NCBI RefSeq assembly: GCF_007971025.1
Contig: NZ_CP042436.1
Coordinates: forward strand, 3,844,001-3,908,000
Length of the DNA: 64,000 nt
Direction: 5' to 3'
Source: Mucilaginibacter ginsenosidivorans
GTDB lineage: Bacteria > Bacteroidota > Bacteroidia > Sphingobacteriales > Sphingobacteriaceae
Positions within the stretch are counted from its first letter, which is position 1. Every line of letters starts with the position of its first letter. The notes beneath the pieces were generated by a model. The model was not told the DNA's origin and made no database searches. It saw only the letters and a list, made by a program, of their open reading frames with translations. Made by a program: the position numbers and the translations under genes. Positions 1 through 64,000 of this stretch are shown here, piece by piece.

Positions 1-30
1 AAGCCACTCCGTAAGGGGTGGCTTTTTTTG
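1..30 (+). terminator. rho-independent terminator of an upstream gene
   Basis: A 10-bp stem (AAGCCACTCC with GGGGTGGCTT, one G.T pair) closes a four-base GTAA loop and is followed by a T run. It ends a transcript entering from outside the left edge. A TTG at 28 that could extend the next gene lies in the T run and is not a credible start. Confidence 0.85.
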
Positions 31-144
31 TCGCATTATATTTACCTGTACAGCGGAAATGTGCGCAGGCGATACCGCTTTATTCCCAATATTTTTAAAA
101 CAAAACCCTATCAAAAAGCCTTATTAAATGGTAATTCCTTTAAT

Positions 145-2349
145 ATGCCTAAAACTATTATTGTATCAAACAGGTTGCCCGTAAAGATAACAGAGCAGGA
201 TGGCGAATACGAGCTATCGCCCAGTGAAGGCGGGCTGGCGACCGGTTTGGGTTCTATCTATAAACAAAACAACAATTTGTGGGTCGGCTGGCCCGGCCTG
301 GAGATAACGGACGAGAACGACCGGAAAAAGGTGACCAGGGAGCTGCAAGAGTTGAGCCTGGTGCCGGTATTCCTGTCGCAGGAAGAAATAAACCAATATT
401 ACGAGGGGTTTTCCAATTCGGTACTGTGGCCGGTTTTTCATTACTACGCTTCCACTTATGCCAATTATGAGCAGTCGAACTGGGACTACTATCAGCGGGT
501 GAACAGGATATTTATGGAGGTGGTGCTTAAGGTAGCGGAGCCGGGCGATACCATTTGGGTTCACGATTATCAATTGCTGCTGCTGCCTGCGCTTATCCGC
601 AAAGCACAGCCGGAAATATCTATCGGCTTTTTCCTGCATATCCCATTCCCGTCATACGAAATGTTCAGGCTTATTCCATGGCGTGCTCAACTGCTGGAGG
701 GTGTGCTGGGTTCCGACCTGATCGGTTTTCACACCTACGACGATGTAAGACACTTTATAAATGCAGCAACCCGTATATTGCCGGTAAATTCTTCGGCCAA
801 TATCATAACGGCCGATGACCGTACCATTGTTGCCGAGGCATTTCCTATCGGAATAGACGATAAGAAATACAGCTCGCTGCCGGATGAGCCTGAAGTACAA
901 AAGAATATTAAGCTGATACAGGCTAATTTTGGCAACACCAAGCTGATATTATCAATTGACCGGCTTGATTACAGCAAGGGTATTATACAGCGGCTTAATG
1001 CATTTGAATATCTGCTAACCCATTATCCGGAGATCAAGGGCAAGATGACCTTCTACATGATCGTGGTTCCATCGCGCGATACGGTGCCACAATATGCCCA
1101 CCTGCGCCAGGAGATAGACAAACTGGTTGGCAACATTAATTCGCTTCACCGCACGGTCGAGTGGACTCCCATTCAATATTTTTATCGTTCGTTCCCCATA
1201 GAAATGCTTTCAGCATTATATTCCTCTGCAGCTGTGTGCCTGGTATCGCCCATGCGCGACGGCATGAACCTGGTAAGCAAGGAGTATGTCGCGAGCCGTG
1301 TGTATAACGATGGCGTGCTTATCCTAAGCGAAATGGCAGGGGCATCGAAGGAACTGATAGATGCCCTGATCGTCAACCCGAATAATACCGAGGAAGTTGC
1401 TAAAACTATTGTGAAGGCTGCTTATATGCCTTTGCAGGAACAGCGCACAAGGATGACCCAAATGCGCCAGATTGTTTCAAAATTCAATATCAGCCATTGG
1501 GTAAAGATATTTATGGATAAGCTGGAAGAGGTAAAACAATTACAGCGTTCCATGCAAACCCGGTATGTAAGCGAAGGAACCGAACAGTCAATTGTCAACC
1601 GTTATATCAAAACGCGCAATCGTATCATCTTCCTCGATTATGACGGCACCCTGGTTAATTTTAATTCGAATATAGATGATGCCAGCCCCGACGGCGACCT
1701 GAATGAGTTGTTGAAAAGCCTTTGTGAGGACTCATCAAATCATGTGGTGCTCATCAGCGGGCGTAAGCACGAAAACCTCGAAAAATGGTTTGACGACTAT
1801 GATATCGACCTGGTAGCCGAACATGGCGCATGGTTCAAAAAACAAGGTACACGCTGGCACAAACTGCCTGGTCTTTCGGCGCAATGGAAACAGGAAATAG
1901 CGCCGATACTGGAAACCTACGTCGACCGTACTCCGGGCTCCTTTATCGAGGAAAAAAGCTATTCGCTGGTGTGGCACTACCGCAAAGCGCAAAAAGGACT
2001 GGGAGAACTCAGGGCAGGGGAGTTGATGAACAACCTGAAATATATTGCCACGGACAAAGGATTGCAGCTGCTGCCCGGTGATAAAGTTGTGGAGATAAAA
2101 AACATCGAGATCAACAAAGGTAAAGCGGCGCTAACCATGGTTGATAACGAAAACTATGATTTCATTATGGCGCTGGGCGATGATTACACGGATGAAGATA
2201 TATTTAAATCGCTGCCCGACAGTGCCATCACCATCAAGATCGGTAATAACGTATCCGCAGCAAAGTTCTACCTGCGTACGCCGGCTGAGGCGCGCAGGCT
2301 GCTAAAAAACCTTACTGAACATCCCTCGCTTGCGCATGCCGATAAATAG
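145..2349 (+). CDS. otsAB: bifunctional trehalose-6-phosphate synthase/phosphatase
   Basis: This 734-residue fusion should make trehalose in the cytoplasm from UDP-glucose and glucose-6-phosphate through trehalose-6-phosphate. The N-terminal GT20 synthase domain spans roughly residues 1-465, opening with IVSNRLPVK and containing WVHDYQL, HIPFPSYE and SPMRDGMNLVSKEY. The C-terminal HAD phosphatase starts near residue 490 with the nucleophile motif DYDGT (Asp498), followed by LISGR and GDDYTDED. The ATG at 145 is chosen because the conserved N-terminus begins there; the extra upstream 39 codons would start inside a terminator. The gene converges on the GH15 gene, 25 bp away. Trehalose usually serves in osmotic or desiccation protection. 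Confidence 0.95.
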   Translation: MPKTIIVSNRLPVKITEQDGEYELSPSEGGLATGLGSIYKQNNNLWVGWPGLEITDENDRKKVTRELQELSLVPVFLSQEEINQYYEGFSNSVLWPVFHYYASTYANYEQSNWDYYQRVNRIFMEVVLKVAEPGDTIWVHDYQLLLLPALIRKAQPEISIGFFLHIPFPSYEMFRLIPWRAQLLEGVLGSDLIGFHTYDDVRHFINAATRILPVNSSANIITADDRTIVAEAFPIGIDDKKYSSLPDEPEVQKNIKLIQANFGNTKLILSIDRLDYSKGIIQRLNAFEYLLTHYPEIKGKMTFYMIVVPSRDTVPQYAHLRQEIDKLVGNINSLHRTVEWTPIQYFYRSFPIEMLSALYSSAAVCLVSPMRDGMNLVSKEYVASRVYNDGVLILSEMAGASKELIDALIVNPNNTEEVAKTIVKAAYMPLQEQRTRMTQMRQIVSKFNISHWVKIFMDKLEEVKQLQRSMQTRYVSEGTEQSIVNRYIKTRNRIIFLDYDGTLVNFNSNIDDASPDGDLNELLKSLCEDSSNHVVLISGRKHENLEKWFDDYDIDLVAEHGAWFKKQGTRWHKLPGLSAQWKQEIAPILETYVDRTPGSFIEEKSYSLVWHYRKAQKGLGELRAGELMNNLKYIATDKGLQLLPGDKVVEIKNIEINKGKAALTMVDNENYDFIMALGDDYTDEDIFKSLPDSAITIKIGNNVSAAKFYLRTPAEARRLLKNLTEHPSLAHADK

Positions 2350-2374
2350 CTATAAACAATCTTTAATGATGTCT

Positions 2375-4159
2375 CTATAAAAATATCGGCTTATCAAGTT
2401 TCATCGCTATGCGGTAGGCGGCGTTCATCAAACCTACGTGGCTGTATGCCTGTGGAAAATTGCCCCACTGGCTGCCGTCGTTTTCGTCCACATCCTCACT
2501 GAAAAGCAGCAGGTGATTGGAGAATTGGAGCAGGTTTTCGAACTCCTTGCGGGCATCGTCCAACCTTCCCACGGTGGCTAACGCCTCGACATACCAAAAA
2601 GCGCATATCAGGAAGGTAGTTTTAGGCTTGCCAAAATCGTCCTTATACAGGTAACGGTAAAACAAGCCTTTGGATGCTTTCAGTTCTTTTTCGAGCGCGG
2701 CCAGGTGATCTTTGGCGCGCTTTGAATCGGGATCAAGGTAGTGCATTACGATAAGTTGCAGCGTACTGGCATCGAGGTTCGAGCTTCCGGCTGAATTGGT
2801 ATAAACCTTTCTTTTCGGGTCGTAGCAACTTTCGATGTGTTTTGCCGCTCGTTTTTTTAGTGAAATTGCCTTGCGTATCAGTGGTTTATTATTGATGGCT
2901 ATCGCCATTTTTTCAGCCGCCGATGCGCCCGCCCACTGGAACAGGTTGCTGTAACAATGAATATTTGCCATGTTACGGAACTCCCATATCCCGGCATCCT
3001 TCTCATCGATGGTCTTTTCTATTTTGCCAAGCACAAAGCTTATCCACCTGGCCGAATCTTTTCGCTCCGAAAAAATAAAGCGATGGTCGGTATATAAGGG
3101 CAGCAGCGATATCATAACCTGCCCGTAAATATCATTCTGAATATGCTCATAGGCCTGGTTGCCGACACGCACGGGTTTATTACCCAGGTAACCGTCCAGG
3201 TCCTCCAAAATATTTTCCGTAAGCCTGCTTTTGCCGGTAATACTGTAAAGCGGCTGGTACCTGAAATCCTCAGATACCGAAATATCTGTCACATAGTTAA
3301 AATATTTCTCCATTTCCTCGAAATGGCCTATGTGATTGAGCGATGTAAGCACATAATAGGTATCGCGCAACCAGCAGTAGCGGTAATCCCAGTTGCGGCC
3401 ACTGCCGTCCGACTCAGGCAAACTTGTGGTGCTGGCCGCTATAATGGCGCCGGTATCTTCAAACTGGTGTATCTTAAGAGCCAGTGCCGACCGTATCACA
3501 TATTGCTGGTAAAATGTTGCTATGGACGAGTGCTTAATCCAGGTTTGCCAGTAACGAGTGGTCTCGCGCAAAAAATGGTCGGCCGTGCTTATCAGTGGTG
3601 CCTCCAGCGGCTCGCCGTATGTCATTACCAGGTATTTGCACTCGTTCAACACAAAATATTGTTCATCAAACACGTAGCTCACCGGGATATTGGTCGTCAG
3701 TCTGATACGTTCGTCGCCGCCCAGGTACTGAATATGATTGCTGCCCCGGTTCACATCCAGCTTTATCTGTCCGTATTCCGACACTGGTGTACATTTTACC
3801 TTTATTCGCGGGGCACCTTCGAGGGCCTCCACTTTCCTGATCAGCATCAGCGCCTTGTAATAACGCTGGTTGTGATAAAACCGCGGCGCAAAATCTGTTA
3901 CGCGGTATTTGTTGCCGTTTTCGGTAGTAATCTCTGTACAGAGTACATTGGTATTTTCAATATAGTATTGATGCGAAGTGAACTCACCCTCGGGTAATAT
4001 CGAAAACTCGCCGCCTTTGTTTTTATCCAGCAGCCCGCCGAATATGAAGGTACTGTCGAATTTGGGCCAGCAGAGCCAGTCGACATTGGTATTTTTATTG
4101 ATGTGGGCAAGATAGGCGCAATTGCCGATGATGCCGGTTTGATAGGTGTGACGTGCCAT
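2375..4159 (-). CDS. glycoside hydrolase family 15 protein (glucoamylase/trehalase type)
   Basis: This 594-residue protein has the bacterial GH15 layout: an N-terminal beta-sandwich (about 1-210) and an (alpha/alpha)6 catalytic barrel. The signature GRNWDYRYCWLRD lies at residues 254-266. The presumed general acid is the Glu of GIWEFR, and the C-terminal motif SEDVDENDG...GNFPQAYSHVGL supplies the likely base. There is no signal peptide, so it probably acts in the cytoplasm on alpha-linked glucosides. Some GH15 members are trehalases, and the convergent position next to otsAB makes trehalose turnover a reasonable guess, but glucoamylase activity on maltodextrins is equally compatible with the sequence. 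Confidence 0.88.
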   Translation of the reverse strand: MARHTYQTGIIGNCAYLAHINKNTNVDWLCWPKFDSTFIFGGLLDKNKGGEFSILPEGEFTSHQYYIENTNVLCTEITTENGNKYRVTDFAPRFYHNQRYYKALMLIRKVEALEGAPRIKVKCTPVSEYGQIKLDVNRGSNHIQYLGGDERIRLTTNIPVSYVFDEQYFVLNECKYLVMTYGEPLEAPLISTADHFLRETTRYWQTWIKHSSIATFYQQYVIRSALALKIHQFEDTGAIIAASTTSLPESDGSGRNWDYRYCWLRDTYYVLTSLNHIGHFEEMEKYFNYVTDISVSEDFRYQPLYSITGKSRLTENILEDLDGYLGNKPVRVGNQAYEHIQNDIYGQVMISLLPLYTDHRFIFSERKDSARWISFVLGKIEKTIDEKDAGIWEFRNMANIHCYSNLFQWAGASAAEKMAIAINNKPLIRKAISLKKRAAKHIESCYDPKRKVYTNSAGSSNLDASTLQLIVMHYLDPDSKRAKDHLAALEKELKASKGLFYRYLYKDDFGKPKTTFLICAFWYVEALATVGRLDDARKEFENLLQFSNHLLLFSEDVDENDGSQWGNFPQAYSHVGLMNAAYRIAMKLDKPIFL

Positions 4160-4522
4160 CAGGTAGTATCGGATTGTAGTTTAAATAAGTTCAACAATGA
4201 ATTGCATAGAATGTTCGTACTTAAATATTGCCACCTTGTATGCGCAGGGGATAGGTGTGAATACAGGTTCATGAATAAGGCGCGACCGGCAGGTTAAACA
4301 TAAACTCTTCCGGGCACCATTTACAGGGGTTCAAACAAAAAACGGGAATTATTTTCACATCGCCCACATCAATCTTTCAAATAAATTATAATCCCACCGT
4401 CAATAAATACGATAAAATACACCAAAATAGTAGATTATTTATTTTCGCACTTGTATTTGTCCATATTCGCTGTAACTTTATGCTCAAGATCAAAATTTGT
4501 AAACCACAAAATCATTAATATC
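4160..4522. other. divergent intergenic region
   Basis: This 363-bp AT-rich spacer separates the divergent GH15 and peroxiredoxin genes and must hold both promoters. I see no gene and no clear dyad. A TGTATTTG near 4452 matches the Bacteroidota -7 element at seven of eight positions and could serve the peroxiredoxin gene, but no convincing -33 TTTG accompanies it. Confidence 0.5.
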
Positions 4523-5158
4523 ATGAGTTTAAGACTAGGCGACGTGGCCCCAAACTTCAGGGCCAAAACATCAGAAGGTGAAATAGATTTTTACGAATAC
4601 CTTGGCAATAGCTGGGGGGTATTATTTTCGCATCCGGCGGATTATACACCGGTTTGCACAACCGAACTGGGTAGAACGGCATCGTTAAAAGATGAATTTG
4701 CCAGGCGCAACGTAAAAGTTATTGCTTTGAGCGTAGATTCGGTAGAATCACACAAGGGCTGGATAAATGATATCAACGAAACTCAGGGCGTGGAGGTGAA
4801 TTTCCCGATAATAGGGGACGAGAACCGCGAAATAGCGCTGGCGTATGACATGATCCACCCGAATGCGTCGTTAACAGCCACGGTACGTTCGTTGTTCATC
4901 ATCGCTCCTGATAAAACCATTAAGCTGATGATAACCTACCCGGCATCGACAGGAAGAAACTTCCAGGAGATTTTACGTGTTATCGATTCGCTTCAGTTGA
5001 CAGCAAATTACAGTGTGGCCACACCTGCCGATTGGAAGGAAGGGGAGGATGTGGTTGTGGTACCCGCGATAAAGACGGAAGACATCCCGGCGAAATTTCC
5101 TAAAGGTCATAAGATCATAAAACCATATCTTCGGACTACTCCGCAACCAAATAAATAA
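4523..5158 (+). CDS. 1-Cys peroxiredoxin (Prx6 family)
   Basis: This 211-residue cytoplasmic thiol peroxidase reduces hydrogen peroxide and organic peroxides. The active-site motif PADYTPVCTTELG puts the peroxidatic cysteine at residue 45, with Thr42 nearby. No other cysteine is present, so it is a true 1-Cys enzyme that needs an external thiol reductant. The C-terminal extension with HPNASLTATVRSLFII and the DIPAKFPKG tail are typical of Prx6 proteins. The ATG at 4523 is preferred over one 24 codons upstream because it matches the family's usual short N-terminus (MSLRLGDVAPNF). It is followed by an AT-rich spacer and a cold-shock gene. Confidence 0.93.
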   Translation: MSLRLGDVAPNFRAKTSEGEIDFYEYLGNSWGVLFSHPADYTPVCTTELGRTASLKDEFARRNVKVIALSVDSVESHKGWINDINETQGVEVNFPIIGDENREIALAYDMIHPNASLTATVRSLFIIAPDKTIKLMITYPASTGRNFQEILRVIDSLQLTANYSVATPADWKEGEDVVVVPAIKTEDIPAKFPKGHKIIKPYLRTTPQPNK

Positions 5159-5185
5159 TTTTATTTTATTTTTTAATTAATTTTA

Positions 5186-5193
5186 TATATTTG
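5186..5193 (+). promoter_or_regulatory. Bacteroidota -7 element of the cold-shock gene
   Basis: TATATTTG matches the Bacteroidota -7 consensus TAnnTTTG exactly. The -33 TTTG is replaced by a T-rich stretch. A start just downstream would give an AU-rich 5' leader of about 105 nt before the cold-shock ATG, typical of thermally controlled csp mRNAs. The promoter call rests on the motif alone. Confidence 0.5.
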
Positions 5194-5307
5194 GTGTAGT
5201 ATAGGGTTAATACATGTTGCTTTCTGAGTTATAATACCTTAGTATTTTCAGTTGCGCTATTGTTTTTTTAACTTTTGAACTAATTCTTTTAATACTATAA
5301 CAATATT

Positions 5308-5505
5308 ATGAAAACTGGAAAAGTAAAATGGTTTAACACACAAAAAGGCTACGGTTTCATCATTACCGATGAGGGCAAAGATCTTTTTGTACATTTTAAA
5401 GATGTACAGGGAGGCGTAAATGCCATTAAGGACAATGATAACGTAGAGTATGATGTGGAAGAAGGCAGAAAAGGATTACAGGCTGTAAAAGTGAAAAAGA
5501 TATAA
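5308..5505 (+). CDS. cold-shock domain protein
   Basis: This is a 65-residue single cold-shock domain, the standard length for CspA-type RNA chaperones that melt mRNA secondary structure. It contains GKVKWFN at the start, RNP1 (KGYGFI) and RNP2 (LFVHF), and ends with the usual basic stretch AVKVKK. It lies alone between a long AT-rich leader and a strong terminator, so it is probably monocistronic. Which csp paralogue it is cannot be told from sequence alone. Confidence 0.95.
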   Translation: MKTGKVKWFNTQKGYGFIITDEGKDLFVHFKDVQGGVNAIKDNDNVEYDVEEGRKGLQAVKVKKI

Positions 5506-5529
5506 AAGACTATTCTGATCAAACGAGGG

Positions 5530-5559
5530 AACCTCTTCGCCATGCGGGGAGGTTTTTTT
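5530..5559 (+). terminator. rho-independent terminator of the csp gene
   Basis: An 11-bp stem (5530-5540 with 5544-5554, including two G.T pairs) closes a CAT loop and runs into a T tract. It lies 24 bp after the csp stop codon. Confidence 0.9.
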
Positions 5560-5604
5560 ATGCAAAAAATTTTATCAAATTAGCCCTGCCAATTATTGCA
5601 ATAT

Positions 5605-6864
5605 ATGACTGAACAACTTCCTTCCAAACTCACGCGTAATGCCATTTTCCTGGTACTGGTTGCATCGTTAGGTTACTTTGTTGATATCTATGATCTTTTG
5701 ATCTTCTCCATAGTAAGGGTTCGGAGCCTGCGGGACATTGGGGTACCCGACAGTCAGCAGGTGTCCACCGGCCAATTTATTATGAACGTTCAAATGTTTG
5801 GTTTGCTTCTTGGCGGGATACTTTGGGGAGTTATTGGTGATAAACTTGGGCGTATCAGGGTACTATTTGGCTCCATTTTATTATACTCCCTTGCGAATTT
5901 TGCGAACGGCATGGTACATGGTATAAATACCTATGCCATCATTCGTTTTGTGGCGGGTGTTGGCCTTGCCGGCGAATTAGGTGCAGGAATAACACTGGTA
6001 AGCGAAACTTTAAGCAAACAAAACAGGGGATGGGGAACAACCATAGTTGCCGTAATAGGTCTTTTTGGCGCCGTTGCTGCCGCAATGGTTGGCAAGCAGG
6101 ACTGGCGGATAGCTTATTACGTTGGCGGCGGCCTGGGTATTATTTTACTATTGCTGAGGTTGGGTACGTTTGAATCGGGCATGTTCAAAAATGCTGCGGA
6201 AAAAAATGTATCGAAAGGGAATTTCTTTATGCTGTTTACAAACTGGGGGCGTTTTTCTAAATACCTGTATTGTATCCTGATAGGTGCACCGTTATGGTAT
6301 GTTGTGGGTGTACTTGTTTTTCTTTCGCCTGAGTTTGGCAAGGCGCTGGGCGCAAAAGAAACCTTGAGCGCCGGCACAGGCGTTCTGTATACCTATGTAG
6401 GTATATCGGTAGGAGGGGTTTTTGCCGGCATTCTATCCCAGGTCACCAAATCACGCAAACTTACTATGCTGATATTCCTGCTGGTATCTGCCGGCACGGT
6501 TGTAGCTTATTTAAGCGCGAAGGGGTTAACCAATAACCAATTTATCTGGCTGTGTTTTTTTATGGGTTGCGCTGTTGGTTATTGGGCCACGTTTGTAACC
6601 ATTGCTGCAGAGCAATTTGGTACCAATATACGTTCCACCGTAACTACTACCGTCCCGAATTTTGTACGCGGTTCGTTGATACCTATCAGTGCGCTTTTCA
6701 ATGTTTTTGTAAAACACTATGGCATGATCACCAGCGGATATATCGTAATGGGCATACTTACCGTTGTGGCACTGCTCTCGCTTAGCCAGTTAAAAGAGAG
6801 TTTTCATAAGGACCTGGATTACATTGAGGATATTAACCTGAGCGAAGTGTCAGAAAAAATATAA
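5605..6864 (+). CDS. MFS transporter, substrate unknown
   Basis: This 419-residue inner-membrane protein has about 12 hydrophobic segments and the MFS motif between helices 2 and 3 (GDKLGRIRVLFGS). RFVAGVGLAGELGAGITLVSE resembles the helix 4-5 region of sugar or organic-acid:proton symporters. The ATG at 5605 is preferred over a TTG three codons upstream. It lies 39 bp before hemF on the same strand, which may be a transcriptional link but does not reveal the substrate. Confidence 0.85.
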   Translation: MTEQLPSKLTRNAIFLVLVASLGYFVDIYDLLIFSIVRVRSLRDIGVPDSQQVSTGQFIMNVQMFGLLLGGILWGVIGDKLGRIRVLFGSILLYSLANFANGMVHGINTYAIIRFVAGVGLAGELGAGITLVSETLSKQNRGWGTTIVAVIGLFGAVAAAMVGKQDWRIAYYVGGGLGIILLLLRLGTFESGMFKNAAEKNVSKGNFFMLFTNWGRFSKYLYCILIGAPLWYVVGVLVFLSPEFGKALGAKETLSAGTGVLYTYVGISVGGVFAGILSQVTKSRKLTMLIFLLVSAGTVVAYLSAKGLTNNQFIWLCFFMGCAVGYWATFVTIAAEQFGTNIRSTVTTTVPNFVRGSLIPISALFNVFVKHYGMITSGYIVMGILTVVALLSLSQLKESFHKDLDYIEDINLSEVSEKI

Positions 6865-6903
6865 TCCGGCTGCTTTTAGCAATATTTCTGCAAATTTGCG
6901 CCG

Positions 6904-7800
6904 ATGATAACCAAGGAACAAATAGCCGCCGATTACCAAACCATACAGGACGAAATATGCCTTGCGCTTGAGCAATGCGACGGCAAAGGCAAATTTGAAG
7001 AGGAACTTTGGCAACGCGACGGTGGCGGAGGCGGGCGTACCCGTATACTGCAAAACGGCAATATTTTGGAAAGAGGAGGGGTTAATTTTTCAGCCGTTGA
7101 GGGCAAATTGCCGCCAGTGATGAAAAAGGCCCTGGGTGTAGAGCAGGAGGACTTTTTCGCGACTGGTGTATCCATCGTTATTCATCCAAACCACCCAATG
7201 GTACCCATCATCCACATGAATATCCGGTATTTCGAAATGCCGGGTTCCGAAGTACGGTGGTTTGGTGGCGGCATCGACCTGACGCCGCATTATGTTATTG
7301 AAGATGATGCTTGTTTCTTCCACGGCTATTTAAAATCGACCTGCGATAAATACAACGCTGATTTTTACCCTCGTTTTAAAAAATGGGCCGATGATTACTT
7401 TTTTATCAAACACCGTAATGAGACCCGCGGGATAGGGGGTATATTTTACGATAAATTAGTTGCTGCCGATGGCATGACCTGGGATAATATTTTCGAGTTT
7501 TCTAAAGCAGTTGGCCGCACCTTTGCACCGGTTTACACCGAACTGGTCAATCGCAACCGCGATAAACCTTTTACCGAAGCGCAGCAGCAATGGCAATACC
7601 AGCGCCGCAGCCGCTACACCGAATTTAACCTGGTTTATGACGCCGGCACCAAATTCGGGCTTGAGACAAACGGCCGCGTCGAATCCATCCTGATGAGCCT
7701 GCCGCCCACCGCAAAATGGATATATAATTATCAGCCCCAACCGGGAAGCGAGGAGGAGAAAACCTTATCTTTGCTTAAAAAAGGTATAGATTGGGTTTAA
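6904..7800 (+). CDS. hemF: oxygen-dependent coproporphyrinogen III oxidase
   Basis: This 298-residue cytoplasmic enzyme uses O2 to decarboxylate two propionates of coproporphyrinogen III, giving protoporphyrinogen IX in heme synthesis. Diagnostic motifs are GGVNFSAVEG, HPNHPMVPIIHMNIRYFE, WFGGGIDLTPHY, RGIGGIFYD and the C-terminal FNLVYDAGTKFGLETNGR region with PPTAKW. Length and order match HemF throughout. The stop codon overlaps the next start by one base (TAATG), so the downstream small protein is probably translationally coupled. Confidence 0.96.
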   Translation: MITKEQIAADYQTIQDEICLALEQCDGKGKFEEELWQRDGGGGGRTRILQNGNILERGGVNFSAVEGKLPPVMKKALGVEQEDFFATGVSIVIHPNHPMVPIIHMNIRYFEMPGSEVRWFGGGIDLTPHYVIEDDACFFHGYLKSTCDKYNADFYPRFKKWADDYFFIKHRNETRGIGGIFYDKLVAADGMTWDNIFEFSKAVGRTFAPVYTELVNRNRDKPFTEAQQQWQYQRRSRYTEFNLVYDAGTKFGLETNGRVESILMSLPPTAKWIYNYQPQPGSEEEKTLSLLKKGIDWV

Positions 7801-8192
7801 TGAAAATATTTGCCGAAATATTTCTTATCGTTGCACTGGCAGCGTTTTCGGGTCCCAAAACCCTCAAGGGGACCTGGAGTTACGTTGGTGGCATTTATAA
7901 TGGCAAAAAGGAAGGGGCGCCAACCGGCTATAGCCTGCGCCGTAAATACAGTGATACAACTTTCGAAGCCTTCGTGATAGACAAGGGCAGCAAACCTGAA
8001 AAATTTGAATCGGGCTATTATTTCCTAAAAAGCGATACCTGCATCGAAACAGAAACATATAGCGCACAGCCTTCTAAGCTCACCGGTCACCCGGTAAATT
8101 ATCACTACGAAATTCGAAAAGATTCGCTAATCTTCAGCGGCAGACTGCCAACAGGTATGATAATAGAAGAATACTGGAAGAGGGTGAAATAA
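7800..8192 (+). CDS. small secreted protein of unknown function
   Basis: This 130-residue protein starts with a hydrophobic signal-like segment (MKIFAEIFLIVALAAFSG) followed by a beta-rich body containing LKGTWSYVGG. That opening resembles lipocalin-like or DUF4488-type proteins of Bacteroidota, but I cannot assign a family firmly. The ATG at 7800 overlaps the hemF stop, so it sits in the hemF transcript. It is probably periplasmic or outer-membrane-associated; no lipobox is seen. Confidence 0.7.
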   Translation: MKIFAEIFLIVALAAFSGPKTLKGTWSYVGGIYNGKKEGAPTGYSLRRKYSDTTFEAFVIDKGSKPEKFESGYYFLKSDTCIETETYSAQPSKLTGHPVNYHYEIRKDSLIFSGRLPTGMIIEEYWKRVK

Positions 8193-8219
8193 CGCCATAA
8201 GTCCGTTCGTTTATCAGAT

Positions 8220-8906
8220 ATGGACCTGTACGGACAAAAAAGCAAAAGCATACCTCAAAAAATAGTGATCCATCTGCTGGAGGCTGTTTTCCTATATTTA
8301 GCGTGGTGGATATTATTCGGACACGGCGGCGATTGGGCGCAGCAGCATCTCCATATCAGTAATTTGGCCGTAAAATCCCGCAGGGAGATTGTCTTTATTT
8401 TCAGTATCGTCATTTTCATCCGGATGGCATACACGATGTTTTTCCTTGTCAAAAGGCGAATCCCGTGGGGCGAAAGCATTGACGTGCCTTTTGCGTTTGC
8501 ACTGTACTATATCGGGTTCACACTATTTACCCTGCCCGCCCAACACGCAATCGATGTGACCGACTACTTAGCTGTCGGCCTGTTTGTGCTAGGTTGCGGG
8601 CTGAATACAATAGGGGAAACCCTCAGGGATATCTGGAAAAAGCAGCAGACGAACAACGGCAAACTGTATACTGGCGGCTTTTTTAAATATTCAAGGCATA
8701 TTAACTATTTTGGCGATCTGTTGTGGGTTACGGCTTACGCTATCATAACACGAAACTGGCACGCCTTTGTTATCCCGGTTTTTCTGTTCTGCTTTTTTGC
8801 CTTCTACAATGCGCCAAAACTCGACAAACATCTCCGGTCTAAATACGGGCAGGACTTTGACGATTACGCCCGAAAGACCAAAATGCTGATCCCATTTATT
8901 TATTGA
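8220..8906 (+). CDS. isoprenylcysteine methyltransferase/DUF1295-type membrane protein
   Basis: This 228-residue integral membrane protein has about five hydrophobic segments. The C-terminal half carries a motif of the ICMT/PEMT/steroid-reductase-like fold: GGFFKYSRHINYFGDLLW, then a hydrophobic hairpin, APKLDKHLRSKYG and DFDDYARKTKMLIPF. In that fold these residues bind S-adenosylmethionine or NADPH at the membrane surface. The substrate cannot be predicted. It follows the small hemF-coupled gene by 27 bp on the same strand. Confidence 0.8.
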   Translation: MDLYGQKSKSIPQKIVIHLLEAVFLYLAWWILFGHGGDWAQQHLHISNLAVKSRREIVFIFSIVIFIRMAYTMFFLVKRRIPWGESIDVPFAFALYYIGFTLFTLPAQHAIDVTDYLAVGLFVLGCGLNTIGETLRDIWKKQQTNNGKLYTGGFFKYSRHINYFGDLLWVTAYAIITRNWHAFVIPVFLFCFFAFYNAPKLDKHLRSKYGQDFDDYARKTKMLIPFIY

Positions 8907-9077
8907 CGCCGGGCCTTTTTTGACGTAGCAATTTTGTTATATTCTTACTCACATTTTAACCCCGATGTGCATAAAAAACCTACCCCGGAATCAACTATTT
9001 TCTTAACTTCGCAGGTCGCTTTGGGACACTATCCCGGGCCTCAATTATAGACAATATATCTACACTTATTTTTTACA

Positions 9078-11648
9078 ATGGCTGAAGAAACAGAAAACGG
9101 CAAATCAACCCCTGAAGACAGAATAATTCCGATAAATATTGATGAAGAAATGCGATCCGCCTACATTGATTATTCAATGTCGGTGATCGTTTCGCGTGCT
9201 TTGCCCGATGTGCGCGACGGTTTAAAACCCGTTCACAGGCGTGTACTGTACGGCATGCTCGACCTGGGTTTGAATAACAATAAACCTTACAAAAAATCTG
9301 CCCGTATTGTGGGTGAGGTTTTGGGTAAATACCACCCGCACGGCGATACTTCTGTATATGATGCGATGGTGCGTATGGCGCAGGACTGGAGCCTTCGCTA
9401 CCCATTTGTTGAAGGGCAGGGAAACTACGGCTCGATAGACGGCGACGAACCTGCAGCAATGCGTTATACCGAGGCAAGGCTGCAAAAGATAGCCGAGGAA
9501 ATGCTCGCCGACATCAACAAAGACACCATCGACTATCAGCTTAACTTTGATGATTCGCTGCAGGAGCCCACGGTTCTGCCGTCTAAAATACCTAATCTAC
9601 TGGTCAATGGCGCATCGGGTATTGCTGTAGGTATGGCCACCAATATGGCCCCGCATAACCTTACCGAGGTTATTGATGCTACGCTGGCATTGATAGACAA
9701 CCGCGAAATAGAGGTTGCGGAACTGATGAAGCATGTTAAAGGTCCGGATTTCCCTACAGGCGGCATCATTTACGGTGTAGACGGGGTACGCGAGGCTTTA
9801 GAAACAGGTCGCGGACGTATCGTAATGCGTGGCCGGGCCGAAATTGAGACCCATGGCAACGACCGCGAAAGGATCGTCGTGACTGAAGTACCTTACCAGG
9901 TGAACAAATCGACCATGATCGAGCGTACCGCCGAACTGGTTGAAGAGAAAAAGATAGAAGGTATATCCGCTATCCGCGATGAATCGAACCGGGAAGGTAT
10001 CCGTGTTGTTTATGAAATAAAACGCGACGCCAATGCGGCGATCGTGCTCAATAATCTCTATAAATATACTGCGCTGCAAACCTCGTTCAGCGTAAATAAT
10101 ATTGCGCTGGTGCATGGCAGGCCGATGATGCTGAATCTGAAGGACCTGATCCACCATTTTGTAGAGCACCGCCACGAGGTAGTTATCCGCCGTACCAAAT
10201 ACGACCTGGCCGAGGCAGAGAAACGCGCCCACATACTCGAAGGCTTACTGATAGCGCTCGATCACCTTGACGAAGTAATAAAATTGATCAGGGCGTCGAA
10301 TACGCCGGAAGAGGCCCGCGACGGTTTGATGTCCACTTTCGGCCTGTCCGAAATACAGGCGCGCGCTATACTGGATATGACCCTGAGAAGGTTGACCGGA
10401 CTGGAACGGGACAAGATCAAGGAAGAATACGCCGAACTGATGAAGACCATAGATTATTTGAAGTCTGTTTTGGCCGACGAAGGTTTGCGTATGCAGATCA
10501 TCAAAGATGAGCTGATTGAAATAAAAGATAAATACGGCGACGAGCGCAAAACCGAGATCGTGTACTCATCGGCAGAAATGCAGACCGAGGACTTTATCGA
10601 GGATGAGGATGTGGTAATCACCATATCGCACGAAGGCTATATCAAACGCACCGCACTTACTGAATATCGCAGGCAGGGCAGGGGCGGCAAGGGATCGTTA
10701 GGCAGCAACAGCCGCGATGAGGACTTTATCGAGCATTTGCTGATCGCTTCCAACCACAACTACATGTTGTTCTTCACCGAAGCCGGGCGTTGTTTCTGGC
10801 TGCGTGTATTCGAAATTCCGGAAGGCACACGTACGTCGAAAGGCCGCGCCATCCAGAATATCATTAACATACCGAAAGAAGAAAAGATAAAGGCTTACAT
10901 CAAGATCGTTAACCTGAAGGACCAGGAATATCTTGAAAATAACTTTATCATCATGTGTACCAAAAAAGGCACCATCAAAAAGACATCGCTCGAAGCTTAT
11001 TCGCGTCCGCGTGCCAATGGCATTAACGCCATCAATATCAACGAGGGCGACACATTGCTGGAAGCTAACCTGACCAGCGGAAGCAGCGAGATAGTAATGG
11101 CATTGAAATCGGGCCGTGCAATACGCTTTAACGAGTCGACAGTAAGGCCAATGGGACGTACCGCTACCGGCGTGCGCGGTATAAGCCTGGAGGACGATAA
11201 TGACGAGGTTGTAGGTATGATCAGTATCGATAATCCTGAGACAACCGTGCTGGTAGTATCAGAAAAAGGTTACGGCAAACGCACCGATATTGACGATTAC
11301 CGCGTTACTAACCGTGGCGGCAAGGGTGTTAAAACTTTGAACATTACTGATAAAACAGGCAAACTTGTTGCCATAAAAGGTGTTACTGATAAGGAAGATC
11401 TGATGATCATTAACCGTTCGGGTATTATTATCCGGATGGCCATCAGCGAATTAAGGACAATGGGACGAGCTACACAAGGTGTACGACTGATCACCTTAAA
11501 AGAAAATGATGAGATCGCGTCGGTAGCGAAGATAGAACACGATGATTCGGAGGAGGAGATCATCAATAACGGTGAGAATACGGAAAATACCGGGAACACC
11601 GAAGAGCCGGGAGCCGAATCTTCAGCCGATGACACAACAAAAGAATAA
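9078..11648 (+). CDS. gyrA: DNA gyrase subunit A
   Basis: This 856-residue subunit breaks and rejoins DNA in the GyrA2GyrB2 complex that introduces negative supercoils. The breakage-reunion domain has [18 protein letters not shown] and the catalytic tyrosine in [10 protein letters not shown] (Tyr130). The C-terminal domain contains the GyrA box ([10 protein letters not shown]) and repeated beta-pinwheel blades, including a second glycine-rich RGGKGVKTL. An acidic Asn/Glu-rich tail ends the protein, as in many Bacteroidota. Position 91, equivalent to E. coli Ser83 in the quinolone-resistance region, is Thr; Asp95 is retained. Confidence 0.98.
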
Positions 11649-11679
11649 ATAGTTTAACTACCTTAATAAACAAACATGA

Positions 11680-11735
11680 AACTGCGCGATGCCCCTCCAA
11701 AAAGAGGGGCGAAGTGCCTTTGGTTAAGCGCAGTT
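11680..11735. repeat. nested hairpin between gyrA and a TPR gene
   Basis: An outer 8-bp inverted repeat, AACTGCGC (11680-11687) and GCGCAGTT (11728-11735), encloses an inner 7-bp stem, GCCCCTC (11691-11697) and GAGGGGC (11704-11710), with a CAAAAA loop. No T tract follows, so it is not a classical terminator. It may be a REP-like element or an mRNA-stabilising structure ahead of the TPR gene. Confidence 0.6.
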
Positions 11736-11747
11736 GTTAAAACAGAT

Positions 11748-12866
11748 ATGACAGCCCGTAAGCTCATATTTCCGCTATTGATATGCTTGTTACTGGTAAC
11801 GCATGTTTTCGGCCAGTCGGAAGTATTTAAGAGCGTGGTCAATAACCTGGCTTTTTACAAGCAAAAAAAAGACCTCAAATACCTCGCAAGTGCCAAAAAA
11901 TCGGTTGACAGTCTTATCAAAACCCATAAAGATTCCGTCGACCTGCGAAAAAATGTATACAAGGCGGTAGTTTATTCAAGTATTGTCTATATCGATTCAT
12001 TAAACAAACTGAAAGAACCCGCGACATTTTTCGACCAGGTATGCCGCGACGTTGATAAGCTGTTGGCTAATAAGCGCATCTACAAATATCAGCCCGAGAT
12101 GGATTTCTCGCGACGGTGCCTTGCAAACGTTTTTATACGCCGTGGTTTTGGGTATATGCGCTTAACCGATTATTATAATGCCATGTCGGCTTTCCGGCAA
12201 GCCAAAAAATACGCACCGGAGTTTAAAGAGTTGAATGCTTACATCGGCTATGCCAACAGTCACCTTGGCAATCTTATCGAATCGGCAAAAAATTATACCG
12301 AACTGCTTAAAACCGACAGCACCAAAGCGGACATTATTGAGGCGGCTGCAAATACCTATAAAGCCATCGGCGACACATCGAAAGCGCTCCAGATATTGCA
12401 AAAAGGGCGTAAATACCTGCCTGACGACCGGTTCCTGCTGCTGGACGAAGCAAACATTTACAGCAACAAAAGGGATTATGCGGCGCTTCACGGTTTGCTT
12501 CCCAAACTGATGGATCAGAACCCCAACAACGCCGAGGTTGCGTATGTTGCCGCAAATTGTTATGATCATTTGAATGATTTTAATAAAGCAGAATCGTTAT
12601 ATTTACGTTCCATTGAATTGAACAGCGCTTTATATGAACCGGTTTACAACCTTGGTTTGCTTTATTTTAAAGAATCCGTTTCAAAACACGGCGAAGAAGA
12701 AAGCAAAGACGTAGGCAGAGCTGCACAATGGCTGGAAAAAGCAAATGAAATATCGCCAAATGACGTTAAATGCCTTCAATTATTGCAGTTGGTGTACGCA
12801 AAAACCGGCGACCAGGATCAAATAGATAAAATAAACAGTAAACTCAAATTATTAACCAATCAATAA
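11748..12866 (+). CDS. periplasmic TPR-repeat protein
   Basis: This 372-residue protein has a signal peptide (LIFPLLICLLLVTHVFGQ). From about residue 120 it is built of tetratricopeptide repeats, for example blocks with MSAFRQAKKYAPEFKELNAYIGYA and YEPVYNLGLLYFKES. TPR arrays mediate protein-protein contacts; no catalytic domain is visible. The ATG at 11748 is chosen because it opens directly into the signal peptide; an earlier ATG at 11676 would begin inside a hairpin. It is followed after three bases by another TPR protein, so the two form an operon and probably act together. Confidence 0.8.
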   Translation: MTARKLIFPLLICLLLVTHVFGQSEVFKSVVNNLAFYKQKKDLKYLASAKKSVDSLIKTHKDSVDLRKNVYKAVVYSSIVYIDSLNKLKEPATFFDQVCRDVDKLLANKRIYKYQPEMDFSRRCLANVFIRRGFGYMRLTDYYNAMSAFRQAKKYAPEFKELNAYIGYANSHLGNLIESAKNYTELLKTDSTKADIIEAAANTYKAIGDTSKALQILQKGRKYLPDDRFLLLDEANIYSNKRDYAALHGLLPKLMDQNPNNAEVAYVAANCYDHLNDFNKAESLYLRSIELNSALYEPVYNLGLLYFKESVSKHGEEESKDVGRAAQWLEKANEISPNDVKCLQLLQLVYAKTGDQDQIDKINSKLKLLTNQ

Positions 12867-12869
12867 CAC

Positions 12870-14156
12870 ATGAAAATCAAAGTTTTGATGACAGCGCTTG
12901 TTATGTCATACACAGCATTAGGCGCTTTTGCTCAAAAAAGAGAACTTGACAACGCCAACGAGAATTTTACAAAATTCCAGGGCCTCAGAGCAAATATGAC
13001 ACTGGGCAAGCCCTCGCTTATGCTGGCAAAAACCAGTATTGACAAAGCGGCGGAAAACTCAAAAACATCCGGTTTACCACAAACTTTTGCACTAAAAGCG
13101 GCCATTTACGCTTCCTTATCCACCACAGATGCCGATGCTTCAGCTGCTGCGGCTGACTACGCCATTGCTGCCGAGGCCCTGAAGAAGGCCCGTGAGCTGG
13201 ACACAAAGAACGAAAATACTTCGTTGATACAGAATGCAGGCCGCGAAATGGCCCAGGTTCAGTTAGACAAGGGCGTGAAAGCGTTCCAGGCCAAAAATTA
13301 TGACGAGGCCTATAAAGCTTTCGACGAAGGACGCCAGATATTGCCCGAGGATACCACAATGATCCTTTATTCGGCCATATCAGCATCCAACGCAAAAAAC
13401 TATACCGCAGCTATTGCCAATTACAATAAGCTGGTTACAACTGATTACAAAAATAAAGTTCAGGCTTATAATGACCTGGTTACCTTATATATGCAAAATA
13501 AGGATACCACGGCCGCTATCAAAGCAATAGGAGCTGCAGTGGAAAAGTATCCGGCAAATAACGATCTGCGCAAGCGCGAGATTGAAGTTAGCTTACTGGC
13601 CGGCCAGCAGGGCGAACTCATCGGTAAAATTGAAACCGCTGTAAAGGCCGATCCCAATAACAAAACTTTGTATTACTATGAAGGATTAACCTATTCGCAA
13701 ATAGCTGAAACCAACGCCGGACAGATAAAAAAGCTTGAAAAAGCAGCAGCTAAAGGGTCGAAAACTGCTGCTCCCGATCCACAATTGGCCAAATTGAAGC
13801 AAGAAAGAACAGATGATCTAAGTAAAGCTGCCGACCAATACAAAAAAGCTGTAGCCATTGATCCTAATTACTTTGAAGCGGTATTGAACCTGGGATATGT
13901 AACCATGGCGCCGGCCATTGATCTGTATAACGGTGCCCAGCAAATACCGGTAACTCAAACAAAAGTTTACGATGCACAAATGGCTAAGGCTAAGGCACAA
14001 TTTGATTTGGCTAAACCATATTTGCTAAAAGCGGTCGAACTGAATTCTTCGTCGCTTGATGCGCTTACCAATTTAAAATCTTATTACCTGGGCACGCGCG
14101 ACGAAGCCAACGCCAACGCTGTTCAAAAGAAAATAGAAGCGTTGCCAAAAAATTAA
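12870..14156 (+). CDS. periplasmic TPR-repeat protein
   Basis: This 428-residue protein has a clear signal peptide ending in ALGAFAQ and a body of degenerate TPR motifs, such as GVKAFQAKNYDEAYKAFDEG and AVAIDPNYFEAVLNLGYV. A lysine/alanine-rich stretch lies near residues 290-305. The composition is unusually rich in Ala and Lys. It begins three bases after the preceding TPR gene and ends before a strong hairpin, so the pair forms a two-gene unit. The partner proteins are unknown. Confidence 0.82.
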   Translation: MKIKVLMTALVMSYTALGAFAQKRELDNANENFTKFQGLRANMTLGKPSLMLAKTSIDKAAENSKTSGLPQTFALKAAIYASLSTTDADASAAAADYAIAAEALKKARELDTKNENTSLIQNAGREMAQVQLDKGVKAFQAKNYDEAYKAFDEGRQILPEDTTMILYSAISASNAKNYTAAIANYNKLVTTDYKNKVQAYNDLVTLYMQNKDTTAAIKAIGAAVEKYPANNDLRKREIEVSLLAGQQGELIGKIETAVKADPNNKTLYYYEGLTYSQIAETNAGQIKKLEKAAAKGSKTAAPDPQLAKLKQERTDDLSKAADQYKKAVAIDPNYFEAVLNLGYVTMAPAIDLYNGAQQIPVTQTKVYDAQMAKAKAQFDLAKPYLLKAVELNSSSLDALTNLKSYYLGTRDEANANAVQKKIEALPKN

Positions 14157-14183
14157 TATCACCCCAGCAGAAGGAGGATAGTT

Positions 14184-14211
14184 ATAAAGCCTGTTACAAT
14201 ACAGGCTTTAT
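14184..14211. terminator. hairpin terminator after the TPR pair
   Basis: A perfect 11-bp stem, ATAAAGCCTGT (14184-14194) with ACAGGCTTTAT (14201-14211), closes a six-base loop. The A/T ends on both sides allow bidirectional action between the TPR operon and the convergent SRPBCC gene. Confidence 0.8.
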
Positions 14212-14275
14212 AAATTCAGGCACTACTTAACATAATATTAATTATGAGAAAAAGATATTACATTTGAGTGACTTC

Positions 14276-14764
14276 TCAATTTGGGTTGGCGCTATGATAT
14301 TCTGTCTCGATCGCGTTTTTCATAGCATTCAGCATTTTCTGTATTTCGGCGGCGATTTTTCTTTTTACATAAAAATTCAGCAATCGTACTTTCCAATTTG
14401 AACTGGAGTAATAATGAGCGATCTCAAGCCGTGTGGTACCCGGATCAATTTTTGCCAAACTTGATTCCACAACATAATCAGGCAATAATTTGGACAGGCC
14501 CATCGTATCTGCCGGAAAAACGGTCATTATTTTTTCCATCGGTACAATTTCTATATCCTTTTCAATACAAGTGTGTTTTCCGCCGGCTATGTGGCATTGA
14601 TACGCTACGCCGGCTTCGCGAAATTGCTTTCCGGAGATGAGATCGACTTTATCAACCCGCGGATGATATAACGGGATCTTTAAAAGGTCCTGGTTAAACT
14701 CCCATACTTTTTCAAGTGGCGCGTTGATGTCAACTTGCTGTTTTGATTGAAATTTGGGTTTCAT
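14276..14764 (-). CDS. SRPBCC (START-like) family protein
   Basis: This 162-residue protein has the helix-grip fold pattern of SRPBCC proteins: an N-terminal strand leading into INAPLEKVWEFNQDL, a central beta-sheet and a long C-terminal helix ending in MLNAMKNAIETEY. Such proteins bind small hydrophobic ligands; no catalytic residues can be named. It follows the VOC gene by three bases on the same strand, so the two are co-transcribed. Confidence 0.75.
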   Translation of the reverse strand: MKPKFQSKQQVDINAPLEKVWEFNQDLLKIPLYHPRVDKVDLISGKQFREAGVAYQCHIAGGKHTCIEKDIEIVPMEKIMTVFPADTMGLSKLLPDYVVESSLAKIDPGTTRLEIAHYYSSSNWKVRLLNFYVKRKIAAEIQKMLNAMKNAIETEYHSANPN

Positions 14765-14767
14765 CGG

Positions 14768-15139
14768 TCAGGTTTGTGTTGCAACACCGAAACAATGCGA
14801 ATAACCGTCATCATCAGTCACAAAGAATTCTATCTGGCCGTAGTCCCTTTCGTCGATATCCGACACTTCGAAACCAAATTGTTTTAAACGCTCACGGGCA
14901 GCATGCAGGTCAACAGGCTGCCAATAAAGCCGTATGCCATTATATTCTTTTGGTATTTGTCCGTCTGCCCTTTGGTTAAGCCAAAAATACAAATGCTGGT
15001 TATGCACCACGCAGCCTACCAGCGTGCCTTCCTGTCGCATTTCCTGGTCGGCGGTAAGGCCAAGGCCATCGACCCAAAAGCGCATGCTTTTTTCAAGATC
15101 GGTGCTGGCTATCACCGGGATACATGATCTTACAATCAT
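14768..15139 (-). CDS. VOC family protein (glyoxalase/bleomycin-resistance-like)
   Basis: This 123-residue protein shows the paired beta-alpha-beta-beta-beta modules of the vicinal oxygen chelate superfamily, with STDLEKSMRFWVDGLGL near the N-terminus and DDDGYSHCFGV near the end. The C-terminal GYSHCFG resembles the bleomycin-binding/DinB-type VOC subgroup. The start at 15139 is preferred because the first beta strand (MIVRSCIPVIA) begins there; an upstream TTG-type extension is cysteine-rich and unlike the family. Its substrate is unknown. Confidence 0.78.
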   Translation of the reverse strand: MIVRSCIPVIASTDLEKSMRFWVDGLGLTADQEMRQEGTLVGCVVHNQHLYFWLNQRADGQIPKEYNGIRLYWQPVDLHAARERLKQFGFEVSDIDERDYGQIEFFVTDDDGYSHCFGVATQT

Positions 15140-15206
15140 AGCAAATAAATTTTCACCTACAAATGTAACAACCCTATTATTGCATTTGCAACTAAACAAC
15201 TACCTG

Positions 15207-15842
15207 TTAAGGCAGCGGCTTAACCATGATATTCCGGAAAAATACCAGGCTGTTCGGGTCGTGCCCCTGTAGGGCAAATGTACCGCTGGAAAGTATTCGT
15301 TCGGCATCACCGCCGGTACGGTGCAGGTCGGCAGGTTCCGTGTATTCGTTTACCACCTTACCATTTATTTTGACAGTGATGGTTTTTCCCTGTACGGTAA
15401 TATCCATGGTAAACCATTCGCCTTCTTTTACATAAACTTCCTTAATATCTGCGATGCCATAAACGCTGCCTGTCCTGCGCCAGTCGGTGTGCGAATTATT
15501 TACCTGTATCTCATAACCCTTTGCCGGCCATCCGCCCTGCTGGTAACCGGTATGAATATAAATACCCGAATTGGCACCCTGGTGCGTCATTACATCAGCT
15601 TTAAATTCGAAATTCTTAAAATTATGGTTCTGTACATTGCCGTCGTAAAACAAGTGCGCAGTTTTTCCGTGAACGACGATCATGCTATCCTTTACCGAAA
15701 AAGTTTCGGCATTATCGCCAACTTTCCAGCCGGCAAGCGACTTACCATCAAACAGCGAAATCCAGCCACCTTGCTGGGCACGGCTTTTTACGGAACAGAA
15801 AAGCAGGCAGGAAATAAAAAAGAAACGGGTGAGATTTTTCAT
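15207..15842 (-). CDS. DUF1080 (3-keto-disaccharide hydrolase-like) secreted protein
   Basis: This 211-residue protein has a signal peptide (FFFISCLLFCSVKSRAQ) and a single concanavalin-like DUF1080 domain. Family hallmarks are GWISLFDGKSLAGWK, FEFKADVMTHQGANSGIYIHTG, KGYEIQVNNSH and EWFTMDITVQGKTITVKINGK. Members act on oxidised disaccharides or bind glycans in Bacteroidota. It is probably periplasmic. It appears as a single gene upstream of the VOC/SRPBCC pair on the same strand. Confidence 0.88.
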   Translation of the reverse strand: MKNLTRFFFISCLLFCSVKSRAQQGGWISLFDGKSLAGWKVGDNAETFSVKDSMIVVHGKTAHLFYDGNVQNHNFKNFEFKADVMTHQGANSGIYIHTGYQQGGWPAKGYEIQVNNSHTDWRRTGSVYGIADIKEVYVKEGEWFTMDITVQGKTITVKINGKVVNEYTEPADLHRTGGDAERILSSGTFALQGHDPNSLVFFRNIMVKPLP

Positions 15843-15923
15843 AAATATTCTGTGGTTTTTTCAAATCTACCATTTCTGACGGATATTGATCATTAATGTG
15901 ATGTTAACCGCCGGATCTAAGCA

Positions 15924-16514
15924 TCATTCGTCGTCGAGCCCTTTTCCGCTGAGTATTTGCGGTATATATTTTTCAACGCGTGCCTGGCGGGTTTCCGATC
16001 GTTTTGGCTGGGAAAAATAAAACAGGTATCCACGTTGTCGTCCCGGTGTCAGCGCTTCAAAAGCAGCTTTCAGTGCGGGTATATGATCTAATTTATATTT
16101 AAATTCATCGGGCACCGCGAAATCCGATGTCTTCTTCAACTCCACTTTCAACCCGGCTTTTTCTATCCTGATGGCCTCAAAAATATAAGCTTTCAGTACA
16201 TCCTCCTGCTCAACTATTTCAAGCAAACTGGTGAACCTTACCTGGCGCGGTCCCTGCACATTCTCGGTCTGCTGGATCAATATAACATCCGGATCGTTCA
16301 TCAGTGCGCCTTTGAAAAATAAAAGCGCGCAATATTCTTTAAACCCATGTATCAGGACGATGTTGCTTTTCCCGAGGGTGTAACAGGGCTGGCCCCACTT
16401 CAATTCCTCGGTAAGCTCGCAGTCAAGAATGATCATGCGTAATTTCTCGTACGCCTGCTGCCATTGCGAGGCTTTATTAAAAAACCAATCAACTTTTTGG
16501 TTCATGCTGCTCAT
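15924..16514 (-). CDS. YdeI/OmdA family protein (DUF1801 domain)
   Basis: This 196-residue cytoplasmic protein has an N-terminal DUF1801-like domain (LTEELKWGQPCYTLGKSNIVLIHGFKEYCALLFFKG) and a C-terminal OmdA segment (FAVPDEFKYKLDHIPALKAAFEALTPGRQRGYLFYFSQPKRSETR). That order is the usual YdeI layout. Relatives are stress-associated but biochemically poorly defined. It is the last gene of the ArsR-led operon, 20 bp after the DUF4256 gene. Confidence 0.82.
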   Translation of the reverse strand: MSSMNQKVDWFFNKASQWQQAYEKLRMIILDCELTEELKWGQPCYTLGKSNIVLIHGFKEYCALLFFKGALMNDPDVILIQQTENVQGPRQVRFTSLLEIVEQEDVLKAYIFEAIRIEKAGLKVELKKTSDFAVPDEFKYKLDHIPALKAAFEALTPGRQRGYLFYFSQPKRSETRQARVEKYIPQILSGKGLDDE

Positions 16515-16534
16515 CAGTCAAATATTTAGGACCA

Positions 16535-17092
16535 TCAAACCCGTAAACAACCGCGGAAACCCCGGGCAGCATAGTACGAATCTGCCCCGTTGTGGTAAAC
16601 AAAAACGGTATCGTAGCGGCGGTCGCAAAAGATGGCCCCGCCAAGCTGCCTGATATTCACAGGCGTTTGTATCCAGCTTGATGTTTTCAGGTCGAACTTG
16701 CCAAGTTCCTGCAGGGCCCTATACTGCTGTTCCGATAAAAGTTCAATTCCCATATCACGTGCCATATCAATAACGCTGTTCTCCGGTTTGAATTCCTTTC
16801 TTGCATTTAGCGCCTCGCGGTCGTAGCAAAAACTTCTCCGGCCTTTTGGGCTCTCGGCCGAACAGTCGTAAAAAACATACTCACCCGTCTTAGTATCGTG
16901 GTCAATAACATCAGGCTCCCCTCCTGTCCGTTCCATCTCATTTAACGACCACAGTTTTTCAGGGTTGGCTTCCAGCTTTGCCAGTACCTTAGCCCATTCC
17001 AGTCCTTTATGGCGGTTCATATTCTTCTCAAAGCGGGTTTTTAATACGCCGAGTAGTTCTTCATGTTGTTCGGGTGATAATTCCTTTTTCAT
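16535..17092 (-). CDS. DUF4256 domain-containing protein
   Basis: This 185-residue protein fits DUF4256 over its full length, with LKTRFEKNMNRHKGLEW, WSLNEMERTGGEPDVI, YDCSAESPKGRRSFCYDREAL and the C-terminal FVYHNGADSYYAARGFRG. No function is established for the family. It is the fifth gene of the ArsR-led operon, six bases from its upstream neighbour. Confidence 0.85.
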   Translation of the reverse strand: MKKELSPEQHEELLGVLKTRFEKNMNRHKGLEWAKVLAKLEANPEKLWSLNEMERTGGEPDVIDHDTKTGEYVFYDCSAESPKGRRSFCYDREALNARKEFKPENSVIDMARDMGIELLSEQQYRALQELGKFDLKTSSWIQTPVNIRQLGGAIFCDRRYDTVFVYHNGADSYYAARGFRGCLRV

Positions 17093-17097
17093 TTTAT

Positions 17098-17451
17098 TTA
17101 GACCTGTGATTTTTTTTTCTCGTCTTTTGCAACAAATCGATCATAAAACCGGCCTGTTCCCTTTGCATCTATTCTGCCTAAAATTGTTTGCACCGAACTC
17201 TTACTTAATTCCAGGTTCGGTCGTAATTCATAATGCTCCCTTGCTCCAATGGGAAGGCCTGCTTCATTTTCCTGGTTCAAGTCGGCAATTTTCATTAAAA
17301 GCCGAGCAAAAGATCGTAATCCTCCAGGATCACCATAGATTAATACATTTTGCCATTTTTCTATTTCACCTTTAAATTCATCTTCATAGTCCGCGACAAA
17401 AATGTCTAAATGACCTTCTATTTCAAATCCCTTCCATTTTATTTTCGCCAT
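17098..17451 (-). CDS. hypothetical protein, possibly Imm32-like
   Basis: This 117-residue acidic/basic protein has no signal peptide or membrane segment. The stretch VLIYGDPGGLRSFARLLMKIADLN faintly recalls the core of the Imm32-type immunity family, but no toxin partner is nearby, so I treat the resemblance as tentative. It lies in the middle of the ArsR operon, ten bases after doxX-like and five before DUF4256. Confidence 0.65.
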   Translation of the reverse strand: MAKIKWKGFEIEGHLDIFVADYEDEFKGEIEKWQNVLIYGDPGGLRSFARLLMKIADLNQENEAGLPIGAREHYELRPNLELSKSSVQTILGRIDAKGTGRFYDRFVAKDEKKKSQV

Positions 17452-17461
17452 ATCAAAATAG

Positions 17462-17848
17462 TTATTTTTTAATTACCGTAATTATTTTCCTGTCCGCCGG
17501 TCTCAGATACCACGACAATACTGTAAATATAGCCAGTACTGCCGGGGCGGCTATTTGGACATGCATATCGCCGCTGGCAATATGCGAAATTACGGCGCCG
17601 GTAAGTACGAAAAATATACCTGCATAGGCCCATTCTTTTAGCAATTGATAGCCCGGCAGCAATATCGCAACTATAGCCAGCACTTTCCAAACGCCGATGA
17701 CCGAAATAAAGTAAGTGGGGTAACCGAGCGGTTTGAAACCCTGCACCACTCCCGGTAATTGCAGTGCCTGCGCCAAACCGCCTGTAAAAATACAAAAGGA
17801 TAACAGCGCGGTAATTATCCAGTACCAGAGTTTCTTTCTCTTTTCCAT
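17462..17848 (-). CDS. DoxX-like membrane protein
   Basis: This 128-residue protein has four hydrophobic segments and the DoxX-family pattern of a short N-terminal helix followed by PGVVQGFKPLGYP, FISVIGVWKVLAIVAILLPG and a final pair of helices. DoxX-like proteins are linked to redox or quinone-associated membrane functions, but no activity can be assigned here. ArsR/AHSA1/DoxX combinations are common in Bacteroidota, matching its third place in this operon. Confidence 0.82.
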   Translation of the reverse strand: MEKRKKLWYWIITALLSFCIFTGGLAQALQLPGVVQGFKPLGYPTYFISVIGVWKVLAIVAILLPGYQLLKEWAYAGIFFVLTGAVISHIASGDMHVQIAAPAVLAIFTVLSWYLRPADRKIITVIKK

Positions 17849-17855
17849 ATTCAGC

Positions 17856-18323
17856 TTATTTAAGTTTACCTACAACTTCTTCTAACCGATTGTGCGCCCA
17901 GTTTATGCCCTGGGTAAACGGTAGCTTCAGCACTTCGTCGCGCTGTGCAACCGACTCATAAATCACGTGCATATTTACTTTGCTGGTGTCGCCGGTAACT
18001 TTTTCAAATTCCGTTATCTCCAGCTGCACACCAAATGGCGTATTTGCCATTTCAAATGTCCGGGTAATCTTCCTGCCAGGGACAAATTCATGGATAACCC
18101 CGCCGGCCTGGAAAGCGACATTCCCTTTCGGGTCTTTGGTTTCAAATTGCCAACTGCCGTACTTTTTACTTTCCAGTTTCAGCACTTTGGTTCCCATCCA
18201 TTGCTCGATAAGTTCGGGCTCCGAAAAAGCTTTGAATAGCAATTCCAATGGCAGGTCGAACTCCCGGGTGATCGTTAGGTCCTGCTTACCTTCTTCGGCG
18301 TGTACTTTTGTTTTAAGTTCCAT
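17856..18323 (-). CDS. AHSA1-type SRPBCC protein
   Basis: This 155-residue protein has the activator-of-Hsp90-homologue START-like fold: ITREFDLPLELLFKAFSEPELIEQWMG at the N-terminus, the central strands WQFETKDPKGNVAFQAGGVIHEF and a C-terminal amphipathic helix. It follows arsR by six bases. ArsR-AHSA1 pairs are widespread, and the AHSA1 protein may sense or carry a hydrophobic ligand, but this is inference. A paralogue occupies the same place in the operon at 44.5-45.3 kb. Confidence 0.85.
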   Translation of the reverse strand: MELKTKVHAEEGKQDLTITREFDLPLELLFKAFSEPELIEQWMGTKVLKLESKKYGSWQFETKDPKGNVAFQAGGVIHEFVPGRKITRTFEMANTPFGVQLEITEFEKVTGDTSKVNMHVIYESVAQRDEVLKLPFTQGINWAHNRLEEVVGKLK

Positions 18324-18329
18324 ATTGAT

Positions 18330-18653
18330 TTATTTTTTGGCTTTGTATTGCTTCATAATATCTTCAAGCAGGTTAAACCTGTCGTCCCACATTTTGCGGA
18401 ACGGTTCAATAAAGTCGGCGACTTCTTTCATTTTTTTTGCGTTGATGTGGTAGTGAATTTCCCTGCCGTTTTGTTCCTGAGCAAGCAATTCGCACTCGGT
18501 TAGTATTTGTAAATGCTTTGATACCGTGGGCCTTGCCGTGTTGAAATTTGCCGCTATTGCCCCTGCGGTTAGCGATTGCGAAGCAACCAGCAGCAGTATA
18601 GCCCTGCGTGTCGGATCGGCTATAGCCTGGAAAACGTCTCTTCTTAGATTCAT
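18330..18653 (-). CDS. ArsR-family transcriptional repressor
   Basis: This 107-residue winged-helix protein contains [16 protein letters not shown], typical of the ArsR clade paired with AHSA1 proteins. The helix-turn-helix covers about residues 29-52, with the recognition helix [13 protein letters not shown] and the wing region [10 protein letters not shown]. It lacks the metal-binding CxC motif, so the inducer is probably not a metal. It heads a six-gene operon (arsR, AHSA1, doxX-like, unknown, DUF4256, ydeI) with gaps of 5-20 bp. Two palindromes overlapping its promoter are the likely autoregulatory operators. Confidence 0.9.
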
Positions 18654-18656
18654 TAT

Positions 18657-18703
18657 GTAGCTATTTGACTACAAATATAAATGTAGCCATTTAACTACGC
18701 AAA
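18657..18703 (-). promoter_or_regulatory. ArsR operon promoter with two palindromic operators
   Basis: On the minus strand, TTTG (18703-18700) and TATATTTG (18679-18672) are separated by 20 bases, a canonical Bacteroidota -33/-7 pair. Two 16-bp palindromes of the form GTAG-N2-ATTT-N2-CTAC overlap it: 18683-18698 lies between the two promoter elements, and 18657-18672 lies just downstream. Their starts are 26 bp apart. This is a textbook repressor-occlusion layout. Confidence 0.8.
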
Positions 18704-18810
18704 TTTTTTTTGAAAATTTTCACAATGTATTGTCACGGTTCGGGCATCTTTACACCCTGGCAGTCATTCGCATCCAAATAAGCATTAATTTAGTATCAAA
18801 CATTAACCCT

Positions 18811-19605
18811 ATGGATCTGCAATTAAAAAACAAAAAAGCATTGGTAACCGGCTCGACGGCTGGCATTGGTTATTCGATAGCAAAAGCGCTGGCCGGCGAA
18901 GGCGCAGAAGTTTATATTAATGGGAGAACAACCAAACGCGTTGATGCCGCCATAAAAAAATTAAAGGCCGAAACAGGCAATCAAAACATCAAAGGCTTTG
19001 CCGTAGATTTTGCCGATAGTAAACAGGTAGCCAACCTCATCAGCCAGCTACCTGATGTCGATATCCTGGTAAATAATGTTGGCATATTCGAACCAAAGGC
19101 GTTTAAAGATATACCTGACGCAGACTGGATCAAATTCTTCGAAGTCAATGTATTAAGCGGCGTACGGTTGTCGCGTGCGTATTTTGATAAGATGATCGAA
19201 AAAAACTGGGGTCGCATTATTTTTATCTCCAGCGAATCGGCCGTGCAGATACCTGCCGAGATGATCCATTATGGCATGACCAAAACGGCGCAGCTTGCCA
19301 TTTCGCGCGGCCTGGCAGAATTAACCGCCGGTACCAATGTCACCGTCAACACGGTAATGCCGGGTCCTACGTATTCTGAAGGCGCTGGCGATTTCGTGGA
19401 AAGCCTGGCCAAACAGCAGGGAAAAAGTGTTGCTGAAATTGAGAAAGATTTTTTTGAGCACGTACGCCCTACTTCGCTGCTGAAGCGTTTTACAAGTACG
19501 GATGAGATAGCCAGCCTGGTGACTTTCGTAGCCAGTCCCCTATCGTCGGCAACCAATGGCGCTGCATTGCGGGCCGACGGCGGTGTGGTTAAGGGGATTT
19601 TGTAG
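18811..19605 (+). CDS. SDR-family oxidoreductase
   Basis: This 264-residue classical short-chain dehydrogenase/reductase has the cofactor motif TGSTAGIGYSIA, NNVG, a catalytic Ser in IFISSESA and YGMTK (YxxxK). NGRTTKR after strand 2 suggests NADP(H) preference. The ATG at 18811 gives the normal family N-terminus (MDLQLKNKKALVTG). It is transcribed away from the ArsR operon. The substrate is unknown. Confidence 0.88.
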   Translation: MDLQLKNKKALVTGSTAGIGYSIAKALAGEGAEVYINGRTTKRVDAAIKKLKAETGNQNIKGFAVDFADSKQVANLISQLPDVDILVNNVGIFEPKAFKDIPDADWIKFFEVNVLSGVRLSRAYFDKMIEKNWGRIIFISSESAVQIPAEMIHYGMTKTAQLAISRGLAELTAGTNVTVNTVMPGPTYSEGAGDFVESLAKQQGKSVAEIEKDFFEHVRPTSLLKRFTSTDEIASLVTFVASPLSSATNGAALRADGGVVKGIL

Positions 19606-19607
19606 GG

Positions 19608-19799
19608 TAGTGATTGGTTAATTGGTGATTTGTGATTGGGTGACTTTAGAACTAAAGCGAGGGTCTGAGAGACAGGGACGCCTGTTTTTGAAAACACTAA
19701 GCACAAAAAAGCCCTCGAATTTCTTCGAGAGCTATATTTTACATAATCGGTAACTAATGAACCGGTTAACTAATAACTAATTAACCAATTACTAATCAC
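19608..19799. repeat. inverted word arrays around a terminator
   Basis: The left arm (19608-19644) repeats variants of GTGATTGGTTAATTG. The right arm (19750-19799) carries the same words in opposite orientation (AACTAATTAACC, ACTAATCACT). An 11-bp perfect inverted pair is ATTGGTTAATT (19613-19623) and AATTAACCAAT (19779-19789). The arms flank the terminator between the convergent SDR and pnp genes. They are degenerate low-complexity sequence rather than an insertion sequence. Confidence 0.6.
19710..19740. terminator. bidirectional terminator between SDR and pnp
   Basis: A 10-bp stem, AGCCCTCGAA (19710-19719) with TTCGAGAGCT (19724-19733, one mismatch), has a TTTC loop. An A run precedes it and a T-rich stretch follows, so it can serve both convergent genes. 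Confidence 0.8.
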
Positions 19800-21934
19800 T
19801 GCTTAGGAGCCTCTGTCCGCTCAGGCTTTGGCAACAGGGCTTTTCTCGAAAGCTTCAGTTTACCTTGCTTGTCGATATCCAGTAATTTCACGCGTACTTC
19901 GTCGCCAACCTTGAATATGCCATCCATGGTTTCGAAACGTTTGTGATCGATCTCGGATATGTGCAGCAGGCCATCTTTACCCGGCATAATTTCAACGAAC
20001 GCGCCAAACGGCATGATCGATTTCACCTTACCTTCGTATATCTCGCCCACCTCTGGTTTAGCGGCAATAGCGCGGATGCGTGACACTGCTGCATCGATAG
20101 CGGCTTTGTTATCGGCAAATACCTGTACAATACCCTGGTTGTCTTTTTCCTCGATATTGATGGTAGCGCCGGTTTCACGCTGCATTTCCTGGATGATCTT
20201 ACCACCGGGACCAATAACGGCGCCAATGTATTCTTTGTCGATCTTCAGGGTAACAATGCGTGGTGCATGCGGTTTGTAATCCTCACGCGGAGCGCTAAGG
20301 GTTTTGCTGATCTCGTTTAAGATATGCAAACGGCCCTCTTTAGCCTGATCTAAAGCTTTTGTTAATACTTCGTATGATAATCCATTGATCTTCAGGTCCA
20401 TTTGAACTGCTGTAATACCCGTAGATGTGCCGGTCACTTTAAAGTCCATATCGCCCAAATGATCCTCATCGCCTAAGATATCCGAAAGGATCGCATATTT
20501 GGTCCCCATTTCGTTAGTGATCAAACCCATGGCGATACCTGTTACCGGGGCCTTGATCTTTACACCGGCATCCATCAGCGCCAAAGTACCGGCGCAAACA
20601 GTCGCCATTGATGACGAACCGTTCGATTCCAAAATATCAGAAACTACACGGATAGTGTATGGGTTCTCGTCGTCGGATGGCAATACCTGTTTCAGAGAAC
20701 GCATAGCCAGGTTACCATGACCGATCTCGCGGCGACCGGCTCCCCTGTTCGGGCGAACTTCACCGGTTGAAAAACCAGGGAAATTGTAATGCAGCAGGAA
20801 TTTCTGGTAGCCGTTGATAAACGCACCGTCGATCATTTGCTCATCATCCTTTGCACCTAAGGTAACAGTGGTTAATGATTGGGTCTCCCCTCTCGTAAAT
20901 ATCGCCGAACCGTGGGCAGATGGCAAATAACCAACTTCGCTCCAAATCGGGCGTATCTGGGTAGTTGTACGGCCATCCAAACGCTTGCCTTCGTCTAAAA
21001 CAAGGTTACGGATAGCATCATACTCCACATCGTGATAATATTTTTTAGCCAGAAATTTGGTCGCGTCGTCAATTTCACCCAAAGTTTCGATATAGGTATC
21101 GCGCACTTCCTTGAACTTGGTGGCGCGTTCGTCCTTTGCCGAAGCAGAGGCTGCTATCGCATAAACCTGGTCGTAAGTGGCGGCGTAAATAGCTTTTTTC
21201 AGCTCCTCGTCATTATTCTCATGGCTGTAAGTACGTTTTTCAGTCTTGCCGGCGGCTATTGTCAGTTCTCTTTGAATAAGACAATGTACCTTGATATGGT
21301 CGTGCGCAAATTTGATAGCTTCAACCAGTTCAGCTTCCTGTATCTCTTTCGATTCGCCTTCAACCATGTTGATGTCGAATTCAGAACCTGCTACGATAAA
21401 TTCCAAAGTGGCATTTTCCAATTGACTCAAAGTTGGGTTGATAACCAGCTTACCGTCTATCTTCGCTACACGAACTTCTGAAATAGGCCCGTTGAAAGGG
21501 ATATCAGAAACGGCGATAGCGGCCGAAGCGGCCAAACCGGCCAAACAATCCGGCATAATGTCTTTATCAGCGGAAATCAGGGTGATCATCACCTGCGTAT
21601 CCGCATGGTAATCATCGGGGAATAAAGGGCGCAAAGCACGGTCGACCAAACGCGAGATCAGGACCTCGTAGTCGGATAAACGGGCCTCGCGGCGCAGGAA
21701 GCCACCCGGAATGCGGCCAGTAGCAGCATACTTTTCCTGGTAGTCAACAGATAAAGGCAGAAAATCAACACCTTCTTTAGCCTCAGGTGATGAAACAACA
21801 GTAGCAAGCAACATCGTGTCGCCCATTTTAACAACTACAGACCCGTCGGCCTGCTTGGCCAGTTTACCGGTCTCGATCTCAATGGTGCGGCCGTCACCTA
21901 AATCGATCACCTTTTTAATTACATTTAAACTCAT
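19796..21934 (-). CDS. pnp: polyribonucleotide nucleotidyltransferase (PNPase)
   Basis: This 712-residue 3'-to-5' phosphorolytic exoribonuclease has the full family layout: two RNase PH domains, a KH domain ([20 protein letters not shown]) and an S1 domain ([20 protein letters not shown]). Catalytic-core motifs in the second PH domain include [23 protein letters not shown] and the metal-binding [16 protein letters not shown]. It lies 124 bp after rpsO on the same strand, the conserved rpsO-pnp order, but a terminator separates them. Confidence 0.98.
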
Positions 21935-22011
21935 CTTGTTTTTGTTGTGATGTGCTTTTCATCTTTTGAGCACACCGATTGTATATATAAATTTTACTTT
22001 TTCAAAAGTAA

Positions 22012-22041
22012 AAAAGCCACCCGACTTTGCGGATGGCTTTT
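22012..22041 (-). terminator. terminator between rpsO and pnp
   Basis: On the minus strand a stem of about 12 bp (AAAAGCCATCCG pairing with CGGGTGGCTTTT) is followed by a T-rich tract. It lies 18 bp after the rpsO stop and would terminate or attenuate transcription into pnp. Confidence 0.8.
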
Positions 22042-22058
22042 ATAGAAAACCTGGAAGT

Positions 22059-22337
22059 TTACTTAATGATATCCCTTAGCTGTAAAGCCTTGATGATAGC
22101 ACGGTATCTCTCAATGTCTTTGTTGTACAGGTAGGCCAGCAATGCGCGGCGTTTACCTACTAATTTTTGCAGCGAAAGCTGGGTCGAAAAATCGTGTTTG
22201 TTCTTTTTCAAATGCCCGGTCAAATGCGCTATACGTGTTGTGAATAATGCGATCTGCCCTTCTGCCGAACCTGTGTCGGTAGCAGCCTTGCCATGTTTTG
22301 CAAAGATCTCTGCCTTTGCTTCTTTACTTAAATACAT
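22059..22337 (-). CDS. rpsO: 30S ribosomal protein S15
   Basis: This 92-residue protein is S15, the 16S rRNA-binding protein of the central domain of the small subunit. It has TGSAEGQIALFTTRI, LTGHLKKNKHDFSTQLSL and LVGKRRALLAYLYNKD, which match the family closely. It lies upstream of pnp, the classic arrangement. Confidence 0.97.
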   Translation of the reverse strand: MYLSKEAKAEIFAKHGKAATDTGSAEGQIALFTTRIAHLTGHLKKNKHDFSTQLSLQKLVGKRRALLAYLYNKDIERYRAIIKALQLRDIIK

Positions 22338-22554
22338 TACCTGAATAATATTAAAGCGTTTATACTTATGTTAATTGAGGTGCAAAGATAGGTTTGTTTT
22401 AGGATAAATACAAGTGATGGGGAGAGAATAGTTGAGTGGGTTGATTGGGTTGGATTAAGTTGAATCAGCTGGGTTAAGTTATATGGTATATTAAGTTGAA
22501 AAAGTTGATGAGGTTATTTATTTTCGGCTATAACTTAACCTTAACTCGAATAAC

Positions 22555-22929
22555 ATGGCATCCTTTACAGAATTAGAAACATGGAAACAGGCCAGGAAAA
22601 TACGCATCAATGCTTCCAGGCTGGCCAAATCTTTTCCACAAGAAGAAAAATTCCGCCTCGGTGATCAACTAGTAAGATGTTCCAGATCAATTGGGAATAA
22701 TATTGCCGAGGGACATGGACGCTTTCACTACCAGGACAATGTTCGGTTTTGCGTTATTGCCAGAGGCTCACTATCCGAAACGCTTGACCAAATGATAATT
22801 GCAAAAGACGAAAATCTGATCACAGACGATGTATTCAATGCTTTCCAGGCAGATTATGACCAGTGTATGAAACTATTGAACGGTTACATTCTATTTATAA
22901 AAAAGAAAAAGAACAACGAATTAGACTAA
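22555..22929 (+). CDS. four-helix-bundle protein (23S rRNA intervening-sequence protein family)
   Basis: This 124-residue protein has the family hallmarks: an N-terminal ELETWKQARKIRI helix, LGDQLVRCSRSIGNNIAEG and a C-terminal tyrosine/lysine-rich helix. Homologues are encoded in intervening sequences of 23S rRNA genes and as free-standing chromosomal genes, and are related to the Avd accessory protein of diversity-generating retroelements. Molecular function is unknown; some members bind nucleic acid. No reverse transcriptase or variable-repeat target is present here. It lies between inverted 19-nt word arrays and has no operon partners. Confidence 0.9.
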   Translation: MASFTELETWKQARKIRINASRLAKSFPQEEKFRLGDQLVRCSRSIGNNIAEGHGRFHYQDNVRFCVIARGSLSETLDQMIIAKDENLITDDVFNAFQADYDQCMKLLNGYILFIKKKKNNELD

Positions 22930-22976
22930 CTCAATGAACTTAATACAACTTAGTCTAACCTATTCAACTCCAATTA

Positions 22977-23055
22977 GGGCGTTTTAACACGCTATGCGCT
23001 CATACGCCTGCAAAGCCTTATGCGCGGTGCCGGTATCCGCTCCTATCGTTAACGC
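22977..23055. repeat. GC-rich GGGCGTT...TTAACGC segment
   Basis: A roughly 80-bp GC-rich block starts GGGCGTTTTAACACGC and ends CCTATCGTTAACGC. Its ends are partly complementary (GCGTT/AACGC). It contrasts sharply with the AT-rich word arrays on both sides. It resembles short intergenic repeats seen in Bacteroidota genomes, from memory only. No ORF is present. Confidence 0.45.
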
Positions 23056-23132
23056 GAAAGATCAACTTAATCCAACCCAATCAACTTAGTCCAACATAAT
23101 CAACTTATTCAACTACAACCTATCTTTGCTCC

Positions 23133-23555
23133 ATGAGCACTCCTTCCACTTACTCCTCCTTCGAAACTGAATTTCGAGTACGGCCGGATGATATCGATAT
23201 GTTTCAGCACGTGCATAACAGCAAGTATTTTGACTATGTGCTGGCTGCCCGGTACGACCAGATGGAGCGATGCTACGGCATGCCGATGGAGAAATTTATG
23301 GAGCGGGGTTTCGGCTGGGTAGTGCGCACCGCTCATGTTGATTACAAGCGCGCCTTAGGCATGGGCGATTACTTCATCGTAAAAACCGCTATCGAAAGCA
23401 TCGACGATAAAGGATGCCGGGTGGTGTTTGCCATCACCAATAAAGCAACAAACAAAATATGCTGCGACGGCTGGTTCGATTATACCATGATCGACATGCA
23501 AACCGGTCGTGCCGCCAAAGTACCGGAGGATATTATTGAGCATTATTTGATTTGA
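23133..23555 (+). CDS. acyl-CoA thioesterase (4HBT hotdog fold)
   Basis: This 140-residue protein is a single hotdog-fold thioesterase of the YbgC/FadM type. It has the motif VRPDDIDMFQHVHNSKYFDYV, in which Asp and His-Asn are near the active site, followed by an RTAHVDYKRALGMGD strand. Such enzymes hydrolyse short- or medium-chain acyl-CoA or aromatic acyl-CoA; the specificity cannot be told. The last 45 bases are repeated in diverged form 154 bp downstream. Confidence 0.88.
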   Translation: MSTPSTYSSFETEFRVRPDDIDMFQHVHNSKYFDYVLAARYDQMERCYGMPMEKFMERGFGWVVRTAHVDYKRALGMGDYFIVKTAIESIDDKGCRVVFAITNKATNKICCDGWFDYTMIDMQTGRAAKVPEDIIEHYLI

Positions 23556-23598
23556 TTTCGAATTTCGAATGTTCAATTTCGAATTTGATTTGCAACGT

Positions 23599-23665
23599 TC
23601 CTCTTTACGGCATGACGCAGAGAGGGTGGTTGAGTGAAACGATGACCGGGTGATTCGATACAACG
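23599..23665 (+). repeat. copy of a ~68-nt dispersed repeat
   Basis: This block (CCTCTTTACGG... GATGACCGGGTGATTCGATACAACG) aligns over its length with 25372-25440 and with the reverse complement of 25291-25330. It holds a short stem (CCTCTTT/AGAGAGG) at its left end. It lies between the thioesterase gene and a duplicated copy of that gene's last 15 codons. Confidence 0.65.
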
Positions 23666-23709
23666 CCGCCAAAGTACCGGAAGATATTATTGCGCTTTAC
23701 CTTATTTGA
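23665..23709 (+). pseudogene. duplicated 3' end of a thioesterase gene
   Basis: These 45 bases encode AAKVPEDIIALYLI and a stop, matching the last 15 codons of the thioesterase at 23511-23555 (AAKVPEDIIEHYLI) with several synonymous and a few amino-acid changes. Homology stops abruptly at the left, where the dispersed repeat begins. It looks like the remains of a tandem paralogue truncated by the repeat, or a tail displaced by its insertion. Confidence 0.7.
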
Positions 23710-23713
23710 TATG

Positions 23714-23790
23714 CAGATATGCGGATCACAGATGTGCAGATGATGAAGACGGACAAATATTTGCACATCTGCACATTTGAAATTTGCACA
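23714..23790. repeat. inverted word array (GCAGAT/ATCTGC)
   Basis: The words TGCAGATATGCGGATCACAG and ATGTGCAGATG (23732-23742) are answered by CATCTGCACAT (23766-23776) and TTTGCACATT. The 11-bp pair is perfectly complementary. No gene lies in the region. It resembles the word arrays at 19.6, 22.4 and 28.6 kb but uses a different word. Confidence 0.55.
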
Positions 23791-23795
23791 TTCAA

Positions 23796-23832
23796 AAGCA
23801 GGATTGCACAACCCGCCCACCCCGTCCTGCTT
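23796..23832 (+). terminator. possible terminator
   Basis: An 8-bp stem, AAGCAGGA (23796-23803) with TCCTGCTT (23825-23832), encloses a 21-nt loop and runs into TTAATTAA. It has A/T flanks but no strong T run, so confidence is moderate. Confidence 0.45.
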
Positions 23833-23955
23833 AATTAACTCTTAACTGACAGTGATCTAATCTGTTAGTTTCTTACTATACATTACGGTAAAGCTGTTTA
23901 AAATGCTACAGCAGTGATGGTTAAAATTTTATTTTTGAGAAAACTCACCCCATCA

Positions 23956-24136
23956 TGTCATTTCGACGAACGTTGGGGCCAGGCGCGTAAGGGTGAGGAG
24001 AAAACTTGTACACTTTGCATCGCGGACTGTTTGTTCGATTAAGATCTCTTCGCTCCCAGATGATGTGCCAATCGCTCGTTTAGGATTTCTCTTTCGCCCC
24101 ACCTCATAAGCCGGCGTTTGCTCTATCGAAATGACA
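23956..24136. repeat. palindromic intergenic element with TGTCATTTCGA ends
   Basis: The 181-bp block is bounded by perfect 11-bp inverted repeats, TGTCATTTCGA (23956-23966) and TCGAAATGACA (24126-24136). Complementarity continues imperfectly for about 50 bp inside. It has no ORF. The form suggests a MITE-like or REP-like element. Confidence 0.65.
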
Positions 24137-24146
24137 TTTTTTTAAT

Positions 24147-24296
24147 TTAATGATGTTTAAAATACTGAATTTCCTTCTCGTGTTTTTTGGCAGCTTCCAT
24201 AGAATCGAATGTGCCAAGGTTCCTGCGCTTATGCGTTTCAGGGTCGACTTTCCTGGAGTAGATGCGGTATTGGCCTGATTTTAGCTTCCTGATCAT
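24147..24296 (-). CDS. conserved 49-residue basic small protein
   Basis: This short ORF encodes 49 residues: MIRKLKSGQYRIYSRKVDP, then ETHKRRNLGTFDSMEAAKK, then a HEKEIQYFKHH tail. The pattern of SGxYRxYSRK, a glycine-turn LGTF, and EAAKKHEKEIQYF recurs in a family of small basic proteins I recall from diverse bacteria; it also resembles the N-terminal arm DNA-binding strand-helix of some recombinases. The function is unknown. The charge and fold suggest nucleic-acid binding. It abuts the palindromic element. Confidence 0.75.
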   Translation of the reverse strand: MIRKLKSGQYRIYSRKVDPETHKRRNLGTFDSMEAAKKHEKEIQYFKHH

Positions 24297-24429
24297 AACT
24301 AGTGAATTTGGTTTTTAAGTTAACAAATGGATAAAGGAGATGGTTTTGCTTTGCATGAAGGCTAACAGCAAACATATTTACAGGAGCACAGAAAACACAA
24401 AAAAGACCGTCATGGCGAGGTGGTATAAT

Positions 24430-25194
24430 TTACACCCCACTCCCACCAAATCCCACCCAACTAACCAGCTTACACATCGCTAAAAACTTTTCCTGCACGG
24501 CAACATCTTTTGCGGCCCGTTGAAAGCGGGTTTGCTGTTTATGATGAAAATAGTGGCCGCTTACGCAAGCTTCCGCATCGTTGCTTACGGCGAGCCATAC
24601 CTGGGTTTGGTAACCTTCTTCCAGGTTGTCGGGTGCGCTGGTGCCGCCCATTTTGGTGGGTACCCAGCCGGGGTTTACGGCATTGGCGTAGGTATCCGGC
24701 CACTTGCGGCCTATAGCCATCGCGAGGATAACGTCGTGCAGTTTGGTGTCGGAATAAGTTACGTGTCCGCGGGGTGATATATTGTCAAGGCTAGGGTCGC
24801 CGCTGAGGTGCATACCCGAACTCATGTAGATGAGTCGCCTGGGTGGGTGCATTAAACAGGTAAGTATATAGGGAGCAAGGGTGTTTACAGCCAGCAACAA
24901 GGGCAAACCGTCAACTGTAATACTGTTGCGCGGCACCTGGTAAACGCCGGCGTTGTGAATAACGGCATCAAAAGTGCCTAATGCATTGGCTTTGGAGGCC
25001 AGTTCTTTTGTTTCGTGCATGCTCGCAAGGTCGGCTATCAGTACATTCTCCGCACCGGGTACCTGCTGCAGGGCCTGTTTTCCACGTTCTTCGTTTCGCG
25101 CATGCAGCACAACGCGGTGGCCCTTCTTAATGAGTTCCTTTGCGGCCAGCTGACCCAATCCGTCGGCCGAGCCGGTGATGAATATTTTTGCCAT
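24430..25194 (-). CDS. SDR-family oxidoreductase
   Basis: This 254-residue protein has the SDR cofactor motif TGSADGLGQLAA, HNAGV in place of the usual NNAG, the catalytic serine in IYMSSG and YSDTK (YxxxK). HARNEERG after the second strand favours NADP(H). It most resembles the retinol-dehydrogenase/WW-oxidoreductase-like subgroup. The substrate is unknown. It lies in a repeat-rich stretch with no operon partner. Confidence 0.85.
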   Translation of the reverse strand: MAKIFITGSADGLGQLAAKELIKKGHRVVLHARNEERGKQALQQVPGAENVLIADLASMHETKELASKANALGTFDAVIHNAGVYQVPRNSITVDGLPLLLAVNTLAPYILTCLMHPPRRLIYMSSGMHLSGDPSLDNISPRGHVTYSDTKLHDVILAMAIGRKWPDTYANAVNPGWVPTKMGGTSAPDNLEEGYQTQVWLAVSNDAEACVSGHYFHHKQQTRFQRAAKDVAVQEKFLAMCKLVSWVGFGGSGV

Positions 25195-25290
25195 AGTTGG
25201 TAATTAAACAGGCCGGGTATGGGTTTTGTTGGTGAATTTAATAATTGTTGGTTTCTCATTGGAACCGCGTGAATGCTGCCTGGTTATTTG

Positions 25291-25440
25291 ACTCACCCGG
25301 TCATCGTTTCACTCGACCAGCCTCTTTGCTGCAAGCAGCAAAGAGGGTTTTCAATTATTGCGATTCACAAAACCCTCTTTGCGCCAAAGGCGGAGAGAGG
25401 GTGACCCAGCGAAGCGTCGGTCGGGTGAGTCGATACGACG
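25291..25440. repeat. palindromic copy of the ~68-nt dispersed repeat
   Basis: Left arm 25291-25330 is the reverse complement of right arm 25391-25430, with several mismatches. Between them are two strong hairpins: an 11-12-bp stem at 25321-25346 and a stem at about 25373-25401. The right half plus CGATACGACG aligns with 23599-23665. It forms a 150-bp palindromic unit between the SDR and AraC genes, with no ORF. Confidence 0.7.
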
Positions 25441-25482
25441 CTTACCCATTCGCAAATCTGCATAGTTGAAATCTGCACATCA

Positions 25483-26280
25483 TTACACCCTGCTCGGTGC
25501 CAGCCCATACTGCTTTTTAAACGCGAATGAAAAATGCGACAGGTCCTCGAAACCCAGGTCGAGGTAAATATCGGATGCCGTTTTGCCTTTTTCCTTGATG
25601 AGGTAATGTGCCTCCTGCAATCGTCTTTGCTGCAGCCAGCGGCTGGGTGTGTTATGGAACAGCTTTTCAAAATCGCGCTTAAACGTGGCCAGGCTGCGCC
25701 CGGTAAGGTATGCGAAGCGGTTCAGGTCGACGTTGAAATGGAAGTTCTTGTTCATAAATGCTTCCAGGTCTATCTTGCCCGGTTCGCTGAAATCGAATAG
25801 TATATCTTTCAACTCCGGGTTTACCTTTAACAGCAGCATGACTGCTTCGCGAAGCTTCAGGGCCAGCAGCGCTTCGTCCTCAATCCCGTTCAACTGCATG
25901 TATGGCATCAGCGAATCGAAATAATTTTTGTACAGTGGATTTGGCTCCAGTTCCATCACTGCATCACCATTGACGTGCAGGCCCGACCGGTACCCGGCTT
26001 CCATACTGAAGTTCCGTAAGAAAGGCTGATCGAAATGCACCGAAAGCGACCTGAACTCCCCTCCTTCCGGCGGCGTTTTGTTGAATTTGATGAGGTTGTT
26101 ACGCCTGCTGAAACGGAAGCTTCCCGGGCCGAAGAAATATTCGCGATTGCCGTCGTTCATGGTCATGCTGCCCGAAACCTGGTAGCTGAACACAAATTCA
26201 GGTATAAATTGCTCCCCTTCGCGGCTGCGGGCTACGTAGCAGGAATAAGCTATGGCCGGTTTTTTAATTGACGTTGGCAT
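25483..26280 (-). CDS. AraC-family transcriptional regulator
   Basis: This 265-residue regulator has an N-terminal cupin-like effector domain of the ExsA-type (FVFSYQVSGSMTMNDG, FFGPGSFRFSRRNNL) and a C-terminal pair of helix-turn-helices. The first HTH is RFAYLTGRSLATFKRDFEKLF and the second is DIYLDLGFEDLSHFSFAFKKQYG, ending in GLAPSRV. It lies 163 bp downstream of an SDR gene on the same strand, which it may regulate. The effector is unknown. Confidence 0.9.
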   Translation of the reverse strand: MPTSIKKPAIAYSCYVARSREGEQFIPEFVFSYQVSGSMTMNDGNREYFFGPGSFRFSRRNNLIKFNKTPPEGGEFRSLSVHFDQPFLRNFSMEAGYRSGLHVNGDAVMELEPNPLYKNYFDSLMPYMQLNGIEDEALLALKLREAVMLLLKVNPELKDILFDFSEPGKIDLEAFMNKNFHFNVDLNRFAYLTGRSLATFKRDFEKLFHNTPSRWLQQRRLQEAHYLIKEKGKTASDIYLDLGFEDLSHFSFAFKKQYGLAPSRV

Positions 26281-26309
26281 TGTTCAAAAGTAAGTATCCT
26301 AACCAGATT

Positions 26310-26414
26310 ATTCCCTCCCTGGGGAGGGGTGCGGCTGACGGCGCGTTGAAGGGAGGGGTTTCAATCCTTTGATTAACGCCGTAACCCCTTCCTGCCCTTC
26401 CCCGGGGGAGGAAT
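26310..26414. repeat. GC-rich palindromic element
   Basis: The outer arms (26310-26329 and 26395-26414) are complementary at 16 of 20 positions, and inner arms GAAGGGAGGGGTT and AACCCCTTCC extend the pairing. It holds no ORF. The G/C tracts stand out from the surrounding sequence. This looks like another REP-type intergenic element. Confidence 0.6.
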
Positions 26415-26443
26415 CGCACTTTCCTACGCTTTTAACAGGGTGC

Positions 26444-27328
26444 TTATTTCTGCGAAGCAAAAAAAGCTTTACCCGCTTCCGTTTCCAGCGGATTTACAGC
26501 GTCGTCGGCGTTGGTGGAAAGGCTTACCGGCAGCCATTTTTCCATTTCCTCGCTCCTTAAAATATTGGCCTGCTTTACCATGCCTACGGCTTCGCTTCCC
26601 AATACCAAATGCACCGGCGGTTCCGGACTTTCAACCAAATCGATCATCGCTTTTGCTGCTTTGTCCGGGTCGCCCATGGGTATAAACTGGGGACTGGTAA
26701 ATAACGCTTTACGTGCGCCAACTGTTTTTTCATAGCCTTCCACCTCGGGCGCAAAGGTCATGGATGCGGTCATCCATTCCGTACGAAAGCCACCGGGTTC
26801 GACACTGGTAACAAATATGCCCAGCGGCGCCACTTCTTTGGCCAATGCCTCGGTAAAACCACCCAGGCCAAATTTTGCGGCCTGGTACATCGTCAGGCCG
26901 GGGTTGCCCACCCTGCCCCCTATCGAGCTGATCTGCAATATCCGGCCCGAACGCTGTTTACGCATGTAAGGCAATACCGCCCGTGTTATGGCAATGGGTG
27001 CGTATAAATTCGTGTCCAGCTGGCTCAATACCTGCTCCTCTGTATAAGCTTCGGCAGCGCCAATGATACCGAACCCGGCGTTGTTTACCAGCACATCTAT
27101 CCGCCCGAATTTCCGGATGGTGTCATCAACAGCAGTGATGATCTGCTCCTGGCTGGTCACATCCAGTTTTAAGGGAAGTACCTGACCGGGGTATTTTTCA
27201 ATCAGCTCTTTTAATTGTTCGGGATTACGGGCCGTGGCGGCAACCGTGTCGCCATGGGCCAATACTGCTTCTGCCAGGTTGCGTCCCAATCCGCGGGAGC
27301 TGCCTGTTATAAACCAAATCTTTGTCAT
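26444..27328 (-). CDS. SDR-family oxidoreductase
   Basis: This 294-residue classical SDR has TGSSRGLGRNLA for cofactor binding, NNAGFG, the catalytic serine in LQISSIGG and YQAAK (YxxxK). ATARNPEQL after strand 2 suggests NADP(H). The C-terminal extension with MGDPDKAAKAMIDLV, PPVHLVLG and ALFTSPQF is typical of the large group of 'SDR, oxidoreductase' proteins near AraC regulators. A 12-bp inverted repeat lies about 180 bp upstream of its start. Confidence 0.87.
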   Translation of the reverse strand: MTKIWFITGSSRGLGRNLAEAVLAHGDTVAATARNPEQLKELIEKYPGQVLPLKLDVTSQEQIITAVDDTIRKFGRIDVLVNNAGFGIIGAAEAYTEEQVLSQLDTNLYAPIAITRAVLPYMRKQRSGRILQISSIGGRVGNPGLTMYQAAKFGLGGFTEALAKEVAPLGIFVTSVEPGGFRTEWMTASMTFAPEVEGYEKTVGARKALFTSPQFIPMGDPDKAAKAMIDLVESPEPPVHLVLGSEAVGMVKQANILRSEEMEKWLPVSLSTNADDAVNPLETEAGKAFFASQK

Positions 27329-27509
27329 ATCTTTTAATGTTTTGATAGAACAAAGGTCGGTTGATTATGCAGTCAGCGCTTTGTTGAAACGCTCAAGTTG
27401 TTTTGCTGAAAAGCTCATTTTTGGAGTACAGATGCCGGAGGTCAGAAGTCAGATATCTGTCCATTATATATTCATATTCTGATTTCAGACTTCTCACGAA
27501 ACTCTAAAT

Positions 27510-27598
27510 CATGGTTAACACCTTTTTTATCAATTTCTACTTAAAATATTGACAATCAATTAATTAAAGACAAAAGACAAAATAATGTGTTAACCATG
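27510..27598. repeat. 12-bp inverted repeat around an AT-rich core
   Basis: CATGGTTAACAC (27510-27521) and GTGTTAACCATG (27587-27598) are perfectly complementary. They enclose a 65-bp AT-rich core and are followed by a second GTTAACC. They lie between ddl and the SDR gene, both on the minus strand. They could be an operator pair, a hairpin, or another word array. Confidence 0.5.
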
Positions 27599-27626
27599 TT
27601 AACCCATCCCCGGGCGGACAGGCGTA

Positions 27627-28610
27627 TTACATAGCTCCTTCTATCAGTTCACCGTAAAACTCACCGACGTCCATGCCCATTGCCCTTACCTGCTGCGGCA
27701 CCAGGCTGTTGGCAGATTGGCCGGGGGTGGTGTTGATCTCGATAAAATAAAAGTCGTTGGTATTTTCCAGGATGATAAAGTCGATGCGCACCATACCCTT
27801 GCAATTGAGCCGCAGGTAAACCTCGGTTACGATATTGGCTATCTTTTCATTCATTTCGGCATCCAAATCGGCGGGTGTAATTTCTTTGGACACACCGGGC
27901 GTGTACTTGGCCTCGTAGTCAAAAAAGTCTTTCGAGCTGATGATCTCGGTTGCCGGCAATACGGTGATATGTCCCTTCAAGCGTGCCACACCGATACTGA
28001 ACTCGCGCCCTTTGATAAATTCCTCCACCAAAATCTGGTCGTCCTCTTTAAAGGCCCTTTCAAAAGCGTCGTGCAGCCCGGCAACATTTTGCACCTTGCT
28101 CATGCCTACGCTGCTACCACCGTTGTTCGGCTTAATAAACAGCGGGAATTTAAGGGATGATACCACATTGGCAGCCTCGTGTATACCGGTCTTGAATAAC
28201 TGAATGGAGCGCGCTGTGTTCAGCCCGTGTATGCCATGAACAATGGCTTTTGTATAGGCCTTATTCATGGTGATGGCTGATGTTGTGGCGTCGCAGGTGT
28301 TATATGGGATATCCAGCATGTCAAAATAGCCCTGCAGTTTACCATCTTCTCCCGGTGTGCCGTGCACAGTAATAAAAGCGAAATCAAATTTGATCCTCTC
28401 CCCTTTCAGTGCCAGGCTGAAATCATTCTTATCCACATCAATCTTTCTGTCTTCCGATTCATAAAACCAGCGGTCGCGGGTTATCAGGATGGTATAAACA
28501 TTATATTTCGAACCGTCCAAATTGGCTTTGATGTTTTGGGCGCTGTTAATGGAAACTTCGTATTCGCCGGTAAATCCTCCGGCTAAAAGGGCGATATTTT
28601 TGCGTGACAT
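27627..28610 (-). CDS. ddl: D-alanine--D-alanine ligase
   Basis: This 327-residue ATP-grasp ligase makes D-Ala-D-Ala for peptidoglycan. It starts with NIALLAGGFTGEYEVSINSA, contains the glycine-rich ATP loop PNNGGSSVGMSKV, VEEFIKGREFSIGV and the metal/substrate motif FIEINTTPGQSANS. The ATG at 28610 replaces a TTG three codons upstream. An intergenic word array separates it from the divergent PASTA gene, also a peptidoglycan-linked protein. Confidence 0.95.
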   Translation of the reverse strand: MSRKNIALLAGGFTGEYEVSINSAQNIKANLDGSKYNVYTILITRDRWFYESEDRKIDVDKNDFSLALKGERIKFDFAFITVHGTPGEDGKLQGYFDMLDIPYNTCDATTSAITMNKAYTKAIVHGIHGLNTARSIQLFKTGIHEAANVVSSLKFPLFIKPNNGGSSVGMSKVQNVAGLHDAFERAFKEDDQILVEEFIKGREFSIGVARLKGHITVLPATEIISSKDFFDYEAKYTPGVSKEITPADLDAEMNEKIANIVTEVYLRLNCKGMVRIDFIILENTNDFYFIEINTTPGQSANSLVPQQVRAMGMDVGEFYGELIEGAM

Positions 28611-28623
28611 ATTATTCAAAGAT

Positions 28624-28708
28624 AGTCCGAAAGTCGGAAAGTCTGAAAGTCCGAAAGAAAATATAAAATAAACTTGCAGACTTCCGGTCTTGCGGACTTT
28701 CCGACTTT
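28624..28708. repeat. inverted word array (GTCCGAAA/TTTCGGAC type)
   Basis: The left arm (28624-28657) is a tandem of near-identical 8-10-nt words (AGTCCGAA, AGTCGGAA, AGTCTGAA). The right arm (28675-28708) has the complementary words; CGGACTTTCCGACTTT at 28693-28708 pairs with 28630-28645 at 15 of 16 positions. The spacer is AT-rich. It lies between divergent ddl and the PASTA gene. Confidence 0.65.
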
Positions 28709-28766
28709 ATAACACAAATCTCAAAATTTTACCCTATGTTTGATAACTGAATATCTCGTAGATTCG

Positions 28767-29540
28767 ATGAGTAAATTTGGCTCCTATTTAAAAACAAAAA
28801 GCTTCCGCAATACTATCTTATTAGCTATCGGTTCGGTCATTATCGTTGTCCTGATAGCATTTTACAGTCTCAGCTACTACACACGCCACGGCTCGGGTAT
28901 CCCGGTGCCAAAAGTAACAGGTATACAAATAGATAAAGCGCTGGATGTACTCAAGGGCCAGGGCTTTGGTGTCAGCATCGACTCGGTTTATGTGCTCGAC
29001 CAGGCACCCGGGACCGTTGTTGAACAGGACCCTGACGCCGGCACCAACGTGAAGGAAAACCGTATAATTTATCTTAAGATCGTTAAAAACCTGGCACCCA
29101 ATGTATCGCTCCCCGACGTAATGGATGTTTCCTATATCTCGGCTGCGGCCACCCTTTCAAACTATGGGCTTAAAATAGGTGACACTACTTACAAACCGGA
29201 CATCGCACGTAATCACGTACTTGAGGTCAGGTTTGCAGGAGAGAAGATCGAACCCGGCACAAAATTACCTAAAGGTTCGAAAGTAGACCTTGTACTTGGC
29301 GACGGAGCCGGGGCAGGCGAGGTAGAAATACCCGATGTAATGAACCAGGACTTTGATGCGGCTAAATTTGCCATCAAAGGCGCCGGCTTAAACGTTGGGC
29401 TGATAACCTATCAGGGCACGATCACAGATTCGACCAACCTGGTAGTTGTTTATCAAACCCCTATGAGAACAGATTCGCTACCAAAAACTGCGCTTGGCAC
29501 CAAAATAAATCTCACTGTCACACAAGGGAAAAAGCAATAA
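28767..29540 (+). CDS. PASTA-domain membrane protein
   Basis: This 257-residue protein has one N-terminal transmembrane segment (near residues 15-38) and three consecutive PASTA domains, beginning IPVPKVTGIQIDKALDVL, VSLPDVMDVSYISAAATL and VEIPDVMNQDFDAAKFAI. PASTA domains bind muropeptides or penicillin-binding partners. There is no kinase or transpeptidase domain, so it may be an envelope sensor or scaffold. It is 69 bp from mltG on the same strand and divergent from ddl, supporting a cell-wall role. Confidence 0.9.
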   Translation: MSKFGSYLKTKSFRNTILLAIGSVIIVVLIAFYSLSYYTRHGSGIPVPKVTGIQIDKALDVLKGQGFGVSIDSVYVLDQAPGTVVEQDPDAGTNVKENRIIYLKIVKNLAPNVSLPDVMDVSYISAAATLSNYGLKIGDTTYKPDIARNHVLEVRFAGEKIEPGTKLPKGSKVDLVLGDGAGAGEVEIPDVMNQDFDAAKFAIKGAGLNVGLITYQGTITDSTNLVVVYQTPMRTDSLPKTALGTKINLTVTQGKKQ

Positions 29541-29609
29541 ATCAGACCATATCCCGTTGCAAATCAATTTCAAAGCTTAATGGTTATCAACATTACATCA
29601 TCAAAATAA

Positions 29610-30662
29610 ATGACCGGGGAAAAGAAATCGTCAGGTATGACCAAAAAGATCATCATCGCCCTGGTGATCGTTTTAATTTTATCGTTAGGGCTTACAGGTG
29701 TCTTCTATTATATAAGATATTACGGGCCGAATGTTACCAATAAACAGGAATACCTGTACATCCACACCGGTGCGACCTATGCCGACGTATATAAAACCAT
29801 ACAGGATGAAGGAATAGTAAAGGATACCGCTGCCTTTAACGTTTCGGCACATAACATGAGGTATATTAACCGGGTAAAACCGGGGCGCTACCACCTGCAT
29901 CCCGGAATGGGCAACCGCCGCCTTATCAATATGCTGGCCTCGGGTAGCCAGGAGCCTATTCAACTGTCATTTCATAATTTAAGGCTGAAGGAAGATTTTG
30001 CCGGATTTGTTTCCAAAAAGATCGAACCCGACTCGGTTTCCATTCTTCGCCTGCTTGATTCAGATCAATTCCTACAACAATACGGGTTCACGCGCGATAA
30101 CGTTTACGCGGTGTTCATACCCAACACCTACCAGCTTTACTGGAACACTACACCCGAAAAGTTTTTCAAAAGGATGTACGCCAACTATGAAAAATTCTGG
30201 ACACCCGAACGCAAACAACAGGCTAAGGAAATTAACCTTACACCTGTCGAGGTTTCAGTTTTAGCTTCAGTGGTGGACGCCGAAGCATTGCACGATGATG
30301 AAATGCCCACCATAGCAGGGCTCTACCTGAATCGCTTAAAGAAAGGCATGAAACTGGAGTCGGATCCAACGGTAATATTTGCCCTCCACGATTTCACGAT
30401 AAGGCGTGTGCTTAACAGATACCTTTCGTATAATTCGCCATACAACACTTACCTGCATACGGGTTTGCCACCCGGCCCTATTATGATGCCTTCGGTTAAT
30501 GCATTGGATGCTGTGCTTAATTACAAAAAGACCGATTATATTTATATGTGCGCCAAAGAGGATTTTTCGGGATATCATAATTTCGCTACTAACCAGGCCG
30601 ATCATTTGATCAATGCCCGCAAATTCCAGCAGGCGCTGAACGAGAGAAATATCAAAAAGTAA
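29610..30662 (+). CDS. mltG: endolytic murein transglycosylase
   Basis: This 350-residue inner-membrane lytic transglycosylase cleaves nascent glycan strands in the periplasm. It has one N-terminal transmembrane helix (about residues 11-33), a LysM-like region and the YceG catalytic domain. Key motifs are ASVVDAEALHDDEMPTIAG with the presumed catalytic Glu, LYLNRLKKGMKLESDPT, and SPYNTYLHTGLPPGPI near the end. Its stop overlaps the next start by one base (TAATG), so the two are translationally coupled. Confidence 0.94.
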   Translation: MTGEKKSSGMTKKIIIALVIVLILSLGLTGVFYYIRYYGPNVTNKQEYLYIHTGATYADVYKTIQDEGIVKDTAAFNVSAHNMRYINRVKPGRYHLHPGMGNRRLINMLASGSQEPIQLSFHNLRLKEDFAGFVSKKIEPDSVSILRLLDSDQFLQQYGFTRDNVYAVFIPNTYQLYWNTTPEKFFKRMYANYEKFWTPERKQQAKEINLTPVEVSVLASVVDAEALHDDEMPTIAGLYLNRLKKGMKLESDPTVIFALHDFTIRRVLNRYLSYNSPYNTYLHTGLPPGPIMMPSVNALDAVLNYKKTDYIYMCAKEDFSGYHNFATNQADHLINARKFQQALNERNIKK

Positions 30663-31069
30663 TGTTTGAGCATACCACCAAAGTACGTGTACGATACGGC
30701 GAAACTGACCAGATGGGCTATATGTATTATGGTAACTACGCCGAATTTTACGAAGTGGGCCGTGTTGAAATGTTGCGCAGCCTGGGGATGACCTATAGCG
30801 GCATGGAGGCATCGGGTATTATGATGCCGGTGCTCGAAATGCATTGCAAATATCTGAAACCAGCTCTGTACGACGAGGAAATCAGTATTAAAGTCATCAT
30901 GGCGAAGATGCCCGGAGTGAAAATTCACTTTAAGTACGAGCTGTATAACCCTAATAAAGAGCTGATTAATATCGGCGAAACCCTATTGGCGTTCATTAAC
31001 ATGAAGACCAATCGTCCCTGCCTGCCCCCGCAGGATTTTATCGACGGACTAAAGCCCTTTTTTCAGTAG
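30662..31069 (+). CDS. acyl-CoA thioesterase, YbgC type
   Basis: This 135-residue hotdog-fold thioesterase has VRYGETDQMGYMYYGNYAEFYEVGR, the YbgC/4HBT motif with an Asp near the active site. It should hydrolyse acyl-CoA or acyl-ACP thioesters in the cytoplasm. It overlaps mltG by one base and is followed 11 bp later by a YihY gene, so it belongs to a mltG-thioesterase-YihY operon. Confidence 0.88.
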   Translation: MFEHTTKVRVRYGETDQMGYMYYGNYAEFYEVGRVEMLRSLGMTYSGMEASGIMMPVLEMHCKYLKPALYDEEISIKVIMAKMPGVKIHFKYELYNPNKELINIGETLLAFINMKTNRPCLPPQDFIDGLKPFFQ

Positions 31070-31080
31070 ATTTGGTTTGA

Positions 31081-32064
31081 ATGAAGTGGTTACATCGTTT
31101 TTTACGACGGTTTGTGTTTTACCGTTACCTGGTGGAATGTACCAAGTACATTGAATTTCCGGGTTTTAAACCTATTTCTCTATATACAGTTGCTGTTTTC
31201 TTTTTTGATGAATTGAGCCGGGGAACCGTCGCTAACAAGGCGTCGTCACTCGCTTATAATTTTATGCTGGCACTTTTCCCCGCAACTATATTCCTGTTTA
31301 CGCTTATCCCCTATATACCTATCCACCACTTCCAGGACAACCTGCTAAATCTATTGGAACAGATCATGCCTGGCGATGCGTATGATGCCTTCCAGAACAC
31401 AATTACCGATATTGTTAAGAATCAGAACGGTAAATTATTTTCGTTCGGTTTCCTCACCACTTTATTCTTTGCCACCAACGGCGTAAACCGCCTGATGCAG
31501 GCGTTTAATAAATCGTCGCTACAGACCGAGACGCGTGGCTATCTGCGTCGCCGGTGGGTGGCCCTGGTTCTTACCGTAGTTATCAGCGTATCCCTGCTGG
31601 TGGCTGTGGCCATTATGATAGCTGGCCACAAAATATTGATCTTCCTTCAATCGCACATTGCCAGCTCGGCTCATGCCTGGATATTTGTGATAGCGTTATT
31701 AAGATGGCTTATAGTAATACTTATTTTCTTCGTCACCGTGGCGTTGCTTTACCGCTATGGCCCCGCGCATAAACAGCGATGGAAATTTCTTAGTCCGGGT
31801 GCGATAGTGGCCACGGGGCTTGCGGTGCTTACATCAGTCGGGTTCACTTACTACATAAATAATTTCTCATCCTACAATAAAATATACGGCTCCATAGGTA
31901 CGCTTATCGTCGTCATGATCTGGCTGTACCTCAACTCCCTTATCATACTGATAGGCTATGAACTGAATGCCAGTATCGAGCTCTCCAAACGCAGCATTAA
32001 GATCGTCAAACCTAAATTCAACACCTTTCGAACCGGTCATACCGAAAGTAAAAGCAATCATTGA
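31081..32064 (+). CDS. YihY/virulence factor BrkB family membrane protein
   Basis: This 327-residue inner-membrane protein has about six transmembrane segments and the family motifs ANKASSLAYNFMLALFPATIFLF, NGVNRLMQAFN, RYGPAHKQRWKFLSPGAIVAT and YGSIGTLIVVMIWLYLNSLIILIGYELNA. Despite an old link to RNase BN it is not a nuclease; its role is unknown. It closes the mltG operon. Confidence 0.92.
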   Translation: MKWLHRFLRRFVFYRYLVECTKYIEFPGFKPISLYTVAVFFFDELSRGTVANKASSLAYNFMLALFPATIFLFTLIPYIPIHHFQDNLLNLLEQIMPGDAYDAFQNTITDIVKNQNGKLFSFGFLTTLFFATNGVNRLMQAFNKSSLQTETRGYLRRRWVALVLTVVISVSLLVAVAIMIAGHKILIFLQSHIASSAHAWIFVIALLRWLIVILIFFVTVALLYRYGPAHKQRWKFLSPGAIVATGLAVLTSVGFTYYINNFSSYNKIYGSIGTLIVVMIWLYLNSLIILIGYELNASIELSKRSIKIVKPKFNTFRTGHTESKSNH

Positions 32065-32152
32065 AACGACAAGCGTTTCAGCCTGCAATTTGTAAGGAAA
32101 ATACAAAAACCACTACTAATTACCAGGAAGCAGCTTTTATGCAGCGGTTAAA

Positions 32153-32623
32153 ATGAATTACGACTTACAAATTGAAAAAATAACATCCAAAGAGAATATT
32201 CCTTTCGAACTGTTGCTATTGGCCGATGAAACCTTAGAGGCTATCGGAAAATATATCAATGCTTCCGATGTGTATGTTGCAAAACAAACCGGCTCCACCA
32301 ATCCAATAGCTGTTTTTGTACTGCAATTATTAAATCCCGCTGAAATTGAAATTAAAAACATTGCAGTGGCGACGGGCTTCCAGCGGAACGGTATCGGAAG
32401 CTGTCTAATTGAACGGATACAACAAATAGCCAAACAACTGGGCTGCGTTACCATCTGGGTTGGCACACCCGACTGCGCCACCAGGGAGATCAGTTTTTAC
32501 GAAAGGAACGGCTTCAAAAAAGCCGGCTTCAAAAAGAACTTTTTCATCGACAATTATATCGAACCGATATTCGATAATGGTGTGCTGTTAAAGGATATGG
32601 TTATGTTGAGCATGGAAGTTTAA
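32153..32623 (+). CDS. GNAT-family N-acetyltransferase
   Basis: This 156-residue protein has the GNAT acetyl-CoA motif A, IKNIAVATGFQRNGIGSCLIERI, with the RNGIGS pyrophosphate loop, followed by motif B (FYERNGFKKAGFKKNFF). The substrate is unknown. It lies alone between YihY and the rifampin phosphotransferase. Confidence 0.88.
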   Translation: MNYDLQIEKITSKENIPFELLLLADETLEAIGKYINASDVYVAKQTGSTNPIAVFVLQLLNPAEIEIKNIAVATGFQRNGIGSCLIERIQQIAKQLGCVTIWVGTPDCATREISFYERNGFKKAGFKKNFFIDNYIEPIFDNGVLLKDMVMLSMEV

Positions 32624-32699
32624 TATACTTGCCCGACGACACGTAAAAAAAGTCCCAATTTTGAATGACAAAAATTCAGATTCAGTGCTGAGCATCCAT

Positions 32700-35725
<3,026 letters not shown>

Positions 35726-36190
35726 ATGTCAGCAAGTAAAATAACTATTCTTTATGTAGACGACGAAGAGAACAATCTATTTTCGTTCAAGGCCACTTTC
35801 CGGCTAAAATATCGTGTACTAACGGCTCTTAGTGGCGATGAGGCTCTGAAGCTTTTGAAAGCTAACACGGTTAACATCATTATCACCGATCAGCGGATGC
35901 CTGAAATGACGGGGGTTGAATTTTTAGAAAAGGTATTAAAAGATTTCCCGGACCCCATACGAATTCTTCTAACCGGCTATGCTGACATGGGAGCGGTAGT
36001 CGATGCCGTCAATAAAGGAAAAATTTTCCATTACATTTCCAAACCATGGAATGAAGACGAGCTTGATTCGACCATCAATAGAGCTTATGCGGAGTTCCTC
36101 GAAAAAGCTCAATTAAAGGAAATGAATGAAAAGCTGGAAGGCTCAAATGATCAATTAGAATTTTTGTTAAGACAAAAGCTCCTTTCATAA
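35726..36190 (+). CDS. response regulator (receiver domain, no output domain)
   Basis: This 154-residue protein has one receiver domain. The acidic pocket is Asp12/Asp13 and the phosphoacceptor is Asp55 in ITDQRMPEMTG; KPWNED carries the conserved Lys. A C-terminal coiled helix (about 120-154) follows, with no DNA-binding domain. It is closely similar to the N-terminal receiver of the hybrid kinase at 36.6-37.7 kb. It converges on the second response regulator, 20 bp away, and is part of the same signalling locus. Confidence 0.9.
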   Translation: MSASKITILYVDDEENNLFSFKATFRLKYRVLTALSGDEALKLLKANTVNIIITDQRMPEMTGVEFLEKVLKDFPDPIRILLTGYADMGAVVDAVNKGKIFHYISKPWNEDELDSTINRAYAEFLEKAQLKEMNEKLEGSNDQLEFLLRQKLLS

Positions 36191-36210
36191 TACTACAGCT
36201 AAATAACTAT

Positions 36211-36618
36211 TTACACCTGAATAAGCAGCGACTGCAGCTTTTCTTTTGTAAGGGGTTTTTCGATGATCCTGCTTACCGTCGGGTAAGTTAGTACCTTATA
36301 TATGTCAGCCGGATTACTTGCAGACGTCAGTATAGTTAATATGACGATCCGATAATTATTTTTGACCTCGTTCGGGAATTTTTCAAATTGTTCAACAAAA
36401 TCAAACCCATTCATAAACGGCATTTGCAAATCAAGCAAAATTATCGTTGGAACAGGGCTATTCCCGTCGGCATTCTCACGTATTGTTTCCAATGCATGTT
36501 CGGCATTCTCAAAAGCCTTAATGGCAGTGTATTTAGTACTAAGTTCAAGGAATTTTTGAGTCACAAAGCGATCGAGTTCGCTATCATCAATTATTATAAA
36601 AGAAAAATCTATATTCAT
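36211..36618 (-). CDS. single-domain response regulator
   Basis: This 135-residue CheY-like receiver has acidic residues Asp11/Asp12, phosphoacceptor Asp63 in LLDLQMPFMNG, and the conserved Lys in KPLTKEKL. It has no output domain, so it probably relays phosphate or signals by protein contact. Its start overlaps the stop of the hybrid kinase gene (TGATG), so it is translationally coupled and is the likely partner. Confidence 0.9.
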   Translation of the reverse strand: MNIDFSFIIIDDSELDRFVTQKFLELSTKYTAIKAFENAEHALETIRENADGNSPVPTIILLDLQMPFMNGFDFVEQFEKFPNEVKNNYRIVILTILTSASNPADIYKVLTYPTVSRIIEKPLTKEKLQSLLIQV

Positions 36619-37724
36619 CAGATAGAAGGAATAGTTACTTTAAAGGTTGTCCCCTGGTGCAAAACGGATTGTACCTCTATTTGGCCGTTTAGTTTTATCA
36701 GTGCACTTTTTACATTGTATAAGCCAAAACCCGACCCTACCTCCAAAGAATTTGAACGATAAAAGAGGTTAAATATTTCCCCGACATGGCTTCCTAAAAT
36801 ACCTATTCCGGTATCTTTCACATAAATTGTCGCCACACTTTTAGCCACCTCAACAATCACCTCAACAGATTTATTTTTGCTGTCTCTATCCTGGTATTTA
36901 AAAGCATTCGATAAAAGATTGTTAAAGATAAGCCTTAATGGTGCATAGTCGCTTCGGAAAACCCCATCCTGGTTAATACTTATATTAAACGCCACCCCAT
37001 TCACTTTTGCGAGTACCGAATATATAGATTTCAATTCGCCAATAACTTTCTTAAAATCAATTTCAGTTATCTTTAATTCCCCTCTTTGCAAACTGTAGTA
37101 GTCATGCATACTTAAAACATATGCGTCCATTTTTTTTACTGATTTTTTCATCAGGAACAACATTTCCTTCATCTCGGCAACATCGTCGATCTCGTTTGCC
37201 AAATCAATGGCCCCCAAAATCCCGGACAATGGTCCCCTGATGTCGTGGCTGACACTATAGGCAAACTTGTTCAGTTCGTCATAGGCTTTCTGCAGTTCCA
37301 CATTTTTAACAGACAGCATCGAATTGGCAAGATAAAATTTATTGGCTTCGTCTATTGCTCCAATAATCTCTGCTTCTGTCCAGGGCTTTTTCACGAACCT
37401 GAAAATGTTCCCTTTGTTTATAGCAGCAATTATCGACTCAACATCAGTATACGCCGTTAGCATAATGCGTATCGGGAGGGGATAGCTGCGCCGTATTTCT
37501 TCAAAAAAATCAACGCCCGTTTTGCCAGGCATCCGCTGGTCAGAAAAAATCACCCTGATTTCAGGATTATCTTCCAGAATAACCAGGGCCCGGGGTACAT
37601 CTTCGGCAGTAAATATCTGGTAATCGAGCCTCAATGAAGCCTTAAAGCCCAACAGGTTATCAGGCTCATCATCCACATACAATACTTTTACTTTCTCTGC
37701 CACTTTGATTGGGTTTATGGACAT
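36618..37724 (-). CDS. hybrid protein: receiver plus histidine kinase
   Basis: This 368-residue cytoplasmic protein has an N-terminal receiver (phosphoacceptor Asp62 in FSDQRMPGKTG, KPW motif), a linker helix and a HisKA/HATPase kinase module. The H-box is FAYSVSHDIRGPLSG with His160. ATP-lid residues are in FNNLLSNAFKYQD (N box), VKDTGIGI (G1) and GSGFGLYNVKSA (G2). There is no membrane segment, so input should come through its receiver. It lies 84 bp after the 7TMR-DISM kinase and is coupled to the downstream receiver, suggesting a phosphorelay. Confidence 0.9.
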   Translation of the reverse strand: MSINPIKVAEKVKVLYVDDEPDNLLGFKASLRLDYQIFTAEDVPRALVILEDNPEIRVIFSDQRMPGKTGVDFFEEIRRSYPLPIRIMLTAYTDVESIIAAINKGNIFRFVKKPWTEAEIIGAIDEANKFYLANSMLSVKNVELQKAYDELNKFAYSVSHDIRGPLSGILGAIDLANEIDDVAEMKEMLFLMKKSVKKMDAYVLSMHDYYSLQRGELKITEIDFKKVIGELKSIYSVLAKVNGVAFNISINQDGVFRSDYAPLRLIFNNLLSNAFKYQDRDSKNKSVEVIVEVAKSVATIYVKDTGIGILGSHVGEIFNLFYRSNSLEVGSGFGLYNVKSALIKLNGQIEVQSVLHQGTTFKVTIPSI

Positions 37725-37808
37725 AGGTATTATCGTAAATTTTGGAAAAGAAAGCTTACGATGCCAGAAAACATCGGTAAATCTCTTATGCTACAATTGA
37801 TTTCTTAT

Positions 37809-39947
37809 TTACTCTGTGAAGTTGGTGGGTATTTGTAAAATAAATTCGGTTCCCTCACCTTGTACACTGTTAACATTTATTGTTCCATTATGTTTCTTTA
37901 CTATATTATAGGCAATGGACATGCCCAAACCGGTACCTTCTCCCACGTCTTTGGTCGTAAAAAAGGGCTCAAATACTTTTTTTTGTGTTTGAGCATCCAT
38001 TCCCGTTCCATTATCTTTTATTTTTATAGAAATATTCTTTTCATCGAAGCTTGTGTTGATGATTATTTCACCACCCGCGTTTTTCCCAAAACGTTTTTGT
38101 ATGGCATAAACAGCATTTGTGATAATATTTAAAAACACCTGGTTTAATTTCCCCGGGTAACATTCCACTCTGGGCAGATCGGCGAATTCTTTGATTATTT
38201 TTATTTTATTGTTTAGCAAATTATTGGCTATAGCCATTGTTGATTCCAACCCTTCATTAATATCGGCTTCTTTGAGATTGTCCTCATCCAATCGCGAAAA
38301 GAATCTCAGCCCCCTTACTATTTCGGCGGTCCTCGAAGCACCATCATTGATCCCTTTTATAAGATGCGTGATCTCTGTTGTGAGGTAGTCAAAGTCTAAT
38401 TCTTCTTTATACTCTTTTATCTGTTTTAGTTTATCTGCAGCTGAAGAATCTGATACCCCCACATTCTCAATAACGTTTAGCGCCTCCAGTACCATTTCAA
38501 TGTCCCGTTTTAAAGGGCTGATGTTCGAAGTCACAAAATTTATTGGATTATTGATCTCATGGGCTATGCCTGCCGTCAATTGACCCAGGGATGCCATTTT
38601 TTCAGATTCGACCAATTGGGTTTGTGCCGCTTTCAGATTTTCAAGCGCGCTGTTCAATTCCTGGTTCGATTCACTTAATTCGACGGTGCGTTCGTTTACT
38701 TTTAACTCCAAGATCACGTTTTGCTCTTTAATGATCCGTTCGTTTTCCATTAAAGCATTCACGGTCTCCTGCTGCGATCGCTCTTTCTCTGCCTTGAATA
38801 TGTTTATTTTATCCGCCAGCGCCAGCGACAATAAGGTAATTTCAAGGGCCGTACCAACCTGCATAGTATAATTTGTGAAGTTGTTATAAGGCAGCACACC
38901 CAGATTACGTAATACAAACAACACGATACCGATCAGGAATATGGTCCACGCCAATAAAAAAAGCCGGGCAGGCCTGAATCCCTGTAATGAAATTATTATT
39001 GCAGCCGAGAAAATCACAAGCGTACAGGCCAACGCAGAAATGTCAATCATTCTGTAACTGATATGATCGAAACCAAATATTCTCAGAATAATCGCCGCAA
39101 CATATAATATAATAATTAGCGGAAGGACTTTATGAAGCTTTGGGGTACGTTCCCTGGTATGGAGAAATAAACTCACAAAGAATACTGCAGAGATACCCGC
39201 CAGTGCCGGAAATATGATCAATCCTTTATTAAATAGAACAGGATTATCGTAGAAAATAAAATGATAAGTATAACCCGATAGCGACGTTTGTGTAAAACCG
39301 ATAAACGTAGTATATAAAACGTAATACAGATAGCTTCGGTCCTTTGTCGAGATAAAAATAAACAGGTTATATAGTATCATCACCATAATAAGGCCGATCA
39401 AAACACCCCACACAAGGTCGTGGGTAAGCATCGATTCCGCTATTTTTTGGGGGGTCCCCAGGATGAGGGGCAAAACCATCTGTTCGCTGCTGCCTACTCT
39501 CAGATAAAAGGTTCCGGTAGTATTTTGGGGAAGGTAAATATCAAATATAAAGTTTTGATGCTTGTATTTCCTGTTATTGAATGGTACAGTATCGTTGAAT
39601 TGTTGGACCATGTATTTATTACCATAAAAAGAATAAAATTCACACAAATCCAGTGTAGGATAATCTATAGATAGCAAAAGATGATTTTCCGGACTCATAT
39701 TTTTTACCGAGAATTTGAGCCAGAAATAAGACTTGCTTAAATTTAAATTAGGCACTTCGCTTTTTGAGGGTACATAGCCCGTAGCTATCCTTGCGTCCTG
39801 GAAAGGCAGATGATTATGGGGATCTTCCAGGATGGAAACATGATTACCAATAATCAAATTGTCCCCTTTAAATACGACAGGGGTTTGCGAAAATGATTTT
39901 ACTGAAAATATTTGAAGCAATAAAAAGGAAAAATAAATTCGTTTCAT
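37809..39947 (-). CDS. 7TMR-DISM sensor histidine kinase
   Basis: This 712-residue membrane kinase has a signal peptide (residues 1-21), a periplasmic 7TMR-DISMED2 beta domain (about 25-165), seven transmembrane helices (about 175-385), a coiled coil (about 385-450) and a HisKA/HATPase core. The H-box is LGQLTAGIAHEINNPINF with His463; the ATPase motifs are IITNAVYAIQK, IKDNGTGM and GTGLGMSIAYNIVKKHNG. Extracellular DISMED domains often bind carbohydrates or small ligands. It lies 55 bp after the ThiF-nitroreductase gene, suggesting it senses something linked to that pathway. Confidence 0.93.
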   Translation of the reverse strand: MKRIYFSFLLLQIFSVKSFSQTPVVFKGDNLIIGNHVSILEDPHNHLPFQDARIATGYVPSKSEVPNLNLSKSYFWLKFSVKNMSPENHLLLSIDYPTLDLCEFYSFYGNKYMVQQFNDTVPFNNRKYKHQNFIFDIYLPQNTTGTFYLRVGSSEQMVLPLILGTPQKIAESMLTHDLVWGVLIGLIMVMILYNLFIFISTKDRSYLYYVLYTTFIGFTQTSLSGYTYHFIFYDNPVLFNKGLIIFPALAGISAVFFVSLFLHTRERTPKLHKVLPLIIILYVAAIILRIFGFDHISYRMIDISALACTLVIFSAAIIISLQGFRPARLFLLAWTIFLIGIVLFVLRNLGVLPYNNFTNYTMQVGTALEITLLSLALADKINIFKAEKERSQQETVNALMENERIIKEQNVILELKVNERTVELSESNQELNSALENLKAAQTQLVESEKMASLGQLTAGIAHEINNPINFVTSNISPLKRDIEMVLEALNVIENVGVSDSSAADKLKQIKEYKEELDFDYLTTEITHLIKGINDGASRTAEIVRGLRFFSRLDEDNLKEADINEGLESTMAIANNLLNNKIKIIKEFADLPRVECYPGKLNQVFLNIITNAVYAIQKRFGKNAGGEIIINTSFDEKNISIKIKDNGTGMDAQTQKKVFEPFFTTKDVGEGTGLGMSIAYNIVKKHNGTINVNSVQGEGTEFILQIPTNFTE

Positions 39948-40002
39948 TTCACGATCAGCTCAGGTATGATGAATTTAGCCGGCTTTATTTTATAATACAC
40001 AG

Positions 40003-42297
40003 CTAATGTTCTATTATAGTCAATACTTTTTCAATTGGTAATCTTTGTGTTTTCACCACCGGCTTTGGTGCTACAGCAATTTTTGTCAGAAATATCTCGG
40101 CGCGGTTATCATCAAGCCCGGTTAATTTGACGAATTTGTCTCTTAATTCGTTTAATTCAATGATGCTTTCAGGATCTAACCCTTCCCCATCACTATGCGT
40201 AATTCTCGGGAAAAGGTAAAAGGGCGATATTAACGGATGAACAGCCAGGTTAAGATCTGTCGCAGCCAGCCAGAGCCTTTCCATAGAGCGACCACCCTCA
40301 AAGAAGTTCCTTAAATTATACTCCGGCAATGTGATCATACAAAGGGCAGACGCATTAGCTACGGTTTGTTTGGCAAGCATATCAAATGCGCGCCCCCCGT
40401 CAAAGCCTTTTAACGCATTGATCACATTTTCATCCTTTATAACGCTAAGTGCAGCCAATTGAGAATTACTGAGGCCCAATGTCCTGATATCAATGCCATC
40501 TTTTGAACTATCTGCATCTTCCTTTGTCCAACGCATCTCCCTATGGACAAAATCGTAATGCCCCGCTTTATTTAACAGCCTTATCCTGTCGCAAGCGCCA
40601 ATGATCTTTGCAAATATGGCCAGGTCGTCCTCATCTGTAAACCACAGCACTTTTGCATCGGCCATTGATTCCGCAAACTGGCCTAAGATATTCAATGTAC
40701 TCAATGGAATAGTTACTTTCGGGGCTGAGTTCCTGTTGGTGGCCCGCTCATATATTTTTTTACTTAAGGGCCTCAAAAAAAACGACTCATCAGTATTGTA
40801 AATCTGCCGGAAGTTAATCGCTGCCACCAGTTTTTCACTTGATCTATTAGGCAAAAATTGCAGAATTGGTTCGATTCCTAAGGCGAGTGCAGCAATATAT
40901 AAGTTTTCATAGGCTGCCCCCAGGCTAATAAACGACGCCATCTTTTGAAAATCACCAAAAGAAAAAGAGCGGTATTCATCGTGAAAAAGATACAACGTAC
41001 CCTTGTCATATAACCATTTCCACGGTTGGTCATTACCTGTTGAAGGAGCAGCACACGCCGAATGTATAAGTTTCCGTATTGTTTCAGGTTCGGGAATTAT
41101 GCAATTAGTTATTTTTTCAAATTGTGATCCATTAATCAAAACCCTCATCGCCTCGTCGGACAACGGATAAAACGGATTTACCGGGGCAGCCGATTGCTGA
41201 GCTTTTTCTCCTTTTTCAGGAATAAGTTCTTCAAGATCAATATAATACCTGCCAGATTGATGAAACTGATCCAGCAGGATGCGCCGGCAGACATCTGCTC
41301 CAACGGCTCCCCCCAGAGTTACTGAACTGCCAAGTTGCGGCCAGGTATTGATCGACTGTTCCACTTCCACCATAGAGGCTTTGGCGCGTAAAGAAAGGTT
41401 TTCGACCCCCAGCATTTGTAAAATAACCGGTATCTTTTCTTCATTTGTCAATTCTTTTATCGTTTCAGGATTAACGCTTTGTACCGTTCCGTGTAAAATA
41501 GGCCGGTCTGGCTCCAGATCAAAACGTTCAACATCAAGCATACCGCGGTCACTGGTATCCATTACCACAGGTATTTTCAATTCCCGTGCCTTAAGCCTCG
41601 ATATTATTTTAATATCTAAACCATCACATTCGTCAACCAGCAGATCAAGTTTACCGTTACCAGTAAAAAAAGCATCCATATTGGCTTCTGTTAACCCGTC
41701 AAAAAAACAACGTACGTTCAGAAAGGGGTCAATTTCTGCTATTTCCCTGGCTGCTATCACGACTTTGGGGATGCCCATATTATGAAGCCCTGTCTTTATC
41801 CGATTTAAATTACTCAATTCAAGCGTGTCGAAATCCGCCAATCGCAATTCCCCGAATCCGCGTTCCATCGACAACGTAAGCGCGATGGAGTGCCCAACCG
41901 AGAGACCAACAATGCCGATCTTCTTTTTGCCGAGTATGCTCCTTTCATCTTTTGTTATCTTATACTGGTTTCTGTTGGTGCGAACTTCGATGAATTCGTC
42001 CTCGTCCAGTAAGTGAATAAGGCGCCGGCTCCATGGATAATAAACCCATACCCCATACTCCCTAATGGCAGCACCTCCCAAATGGTTAGTGATCCGGCTT
42101 TCGTATTCATCATTCTTTATTCTAACGGAAGGGTTTTGACTCTTAATAAGTTCCCGCAACTGGCTATAAATCTCGTCGTGCTCAAACAAATGCTTATTTG
42201 CTGTACGTAAATCGTCGAAGGCTTTTTTTTCAGCAGGAATATTTAGCCTGAAAAATTCCGGAGTATAAATAAGCTTGTCTTCGGCAGCTGCTTTCAT
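40003..42297 (-). CDS. ThiF/E1-like adenylyltransferase fused to nitroreductase (Rv1355c family)
   Basis: This 764-residue fusion has an N-terminal E1/ThiF-like domain (about residues 100-370) with the nucleotide motif GIVGLSVGHSIA (127-138), FGELRLADFDTLELSNLNR and an Asp-rich DECDGLD. The C-terminal half (about 405-740) is a nitroreductase-like FMN domain with SACAAPSTGNDQPWKW, typical of flavin binding, and LGAAYENLYIAALALG. E1 domains adenylate carboxylates, and nitroreductase folds oxidise or reduce small products. The layout matches the Rv1355c family, whose product is unknown. No catalytic E1 cysteine was identified. Its neighbours are an acyltransferase-like gene and two kinases. Confidence 0.85.
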   Translation of the reverse strand: MKAAAEDKLIYTPEFFRLNIPAEKKAFDDLRTANKHLFEHDEIYSQLRELIKSQNPSVRIKNDEYESRITNHLGGAAIREYGVWVYYPWSRRLIHLLDEDEFIEVRTNRNQYKITKDERSILGKKKIGIVGLSVGHSIALTLSMERGFGELRLADFDTLELSNLNRIKTGLHNMGIPKVVIAAREIAEIDPFLNVRCFFDGLTEANMDAFFTGNGKLDLLVDECDGLDIKIISRLKARELKIPVVMDTSDRGMLDVERFDLEPDRPILHGTVQSVNPETIKELTNEEKIPVILQMLGVENLSLRAKASMVEVEQSINTWPQLGSSVTLGGAVGADVCRRILLDQFHQSGRYYIDLEELIPEKGEKAQQSAAPVNPFYPLSDEAMRVLINGSQFEKITNCIIPEPETIRKLIHSACAAPSTGNDQPWKWLYDKGTLYLFHDEYRSFSFGDFQKMASFISLGAAYENLYIAALALGIEPILQFLPNRSSEKLVAAINFRQIYNTDESFFLRPLSKKIYERATNRNSAPKVTIPLSTLNILGQFAESMADAKVLWFTDEDDLAIFAKIIGACDRIRLLNKAGHYDFVHREMRWTKEDADSSKDGIDIRTLGLSNSQLAALSVIKDENVINALKGFDGGRAFDMLAKQTVANASALCMITLPEYNLRNFFEGGRSMERLWLAATDLNLAVHPLISPFYLFPRITHSDGEGLDPESIIELNELRDKFVKLTGLDDNRAEIFLTKIAVAPKPVVKTQRLPIEKVLTIIEH

Positions 42298-42364
42298 CGG
42301 GTATGTGTACGTTTAATATCGGAAAGATAGTAAATTAAACCTACAAGAAATAGTTAAGCAAAGA

Positions 42365-43174
42365 TTAAATTACATCTGGGTCATGCTGGTTTACTTTTGA
42401 TTTCAAAAATAAACTCTCCGCTTGTAAAATGGCCGCATTCAGGTCCCATTGATCCAGGCAAGGGATTTGAGTTTCGTAATGGATCGTTATTTCCTTTCTT
42501 CTTAATGCCTCTACACGGGTTATATTTAAATTTTCCCGGATTCGCATAATGGCATTTTTATCTTCTGCATTAGCCTTACTTAGGGTCGGTACATCTTTCA
42601 ATAACATAACCGTGGCAATCAAGTCTAATTTTGGATAATAGAATGTTCCATCGTTACCGATGCTTTTTTCTTTTTCCATACCAACAGCTTCGGCGGCCGG
42701 TATAGTATATGGGGCGCACAACGCAAAAAGTGATTGCACACCTATCTGGCTGGAAATTGCGATAGCGGTACGAACTAAAAATATACTGCCAATTCCGTAT
42801 CCGGCAATCTCACGCGAATTCCATAACCCGCATACTTCGCCGGTACCCTGTTGCGCAAAACGCCAGACTAAATTAAAGACATTACTATCTATGGTACATG
42901 TGGCTTGTTCTATAGGCAGGAGCTCCGACCCACCTGCAACATGTACTCTTGCACCACCATATACTTTCCTCCCGTCCAATGATTCTACGATCATCACAAA
43001 AGCCGCTGGATTTTTTGTCCATTCATTTTTAGATGATGTAACCTTTGTCACTCCAATACTGGTTAAAACATGAGTATGCCCTTCAATAAACAACTCACAG
43101 GTTTCGGGTTCATCAATTGCCCTGAATGCGCGAAGCCTTACCTCTGGCTTTTCCTTATTTAAACCTTCTATCAT
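42365..43174 (-). CDS. acyltransferase-like protein (GNAT/LuxI-fold, tentative)
   Basis: This 269-residue cytoplasmic protein has an N-terminal VRLRAFRAIDEPETCELFIEGH, a central strand KVYGGARVHVAGG followed by a turn and LPIEQA, and WNSREIAGYGIGSIFLVRTAIAIS, which resembles the acyl-CoA/ACP-binding helix of GNAT-fold or LuxI/FeeM-like N-acyl synthases. I cannot name the family with confidence. It heads a five-gene minus-strand unit with the ThiF-nitroreductase fusion 67 bp downstream, so it probably supplies or modifies the substrate of that enzyme. Confidence 0.6.
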   Translation of the reverse strand: MIEGLNKEKPEVRLRAFRAIDEPETCELFIEGHTHVLTSIGVTKVTSSKNEWTKNPAAFVMIVESLDGRKVYGGARVHVAGGSELLPIEQATCTIDSNVFNLVWRFAQQGTGEVCGLWNSREIAGYGIGSIFLVRTAIAISSQIGVQSLFALCAPYTIPAAEAVGMEKEKSIGNDGTFYYPKLDLIATVMLLKDVPTLSKANAEDKNAIMRIRENLNITRVEALRRKEITIHYETQIPCLDQWDLNAAILQAESLFLKSKVNQHDPDVI

Positions 43175-43528
43175 TTAATAGAAATATTTATTGTTGAAGA
43201 TTACAGGTGGTTTAATTACTTGCAATGATAAATTGCTTACGACGAGAATTCAATAATGGTTGTCACAAAATATGCCATTATCAAACAGCAGGTTCTTTTC
43301 CTTGTAAATGGAGACTACTTCTGAAAGAAGTCATCTCACTCATACCCTTAAAAATGGAAATTAGTGTTGTACTCATTTACAAAAGAAAATTTCATCCAAG
43401 TTGTTTGGACCCATGAAACAGAACAGGCGGGATGCTGCTCTGTTGCCAAAAAGGGATGGGTTGGGTTAATCATTAGATAAAATAAATATTGAAGTGTCAA
43501 TTTTCTTCATGACGATACCGAGCCCTAA
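43175..43528. other. intergenic region, no gene seen
   Basis: About 350 bp of AT-rich sequence lies upstream of the acyltransferase-like gene. It must hold the promoter of the five-gene unit. A short hairpin around ACTTCTGAAAGAAGT (near 43316-43330) is the only structure noticed. Confidence 0.4.
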
Positions 43529-43571
43529 AACAGAAAACGCCTTGAATCATCGATTTAAAGCGTTTTCTGTT
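43529..43571 (-). terminator. terminator of tRNA-Ser(TGA)
   Basis: A perfect 12-bp stem, AACAGAAAACGC (43529-43540) with GCGTTTTCTGTT (43560-43571), lies 11 bp after the CCA end of the tRNA and is followed on the minus strand by TTTT. The loop sequence resembles that of the hairpin after tRNA-Ser(CGA). Confidence 0.8.
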
Positions 43572-43582
43572 CTAAATATTAT

Positions 43583-43672
43583 TGGCGGAGAGTTAGGGAT
43601 TCGAACCCCAGGAACCTTTCACAGTTCAACAGTTTTCAAGACTGCCGCAATCGACCACTCTGCCAACTCTCC
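43583..43672 (-). tRNA. tRNA-Ser (anticodon TGA)
   Basis: The minus strand folds into a class II tRNA: acceptor GGAGAGT/ACTCTCC, D arm, anticodon loop CTTGAAA with anticodon TGA, a variable arm with GAAC/GTTC stem, T arm with TTCGAAT, and discriminator G followed by an encoded CCA (43583-43585). It reads UCA and other UCN serine codons. Confidence 0.95.
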
Positions 43673-43787
43673 GGGGGCAAAAGTACAAAACCGGGCCGAA
43701 TTGCCAAATACAGCGTTAAGTTTTTTTAAAGAAATCAAATCTTATTCTAACTCGCTGTAATACAGCCAATAGCATCATTACAAACAT

Positions 43788-44013
43788 TTATTGCAATAGG
43801 GCAATCAATAACTCATCATTCAATTGACTGGCTTTAACCGGCAGGTCACCGGCAAACAATGTCCCGATATTAGTCGCTAAAAAAACGTAAGTCTTTGCAA
43901 CGGGGATATACAACAGTATACATCCGGCACTACTCCACCGCCCGAACGGCCATAGGCCTGGATACCACCAGCTTCGAAAAACTCGAGCTTGTAAGGAGGC
44001 GTTTTTTTCTTTG
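43788..44013 (-). pseudogene. remnant of a serine hydrolase (class C beta-lactamase-like) gene
   Basis: The minus strand encodes the C-terminal end of a serine hydrolase in two frames: KTPPYKLEFFEAGGIQAYGR with SGGG, then, after an apparent one-base deletion near 43899-43905, AGCILLYIPVAKTYVF, LATNIG and QLNDELLIALLQ before a stop. In intact relatives the HSGGG-type motif and YIPVAKT follow in one frame. The N-terminal catalytic domain is missing, cut off at a stop near 44014. It lies directly downstream of the VOC gene and may once have been its operon partner. Confidence 0.7.
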
Positions 44014-44027
44014 GTTAAATTTGTCCA

Positions 44028-44456
44028 TCATAATTTAGGGTCAAATTCCACAATCCATTCAATACCGTATTTGTCTCTGAACATGCCGGCGTAGGTACCC
44101 CAGGGGCTATCGTCAATAGACATTTCAACGTTTCCGCCTGCCGATAGGCCATTGAATACTTTTTCGGCTTCTTCACGGCTGTCGGCACTAACGGCAATTT
44201 TCGACCGGTTTTCGTTTTCATCTACCCGCCCCAAAAATGCGGGGACGTCGTTGGCTATTAACACATTGTTTTTGCCGATAGGTAAGGCAATGCGCATTAT
44301 TTTGTTGGCTTCATTTTCGGCCACCGGAAATTCATCGCTCGCCAGGTCGCCAAAACGAATGATCTTGGCGAACTCGCCGCCGAAAACTGATTTGTAAAAA
44401 GTGAATGCTTCTTCCGCATTTCCGTTGAAGTTGATCCAGGGGTTAATTGCTTTCAT
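44028..44456 (-). CDS. VOC family protein (PhnB-like)
   Basis: This 142-residue protein is a PhnB-type VOC protein: INPWINFNGNAEEAFTFYKSVFGGEF at the N-terminus and SPWGTYAGMFRDKYGIEWIVEF at the end. These are non-metal or weakly metal-binding relatives of glyoxalase, with unknown substrate. It is the third gene of the second ArsR operon, 29 bp after the AHSA1 gene. Confidence 0.9.
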   Translation of the reverse strand: MKAINPWINFNGNAEEAFTFYKSVFGGEFAKIIRFGDLASDEFPVAENEANKIMRIALPIGKNNVLIANDVPAFLGRVDENENRSKIAVSADSREEAEKVFNGLSAGGNVEMSIDDSPWGTYAGMFRDKYGIEWIVEFDPKL

Positions 44457-44485
44457 AATTTTATTTTTAAGTTTTTTATTTTTTG

Positions 44486-44983
44486 TTATTTCTGAGATAA
44501 AGTGGCCAATAATTCCTCCAGGTTTTTCAATGTCATGGTGAAGCCTATTTTGAAGCCCTCCAGTAATCTTTCCAATCGCTCAAACGATTCGTTATAAATC
44601 GTAATGTCAACCCTGGTTATACCATTTTTTTCGCTGAAATTGTGATCCCATTCAGAACCCGGCAGTTCACGGTTTTCGTCTTTGTCTGAAAACGCATTGT
44701 ACATCTTAAAATTAGTCTTCGGTGTAATAGAAGTAAATTCCTGCACCGACCACCGCTCCTCCCCATCCGGGGTTATCATCGCATAAAATCGCCGCCCGCC
44801 TACTTCAAAATTCATATACTTGGTTTTTGCGCGCATAGGTGCAGGCGCCCCCCATTGATCCAATAGCTCGGCTTTGGTAAAGGCATCCCATACTAAAGAT
44901 TGCCCGGCATCAAACTCCCTGGTTATATAAACCATTTTCGCGGTTTTGTCAACGTTAAAATCAAATAGCAAATCGTTGTTCAT
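44486..44983 (-). CDS. AHSA1-type SRPBCC protein
   Basis: This 165-residue START-like protein has [53 protein letters not shown] and a C-terminal helix [14 protein letters not shown]. It overlaps arsR by four bases (ATGA), indicating tight coupling. It is the counterpart of the AHSA1 gene in the operon at 18 kb. The ligand is unknown. Confidence 0.88.
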
Positions 44984-45300
44984 TGTTTTTGTTCTTTAAT
45001 TGTTGTTAATAATTGATCGAGTTGGTTAAATTGAGTTTGCCAGTTTTGCCTGAACTGGGCCAGCCAATGGTCAAACTCCTGCATTTTTTTTGCATTCAGG
45101 TGATAATATATCTCCCTGCCGCTATGCTCAGGCTTTATCAATTCGCACTCGTGCAATACTTTAATATGTTTTGACACCGCCTGACGGGTCATAGCAAATT
45201 TTTCCGCCATTGCATTTGGTGTCAATGCCTGGATAGCGATCAACGTTAAAATAGCCCTGCGTGTTGGGTCTGATATAGCCTGGAATATATCTTGTTTCAT
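44980..45300 (-). CDS. ArsR-family transcriptional repressor (second copy)
   Basis: This 106-residue winged-helix protein is a paralogue of the ArsR at 18.3-18.6 kb: [16 protein letters not shown], recognition helix [12 protein letters not shown] and wing [10 protein letters not shown]. It lacks metal-binding cysteines. It leads a three-gene operon (arsR, AHSA1, VOC) and is preceded by a promoter with two palindromes of a different sequence from those at 18 kb but with identical spacing. Confidence 0.9.
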
Positions 45301-45316
45301 TGTTAATTATAAATGC

Positions 45317-45363
45317 GCAACCTTCAGGTTGCAAATATATATGCAACTTTTGAGTTGCGCAAA
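45317..45363 (-). promoter_or_regulatory. second ArsR promoter with two palindromic operators
   Basis: On the minus strand, TTTG (45363-45360) and TATATTTG (45339-45332) are 20 bases apart. Two 16-bp palindromes with GCAAC...GTTGC arms overlap it: 45343-45358 lies between the elements and 45317-45332 just downstream. Their starts are 26 bp apart, exactly as at 18 kb. Confidence 0.8.
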
Positions 45364-45564
45364 TTTATTTTCATTTTCTTTTGAGGTATATATAATGACG
45401 GGAGGTTTAGTGGTAATTGCAATATTGGTTACTATAACTAACCAAACAGCGTCTTTCTTTACTGAAGAAAGAGTTCGAACTTACGACCATCCATAATCAC
45501 TTCATCATCAAGAATTTATATCGGGTTTATATGGATTATTTATGCACAGAAGATGCTCAAAAGA

Positions 45565-45601
45565 AATAGCCTGCTAAGGATCAATGCTTTAGCAGGCTAT
45601 T
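45565..45601 (-). terminator. strong hairpin, probable displaced tRNA-Ser(CGA) terminator
   Basis: A perfect 13-bp stem, AATAGCCTGCTAA (45565-45577) with TTAGCAGGCTATT (45589-45601), closes an 11-base loop; on the minus strand TTTCTTTT follows. It lies 10 bp to the left of a 17-bp copy of the tRNA-Ser(CGA) 3' end, the same distance as the terminator after the other tRNA-Ser. It probably terminated that tRNA before the element inserted. Confidence 0.65.
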
Positions 45602-45611
45602 ATATCGCAAA

Positions 45612-45628
45612 GCGGAGAGAGAGGGATT
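45612..45628. repeat. left attachment repeat (attL)
   Basis: GCGGAGAGAGAGGGATT is identical to 48515-48531, the 3' end of tRNA-Ser(CGA) on the minus strand. The flanking bases differ, so the repeat is exactly 17 bp. It marks the far end of an integrated element. Confidence 0.75.
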
Positions 45629-45820
45629 TGTTTGCCTCTTAAACCGACTTGGCATTCAATATGTTATGCGGATTTTATTTCTTACTCACCGAAATACTCA
45701 CCACTTTTTTTGTACAGATTAATTGCAAATCTTGTAGTACAAATATAGCGATTGGGAATTTGTAAAACAGATTATTTGCAGCTTATTATGCTGATCATCT
45801 GCAATCGCAAAGGTAGCCTG

Positions 45821-45917
45821 CGAAGGCAGGGCAGTAAAGGGCTTTCGCGGCATAAACCCGCAAGCCTTTCACGCACATGGCCATTTATTCCACGTTCCCT
45901 TGACAGCCCTGCCTTCG
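45821..45917. repeat. imperfect 27-bp inverted repeat in the island
   Basis: CGAAGGCAGGGC (45821-45832) and GCCCTGCCTTCG (45906-45917) are perfectly complementary, and pairing extends imperfectly to about 27 bp. The 73-bp GC-rich interior contrasts with the AT-rich surroundings. It could be a hairpin origin or recombination site of the element; no function is shown. Confidence 0.55.
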
Positions 45918-46023
45918 TCCGCTTTTTGTTGCTTAACAGAGGATCATCTGAACGACTATGCCCGTTTAATAATCTAGTCCGCCAATAAGCAGCAAGTTTG
46001 TGTTTTTGTTACCACAATAACCA

Positions 46024-46045
46024 CCCCGATGCCTTTGGCTCGGGG
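46024..46045. repeat. GC-rich hairpin
   Basis: CCCCGATGCC pairs with GGCTCGGGG around a TTT loop, with one bulged T. It lies about 90 bp before the small membrane-protein gene. No T run follows. Confidence 0.5.
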
Positions 46046-46132
46046 CAAACTTGCCATTGCTCCCGATGGTTGCAATGAAAAGAATAGTATATTGATTGAA
46101 TTAATTTATATTAGTAAGCGATATTTTTTAAA

Positions 46133-46639
46133 ATGATTAAATCGAAATTTGATACTTACCAATTCATTGGACAGTTTGTGATGACCGGAATGTTGGTCCT
46201 TTGTGTTTTTTTGTTCTATGCGATATACTTTGGCAAACATCCTACACCTCTATTTTCGGGTTTAGGTATAATAGGTATTTTCCTTACCGTGATTTCACCG
46301 TTGTTTATTATAGCGCAGATGAAATTGAACTATAAGACGACAATTATAGACTCTGACTTAAAAACAATTTCCTTTAAAATGTTTTTACTTCCTATCACAA
46401 ACACTTATCCTTTTGATTATTTCGACGGTTATATAGATACTATAGTAAAGGATAAATATGGGAGTTATAAGTGTTTTTATTTAGTTAAAGACAGTAGATT
46501 GAAATACAAGATGTCGGGTAGGTTTTATAGCAATATAGATGAATTAAAAGAAGGAATTTCATTATTAAAGTATATGGGTTTTATCAAAAACACATTCTCG
46601 CTTTCAATGAAAATTGTTTTTAATAAACCTGTTTTTTAA
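46133..46639 (+). CDS. hypothetical membrane protein of the island
   Basis: This 168-residue protein has two transmembrane segments (about residues 13-34 and 40-63) followed by a soluble beta-rich domain that could be PH-like (TIIDSDLKTISFKMFLLP, GYIDTIVKDKYGSYKCFYLV). The codon use is AT-rich compared with neighbouring chromosomal genes, consistent with transfer. It has no recognisable family. As the only cargo gene of the integrated element, it could be a defence, immunity or maintenance factor, but nothing in the sequence decides. Confidence 0.65.
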   Translation: MIKSKFDTYQFIGQFVMTGMLVLCVFLFYAIYFGKHPTPLFSGLGIIGIFLTVISPLFIIAQMKLNYKTTIIDSDLKTISFKMFLLPITNTYPFDYFDGYIDTIVKDKYGSYKCFYLVKDSRLKYKMSGRFYSNIDELKEGISLLKYMGFIKNTFSLSMKIVFNKPVF

Positions 46640-47045
46640 CCTGTCTCATTTACCAAAGTATACCCTTCACCATGGCAAAAACGGCCTTTAAACTATCGTG
46701 AGGGGGGCAAAGTATACTTTGGGTATACTCAAAACCCCCGTAGCGAAGCGTAGGGCAAGCAAAGTAGGGCTCGGCCCAACTTCCGCTTGCTCCCCACGCT
46801 GCCGCGTTTGGACATTAAGATTTACGGGCAGCCTCTAATGCTATTGAACAAACCAGTCCTTATTCAGCCGTTAAGCAACTAACAGCGCAAAGCCGGGTAA
46901 AATGTCAAGGGCGGGCAAGCCAATAAAAAAACAAAACACATCTGTCCGTTTATATACCCTTTACTTTTTATCCCGGCGTGGGCTATCTTCGCTGTGGCGG
47001 TGAATAAGGAATGTAAAACAAAGCTGCCTCAAACTGGTACTTAGG
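46640..47045. other. island intergenic region with hairpins
   Basis: No gene is seen in these 406 bp. The motif GTATAC occurs repeatedly (46661-46733), including the palindrome AAAGTATACTTT. A long interrupted hairpin at 46755-46790 (GCAAGC...GGGC TCG GCCC...GCTTGC) may be a recombination or transfer site. The rest is featureless. Confidence 0.5.
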
Positions 47046-48263
47046 CTAATCAATAACAAACTTTTGCCTAAGCAATGCCATATCCTGACCTACTTTTAAA
47101 TCTAAGATTTTGGCATAGTGCTGGGTTGTTTTGATATTGGTATGGCCTAACATTTTTGATACGCTTTCAATGGGTACGCCATTAGACAGCGTTACCGTAG
47201 TGGCGAATGTATGCCGGGCAATATGAAACGTGAGTACTTTATTGATGCCGCAAACATCTGCAATCTCTTTCAAATAGGCATTCATTTTTTGATTAGTAGA
47301 TACTGGGAGGGCTTTATCTGTATTGCAACAAAGTGGATGATCTGCGTATCTCTTTATCAAACCTAATGCAGATGGCAGTAAAGGAATACGGCTTGGCGTA
47401 TCTGTTTTTTTCCGCTTGGTATAAATCCACATCTCCCCGTCAAGCCCTTTTACTATTTCAGCAGGCTTCAATTTTTTCACATCAGCATAAGCCAGTCCTG
47501 TGAAACAACAAAAAAGAAAAATATCCCTCACCTGGTTAAGCCGTTCAGTTGGAAACACTTTATCTGCTATGTCCTGTAACTCTTCCCGGTTTAAAAATAC
47601 CCTGTCAACCCGTTTAACTTTGGCTGTGTAATTTACAAAAGGGTCTTTATCCAGCCAGCCGCTTGCTAAACAAAGGCGGATGATCTTGCCAAAGTTCTTA
47701 ATGTATTTGATAGCGGAGTTGTTGGCACATTTACGTTCAGATCGCAGGTAAAATTCATAATTGGTTATAAAGTCATGGTCAATCTGCTTAATGTCAATAT
47801 CCGAAACTTTGTATTGCCATTCTAAAAAGCTCCGGGTATGCCTTAAAGAGGTTTCGTAGCGTTCCAATGTCCCGGCTGCATACTCATCACCAACCAAAGC
47901 CGAAAGCTTTTTATTGTGGTCTTTAAACAGGCTAATAAGCATTCGGGATTTTTCGCTTTTGCCTAATAGCTTATTTTTTAAACTTTCGGCAGTAATCATA
48001 CCGCCCGCTTCGGTTAATTGACCATGCGCATCGTAAACCTGGGCTTGCAGGTTATCGAGGTAGGCGTTGAAAGACTTGATTCCTTCTTTTGTGCCTTTAA
48101 AACGTCCTGCGGTACTGTTCCATAGGGCAGGTTCGCATTCACGGCCTGTACTGGTTTCTGCCCGTTTACCGTTAACAGTAATCCGCAAATAAATAGGCAC
48201 AAGGCCGCTTTGATAGTTTTTTGGCTTCTTCAAATAAAAAAGCAAGCTGAAGTTAGTTTTCAT
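47046..48263 (-). CDS. tyrosine-type site-specific integrase
   Basis: This 405-residue integrase has an N-terminal arm-binding segment, a SAM-like core-binding domain (about 110-215) and a catalytic domain. Visible catalytic residues are the Lys in YTKRKKTDT, HxxR (His347, Arg350 in HIARHTFAT), His374 in LGHTNI and the nucleophile Tyr383 in THQYAKI-like QHYAKI. The usual first Arg is Ala258 in FTGLAYADV; several Bacteroidota integrases, such as IntDOT, also lack it. It points away from tRNA-Ser(CGA), whose 3' end lies 252 bp upstream of its start. Confidence 0.93.
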   Translation of the reverse strand: MKTNFSLLFYLKKPKNYQSGLVPIYLRITVNGKRAETSTGRECEPALWNSTAGRFKGTKEGIKSFNAYLDNLQAQVYDAHGQLTEAGGMITAESLKNKLLGKSEKSRMLISLFKDHNKKLSALVGDEYAAGTLERYETSLRHTRSFLEWQYKVSDIDIKQIDHDFITNYEFYLRSERKCANNSAIKYIKNFGKIIRLCLASGWLDKDPFVNYTAKVKRVDRVFLNREELQDIADKVFPTERLNQVRDIFLFCCFTGLAYADVKKLKPAEIVKGLDGEMWIYTKRKKTDTPSRIPLLPSALGLIKRYADHPLCCNTDKALPVSTNQKMNAYLKEIADVCGINKVLTFHIARHTFATTVTLSNGVPIESVSKMLGHTNIKTTQHYAKILDLKVGQDMALLRQKFVID

Positions 48264-48458
48264 AATGTTTTGACATTAAAAAGTGAAACAAAATTAAGCT
48301 TGCAATCAGGTCTGTGCAAGATGTTCAACTTTTGAACAGGTTGACAATCAAAATGATACGTAGATATTGGTGAGTAAGTATTTTCAAAAATTAACTCACC
48401 GAATAGCGCACTTTTTATATGCGAAATGGTGGATAAAACGGGCATTTACCCCAAAAAC

Positions 48459-48491
48459 AAAAGCCTGCAATCATTTGATTTACAAGCTTTT
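48459..48491 (-). terminator. hairpin after tRNA-Ser(CGA), inside the island edge
   Basis: A 9-bp stem, AAAAGCCTG (48459-48467) with CAAGCTTTT (48483-48491, one G.T pair), is followed on the minus strand by GTTTTTGG. Its loop resembles the terminator of tRNA-Ser(TGA). It lies on the element's side of the attachment repeat and may supply a replacement terminator for the tRNA. Confidence 0.6.
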
Positions 48492-48514
48492 AATGTACTT
48501 TGCTATTGAAACTT

Positions 48515-48531
48515 GCGGAGAGAGAGGGATT
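48515..48531. repeat. right attachment repeat (attR) in the tRNA 3' end
   Basis: This is the second copy of the 17-bp repeat GCGGAGAGAGAGGGATT, covering the acceptor stem and part of the T arm of tRNA-Ser(CGA). The first copy is at 45612-45628. Confidence 0.75.
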
Positions 48532-48602
48532 CGAACCCCCGGTACCTTTTACAGTACACCTGATTTCGAATCAGGCACATTGAACCGCTCTGACATCTCT
48601 CC
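48516..48602 (-). tRNA. tRNA-Ser (anticodon CGA)
   Basis: The minus strand folds into a class II tRNA: acceptor GGAGAGA/TCTCTCC, anticodon loop TTCGAAA with anticodon CGA, variable arm with GTAC/GTAC stem, T arm with TTCGAAT, discriminator G. CCA is not encoded (CAA follows). It reads UCG. Its 3' end serves as the attachment site of the integrated element. Confidence 0.95.
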
Positions 48603-48697
48603 TGTTAGAATATCGGGTTGCAAAAATAGAAAAATCCCGTTGTTCGCCGAAATAAAAAAACGGCGAATAACAGGAAATAAGATCAGTCCAAAATCTC

Positions 48698-49480
48698 TTA
48701 ATGTTTGGTGGGATCAAAGGGTGCGGCATCCTGGCTATCAGGCACGCCATCTCCATCTGAATCAAGCTCACCATTACCCGTATAAAGTAACTCATAATCG
48801 ATGGGCAGGAAGGTACTCAGAATCTCGTTGCTGAACTCATTGGTTGGTGCCGCGGTTACGGTAATGTTTATCTGCTCGGCGCCCAGCCCTGTTTCTGTGG
48901 TGATGCTTACGCTCAAGACCGCTGTAAAACCATCAAAGTTGATAAAAGCAGATGCAATATTGGACGAAATTCCGGCAGCACGCGGCAATGTACTTTGCTG
49001 GGAGCAAACAGTTGCTATTGCGCCGGTACTCCCTAAGAATGCCCTCAACTGCGTTACCTCACTGTTAAGCACTTGCGACGCTGAAGCGTTCCCGTTATAA
49101 AAAATACTGGTATAGCGCCAAATGGCTTTTTGGTCATTCCGAATAAGGTTTACCCCTACTGCGCCCGATGTCCCATCGGTTTGTGGTGTGTAACCTGCCG
49201 GATAAATAAAACTAAGCAGCGGAAACTGAGGGTGGCTATAAGTACCGCCAATATTTTTGATAGTAGGCAATCCACCGGGAATATCTGTACGCGGTATACC
49301 ATTCATCAGGTCCCAGTAAATAGCCTGAACGCCATTTACCTGCCCGCATATATGCGAGGTAGCGTTTGCAGCCTGCTTTTGAGGATCGGTGCCGCCTTTT
49401 TTACAGGTAAAGAATGCACTACAGACAGATAGTACCAGGAACCAAAGACCAATTTTTCGGAAGTTTGTCAGGTTTTTCAT
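48698..49480 (-). CDS. putative lipoprotein with a C-terminal calcium-binding repeat
   Basis: This 260-residue protein has a lipoprotein-like leader (WFLVLSVCSAFFTCKKGG), with Cys followed by Lys-Lys as in many Bacteroidota lipoproteins. The body is a beta-rich domain without a clear family. The last residues, DSDGDGVPDSQDAAPFDP, form a thrombospondin type 3-like calcium-binding repeat. The ATG at 49480 is preferred over a GTG three codons upstream. It probably sits on the outer membrane. The function is unknown. Confidence 0.72.
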   Translation of the reverse strand: MKNLTNFRKIGLWFLVLSVCSAFFTCKKGGTDPQKQAANATSHICGQVNGVQAIYWDLMNGIPRTDIPGGLPTIKNIGGTYSHPQFPLLSFIYPAGYTPQTDGTSGAVGVNLIRNDQKAIWRYTSIFYNGNASASQVLNSEVTQLRAFLGSTGAIATVCSQQSTLPRAAGISSNIASAFINFDGFTAVLSVSITTETGLGAEQINITVTAAPTNEFSNEILSTFLPIDYELLYTGNGELDSDGDGVPDSQDAAPFDPTKH

Positions 49481-49741
49481 CTTGAGCACGGTTTAATCCA
49501 TTTTAATAACTAATTGCACGTGAAACCGGCATGTCGTCAAATTACTTGATCGAACAGCCTAAGTACTGCTGCCCGGCGATCCTTTGGCCCGTATTCTAAC
49601 TTGAATCCTGCACCGGGCAACAATATTCCCAAAAGCTCTTTTTCGGAAAACCAAACCGATAAATTCTCCCGTATGTTATCGAAAAAGATATAATTTTAAT
49701 ATTTACTAATACCTGTTCATACCGATTTTAAACACTAAACT

Positions 49742-50293
49742 ATGGATACCAGCATCCGAAAAATTTATAATCCAATCCAGAAAGATCATGTAACGTTTTT
49801 AAAAACGTCGGCCGAAACCGATGGCGAATATACCCTTGTCGAAGTTGAGCTTGCCGATGGCGGAGGCGTGGGTTTACATTATCACAAAACTTACAGCGAA
49901 AAATTTGATTGTATCGAAGGCGAGGTACAAATAGCGCTGGGAAAAAAGATGCGCATCCTAAAGCCCGGTGAATCGGCTACCGCTGAACCGAATGTGAACC
50001 ACCTGTTCAGGAATCGTAGCGGCTCGCCCTGTAAGTTTCTTGTTGAGTTACGACCGGCCAGCGAGGGGTTCGAACGTTCATTACAGATCGGCTACGGCCT
50101 GGCCAACGACGGACAATGCAAACCGAATGGGTTCCCTAAAGATAAGCTGGCGCTCGCCTGGCTATTCGACATTAGTGAAAGCAATCTGCCCGGCTGGATG
50201 AGTGTGCTCGAATTTGTTTTGCGCAAACAGGCCAAAAAAGCGCGTAAAAAGCATATCGACAAGGAACTCATCGCCAGATATGTGAGATTTTGA
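49742..50293 (+). CDS. cupin-domain protein
   Basis: This 183-residue protein has a conserved cupin core: GGGVGLHYHKTYSEKFDCIEGEVQIALG supplies the first cupin motif (His, His, Glu) and PNVNHLFRNRS the second. Cupin proteins bind a metal and act as enzymes or small-molecule sensors. The C-terminal 60 residues are helical and basic (RKQAKKARKKH). It converges on the MerR gene. The substrate is unknown. Confidence 0.82.
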   Translation: MDTSIRKIYNPIQKDHVTFLKTSAETDGEYTLVEVELADGGGVGLHYHKTYSEKFDCIEGEVQIALGKKMRILKPGESATAEPNVNHLFRNRSGSPCKFLVELRPASEGFERSLQIGYGLANDGQCKPNGFPKDKLALAWLFDISESNLPGWMSVLEFVLRKQAKKARKKHIDKELIARYVRF

Positions 50294-50310
50294 CGACCCT
50301 GTTTCCTTTG

Positions 50311-50616
50311 TTATTTTTTCAATTTCAATAAGGTCTGCTCTATCATCTGCATGCGGGCCTGTATTTTGGTTGCGGCGGCATCCAGCGTATACCCTTCATC
50401 CAAAAGCTCCTTTATCAGTAATATTTTTTTGATATTTTCATAATTGTATCGCCGGTTCTTTCCTTCCTCTTCTGTAATGCTTGCTATTATTCCTTTGTCT
50501 TCCCAATAACGTATCTGTCGCGCAGGTATTCCCGTTAGTTGTGCGACCTCCCCTATCCCTACTATAAGCCTGTTTAAAAAATCGTAATCAAAAGACAAGT
50601 CTTTTTTTTGTGTCAT
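50311..50616 (-). CDS. MerR-family transcriptional regulator
   Basis: This 101-residue regulator has the MerR winged-helix with VGIGEVAQLTGIPARQIRYWEDKGII and RRYNYENIKKILLIKELL, followed by a short dimerisation helix. It has no effector domain, as in small MerR proteins. It is divergent from an NTF2-like gene, and the 98-bp region between them carries repeated ATTGTAAAT-type half-sites, which it probably binds. The ATG at 50616 replaces a TTG eight codons upstream. Confidence 0.88.
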   Translation of the reverse strand: MTQKKDLSFDYDFLNRLIVGIGEVAQLTGIPARQIRYWEDKGIIASITEEEGKNRRYNYENIKKILLIKELLDEGYTLDAAATKIQARMQMIEQTLLKLKK

Positions 50617-50628
50617 ATTTTGCAATTT

Positions 50629-50704
50629 ATTTACAATCAATGATGCAAATCTACATAAATATATGCTCTTTTGTAATTGTAAATAATTAGCAATTATTGT
50701 AAAT
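50629..50704. promoter_or_regulatory. divergent operator region with ATTGTAAAT repeats
   Basis: ATTGTAAAT occurs at 50676-50684 and 50696-50704, 20 bp apart, and its complement ATTTACAAT at 50629-50637. On the minus strand TAGATTTG (50653-50646) fits the Bacteroidota -7 element for the MerR gene. The arrangement suits a MerR protein controlling both divergent genes. Confidence 0.6.
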
Positions 50705-50714
50705 AAATAGCATT

Positions 50715-51128
50715 ATGACAACATCAGATCAATCGACCAAAACTGTAAGCAATTTTTTTGAAGCACTTGGAAAAGGCGATTCAGACGCTGCGATCAATTT
50801 ATTTGACGAACAAGCGCAAATTATATTGGTAAGGCCATCGGAAAACAGGGACGCTGAAGACCTGTATGGCACCTATACCGGTAAAAAGGGGGCGGCTGGT
50901 TTCTTGTCCAATTTTAGCAAAACTTTTAGCCCCCAGGAATTTTCAGTACAAAACTTAATAGGCAACGACCAGGTTGCCTTTGCGAACGGGAACTTTACAC
51001 ATAAGGTGATAGCGACGGGGAAGCTTTTCAGCAGCAATTGGGCTCTTATGTGTATCGTCAAAAACGAAAAGATTTCAGAATATCGTTTCTATGAGGACTC
51101 ATCTGCGTTTGACGCCGCAAATAGTTAA
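50715..51128 (+). CDS. NTF2/SnoaL-like protein
   Basis: This 137-residue protein has the cone-shaped NTF2-like fold pattern: VSNFFEALGKGDSDAAINLFDEQAQIILV at the N-terminus and a C-terminal strand pair WALMCIVKNEKISEYRFYED. Members are small ligand-binding proteins or enzymes of varied function. It is divergent from a MerR gene that probably controls it, so it may belong to a ligand-induced response. Confidence 0.8.
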   Translation: MTTSDQSTKTVSNFFEALGKGDSDAAINLFDEQAQIILVRPSENRDAEDLYGTYTGKKGAAGFLSNFSKTFSPQEFSVQNLIGNDQVAFANGNFTHKVIATGKLFSSNWALMCIVKNEKISEYRFYEDSSAFDAANS

Positions 51129-51161
51129 TCTTTTCCATTCTATGTCACTTTGGTATGCACT

Positions 51162-51195
51162 TAGGCCCGGCAACTTGTAAATGCTGCCAGGCCTA
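51162..51195. terminator. hairpin between convergent genes
   Basis: TAGGCCCGGCA (51162-51172) pairs with TGCCAGGCCTA (51185-51195) at 10 of 11 positions and is followed by ATTTGACTTATT. It can end both the NTF2-like gene and the convergent membrane-protein gene. Confidence 0.65.
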
Positions 51196-51256
51196 TTTGA
51201 CTTATTAAGAGTTAATAGTTATTAGCACCAGCCTGCAAGATATATTTCTATTCGGA

Positions 51257-51706
51257 TTAACTGACCTGCTTATTTTTAAGGACCGGTTTAATATTGTATT
51301 GTCTGTATTGCTTTACAGACAGGAAAATATTTATTACTGCAAGGGCGAGAAAAAAGCCGGGAATAAAAGGAGGTTTAATTTTCAGCGGTAACACGTCGGC
51401 AGGTACATTAGGGTTCAGATGAACATAGATGCCTGTCAACATAATAAAGATTACAATAGTCGACGCTGTAATGACCATCAGCGGTAAGTATTTGCCAGAA
51501 ATCTTCGACTGAAATATAAAAAGTAAAATAAATGCTGTACCTATGGATATTTCAGCTAAAATACCGATGGTGTAGGAAAAATCTCCTAAACCGCTATTGG
51601 ATATCTGGGTTGTATACCAACCTTTGAACGGGTTGAAAAATTTTAAGACACCGAACGTAAATAATGCAATTCCAAGGAATCCTGAGATGAATTTTGTGAT
51701 TTTCAT
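51257..51706 (-). CDS. DoxX-like membrane protein
   Basis: This 149-residue inner-membrane protein has four transmembrane segments. FISGFLGIALFTFGVLKFFNPFKGWY at the N-terminus resembles DoxX-family proteins, though the match is weak. It has no clear active residues. The function is unknown. It lies 96 bp downstream of an AraC regulator on the same strand and may be controlled by it. Confidence 0.7.
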   Translation of the reverse strand: MKITKFISGFLGIALFTFGVLKFFNPFKGWYTTQISNSGLGDFSYTIGILAEISIGTAFILLFIFQSKISGKYLPLMVITASTIVIFIMLTGIYVHLNPNVPADVLPLKIKPPFIPGFFLALAVINIFLSVKQYRQYNIKPVLKNKQVS

Positions 51707-51802
51707 TTTGTAATACTAATTAGCTTCTTAGCATCAAAAATGGGAAGTGATTTTCGGAGTTATTTGAATAAAAAAATCAAAATGCTGAATAATTTCGTCA
51801 CG

Positions 51803-52654
51803 TTACGCCTTACCTGTTTTCTGTAATAACCTGAATTCCGTTGGTGAGCAAGTATAAGCGGTTTTAAACGACCTTGAAAAGTGGGCAGCATCGTTAAAGC
51901 AGGTTTGAAACGCGATTTCGCTAACGGACAATGAACTCACTAAAAGCAATTCTTTCGCGCGCTCCAGCCGTTTTGTTTTTATGTAGCTGGCAGGGGTATC
52001 ATCAAACATATCCTGAAATGTGCGATTAAAGGTGGATACACTTAAGTTGCACAGCTTGGCCAGATCATTAATAGACAGGTCTGAAAATAAGTGACTATTG
52101 ACAACATCCTTTACATTTAATAACCTCGGTGTAAATAGATTTGAAAACAAAGCCATTATCGACTGGGCATTGCTTGTTTGCATAAGCAACAGGATAAGTT
52201 CCTTAATTTTAAGTTTCAGAAGCTCGTCATTTACCAACCCGGGATTGTCAAAATAAAAATATAAGCTTTCAACAAATTTCCTGATCACATCTACCGATGC
52301 GACTTTATATATAAACTCCTTATTATCAGGTTTTTTAATGAAGTAGGGTATTTCATCGGCATAAATTTTTTTCAGGCTGTCGGTATACAGGTGAAATGCA
52401 AGTATTTCGAAAGCTTTGGCATCGTGATAATTTAAAAGGTCGGCAAAATAATTTCCGCAGTTCAGCAAAACTGATTCCCCTGATCTGATGGTCTGTTGTT
52501 CGTTGGGCGAAGTAATTTTTGTTTGCCCTTCCCGGAAATATATAAAACAGGCTTGGTTGTGAAAATTTGCTGTAAACCTGTACGGAGCGCGGATACTTAA
52601 CTTTTCTATTAAGCATTTACCTTCAAAATAAAACTTTTGATGACTCAACACCAT
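51803..52654 (-). CDS. AraC-family transcriptional regulator
   Basis: This 283-residue regulator has an N-terminal effector domain of the ExsA type (FYFEGKCLIEKLSIRAPYRFTANFHNQACFIYFREGQTKI) and a C-terminal double helix-turn-helix: LAKLCNLSVSTFNRTFQDMF and EIAFQTCFNDAAHFSRSFKTAY, ending in TEFRLL. The neighbouring DoxX-like gene is a candidate target. The effector is unknown. Confidence 0.9.
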   Translation of the reverse strand: MVLSHQKFYFEGKCLIEKLSIRAPYRFTANFHNQACFIYFREGQTKITSPNEQQTIRSGESVLLNCGNYFADLLNYHDAKAFEILAFHLYTDSLKKIYADEIPYFIKKPDNKEFIYKVASVDVIRKFVESLYFYFDNPGLVNDELLKLKIKELILLLMQTSNAQSIMALFSNLFTPRLLNVKDVVNSHLFSDLSINDLAKLCNLSVSTFNRTFQDMFDDTPASYIKTKRLERAKELLLVSSLSVSEIAFQTCFNDAAHFSRSFKTAYTCSPTEFRLLQKTGKA

Positions 52655-52709
52655 ATCACTATCAAATACAGATCATCAAAAAGGACGGTGTAACAGATAT
52701 GACCGCGAC

Positions 52710-53525
52710 CTAAACCCCGCTAAATACCGAAAATCCTCCATCTACACAAATCATCGCACCGGTTACAAATGCAGATGCATCGCTTAATAGCCAAACCAAT
52801 GCCCCTATCAATTCGTCCGGATGCCCGAACCGTTTAAAAGGTGTATTACGGATAACCGATTCGCCGCGGGGGGTGTAACCACCTTCGGGTTTGGTTAATA
52901 AACTCCGGTTTTGCTCTGTCAGGAAAAAGCCCGGCGCTATGGCGTTCATACGTATCTTATCGCCGTACCTGTTGGCAAGTTCGACAGCAAACCACTGGTT
53001 ATAGCAATCCATGGCTGCTTTACCCATGTTATAACCAAGCACTTTGGTTACTGCCCGTTTTGAATTCATTGACGATATGTTCACGATACTCCCTTTGCCT
53101 GTTTTCGCAATCTCTTCGCCGAAAACCTGCGTGGGTAACAGCGTCCCCCAAAGATTCAGTTCCATAACACCTTTCATCCCGTCAAGATTCATGCTGAAGA
53201 TATCCTCGTCGGGCTGTAAAACGCCTTCAGGCATATTGCCCCCCGCGCCATTTACAAGCCCGTCTATTCGTCCAAAGGTGCTTAGTACCCGTTCCTTTGC
53301 AGCTACCAATTGTTCCTTATTCAGCGCATCCGCAATCAATGCTACTGCCCTGCCGCCGTTTTTATTGATAGCATCGGCCCGTTCGTTGGCAGTGGCTTCG
53401 TTTCGGCCCAAAATACCAACCACTCCGCCTGCTTCAGCAATCCCTTTTATAAATGAATTCCCCAATATCCCGGTACCGCCTGTAACAACAATTACTTTAT
53501 CTTTTAATGAATAGTTATTTTCCAT
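52710..53525 (-). CDS. SDR oxidoreductase, D-mannonate/2-keto-gluconate type
   Basis: This 271-residue classical SDR has the cofactor motif TGGTGILGNSF, NGAGGN in place of NNAG, the catalytic serine in VNISSMNS and YNMGK (YxxxK). The insertion around MPEGVLQPDEDIF and the C-terminal VDGGFSVFSGV match the D-mannonate oxidoreductase group of uronate degradation. It lies nine bases after kduI on the same strand, consistent with a shared role in pectin or glucuronate breakdown. Confidence 0.87.
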   Translation of the reverse strand: MENNYSLKDKVIVVTGGTGILGNSFIKGIAEAGGVVGILGRNEATANERADAINKNGGRAVALIADALNKEQLVAAKERVLSTFGRIDGLVNGAGGNMPEGVLQPDEDIFSMNLDGMKGVMELNLWGTLLPTQVFGEEIAKTGKGSIVNISSMNSKRAVTKVLGYNMGKAAMDCYNQWFAVELANRYGDKIRMNAIAPGFFLTEQNRSLLTKPEGGYTPRGESVIRNTPFKRFGHPDELIGALVWLLSDASAFVTGAMICVDGGFSVFSGV

Positions 53526-53534
53526 TGGTATATT

Positions 53535-54365
53535 TTAACTGATCTCGTGTATCGCAATAGGATCCATATCCGTGTAGTCCTGATTCTCGCCCGCCATGCC
53601 CCAAATAAAACCGTAGCTGGCAGTACCGCAACCCGAATGTATGCTCCAGGGCGGCGAAACAACAGCTTCATAATTATTTATAGCGATATGCCTGGTCTCA
53701 TCACCTTTGCCCATGTAGTGAAATACTTTTTGCCCCGGCGGCAGGTCGAAATAAAAATAAGTCTCCATACGCCTGTCATGCGTATGTGGCGGCATTGTAT
53801 TCCAAACGCAGCCATCCTGCAATGTGGTAAGCCCCATCACCAACTGGCAGCTTCGAATGCCATCCATGTGGATGTATTTGTTGATAGTTCGCCTGTTCGC
53901 TGTCGACACATCGCCTGCGCTAACTTTCGCTGCATCGTCATGCGTCATAATTACCGTTGGGTAATCGGCATGAGCCGGGGCCGACAGCATGTAAAACACC
54001 GCGGGGTGTTGGTAGTTTTTGCTCGAAAAAATAATGTCCTTTACCCCTTTTCCTGCATAAAGGCAATCCAGTTTATTCACCGCATAAACCTCGCCATCAA
54101 CCCTGATCTCTCCATCGCCCCCCACATTGATTATGCCGATCTCGCGCCGTTCCAAAAAATATTGCGATCTAAGGTTCGAATAGTTCCCCAATTCGAGACT
54201 CTTATTCACCGGGTTTGCCGCCCCTACTATCATACGGTCGTAATGTGTATAAACGCAATTGATCTTATATGGCTCCACGATATGATCTATCAAAAACCTT
54301 TCGCGTATTTGCTGGGTTTGATACGATCTGAAATCATCAGGATGAACGCTGTGCAGTATCTTCAA
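53535..54365 (-). CDS. kduI: 5-keto-4-deoxyuronate isomerase
   Basis: This 276-residue enzyme interconverts 5-keto-4-deoxyuronate and 2,5-diketo-3-deoxygluconate in pectin and uronate degradation. Motifs include SQYFLERREIGIINVGG, SANR-like TANRRTINKYIHMDG, WNTMPPHTHDRRMETYFYFDL with the metal-binding His/Glu residues, and SPPWSIHSGCGTASYGFIWGM. The start is chosen at TTG 54365, which gives the family length; the longer GTG alternative (54398) adds a non-conserved leader, and no ATG is available. It is followed nine bases later by the mannonate-type SDR. Confidence 0.93.
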   Translation of the reverse strand: MKILHSVHPDDFRSYQTQQIRERFLIDHIVEPYKINCVYTHYDRMIVGAANPVNKSLELGNYSNLRSQYFLERREIGIINVGGDGEIRVDGEVYAVNKLDCLYAGKGVKDIIFSSKNYQHPAVFYMLSAPAHADYPTVIMTHDDAAKVSAGDVSTANRRTINKYIHMDGIRSCQLVMGLTTLQDGCVWNTMPPHTHDRRMETYFYFDLPPGQKVFHYMGKGDETRHIAINNYEAVVSPPWSIHSGCGTASYGFIWGMAGENQDYTDMDPIAIHEIS

Positions 54366-54486
54366 GGTCGAAAGAATGAATGTTGATGTTAAGTACACAA
54401 ACCTTGCAAAAGATTAAATATTTACCAAACAAATAAATTTATATTTTGCAAATTATAGCTTTGTTCAACCAATTAAATCCGCTCAA

Positions 54487-55098
54487 ATGAAATTTCTCCG
54501 TATTACAATAATCCTATTACTGTTTGTAGTTACAGGCAACTCTGCATTTGCCCAGCAACAATGGACTTCTGCATCGGCAAAAAAGTGGATTAAAAGCCGT
54601 GATTGGGCCCATGGTTCAACCATCAAACTGAGTCCGTCTGCTGACTACCTTGAATTTGCAAAACAATATCATGCCAATAAATCATATTGGGACAAGGCGT
54701 TCGGGTTTTTAACTGATCCTAAACTTGATACATTAAAGCCCGGTAAATATGCAATCGACGGTGACAATGTGTACGCCATTATAACCGAAGCGCTTTCGAA
54801 GGGATTTGAAAGATCAGCATGGGAATCACACAAAAACTATATCGATCTTCATTATCTCATCAGGGGGAAAGAAAAAATAGGTTCGGCTCCAGTCGCAACA
54901 GCTACCGTAACAAATCCGTATGACGCGACTAAAGATGCGGCCAATTACACCGCTGAAGGCAAATACTACATCGCGGGACCGGGCGAGGTCTTTTTATTTT
55001 TTCCCGGTGACGCCCATCGGCCAAATATTAAGGTCGAGGGGTACGATACGGTAAAGAAACTCGTCATAAAGATCAGGTATGCAAGCGATGCGCAATAG
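54487..55098 (+). CDS. secreted YhcH/YjgK/YiaL family protein
   Basis: This 203-residue protein has a signal peptide (ITIILLLFVVTGNSAFAQ) and a cupin-like YhcH/DUF386 domain with WESHKNYIDLHYLIRGKEKIG and YYIAGPGEVFLFFPGDAHRPNI, the latter holding the family's metal-binding His. Cytoplasmic members act on sialic-acid or uronate metabolites; this one is exported. It is divergent from kduI, fitting the uronate theme. Confidence 0.87.
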   Translation: MKFLRITIILLLFVVTGNSAFAQQQWTSASAKKWIKSRDWAHGSTIKLSPSADYLEFAKQYHANKSYWDKAFGFLTDPKLDTLKPGKYAIDGDNVYAIITEALSKGFERSAWESHKNYIDLHYLIRGKEKIGSAPVATATVTNPYDATKDAANYTAEGKYYIAGPGEVFLFFPGDAHRPNIKVEGYDTVKKLVIKIRYASDAQ

Positions 55099-55181
55099 CG
55101 CTTTTGCTGCGGCGCCTGTGAAAAAAGCATGCTACATTTTATTACATTTGTATTATCTGTTTGTTAGCTATTGATTAAAGA

Positions 55182-55361
55182 ATGAAAAAAATCCAGATGT
55201 TCAGAAACTTTCTGTGGTTTCCAATCATAAGTATTGCTCTTTTTAACATAACTTTCAAAATCCAGGATAAAAATTATCATGTTCCGCAGCTCCATTATAT
55301 CATTTTGGGAGCGCTGATACTCATCTTTTTCGCCTCTTTCCTTTTCAAAAGGTCATCTTAA
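55182..55361 (+). CDS. small two-helix membrane protein
   Basis: This 59-residue ORF (MKKIQMFRNFLWFPIISIA start, ILGALILIFFASFLF near the end) has two hydrophobic segments and a basic tail (KRSS). It is too short for ordinary gene finding. No family is recognised. The start context and absence of overlap with other genes support it, but it could be spurious. Confidence 0.45.
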   Translation: MKKIQMFRNFLWFPIISIALFNITFKIQDKNYHVPQLHYIILGALILIFFASFLFKRSS

Positions 55362-55532
55362 GCACTTTTTTTCTTCGTTAAGTAACATTTTCAATGTGCC
55401 TAATTAATTGACAGTTATGGAATTAGCTTGCAAAAAACAGTCAAAAAATTCCTGAAATCTCTAAACCCAAAGGGCCAAATTCCGTAGAACAAGCCACTAT
55501 TGATTAATTCTACCTCTTGATTTGAGCTATAT

Positions 55533-58325
55533 ATGTTGGCGAGGTTTTTGACTTTCACTGCGGTATTTTTGCTGGCTATACAGTGCCATGCCATAAATTA
55601 TTATTTGTCCACAAGTACCGGTAACGATACTTATACTTACTTACAGGCCCAAAGCAAAACTACCCCCTGGAAAACCATAGCCGCTTTAAATACAAATTTC
55701 TCAAGGATGAAACCCGGTGATTCCATCCTGTTCAAATGCGGCGAAACATTTACCGGAAGCATCAGCATTACAAAATCGGGCATTGCAGGGTCACCTATTG
55801 TTATTTCGTCTTGGGGCACCGGCGCGAGGCCAGTTATAACCGGTCTTGTTCCTACGGGTTCATGGGTTAGTTTGGGCGGCGGTGTATATTCCGCAACTTG
55901 CCCCCTGGCCGGCACAACGGTAAATATGGTAACGCTTAACGGAGTTTCACAGCCTATCGGCAGGTACCCAAATGCAAATGCTACCAATGGCGGCTACCTT
56001 AATATCGATAGTCATACCGCCAATACCCAGGTAGTAAGCAGCCAATTAAATACTGCGGTAAACTGGACCGGGGCCGATATCGTATTCCGTAAAAACCACT
56101 GGGTGATTACTCACGGAACGGTAACCTCCAATACGGCAACCGTAGTTAATTATTCAGAAACTTCAGCTTACCAACCCATCAACAACTGGGGCTTCTTCTT
56201 CCAAAACCACCCGGCAACGCTTGATTTGCCGGGCGAATGGTATTATGACGCTGTAAACAAAAAAATACTGATGTATTTTGGCGCTACAACTCCAACCAAT
56301 GGCAGTGTTATGGTAGCAGGGTATGATTACCTTGTAAATTTTAGCGTACAAAATTATATCACCATAAAAGGGCTTGCATTCGTTGGAAGTAACTTAAGCC
56401 TGATCAATCTTTTCACTTCTACCGCGTTTACTGTCACCAATTGCACCTTGAGTAATGCCGGTCAGCATGGCTTGTATGCCAACGTTACCACCAACCTAGT
56501 TGTCTCCAATTGCAGTGTTCAAAATACCGCCAGCAATGGGATAGTAAGCCGCAACCAGACAAACACCACAGTAAGTAACGATACGCTAACCAATATCGGT
56601 ATTATAGCAGGCATGGGAGTTCCGAACGATGCTGCAAGTTATGAAGGCATCATTGTAACAGGGCCAAACACCGGGGCAACTATTTCAAACAACTCTATAG
56701 TTAATGTCGGATACAATGGCATCGACTTTGGCGGCGATAATACCATTGTTAAAAATAACTATGTTGACAATTTCGAGTTGATAAAGGACGACGGTGGCGC
56801 CATATATACTTATGCAGGCGACGTGGATTCATTAACCAATCACGTAGGTATACAGTTAACCAATAATATCTTATTAAATACGGTGGGCGCTCCGGCCGGA
56901 TCGACCGGCGTATTCCCGGGCTGCGCTTCGGGCATATACCTGGATGACAATACTACCGGCGTTACAATGACCGGAAATTCGATAGCAAATTGTCTTACCG
57001 GAGTATATTTTCACCATGCGCGCAATAACGTACTCAATGGCAATACCATATTCAATAATAGGCTTTGCCAGGTCCTCTTCCAGCATAATGGCACTAAGTA
57101 TACCATTAAGAATAATACGGTTACCAATAATATTATTTACTCCGTTTATAAGACTCAGTTTACGTTGTCGTTACAGTCAATTATGAATGACATACCCAGG
57201 TTTGCCACCTGGAGCGGGAATTATTACTCAAACACAATAGATAACATATTTCCCATCAGTTATAATGGCATGTTAATAAACCTGGTGTTATGGCAGCATA
57301 ACTATAATAAGGACCTTTCATCATATAATGCCATTTCGTTGCCGCTTTATAACGTCACTTTGACTACTAAAAGGACATTTTTTAACAACGGTGCATTTAA
57401 CAAAAACATCAATGGCGGTGTATCATGGTCGGCCAATGGCAACTTTAAGGCAATCTGGGACAATACAGGGGTGTTAGATGCAGGAACATTTAAAGGATAT
57501 TTCTCATTTATATCCGGCTCGGCGGGTAATAACCCTATGCTTCAGTTCAACATAGGGCCTGTCACCACAACCGCACCCTACATGGTCAAATTCAGCATGA
57601 AGTCTACCCATGGTTACAGAAGGCTGGCTATATTTCTGTTAAACAACAGCGCCCCGTATAACCAGGTGTCCGAAACAAAATACCTATTACTGGATAGCAA
57701 CCGGACAGAAAACACCCTTATGATAACGCCAACGTCTGCTTGCGCTAATACAGCAGTGGTTTTAAGGCTTGAGAATGAGGACGTAAGCTTGTATCTTGAC
57801 AATTTGAATTTCTATTCAACCACGTCAACATTGATCGACCCTAATACGCAATTACTTTTTGCTTATAATAACACCATGAGTAACAAGGTAGTTAAGCTTG
57901 CAAGCACCTATGTCGACGCTAAAAATACCGTTTACAAGGTAAGCACAACACTTGCGCCGTTCACGTCGGTCCTGCTAATAAAAAAACAAGATACTACCAT
58001 TACTAAACCCCCTATCGTTTATTCTGAACCCAAGGCTGCAAACGATATCCTTGCCTTCAATGCAACGCAAAAAAGCAACGCCACTATTGGCGTTTACCCT
58101 AATCCGGCCAGTGAGTATATTATCATCAACTTAAACGGTGCCGATGTGAAAAACCTCAACATCAAATTACTGAACACCCGCGGCGATGTGATAATGAACC
58201 AGCAAGTGCAAGTGACGGATACCAGTTACCGGCTCGATCTTAACCAAAAGCCCAAACCGGGCACCTACTTTTTACAGGTGAGTGGCGACGGACTTAACCA
58301 GGCAAGCAAAGTCGTTATTATTTAA
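55533..58325 (+). CDS. secreted right-handed beta-helix protein with T9SS sorting domain
   Basis: This 930-residue protein has a signal peptide (FLTFTAVFLLAIQCHA) and a pectate-lyase/right-handed parallel beta-helix domain over about residues 250-570, visible as repeated NNSIVNVGYNGIDFGGDN-type rungs. A beta-sandwich follows, probably carbohydrate-binding (about 620-775), and the last 80 residues (YPNPASEYIIIN to the end) are a type A T9SS C-terminal sorting domain. It is exported through the outer membrane and may cleave or bind polysaccharide. It opens the exopolysaccharide region. Confidence 0.85.
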   Translation: MLARFLTFTAVFLLAIQCHAINYYLSTSTGNDTYTYLQAQSKTTPWKTIAALNTNFSRMKPGDSILFKCGETFTGSISITKSGIAGSPIVISSWGTGARPVITGLVPTGSWVSLGGGVYSATCPLAGTTVNMVTLNGVSQPIGRYPNANATNGGYLNIDSHTANTQVVSSQLNTAVNWTGADIVFRKNHWVITHGTVTSNTATVVNYSETSAYQPINNWGFFFQNHPATLDLPGEWYYDAVNKKILMYFGATTPTNGSVMVAGYDYLVNFSVQNYITIKGLAFVGSNLSLINLFTSTAFTVTNCTLSNAGQHGLYANVTTNLVVSNCSVQNTASNGIVSRNQTNTTVSNDTLTNIGIIAGMGVPNDAASYEGIIVTGPNTGATISNNSIVNVGYNGIDFGGDNTIVKNNYVDNFELIKDDGGAIYTYAGDVDSLTNHVGIQLTNNILLNTVGAPAGSTGVFPGCASGIYLDDNTTGVTMTGNSIANCLTGVYFHHARNNVLNGNTIFNNRLCQVLFQHNGTKYTIKNNTVTNNIIYSVYKTQFTLSLQSIMNDIPRFATWSGNYYSNTIDNIFPISYNGMLINLVLWQHNYNKDLSSYNAISLPLYNVTLTTKRTFFNNGAFNKNINGGVSWSANGNFKAIWDNTGVLDAGTFKGYFSFISGSAGNNPMLQFNIGPVTTTAPYMVKFSMKSTHGYRRLAIFLLNNSAPYNQVSETKYLLLDSNRTENTLMITPTSACANTAVVLRLENEDVSLYLDNLNFYSTTSTLIDPNTQLLFAYNNTMSNKVVKLASTYVDAKNTVYKVSTTLAPFTSVLLIKKQDTTITKPPIVYSEPKAANDILAFNATQKSNATIGVYPNPASEYIIINLNGADVKNLNIKLLNTRGDVIMNQQVQVTDTSYRLDLNQKPKPGTYFLQVSGDGLNQASKVVII

Positions 58326-58429
58326 CTTGTTGTGTACCAAAAGTTAAGTAATAAAATTTCGTCTCAAATAATTTTTTCGGACAGGATAAAAATTTATCTT
58401 CGTAAATGATAAAAAGGCATTATTTTGTT

Positions 58430-58445
58430 ATTTTGTAAACAAAAT
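58430..58445. promoter_or_regulatory. 16-bp dyad upstream of gmd
   Basis: ATTTTGTAAACAAAAT is a perfect dyad (7-bp arms, AA centre) 63 bp before the gmd ATG in an AT-rich leader. It could be an operator; its partner is unknown. Confidence 0.4.
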
Positions 58446-58508
58446 TGGTCTTATTACGTAAAAAAGATAATTAAAAAGAATATCCACCTTAGCAAAAAAT
58501 AATAAATA

Positions 58509-59621
58509 ATGAAAAAAGCATTAATTACAGGGGTAACCGGACAAGACGGCGCCTATCTAACTGAGTTTTTATTGAATAAAGGCTACGAAGTGCACGGTAT
58601 CAAAAGAAGAAGCTCCCTGTTTAATACTGATCGTATCGACCACTTATACCAGGACCCTCATGAAACCAATGTAAAGTTCAAACTTCATTATGGCGATCTA
58701 TCAGACTCGACAAACCTGATCAGGATCATTCAGCAGGTTCAACCCGACGAAATATACAACCTGGGTGCCATGTCGCACGTGAAGGTGAGCTTTGACACTC
58801 CTGAATATACCGCTAATGCAGATGGTATCGGTACGTTGCGATTGCTTGAAGCCATCAGGATACTCGGCCTGGAGAAAAAAACAAAAATCTACCAGGCTTC
58901 CACTTCCGAATTGTACGGTTTGGTACAGGCCGTTCCGCAGTCCGAAACCACCCCGTTTTACCCACGCTCGCCTTACGCCGTGGCTAAACTGTATGCCTAT
59001 TGGATAACGGTGAATTATCGCGAAGCTTATGGAATATATGCCTGCAACGGTATTCTTTTTAATCACGAGAGCCCTTTACGCGGCGAAACATTCGTAACAC
59101 GTAAGATCACCAGGGCGGTAGCCAAAATTGCGCTCGGCCTGCAAGGCAGCCTTTTCCTGGGTAACCTCGACGCGCAGCGCGACTGGGGCCATGCTAAGGA
59201 TTATATCGAAGCAATGTACCTGATCCTTCAACAGGAAGTACCTGAGGATTATGTAATAGCAACCGGAGTTACTACCCGCGTACGCGAGTTTGTACGCCTT
59301 GCTTTTAAAGAAGTAGGTATTGAAGTTGAATTCCGGGGAGAAGGTGTTGACGAAAAAGGATACGTGGTATCTTGTTCTCACCCTGACTACCAGTTAGAAA
59401 TTGGCAAACAAGTTGTAGCTGTCGATCCTAAATACTTCCGCCCTACCGAAGTTGAATTGTTGATTGGTGATCCTACAAAATCAAATACCAAACTCGGCTG
59501 GAAACCTAAATATGACCTTGCCATGCTGGTAAGCGAAATGGTTGCAACCGACGTTGATCACTTCAGAAAAGAAAAACTACTGAAAGAATACGGCTATGCT
59601 ATAAAGAATCAGTTCGAATAA
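58509..59621 (+). CDS. gmd: GDP-mannose 4,6-dehydratase
   Basis: This 370-residue extended SDR converts GDP-mannose to GDP-4-keto-6-deoxymannose, the precursor of GDP-fucose or related sugars. It has [28 protein letters not shown], the catalytic YAVAK in [14 protein letters not shown] and [23 protein letters not shown], which are family signatures. It is monocistronic, ending in a strong terminator, in an exopolysaccharide region. Confidence 0.97.
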
Positions 59622-59645
59622 TATTTGCATTTCAACAAAACAAGG

Positions 59646-59680
59646 AAAAGTCTCTCCGCTTATAGCAGAGGGACTTTTTT
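59646..59680 (+). terminator. terminator of gmd
   Basis: AAAAGTCTCTCCGCT pairs with AGCAGAGGGACTTTT (two G.T pairs) around a TAT loop and runs into a T tract. Confidence 0.88.
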
Positions 59681-59941
59681 ATTGATATCATTACTCCCAG
59701 CAATGTATACTATTATTATTACCCTATACATTGCAAAAAAAAACGGATTTGGTCCCGGGAAAAGATATCCCATCCGGATTTACCAAAATGTGCCGTTGTG
59801 TATAACCTTTAATGAAGTGTGATCATTGGGCTTGAATGAGCCTTAAACTAAAGCTTTTTTAATGGACAACCCTCACCTTCAGAGAACAGACAAAACATCC
59901 GTCTCAAAGATGAGGGTTTAAAATTGTTATAAAGCGCAGGT
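59681..59941. other. intergenic region between convergent gmd and wcaJ-like genes
   Basis: It holds a perfect 10-bp inverted repeat (GCAATGTATA, 59700-59709, with TATACATTGC, 59725-59734) and an 8-bp stem (AACCCTCA, 59868-59875, with TGAGGGTT, 59911-59918) that may terminate the wcaJ-like gene. No ORF is convincing. Confidence 0.5.
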
Positions 59942-61342
59942 TTAATATGCGTTCTTATCGCCTGTGATCGATTTCAATAAAGTATTAACTACAATCTTCA
60001 GGTCAAGCAGGAAAGTCCAGTTTTCAAGATACCATACGTCGGCTTCAACACGTTCAAGCATAGCCTCGGTTGTCTTGGTTTCGCCACGAAGGCCGTTTAT
60101 CTGCGCCCAGCCGGTAATGCCTGGTTTCATAAAGTGGCGTACCATAAACTGGTCTATCAGCTGCGAATACTGTTCTGTATGGCTCAACATGTGAGGACGA
60201 GGGCCGACTACCGACATATTACCCAACAGTACGTTAAAGAACTGCGGTAACTCGTCCAGACTTGTTTTACGCATGAAAGTACCGATTTTGGTTATGCGTG
60301 GATCTCCCAGCGTTGCTTGTTTGTGCTCAAGATCTTTGTTGATCCGCATACTTCTGAACTTATAGCACAGGAAAGCATGGTTATCACGTCCGGAACGCAT
60401 TTGCTTAAAGAATATAGGGCCCTTCGACTCTAACTTGATCAATATCGCAAGGATCGGGAACAACCAGCTAAATACAAACAAAATAATCATTAGCGAGAAT
60501 ACGATATCGAAAGCACGTTTTAATGCCCTGTTCAGTATATTTTCTAAAGGCTCAGCACGTACCGAAAGGATTGGAATATTACCAAGGTTCTGCAGGTATG
60601 ACGTGTTCTTGAAATATTCATGATATTCCGGAACAATTTTGAAACGGATAAGATTCTTGTCCGAATCAGACATAAGCCTTTCGATAGTTTTATGTTCAGA
60701 ATAAGGCAGCGCACAAAATATCTCGTCTACATTGTTTTTTAGCACATAATCCATACATAGGCTGGTATTGCCCAGGTATAAATGTTGTTGTTTTACTTTG
60801 GAAGGTTCATCATCAAAAAATCCAAGCAGATCGTAACCTTTAAGTACTTTATTATTAAACTGATTATACAATTCGTTCCCTGCACGGCTTGCTCCTACTA
60901 TAATAGCTTTGCGCGAATTGCTAAGCAACACCCTGTCACTTTTTCGCAAGGCAAAAAACACTACTTTCCACGCACCCAGCAGAATGCCGAACAACGACAT
61001 GGAGTAAAACAGGTATTCTTTTGTAATAAAATATGTTTTGGTACCTATAACCAGCAATATAATGGTGCAAATTAAGCTTAAGTATAACAGGTATGTTTTG
61101 ATAGCGCTATGGTAAACTTTAAGGTCATCGTCGGAAACAGAATTATAAAGGCTTGTGATATTTGACGATAGTAACCATAAAAGGTTGAACACCAAAACTA
61201 CAGGGAGGTAGCTTTTATTGTTCATCCAGGGAATTAGCGAGCTGTCCAATAAATTATACACCACGATCAACGAAATGTTGAGAACTAGATAGTCCAGGGT
61301 TAAATTGATCGCGTTATAAAATTGTTTGTACCTGTGTACCAT
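59942..61342 (-). CDS. undecaprenyl-phosphate glucose phosphotransferase (WcaJ-like)
   Basis: This 466-residue membrane enzyme starts exopolysaccharide synthesis by moving a sugar-phosphate onto undecaprenyl phosphate. It has four N-terminal transmembrane helices, a central CoA-binding-like domain ([20 protein letters not shown]), another membrane helix near residue 285 and the C-terminal bacterial sugar transferase domain with [25 protein letters not shown] and [17 protein letters not shown]. The ATG at 61342 is preferred over an upstream TTG. Confidence 0.92.
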
Positions 61343-61741
61343 ATTTTCAAGGGTTTTGTGACTAAGGGTATGCAATAACTATGCTCAAATTATATTATAC
61401 CCCGCTTAATACGTTTTTTTTGCATTTTCCCGTAAATACACGCACAGGCTATGCGTAAAAACCGAGTATAGATTTAGACTTTAATACTCATTCCCTATTT
61501 GCTAACTCGCTGCCTTTATGTGAACTCTGTGTAATAAACTCCCCATTTGAGTAATTTAATACATAATAAAATTAATACTATAAAGTCTATTAAATTAATA
61601 GCATTTTTTTAATCCCTGTGCATTTTTATTGCCAGATTAGAAACAAAACACTGTATTAAATACTAAACACAAAAAATTGGAAATTAGGAAATTTGTGTAA
61701 GAACGTCTGTGCGAACTAATACGGATTAGGGGGGGCTGAGG
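61343..61741. other. AT-rich intergenic region upstream of the wcaJ-like gene
   Basis: The 399-bp AT-rich region holds no ORF. It contains a 15-nt palindrome CTATTAAATTAATAG (61587-61601). It separates the WecG-like gene from the phosphotransferase on the same strand and probably holds the latter's promoter. Confidence 0.45.
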
Positions 61742-62530
61742 TTATGATTTTGATCCGCTAAATGCGCTGCCGACTCCCCTGCTTATGATCATCCAAACAA
61801 ACGGAAAGCCGTAGTATATATATCTTTTACTCATGCGTTTAGGTTCTTTCAAAAGCCTGATAAACCATTCGAGCCCCAAGTTTACCCAAACCTTTCCGGG
61901 GCGCGTTATGGTGCCGGCATAAAAATCGAATACCGCCCCTATCGAGCATATAACATTAGCCTCTAGTTTATCTTTATTTTCATCGTTCCATTTCTCCTGC
62001 TTGGGCGCTGTCATACCAACAAAAAGTACATCCGGTTTAAATCCATTTACTGCGTTTATCATTGCCGCATTATCCTCGTCGCTAAATTGGGGCTTATATG
62101 GTGGGGAATAAAATTCCGCTTTTATATTAGGGTATTCCCGTTCAAGGCGCTCCTTTATCTTTGCAAGCGTTTTCTCCGATGAACCCAGGTAAAAACAGCT
62201 TCCTCCTTCTTCATTTAGCTTTTCGAGCAAATATTTATGAAGGTCCGCTCCTGCTACTTTTTTTATCTTTTTTTTCTCCAGCACTTTCGCGGCCACAACA
62301 ATCCCGATCCCATCCGGTAGCAAAATATCTGAGTTCTGCAATGCTTTTTTGAACGCAGGATCCTTTTCGGCAATTATATAAGAATATTGATTTATAGTAT
62401 TAACAACGCATTTTGCATCGGTCTGTAAAAAGCCGATCCCGGAAGAAAGTATTGAATAATCAAACAGTTCTATTGTTTCGAATGGAGCCATTTCATTTAT
62501 TATTACTGGTTCTTCAAAAAAGTTATCCAT
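61742..62530 (-). CDS. WecG/TagA/CpsF-family glycosyltransferase
   Basis: This 262-residue GT26 enzyme transfers a sugar such as N-acetylmannosaminuronic acid onto a lipid-linked precursor. Motifs are NSDILLPDGIGIVVAAKVL, VAGADLHKYLLEKL, VLFVGMTAPKQEKWN and SIGAVFDFYAGTITRPGK. With the ATG at 62530 it overlaps the preceding gene by 28 bases; the ATG at 62491 would leave a 11-bp gap and still include the whole domain, so the start is uncertain. Confidence 0.9.
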   Translation of the reverse strand: MDNFFEEPVIINEMAPFETIELFDYSILSSGIGFLQTDAKCVVNTINQYSYIIAEKDPAFKKALQNSDILLPDGIGIVVAAKVLEKKKIKKVAGADLHKYLLEKLNEEGGSCFYLGSSEKTLAKIKERLEREYPNIKAEFYSPPYKPQFSDEDNAAMINAVNGFKPDVLFVGMTAPKQEKWNDENKDKLEANVICSIGAVFDFYAGTITRPGKVWVNLGLEWFIRLLKEPKRMSKRYIYYGFPFVWMIISRGVGSAFSGSKS

Positions 62531-63315
62531 CTTGTTAATGTGTCTTTATCGTAGTGATCTTCAAGTAAGCCCGAACCGGAAATCCAGGGATGTAACATTA
62601 CTTCGACCTTTAAGTTTTGGTCACGCTGGCTTTTATACTCCAAAAACCTTTCCACCGTTTCAAAACGGTCTGAATAATTACAATTGTTTTTCCTGAACAG
62701 GTTGTTGATATATTTCCTGTAATAAAACTTCATATAGCTTCCCTCATTGTAAGTCTGAGCAAGCCTGATCTTCAATTTATGTTGTTTGGCGGCCGCCAGG
62801 AACAATTTATAAAAAGCCGGTAGCGTATGCAGGTGCAAATGCGAGTCGACATGAGTGATACTAACTTTTTTTGAAAGAGCCTTTTCTATCTGTGCGTTTA
62901 TTTCTTTTGCAAACGCACTTTTAACTGCAGCGCTCAAATTTATGAGCACCTTATTTGTTTTCCCGACATCGAAATTTCCTTCCGAGTCCAGGAAATCCTC
63001 TTTAAAACCGGTTAGCGGCTTACCCTCCGCCAGGTTAACGTGGACACCGACATTCCCGATTACCGGATTTGAATGCACCAACTCAACCGCTTCATCAAAA
63101 CCACCCATATTGGTCATTAACGATGTGCTGTTGATATAGCCCAGTTCAAAACATTGTAAAATGCCTTTATTCACAAACTCGTCATAGCCCAGGTCATCCG
63201 CGTTGGCTATTATATTACCGGGTAACTGCATACTGTATTTTAAAAACCGTGCAAAAAAGCGATCTAACCTGGTTTTTAAGATATTTTCCGAGATATGATC
63301 ACTGGCCTCAGCCAT
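62503..63315 (-). CDS. ChbG/HpnK (YdjC)-family deacetylase
   Basis: This 270-residue protein is a YdjC-type carbohydrate deacetylase with the metal-binding motifs NADDLGYDEFVNKGI and HVNLAEGKPLTG, and the catalytic THVDSHLHLHTLPAF. ChbG members remove N-acetyl groups from chito-oligosaccharides and HpnK acts on hopanoid sugars; here the exopolysaccharide context suggests deacetylation of a polymer or precursor. It overlaps the WecG-like gene, so they are co-transcribed. Confidence 0.87.
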   Translation of the reverse strand: MAEASDHISENILKTRLDRFFARFLKYSMQLPGNIIANADDLGYDEFVNKGILQCFELGYINSTSLMTNMGGFDEAVELVHSNPVIGNVGVHVNLAEGKPLTGFKEDFLDSEGNFDVGKTNKVLINLSAAVKSAFAKEINAQIEKALSKKVSITHVDSHLHLHTLPAFYKLFLAAAKQHKLKIRLAQTYNEGSYMKFYYRKYINNLFRKNNCNYSDRFETVERFLEYKSQRDQNLKVEVMLHPWISGSGLLEDHYDKDTLTRWITFLKNQ

Positions 63316-63488
63316 TCGTAGCCCTCGTCGGGCAATTCAAATATACAATCTGAACTCTGTATGTAACAGGAATAGTACGAACTTGGTTTCGGTGTCAAAA
63401 AATTATTTTCCGGTTATAATCCCATCCGTGCTATTTTCCTACTGCCACGACAAGCACGTACTTAGCTTTTCTTATGATGTTAATTAAC

Positions 63489-64000
63489 CTATTGATAATT
63501 AAGCTTGTACAATTGCTTATGCTTTTCAAGATCTTCAACCGAATCGAAACGGTCTTTTAACTTCACCGCCGGGCTTCCCGCATAAATGGAGTAAGGTTCC
63601 ACATCTCTTGTTACAATAGACCCTGAAGCGATTATACTTCCGGTACCTATCCACACCCCGCCCATTATTACGGTACCATAACCAATCCAGACATCGTCCT
63701 CCACAATGATAACGTCGTGAAGTCCGCGCCACTTATAGTCGTTATCGCGCACCTGGCTTGCCAGCCTTATCGGTGTACCTGGTTGCTGGAAATTATGGTC
63801 GTACCTGCCGATCATCGCCACTTTATTACCGAGCATAACATGGTTACCAATAATGCAATCTGTCTCTATTAGCGAGTCGCGGCCAATATAAAAATCATCA
63901 CCTATGATAAGGGTGTCCCTGGCCCACAAGCTTACGCGGGCCCCTGCATGGAATCCTTTCCCGATTTTATATTGCGACCATTTAACTTTCACCAGGTAAA
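63489..64000 (-). CDS. hexapeptide-repeat acyltransferase (partial, runs off the window)
   Basis: This left-handed beta-helix acyltransferase shows repeated hexapeptide turns (IGDDFYIGRDSLIETDCIIGNHVMLGNKVAMIG, VWIGYGTVIMGGVWIGTGSIIASGSIVTRDVEPYSIYAGSPA), as in WcaF/CpsH-type O-acetyltransferases. It probably acetylates exopolysaccharide sugars with acetyl-CoA. The reading frame has no stop up to the right edge and the first in-frame start inside is a GTG at 63992, so the true N-terminus may lie beyond the window. A 173-bp gap separates it from the ChbG-like gene. Confidence 0.85.
   Translation of the reverse strand, partial: YLVKVKWSQYKIGKGFHAGARVSLWARDTLIIGDDFYIGRDSLIETDCIIGNHVMLGNKVAMIGRYDHNFQQPGTPIRLASQVRDNDYKWRGLHDVIIVEDDVWIGYGTVIMGGVWIGTGSIIASGSIVTRDVEPYSIYAGSPAVKLKDRFDSVEDLEKHKQLYKLNYQ

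What the first reader, a model, noticed from the sequence alone, without database searches (positions are those of the whole stretch)
22431..23117. Four-helix-bundle gene enclosed by inverted arrays of a 19-nt word
Seen: degenerate copies of GTTGATTGGGTTGGATTAA lie on the left of the gene and their complement on the right, with one 24-bp stretch (22440-22463 and 23062-23085) perfectly complementary. Known: this protein family is encoded inside 23S rRNA intervening sequences, where complementary arms form a stem around the ORF. Inference: this may be a free-standing IVS-like cassette whose RNA or DNA folds the same way, and the small protein may recognise the word array. I do not know a description of such a chromosomal unit.
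Basis: partly seen in the sequence, partly recalled or inferred. Interest (0 to 1): 0.8.

Follow-up and report, generated by a model that had tools for sequence, protein, structure and literature searches.

The report
Small gene inside matching repeat hairpin
A small bacterial gene, of the family known from extra segments inside ribosomal RNA, sits inside a hairpin built from repeats of one short DNA word; relatives of the gene in several bacterial phyla often sit in such hairpins, and related genes tend to share the word, which suggests that the protein reads it.

Summary
In detail: 24/24 complementary bases (22440-22463 / 23062-23085) around a 124-aa PF05635 (S23 / 23S-IVS protein, Avd-like fold) gene. 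It is one case of a wider pattern. Of 147 unique PF05635 loci, 107 have locus-specific complementary arms above the 99% level of mismatched loci, against 3 of 238 other small ORFs. Arms are arrays of a short word, mostly 7 nt (here 9+10). At non-homologous sites, proteins <45% identical share the word in 1-2% of pairs, >75% identical in 76%. Arms carry this similarity; spacers between arm and gene do not. S23 genes point the same way as their upstream neighbour in 127/135 loci. Gene-less hairpins of the same vocabulary occupy the same intergenic sites in relatives, this one included. Such arms also flank many S23 genes on cyanobacterial plasmids and one in a true 23S rRNA IVS. I read it as a transcribed IVS-like element whose protein recognises the words of its arms; recognition and mobility are inferred, and most loci come from one genus. 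Ten searches of an open-access library listed no paper, by title or abstract start, that joins S23 genes to heptamer arrays; each is described separately.

The parts
22429..22516 (+). left word array (units GTTGATTGG / GTTGGATTAA and decayed copies); 22429-22480 pairs with the outer right array, 22481-22516 assigned by eye
22440..22463 (+). 24-nt stretch perfectly complementary to 23062-23085
22555..22929 (+). S23 / 23S-rRNA-IVS-protein gene, 124 aa, four-helix bundle
   Evidence: PF05635, TIGR02436; AlphaFold2 pLDDT 95.8; 2gsc Z 21.1, Avd 4dwl Z 15.1
22923..22973 (-). inner right word array, overlaps the last codons of the gene
   Evidence: D1, D3, I2
22974..23058 (.). unrelated intergenic repeat in the loop, weak Flavo-1-like (below Rfam cut-off); by eye also in gene-less orthologous gaps L148, L150, L151, L155, L171
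   Evidence: (20.7 bits, cut-off 42, E 0.3)
23059..23118 (-). outer right word array, complement of the left array

Best explanation
This is a transcribed, IVS-like hairpin element. Two inverted arrays of a short word form the stem; the loop carries a gene for an S23 four-helix-bundle protein, a family with a solved member that forms a five-membered ring. The protein most likely binds the words of its own arms, probably in RNA, with one word per subunit or a similar fixed register. This protects, processes or helps to copy the element. Gene-less hairpins of the same words are derivatives or targets. Shown: arms, word arrays, word follows protein lineage and not site, spacers not conserved, sense orientation beside operon genes, gene-less copies with the same vocabulary, sites without the element. 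Inferred: binding, RNA as the form bound, mobility, ring-to-word register.
For: Complementary arms at 107/147 PF05635 loci against 3/238 other small ORFs. Word sharing at sites not homologous by DNA or protein: 54/4272 pairs (<.35 identity), 58/3428 (.35-.45), 55/1202 (.45-.55), 66/747 (.55-.65), 259/452 (.65-.75), 67/88 (>.75); permutation test 0/500; 16 of the 20 nearest relatives of the window protein share its word. In related pairs arms are alike (median 0.78 and 0.88 score/nt against 0.32), spacers are not (0.33 against 0.33; 0.31 against 0.31). Period 7: autocorrelation 0.50/0.51/0.48 at lags 7/14/21, 0.23-0.36 at the other lags from 3 to 24. Four to under six heptads in 42 of 70 arms with clear period 7. 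Co-directional with the upstream neighbour 127/135 against 115/191 controls. Gene-less hairpins with S23 vocabulary at sdhA-sdhB. RNA fold z -3.46 with arms closed. A 23S IVS with heptad arms, n=1. Fold shared with Avd, also as part of a reverse-transcriptase RNP.
Against: 40/147 loci show no arms above the 99% background, and outside the genus only 20 of 44 do (6/14 and 14/30), so the word-to-lineage numbers rest mainly on one genus; near-duplicate loci remain in the set. Solo words occur in many genomes without the matching gene (26 of 57 for word A), and the gene-to-solo correlation is matched by the cross controls (p 0.014 and 0.011), so relatedness of genomes may explain it. The sense-RNA wobble excess is not clear (130 against 105). 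The window copy is not co-directional with its upstream neighbour (rpsO lies on the other strand). Pfam shows no catalytic domain. No binding data. The arms used were chosen for complementarity. Control ORFs are mechanical and may include spurious ones.
Confidence: 0.62

Rival explanations
1. Host-useful reading: the hairpins are intercistronic processing or stability elements of mRNA, and S23 proteins are their regulators; the element is kept for its effect on operons and is not selfish.
For: Own-genome copies between sdhA and sdhB, nuoC and nuoD, pyrR and pyrB (neighbours named by me from sequence); strong sense orientation; 12 of 23 short sdhA-sdhB gaps keep a hairpin while the word differs between species.
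Against: Sites without it exist at the same junctions (L371, L378; L336, L344, L349); words differ freely; one complete genus genome (G036) has no PF05635 match.
Confidence: 0.2
2. The arms are ordinary intergenic repeats spread by another enzyme or by slippage, and the S23 gene is a passenger.
For: Gene-less arms at the same rpsO gap in L148 and L151 and solo words in genomes without the matching gene; heptamer repeats elsewhere were ascribed to polymerase slippage (PMC4679880 and PMC4692102, passages or discussion).
Against: Other small ORFs almost never have such arms (3/238); the word follows the protein at unrelated sites and spacers do not; flanks of 4 Y1-transposase loci and 1 RT locus of the own genome match the S23 arm library at 20-26, the reversed control at 20-25.
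Confidence: 0.13
3. DNA-level mobility: S23 acts on cruciform or single-stranded DNA hairpins at replication forks, like a REP/RAYT pair but with unknown catalysis.
For: MITE-like gene-less copies of the same words; fixed polarity with G>C in the upstream arm in 101/107.
Against: No catalytic domain in Pfam; strong sense orientation relative to neighbours is not expected for a pure DNA element; IVSs in rRNA act as RNA.
Confidence: 0.15

Closest known systems
23S rRNA intervening sequences (IVS) with an S23 ORF (Leptospira, Coxiella; PMC4990558, abstract and introduction read)
   Same: Same protein family, complementary arms around the ORF; the one IVS examined here (Azospirillum L323) has heptad arms
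   Different: Lies between protein genes, not in rRNA; ten PF05635 genes in this genome, with different words; gene-less copies
Heptamer repeats of cyanobacteria, Xanthomonas and Beggiatoaceae (PMC4692102: abstract, passages, discussion; PMC4679880: abstract, passages, one section)
   Same: 7-nt tandem words, mostly intergenic, in Xanthomonas often as convergent inverted pairs (70 cases in Xcc, as the paper says)
   Different: In what I read, described without a partner gene family; here the word is tied to an S23 lineage
Nostoc trnL intron P6b stem with 7-nt repeat classes TDNGATT / NNTGAGT (PMC4476775, passages)
   Same: Complementary heptad arms in a transcribed hairpin, origin unknown
   Different: No S23 gene mentioned in the passages; relation not tested here
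REP/RAYT pairs (features recalled; PMC2817692 seen in a listing only)
   Same: Gene flanked by inverted repeats that also occur alone
   Different: No Y1 transposase in the element; arms are word arrays
Avd of diversity-generating retroelements (4DWL, 8UB7)
   Same: Same fold, Z 15.1
   Different: About 11% identity; the genome's one RVT_1 match lies far away; template repeats not searched

Membership tests
23S rRNA IVS | S23 / IVP ORF | tested here: met
23S rRNA IVS | complementary arms enclosing the ORF | tested here: met
23S rRNA IVS | location inside an rRNA gene | tested here: not met
   between rpsO and a thioesterase-like gene; no rRNA match in 22000-24000 at E up to 1
23S rRNA IVS | excision by RNase III without ligation | not testable with these tools
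   needs RNA ends
REP/RAYT | Y1 transposase gene between the repeats | tested here: not met
   PF05635 is the only Pfam match of the protein; the genome's 7 Y1 matches lie elsewhere
REP/RAYT | repeats also present alone in intergenic regions | tested here: met
Diversity-generating retroelement | Avd-like protein fold | tested here: met
Diversity-generating retroelement | reverse transcriptase beside the gene | tested here: not met
   the one RVT_1 match of the genome is at 793909-794253, the element at about 3866429-3867118
Diversity-generating retroelement | template and variable repeats | not tested
   not searched
Heptamer tandem repeats | 7-nt unit | tested here: not met
   the window word is a 9+10 double unit; the arms of the family as a set have period 7

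The most novel reading that the evidence does not exclude
S23/IVP proteins are the missing partners of bacterial heptamer repeats in general: each protein lineage is a pentameric ring that reads its own short word, and rRNA intervening sequences, cyanobacterial heptamer arrays, Xanthomonas GGGAATC pairs and the Nostoc trnL intron stems are all forms of one family of mobile RNA hairpins with a word-to-protein code.
Probability: 0.33. Interest if true: 0.94.

Novelty: new variant of a known kind. Interest (0 to 1): 0.85.

Why it matters
The S23 family is widespread (60 of 61 genomes of the window's genus; 116 of 148 genomes of its phylum) and has no known function (so PMC4990558, introduction); the heptamer repeats have no established partner in the papers I read. 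A link between the two makes both testable: several natural word/protein pairs can be tried in binding assays at once. It would also turn rRNA intervening sequences from a curiosity of rRNA into one case of a general transcribed element, and it offers a plain reason why S23 genes turn up between cas genes.

Tried and rejected
Gene-to-solo correlation across 61 genomes (gene classes assigned by me from the identities, whose list is cut): word A with gene >=70% identical, p 0.0034; with gene >=63%, p 0.33; word B p 0.00035, or 0.029 after discounting the element's own arms; but the cross controls give 0.014 and 0.011, so I do not lean on it.

Census of arrays in 20 genomes x 80 kb: by tandem score 0 arrays in 8 genomes with 0-1 PF05635 match, 14 in 12 genomes with two or more (Spearman 0.63, p 0.003; shuffled 0 to 0.7 per genome); by the stricter inverted-repeat score Spearman 0.40, p 0.08 for periodic ones and 0.46, p 0.04 for all. 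Genomes were hand-picked and relatedness is not controlled; some of the 14 look poor by eye. The own-genome sample gave 0 arrays.

Wobble test for RNA against DNA: 130 against 105, not decisive. Y1 transposases and the RT as movers in trans: S23-word matches at the flanks of 5 loci looked at (4 of 7 Y1, 1 RT) are 20-26 against 20-25 for the reversed control, which was computed on the upstream side only. No match in the phage collection. Rfam lists no match at its cut-off for the element. Of 14 distant and 3 plasmid loci scanned against Rfam none lies in rRNA; the one IVS is L323. A translation in the wrong frame was not used.

Rows dropped before the 147-locus counts: L042 (short contig), L094 (contig edge) and 13 exact duplicates; L195 (several stops) and L173 (the window gene again) were not entered. 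Near-duplicates remain (for example L079, L080, L192). Genes with internal stops (L043, L061, L076, L096 and some of the loci) were kept and compared with X at the stop. In one search no rpsO was found in 18 of 30 stretches; of the 12 with rpsO, L166 was printed only at its ends; one search found an S23 gene in the own locus alone of the 30.

Literature. Several listings were capped (20 of 856, 15 of 2,765, 10 of 12, 15 of 27, 8 of 22); I judged by title and abstract start and opened six papers.

Full report
What is there. The window (G000:C1:3844001-3908000, one contig of 5.35 Mb; its nearest named relatives are Mucilaginibacter, so I take genus and phylum as Mucilaginibacter and Bacteroidota) holds between rpsO (22059-22337, minus strand) and an acyl-CoA thioesterase-like gene (23133-23555) a 124-aa gene of Pfam PF05635 / TIGR02436. 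A word array lies on its left and the complement on its right, with 24 of 24 bases paired. The 698-nt stretch folds as RNA with the arms closed, z -3.46 against 20 shuffles.

It is not alone in this genome. The genome has ten PF05635 matches, nine over the Pfam cut-off. By eye each lies in its own inverted array, with a different word each time; by score, 9 of 10 exceed the background, and of 45 pairs of these loci one shares a word. Three of the copies lie between sdhA and sdhB, nuoC and nuoD, pyrR and pyrB (I named the neighbours from their sequence).

Statistics. I took loci from the own genome, the genus, the phylum and named genome contigs (best matches only, since each call returns a limited number of loci), 147 after removal of duplicates. 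The score of the upstream 200 nt against the reverse complement of the downstream 250 nt has median 35 within a locus and 17 between loci with proteins under 35% identical (99% level 25, 8600 pairs); 107 of 147 loci exceed 25 and 120 exceed the 95% level. By group, over 25: own 9/10, genus 37/45, near-relative contigs 41/48, distant contigs 6/14, phylum 14/30. Of 238 other ORFs of similar size 3 exceed 25. In the 107 arm pairs the upstream arm has period 7 (autocorrelation 0.50, 0.51, 0.48 at lags 7, 14, 21; 0.23-0.36 at other lags), median length 32 nt, and more G than C in 101. Of 70 arms with clear period 7, 42 lie in arrays of four to under six units; median 5.4.

Word follows protein. For pairs whose outer flanks are not homologous by DNA or protein, the upstream stretches match in 54/4272 pairs under 35% protein identity, 58/3428 at 35-45%, 55/1202 at 45-55%, 66/747 at 55-65%, 259/452 at 65-75% and 67/88 above. 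A permutation test (on the DNA-filtered pairs) gives r 0.28 with 0 of 500 as high. For the window protein, 16 of the 20 nearest relatives share its word, none at a homologous site by these criteria. Among loci with arms, pairs of at least 65% identity have like arms (0.78 upstream, 0.88 downstream, against 0.32 in pairs under 40%), while the spacers between arm and start codon (0.33 against 0.33) or stop codon and arm (0.31 against 0.31) are not alike. So the word is not merely carried along as flanking DNA. Most of these pairs are within one genus.

Orientation. Where both neighbours could be placed (135 of 147 loci, mechanical ORFs), the S23 gene runs with its upstream neighbour in 127 and with both in 109; controls 115 and 66 of 191. 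The window copy is an exception, since rpsO is divergent. Elements read in the sense direction between operon genes are expected if the RNA is what matters, as in rRNA IVSs.

Gene-less copies and sites without the element. At the same rpsO gap, 12 of 30 genus stretches include rpsO; an S23 gene is present in the own genome alone. Two relatives (L148, L151) carry, by eye, arms of this word without the gene; several others carry other arrays. At sdhA-sdhB in 30 genus loci, 3 have an S23 gene, two have practically no gap, two have long other gaps, and 23 have short gaps; of these 12 hold a hairpin scoring 24 or more (0 of 115 shuffled gaps), and the best match of the 23 to the S23 arm library has median 38, against 27 for reversed or complemented and 22 for shuffled arms. 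At least five word types occur at that one junction (by eye). At nuoC-nuoD 3 of 30 have the gene, and gaps of 45-49 nt in three genomes look like sites without it. Exact or near matches to word A occur in 30 of 61 genus genomes and to word B in 33 of 61, also where the matching gene was not found.

Beyond Bacteroidota. On plasmids, 21 S23 loci, 18 of them cyanobacterial, were read: 13 exceed their own 95% background and 8 the 99% (the background is raised because lineages share words). Examples: AGGGAAC in Nostoc L310, TAGGGAG in Nostoc L321, AGGGTGT in Calothrix L309. L306, L307 and L308, related proteins on three plasmids, show GGCAGAA-type words, in L307 on the downstream side and in L308 on the upstream side only. 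Locus L323 of Azospirillum matches 23S rRNA over its whole length, hence a classical IVS, and its upstream arm has period 7 (0.66 and 0.77 at lags 7 and 14); the arms score 47.

Protein. AlphaFold2 gives a four-helix bundle, pLDDT 95.8. Solved relatives are Xcc0516 (2gsc, Z 21.1), BT_0352 (2rld, Z 17.5) and Avd alone or in the diversity-generating retroelement RNP (4dwl, 8ub7, both Z 15.1); other helical bundles follow from 12.6. The five-membered ring of Xcc0516 is taken from PMC4990558 (introduction) and the reference title in PMC10053308 (passages); that paper also notes the likeness of PF05635 to Avd. Invariant residues in 45 sequences are Q38, R41, S45, E52, G53, G71, E75.

Mechanism. I propose that the protein binds the words of the arms in the transcript. 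Steps shown: arms, lineage-linked word, selective conservation of arms, sense orientation. Steps inferred: binding, RNA, ring register, mobility. The count of about five units fits a five-membered ring but is weak evidence: Rehm et al. report a preference for four units in Xanthomonas and Nostoc (PMC4692102, abstract).

Novelty. Ten searches of the PMC open-access library listed no paper that joins S23 genes to heptamer arrays, as far as titles, abstract starts and the six opened papers show; some listings were capped, and subscription journals and preprints are not in it. Heptamer arrays (PMC4679880, PMC4692102), the trnL stems (PMC4476775) and rRNA IVSs (PMC4990558) are each described, with origin or function left open. 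The main text of PMC4679880 holds no '23S' or 'intervening', that of PMC4692102 no 'S23' or 'XCC0516'. I file the whole as a new variant of a known kind, because the rRNA IVS is known and would be a special case.

Noticed in passing
window 19608-19633 / 19769-19794: Gene-less inverted array of another S23-like word (TAGTGATTGGTTAATTGGTGATT).
   Followed up: partly
window 28630-28657 / 28681-28708: Gene-less inverted array of an 8-nt word AAAGTCCG; by eye the same word recurs in the rpsO gap of L147 and L155.
   Followed up: partly
window 23556-23600 and 23710-23795: By eye two more intergenic word arrays after the thioesterase gene (TTCGAAT, the word of the own nuo S23 element L016; and ATGTGCAGAT).
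   Followed up: no
L304, L313, L315: S23 genes sit between cas6 and cas4 (two cyanobacterial plasmids) and between cas10 and a Cmr3-family gene (one). The listing of 23S rRNA IVP among new associations of CRISPR adaptation modules (PMC10910872, legend passage) may be insertion of such elements.
   Followed up: partly
window 22974-23058: Intergenic repeat, weakly Flavo-1-like, inside the loop; by eye recurs in gene-less gaps L148, L150, L151, L155, L171.
   Followed up: partly
L326, L327, L330, nuoC-nuoD gaps: Another hairpin repeat family (GTCATTGCGAGGAACGAAGCAATC type) at the same junction, without word arrays.
   Followed up: no
L385-L388: Four Y1-transposase copies of nearly equal score in the own genome; the three looked at (L385, L387, L388) have short palindromic ends unlike the S23 words. 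A further Y1 gene (L389) has its own arms (score 35) of another sequence.
   Followed up: partly
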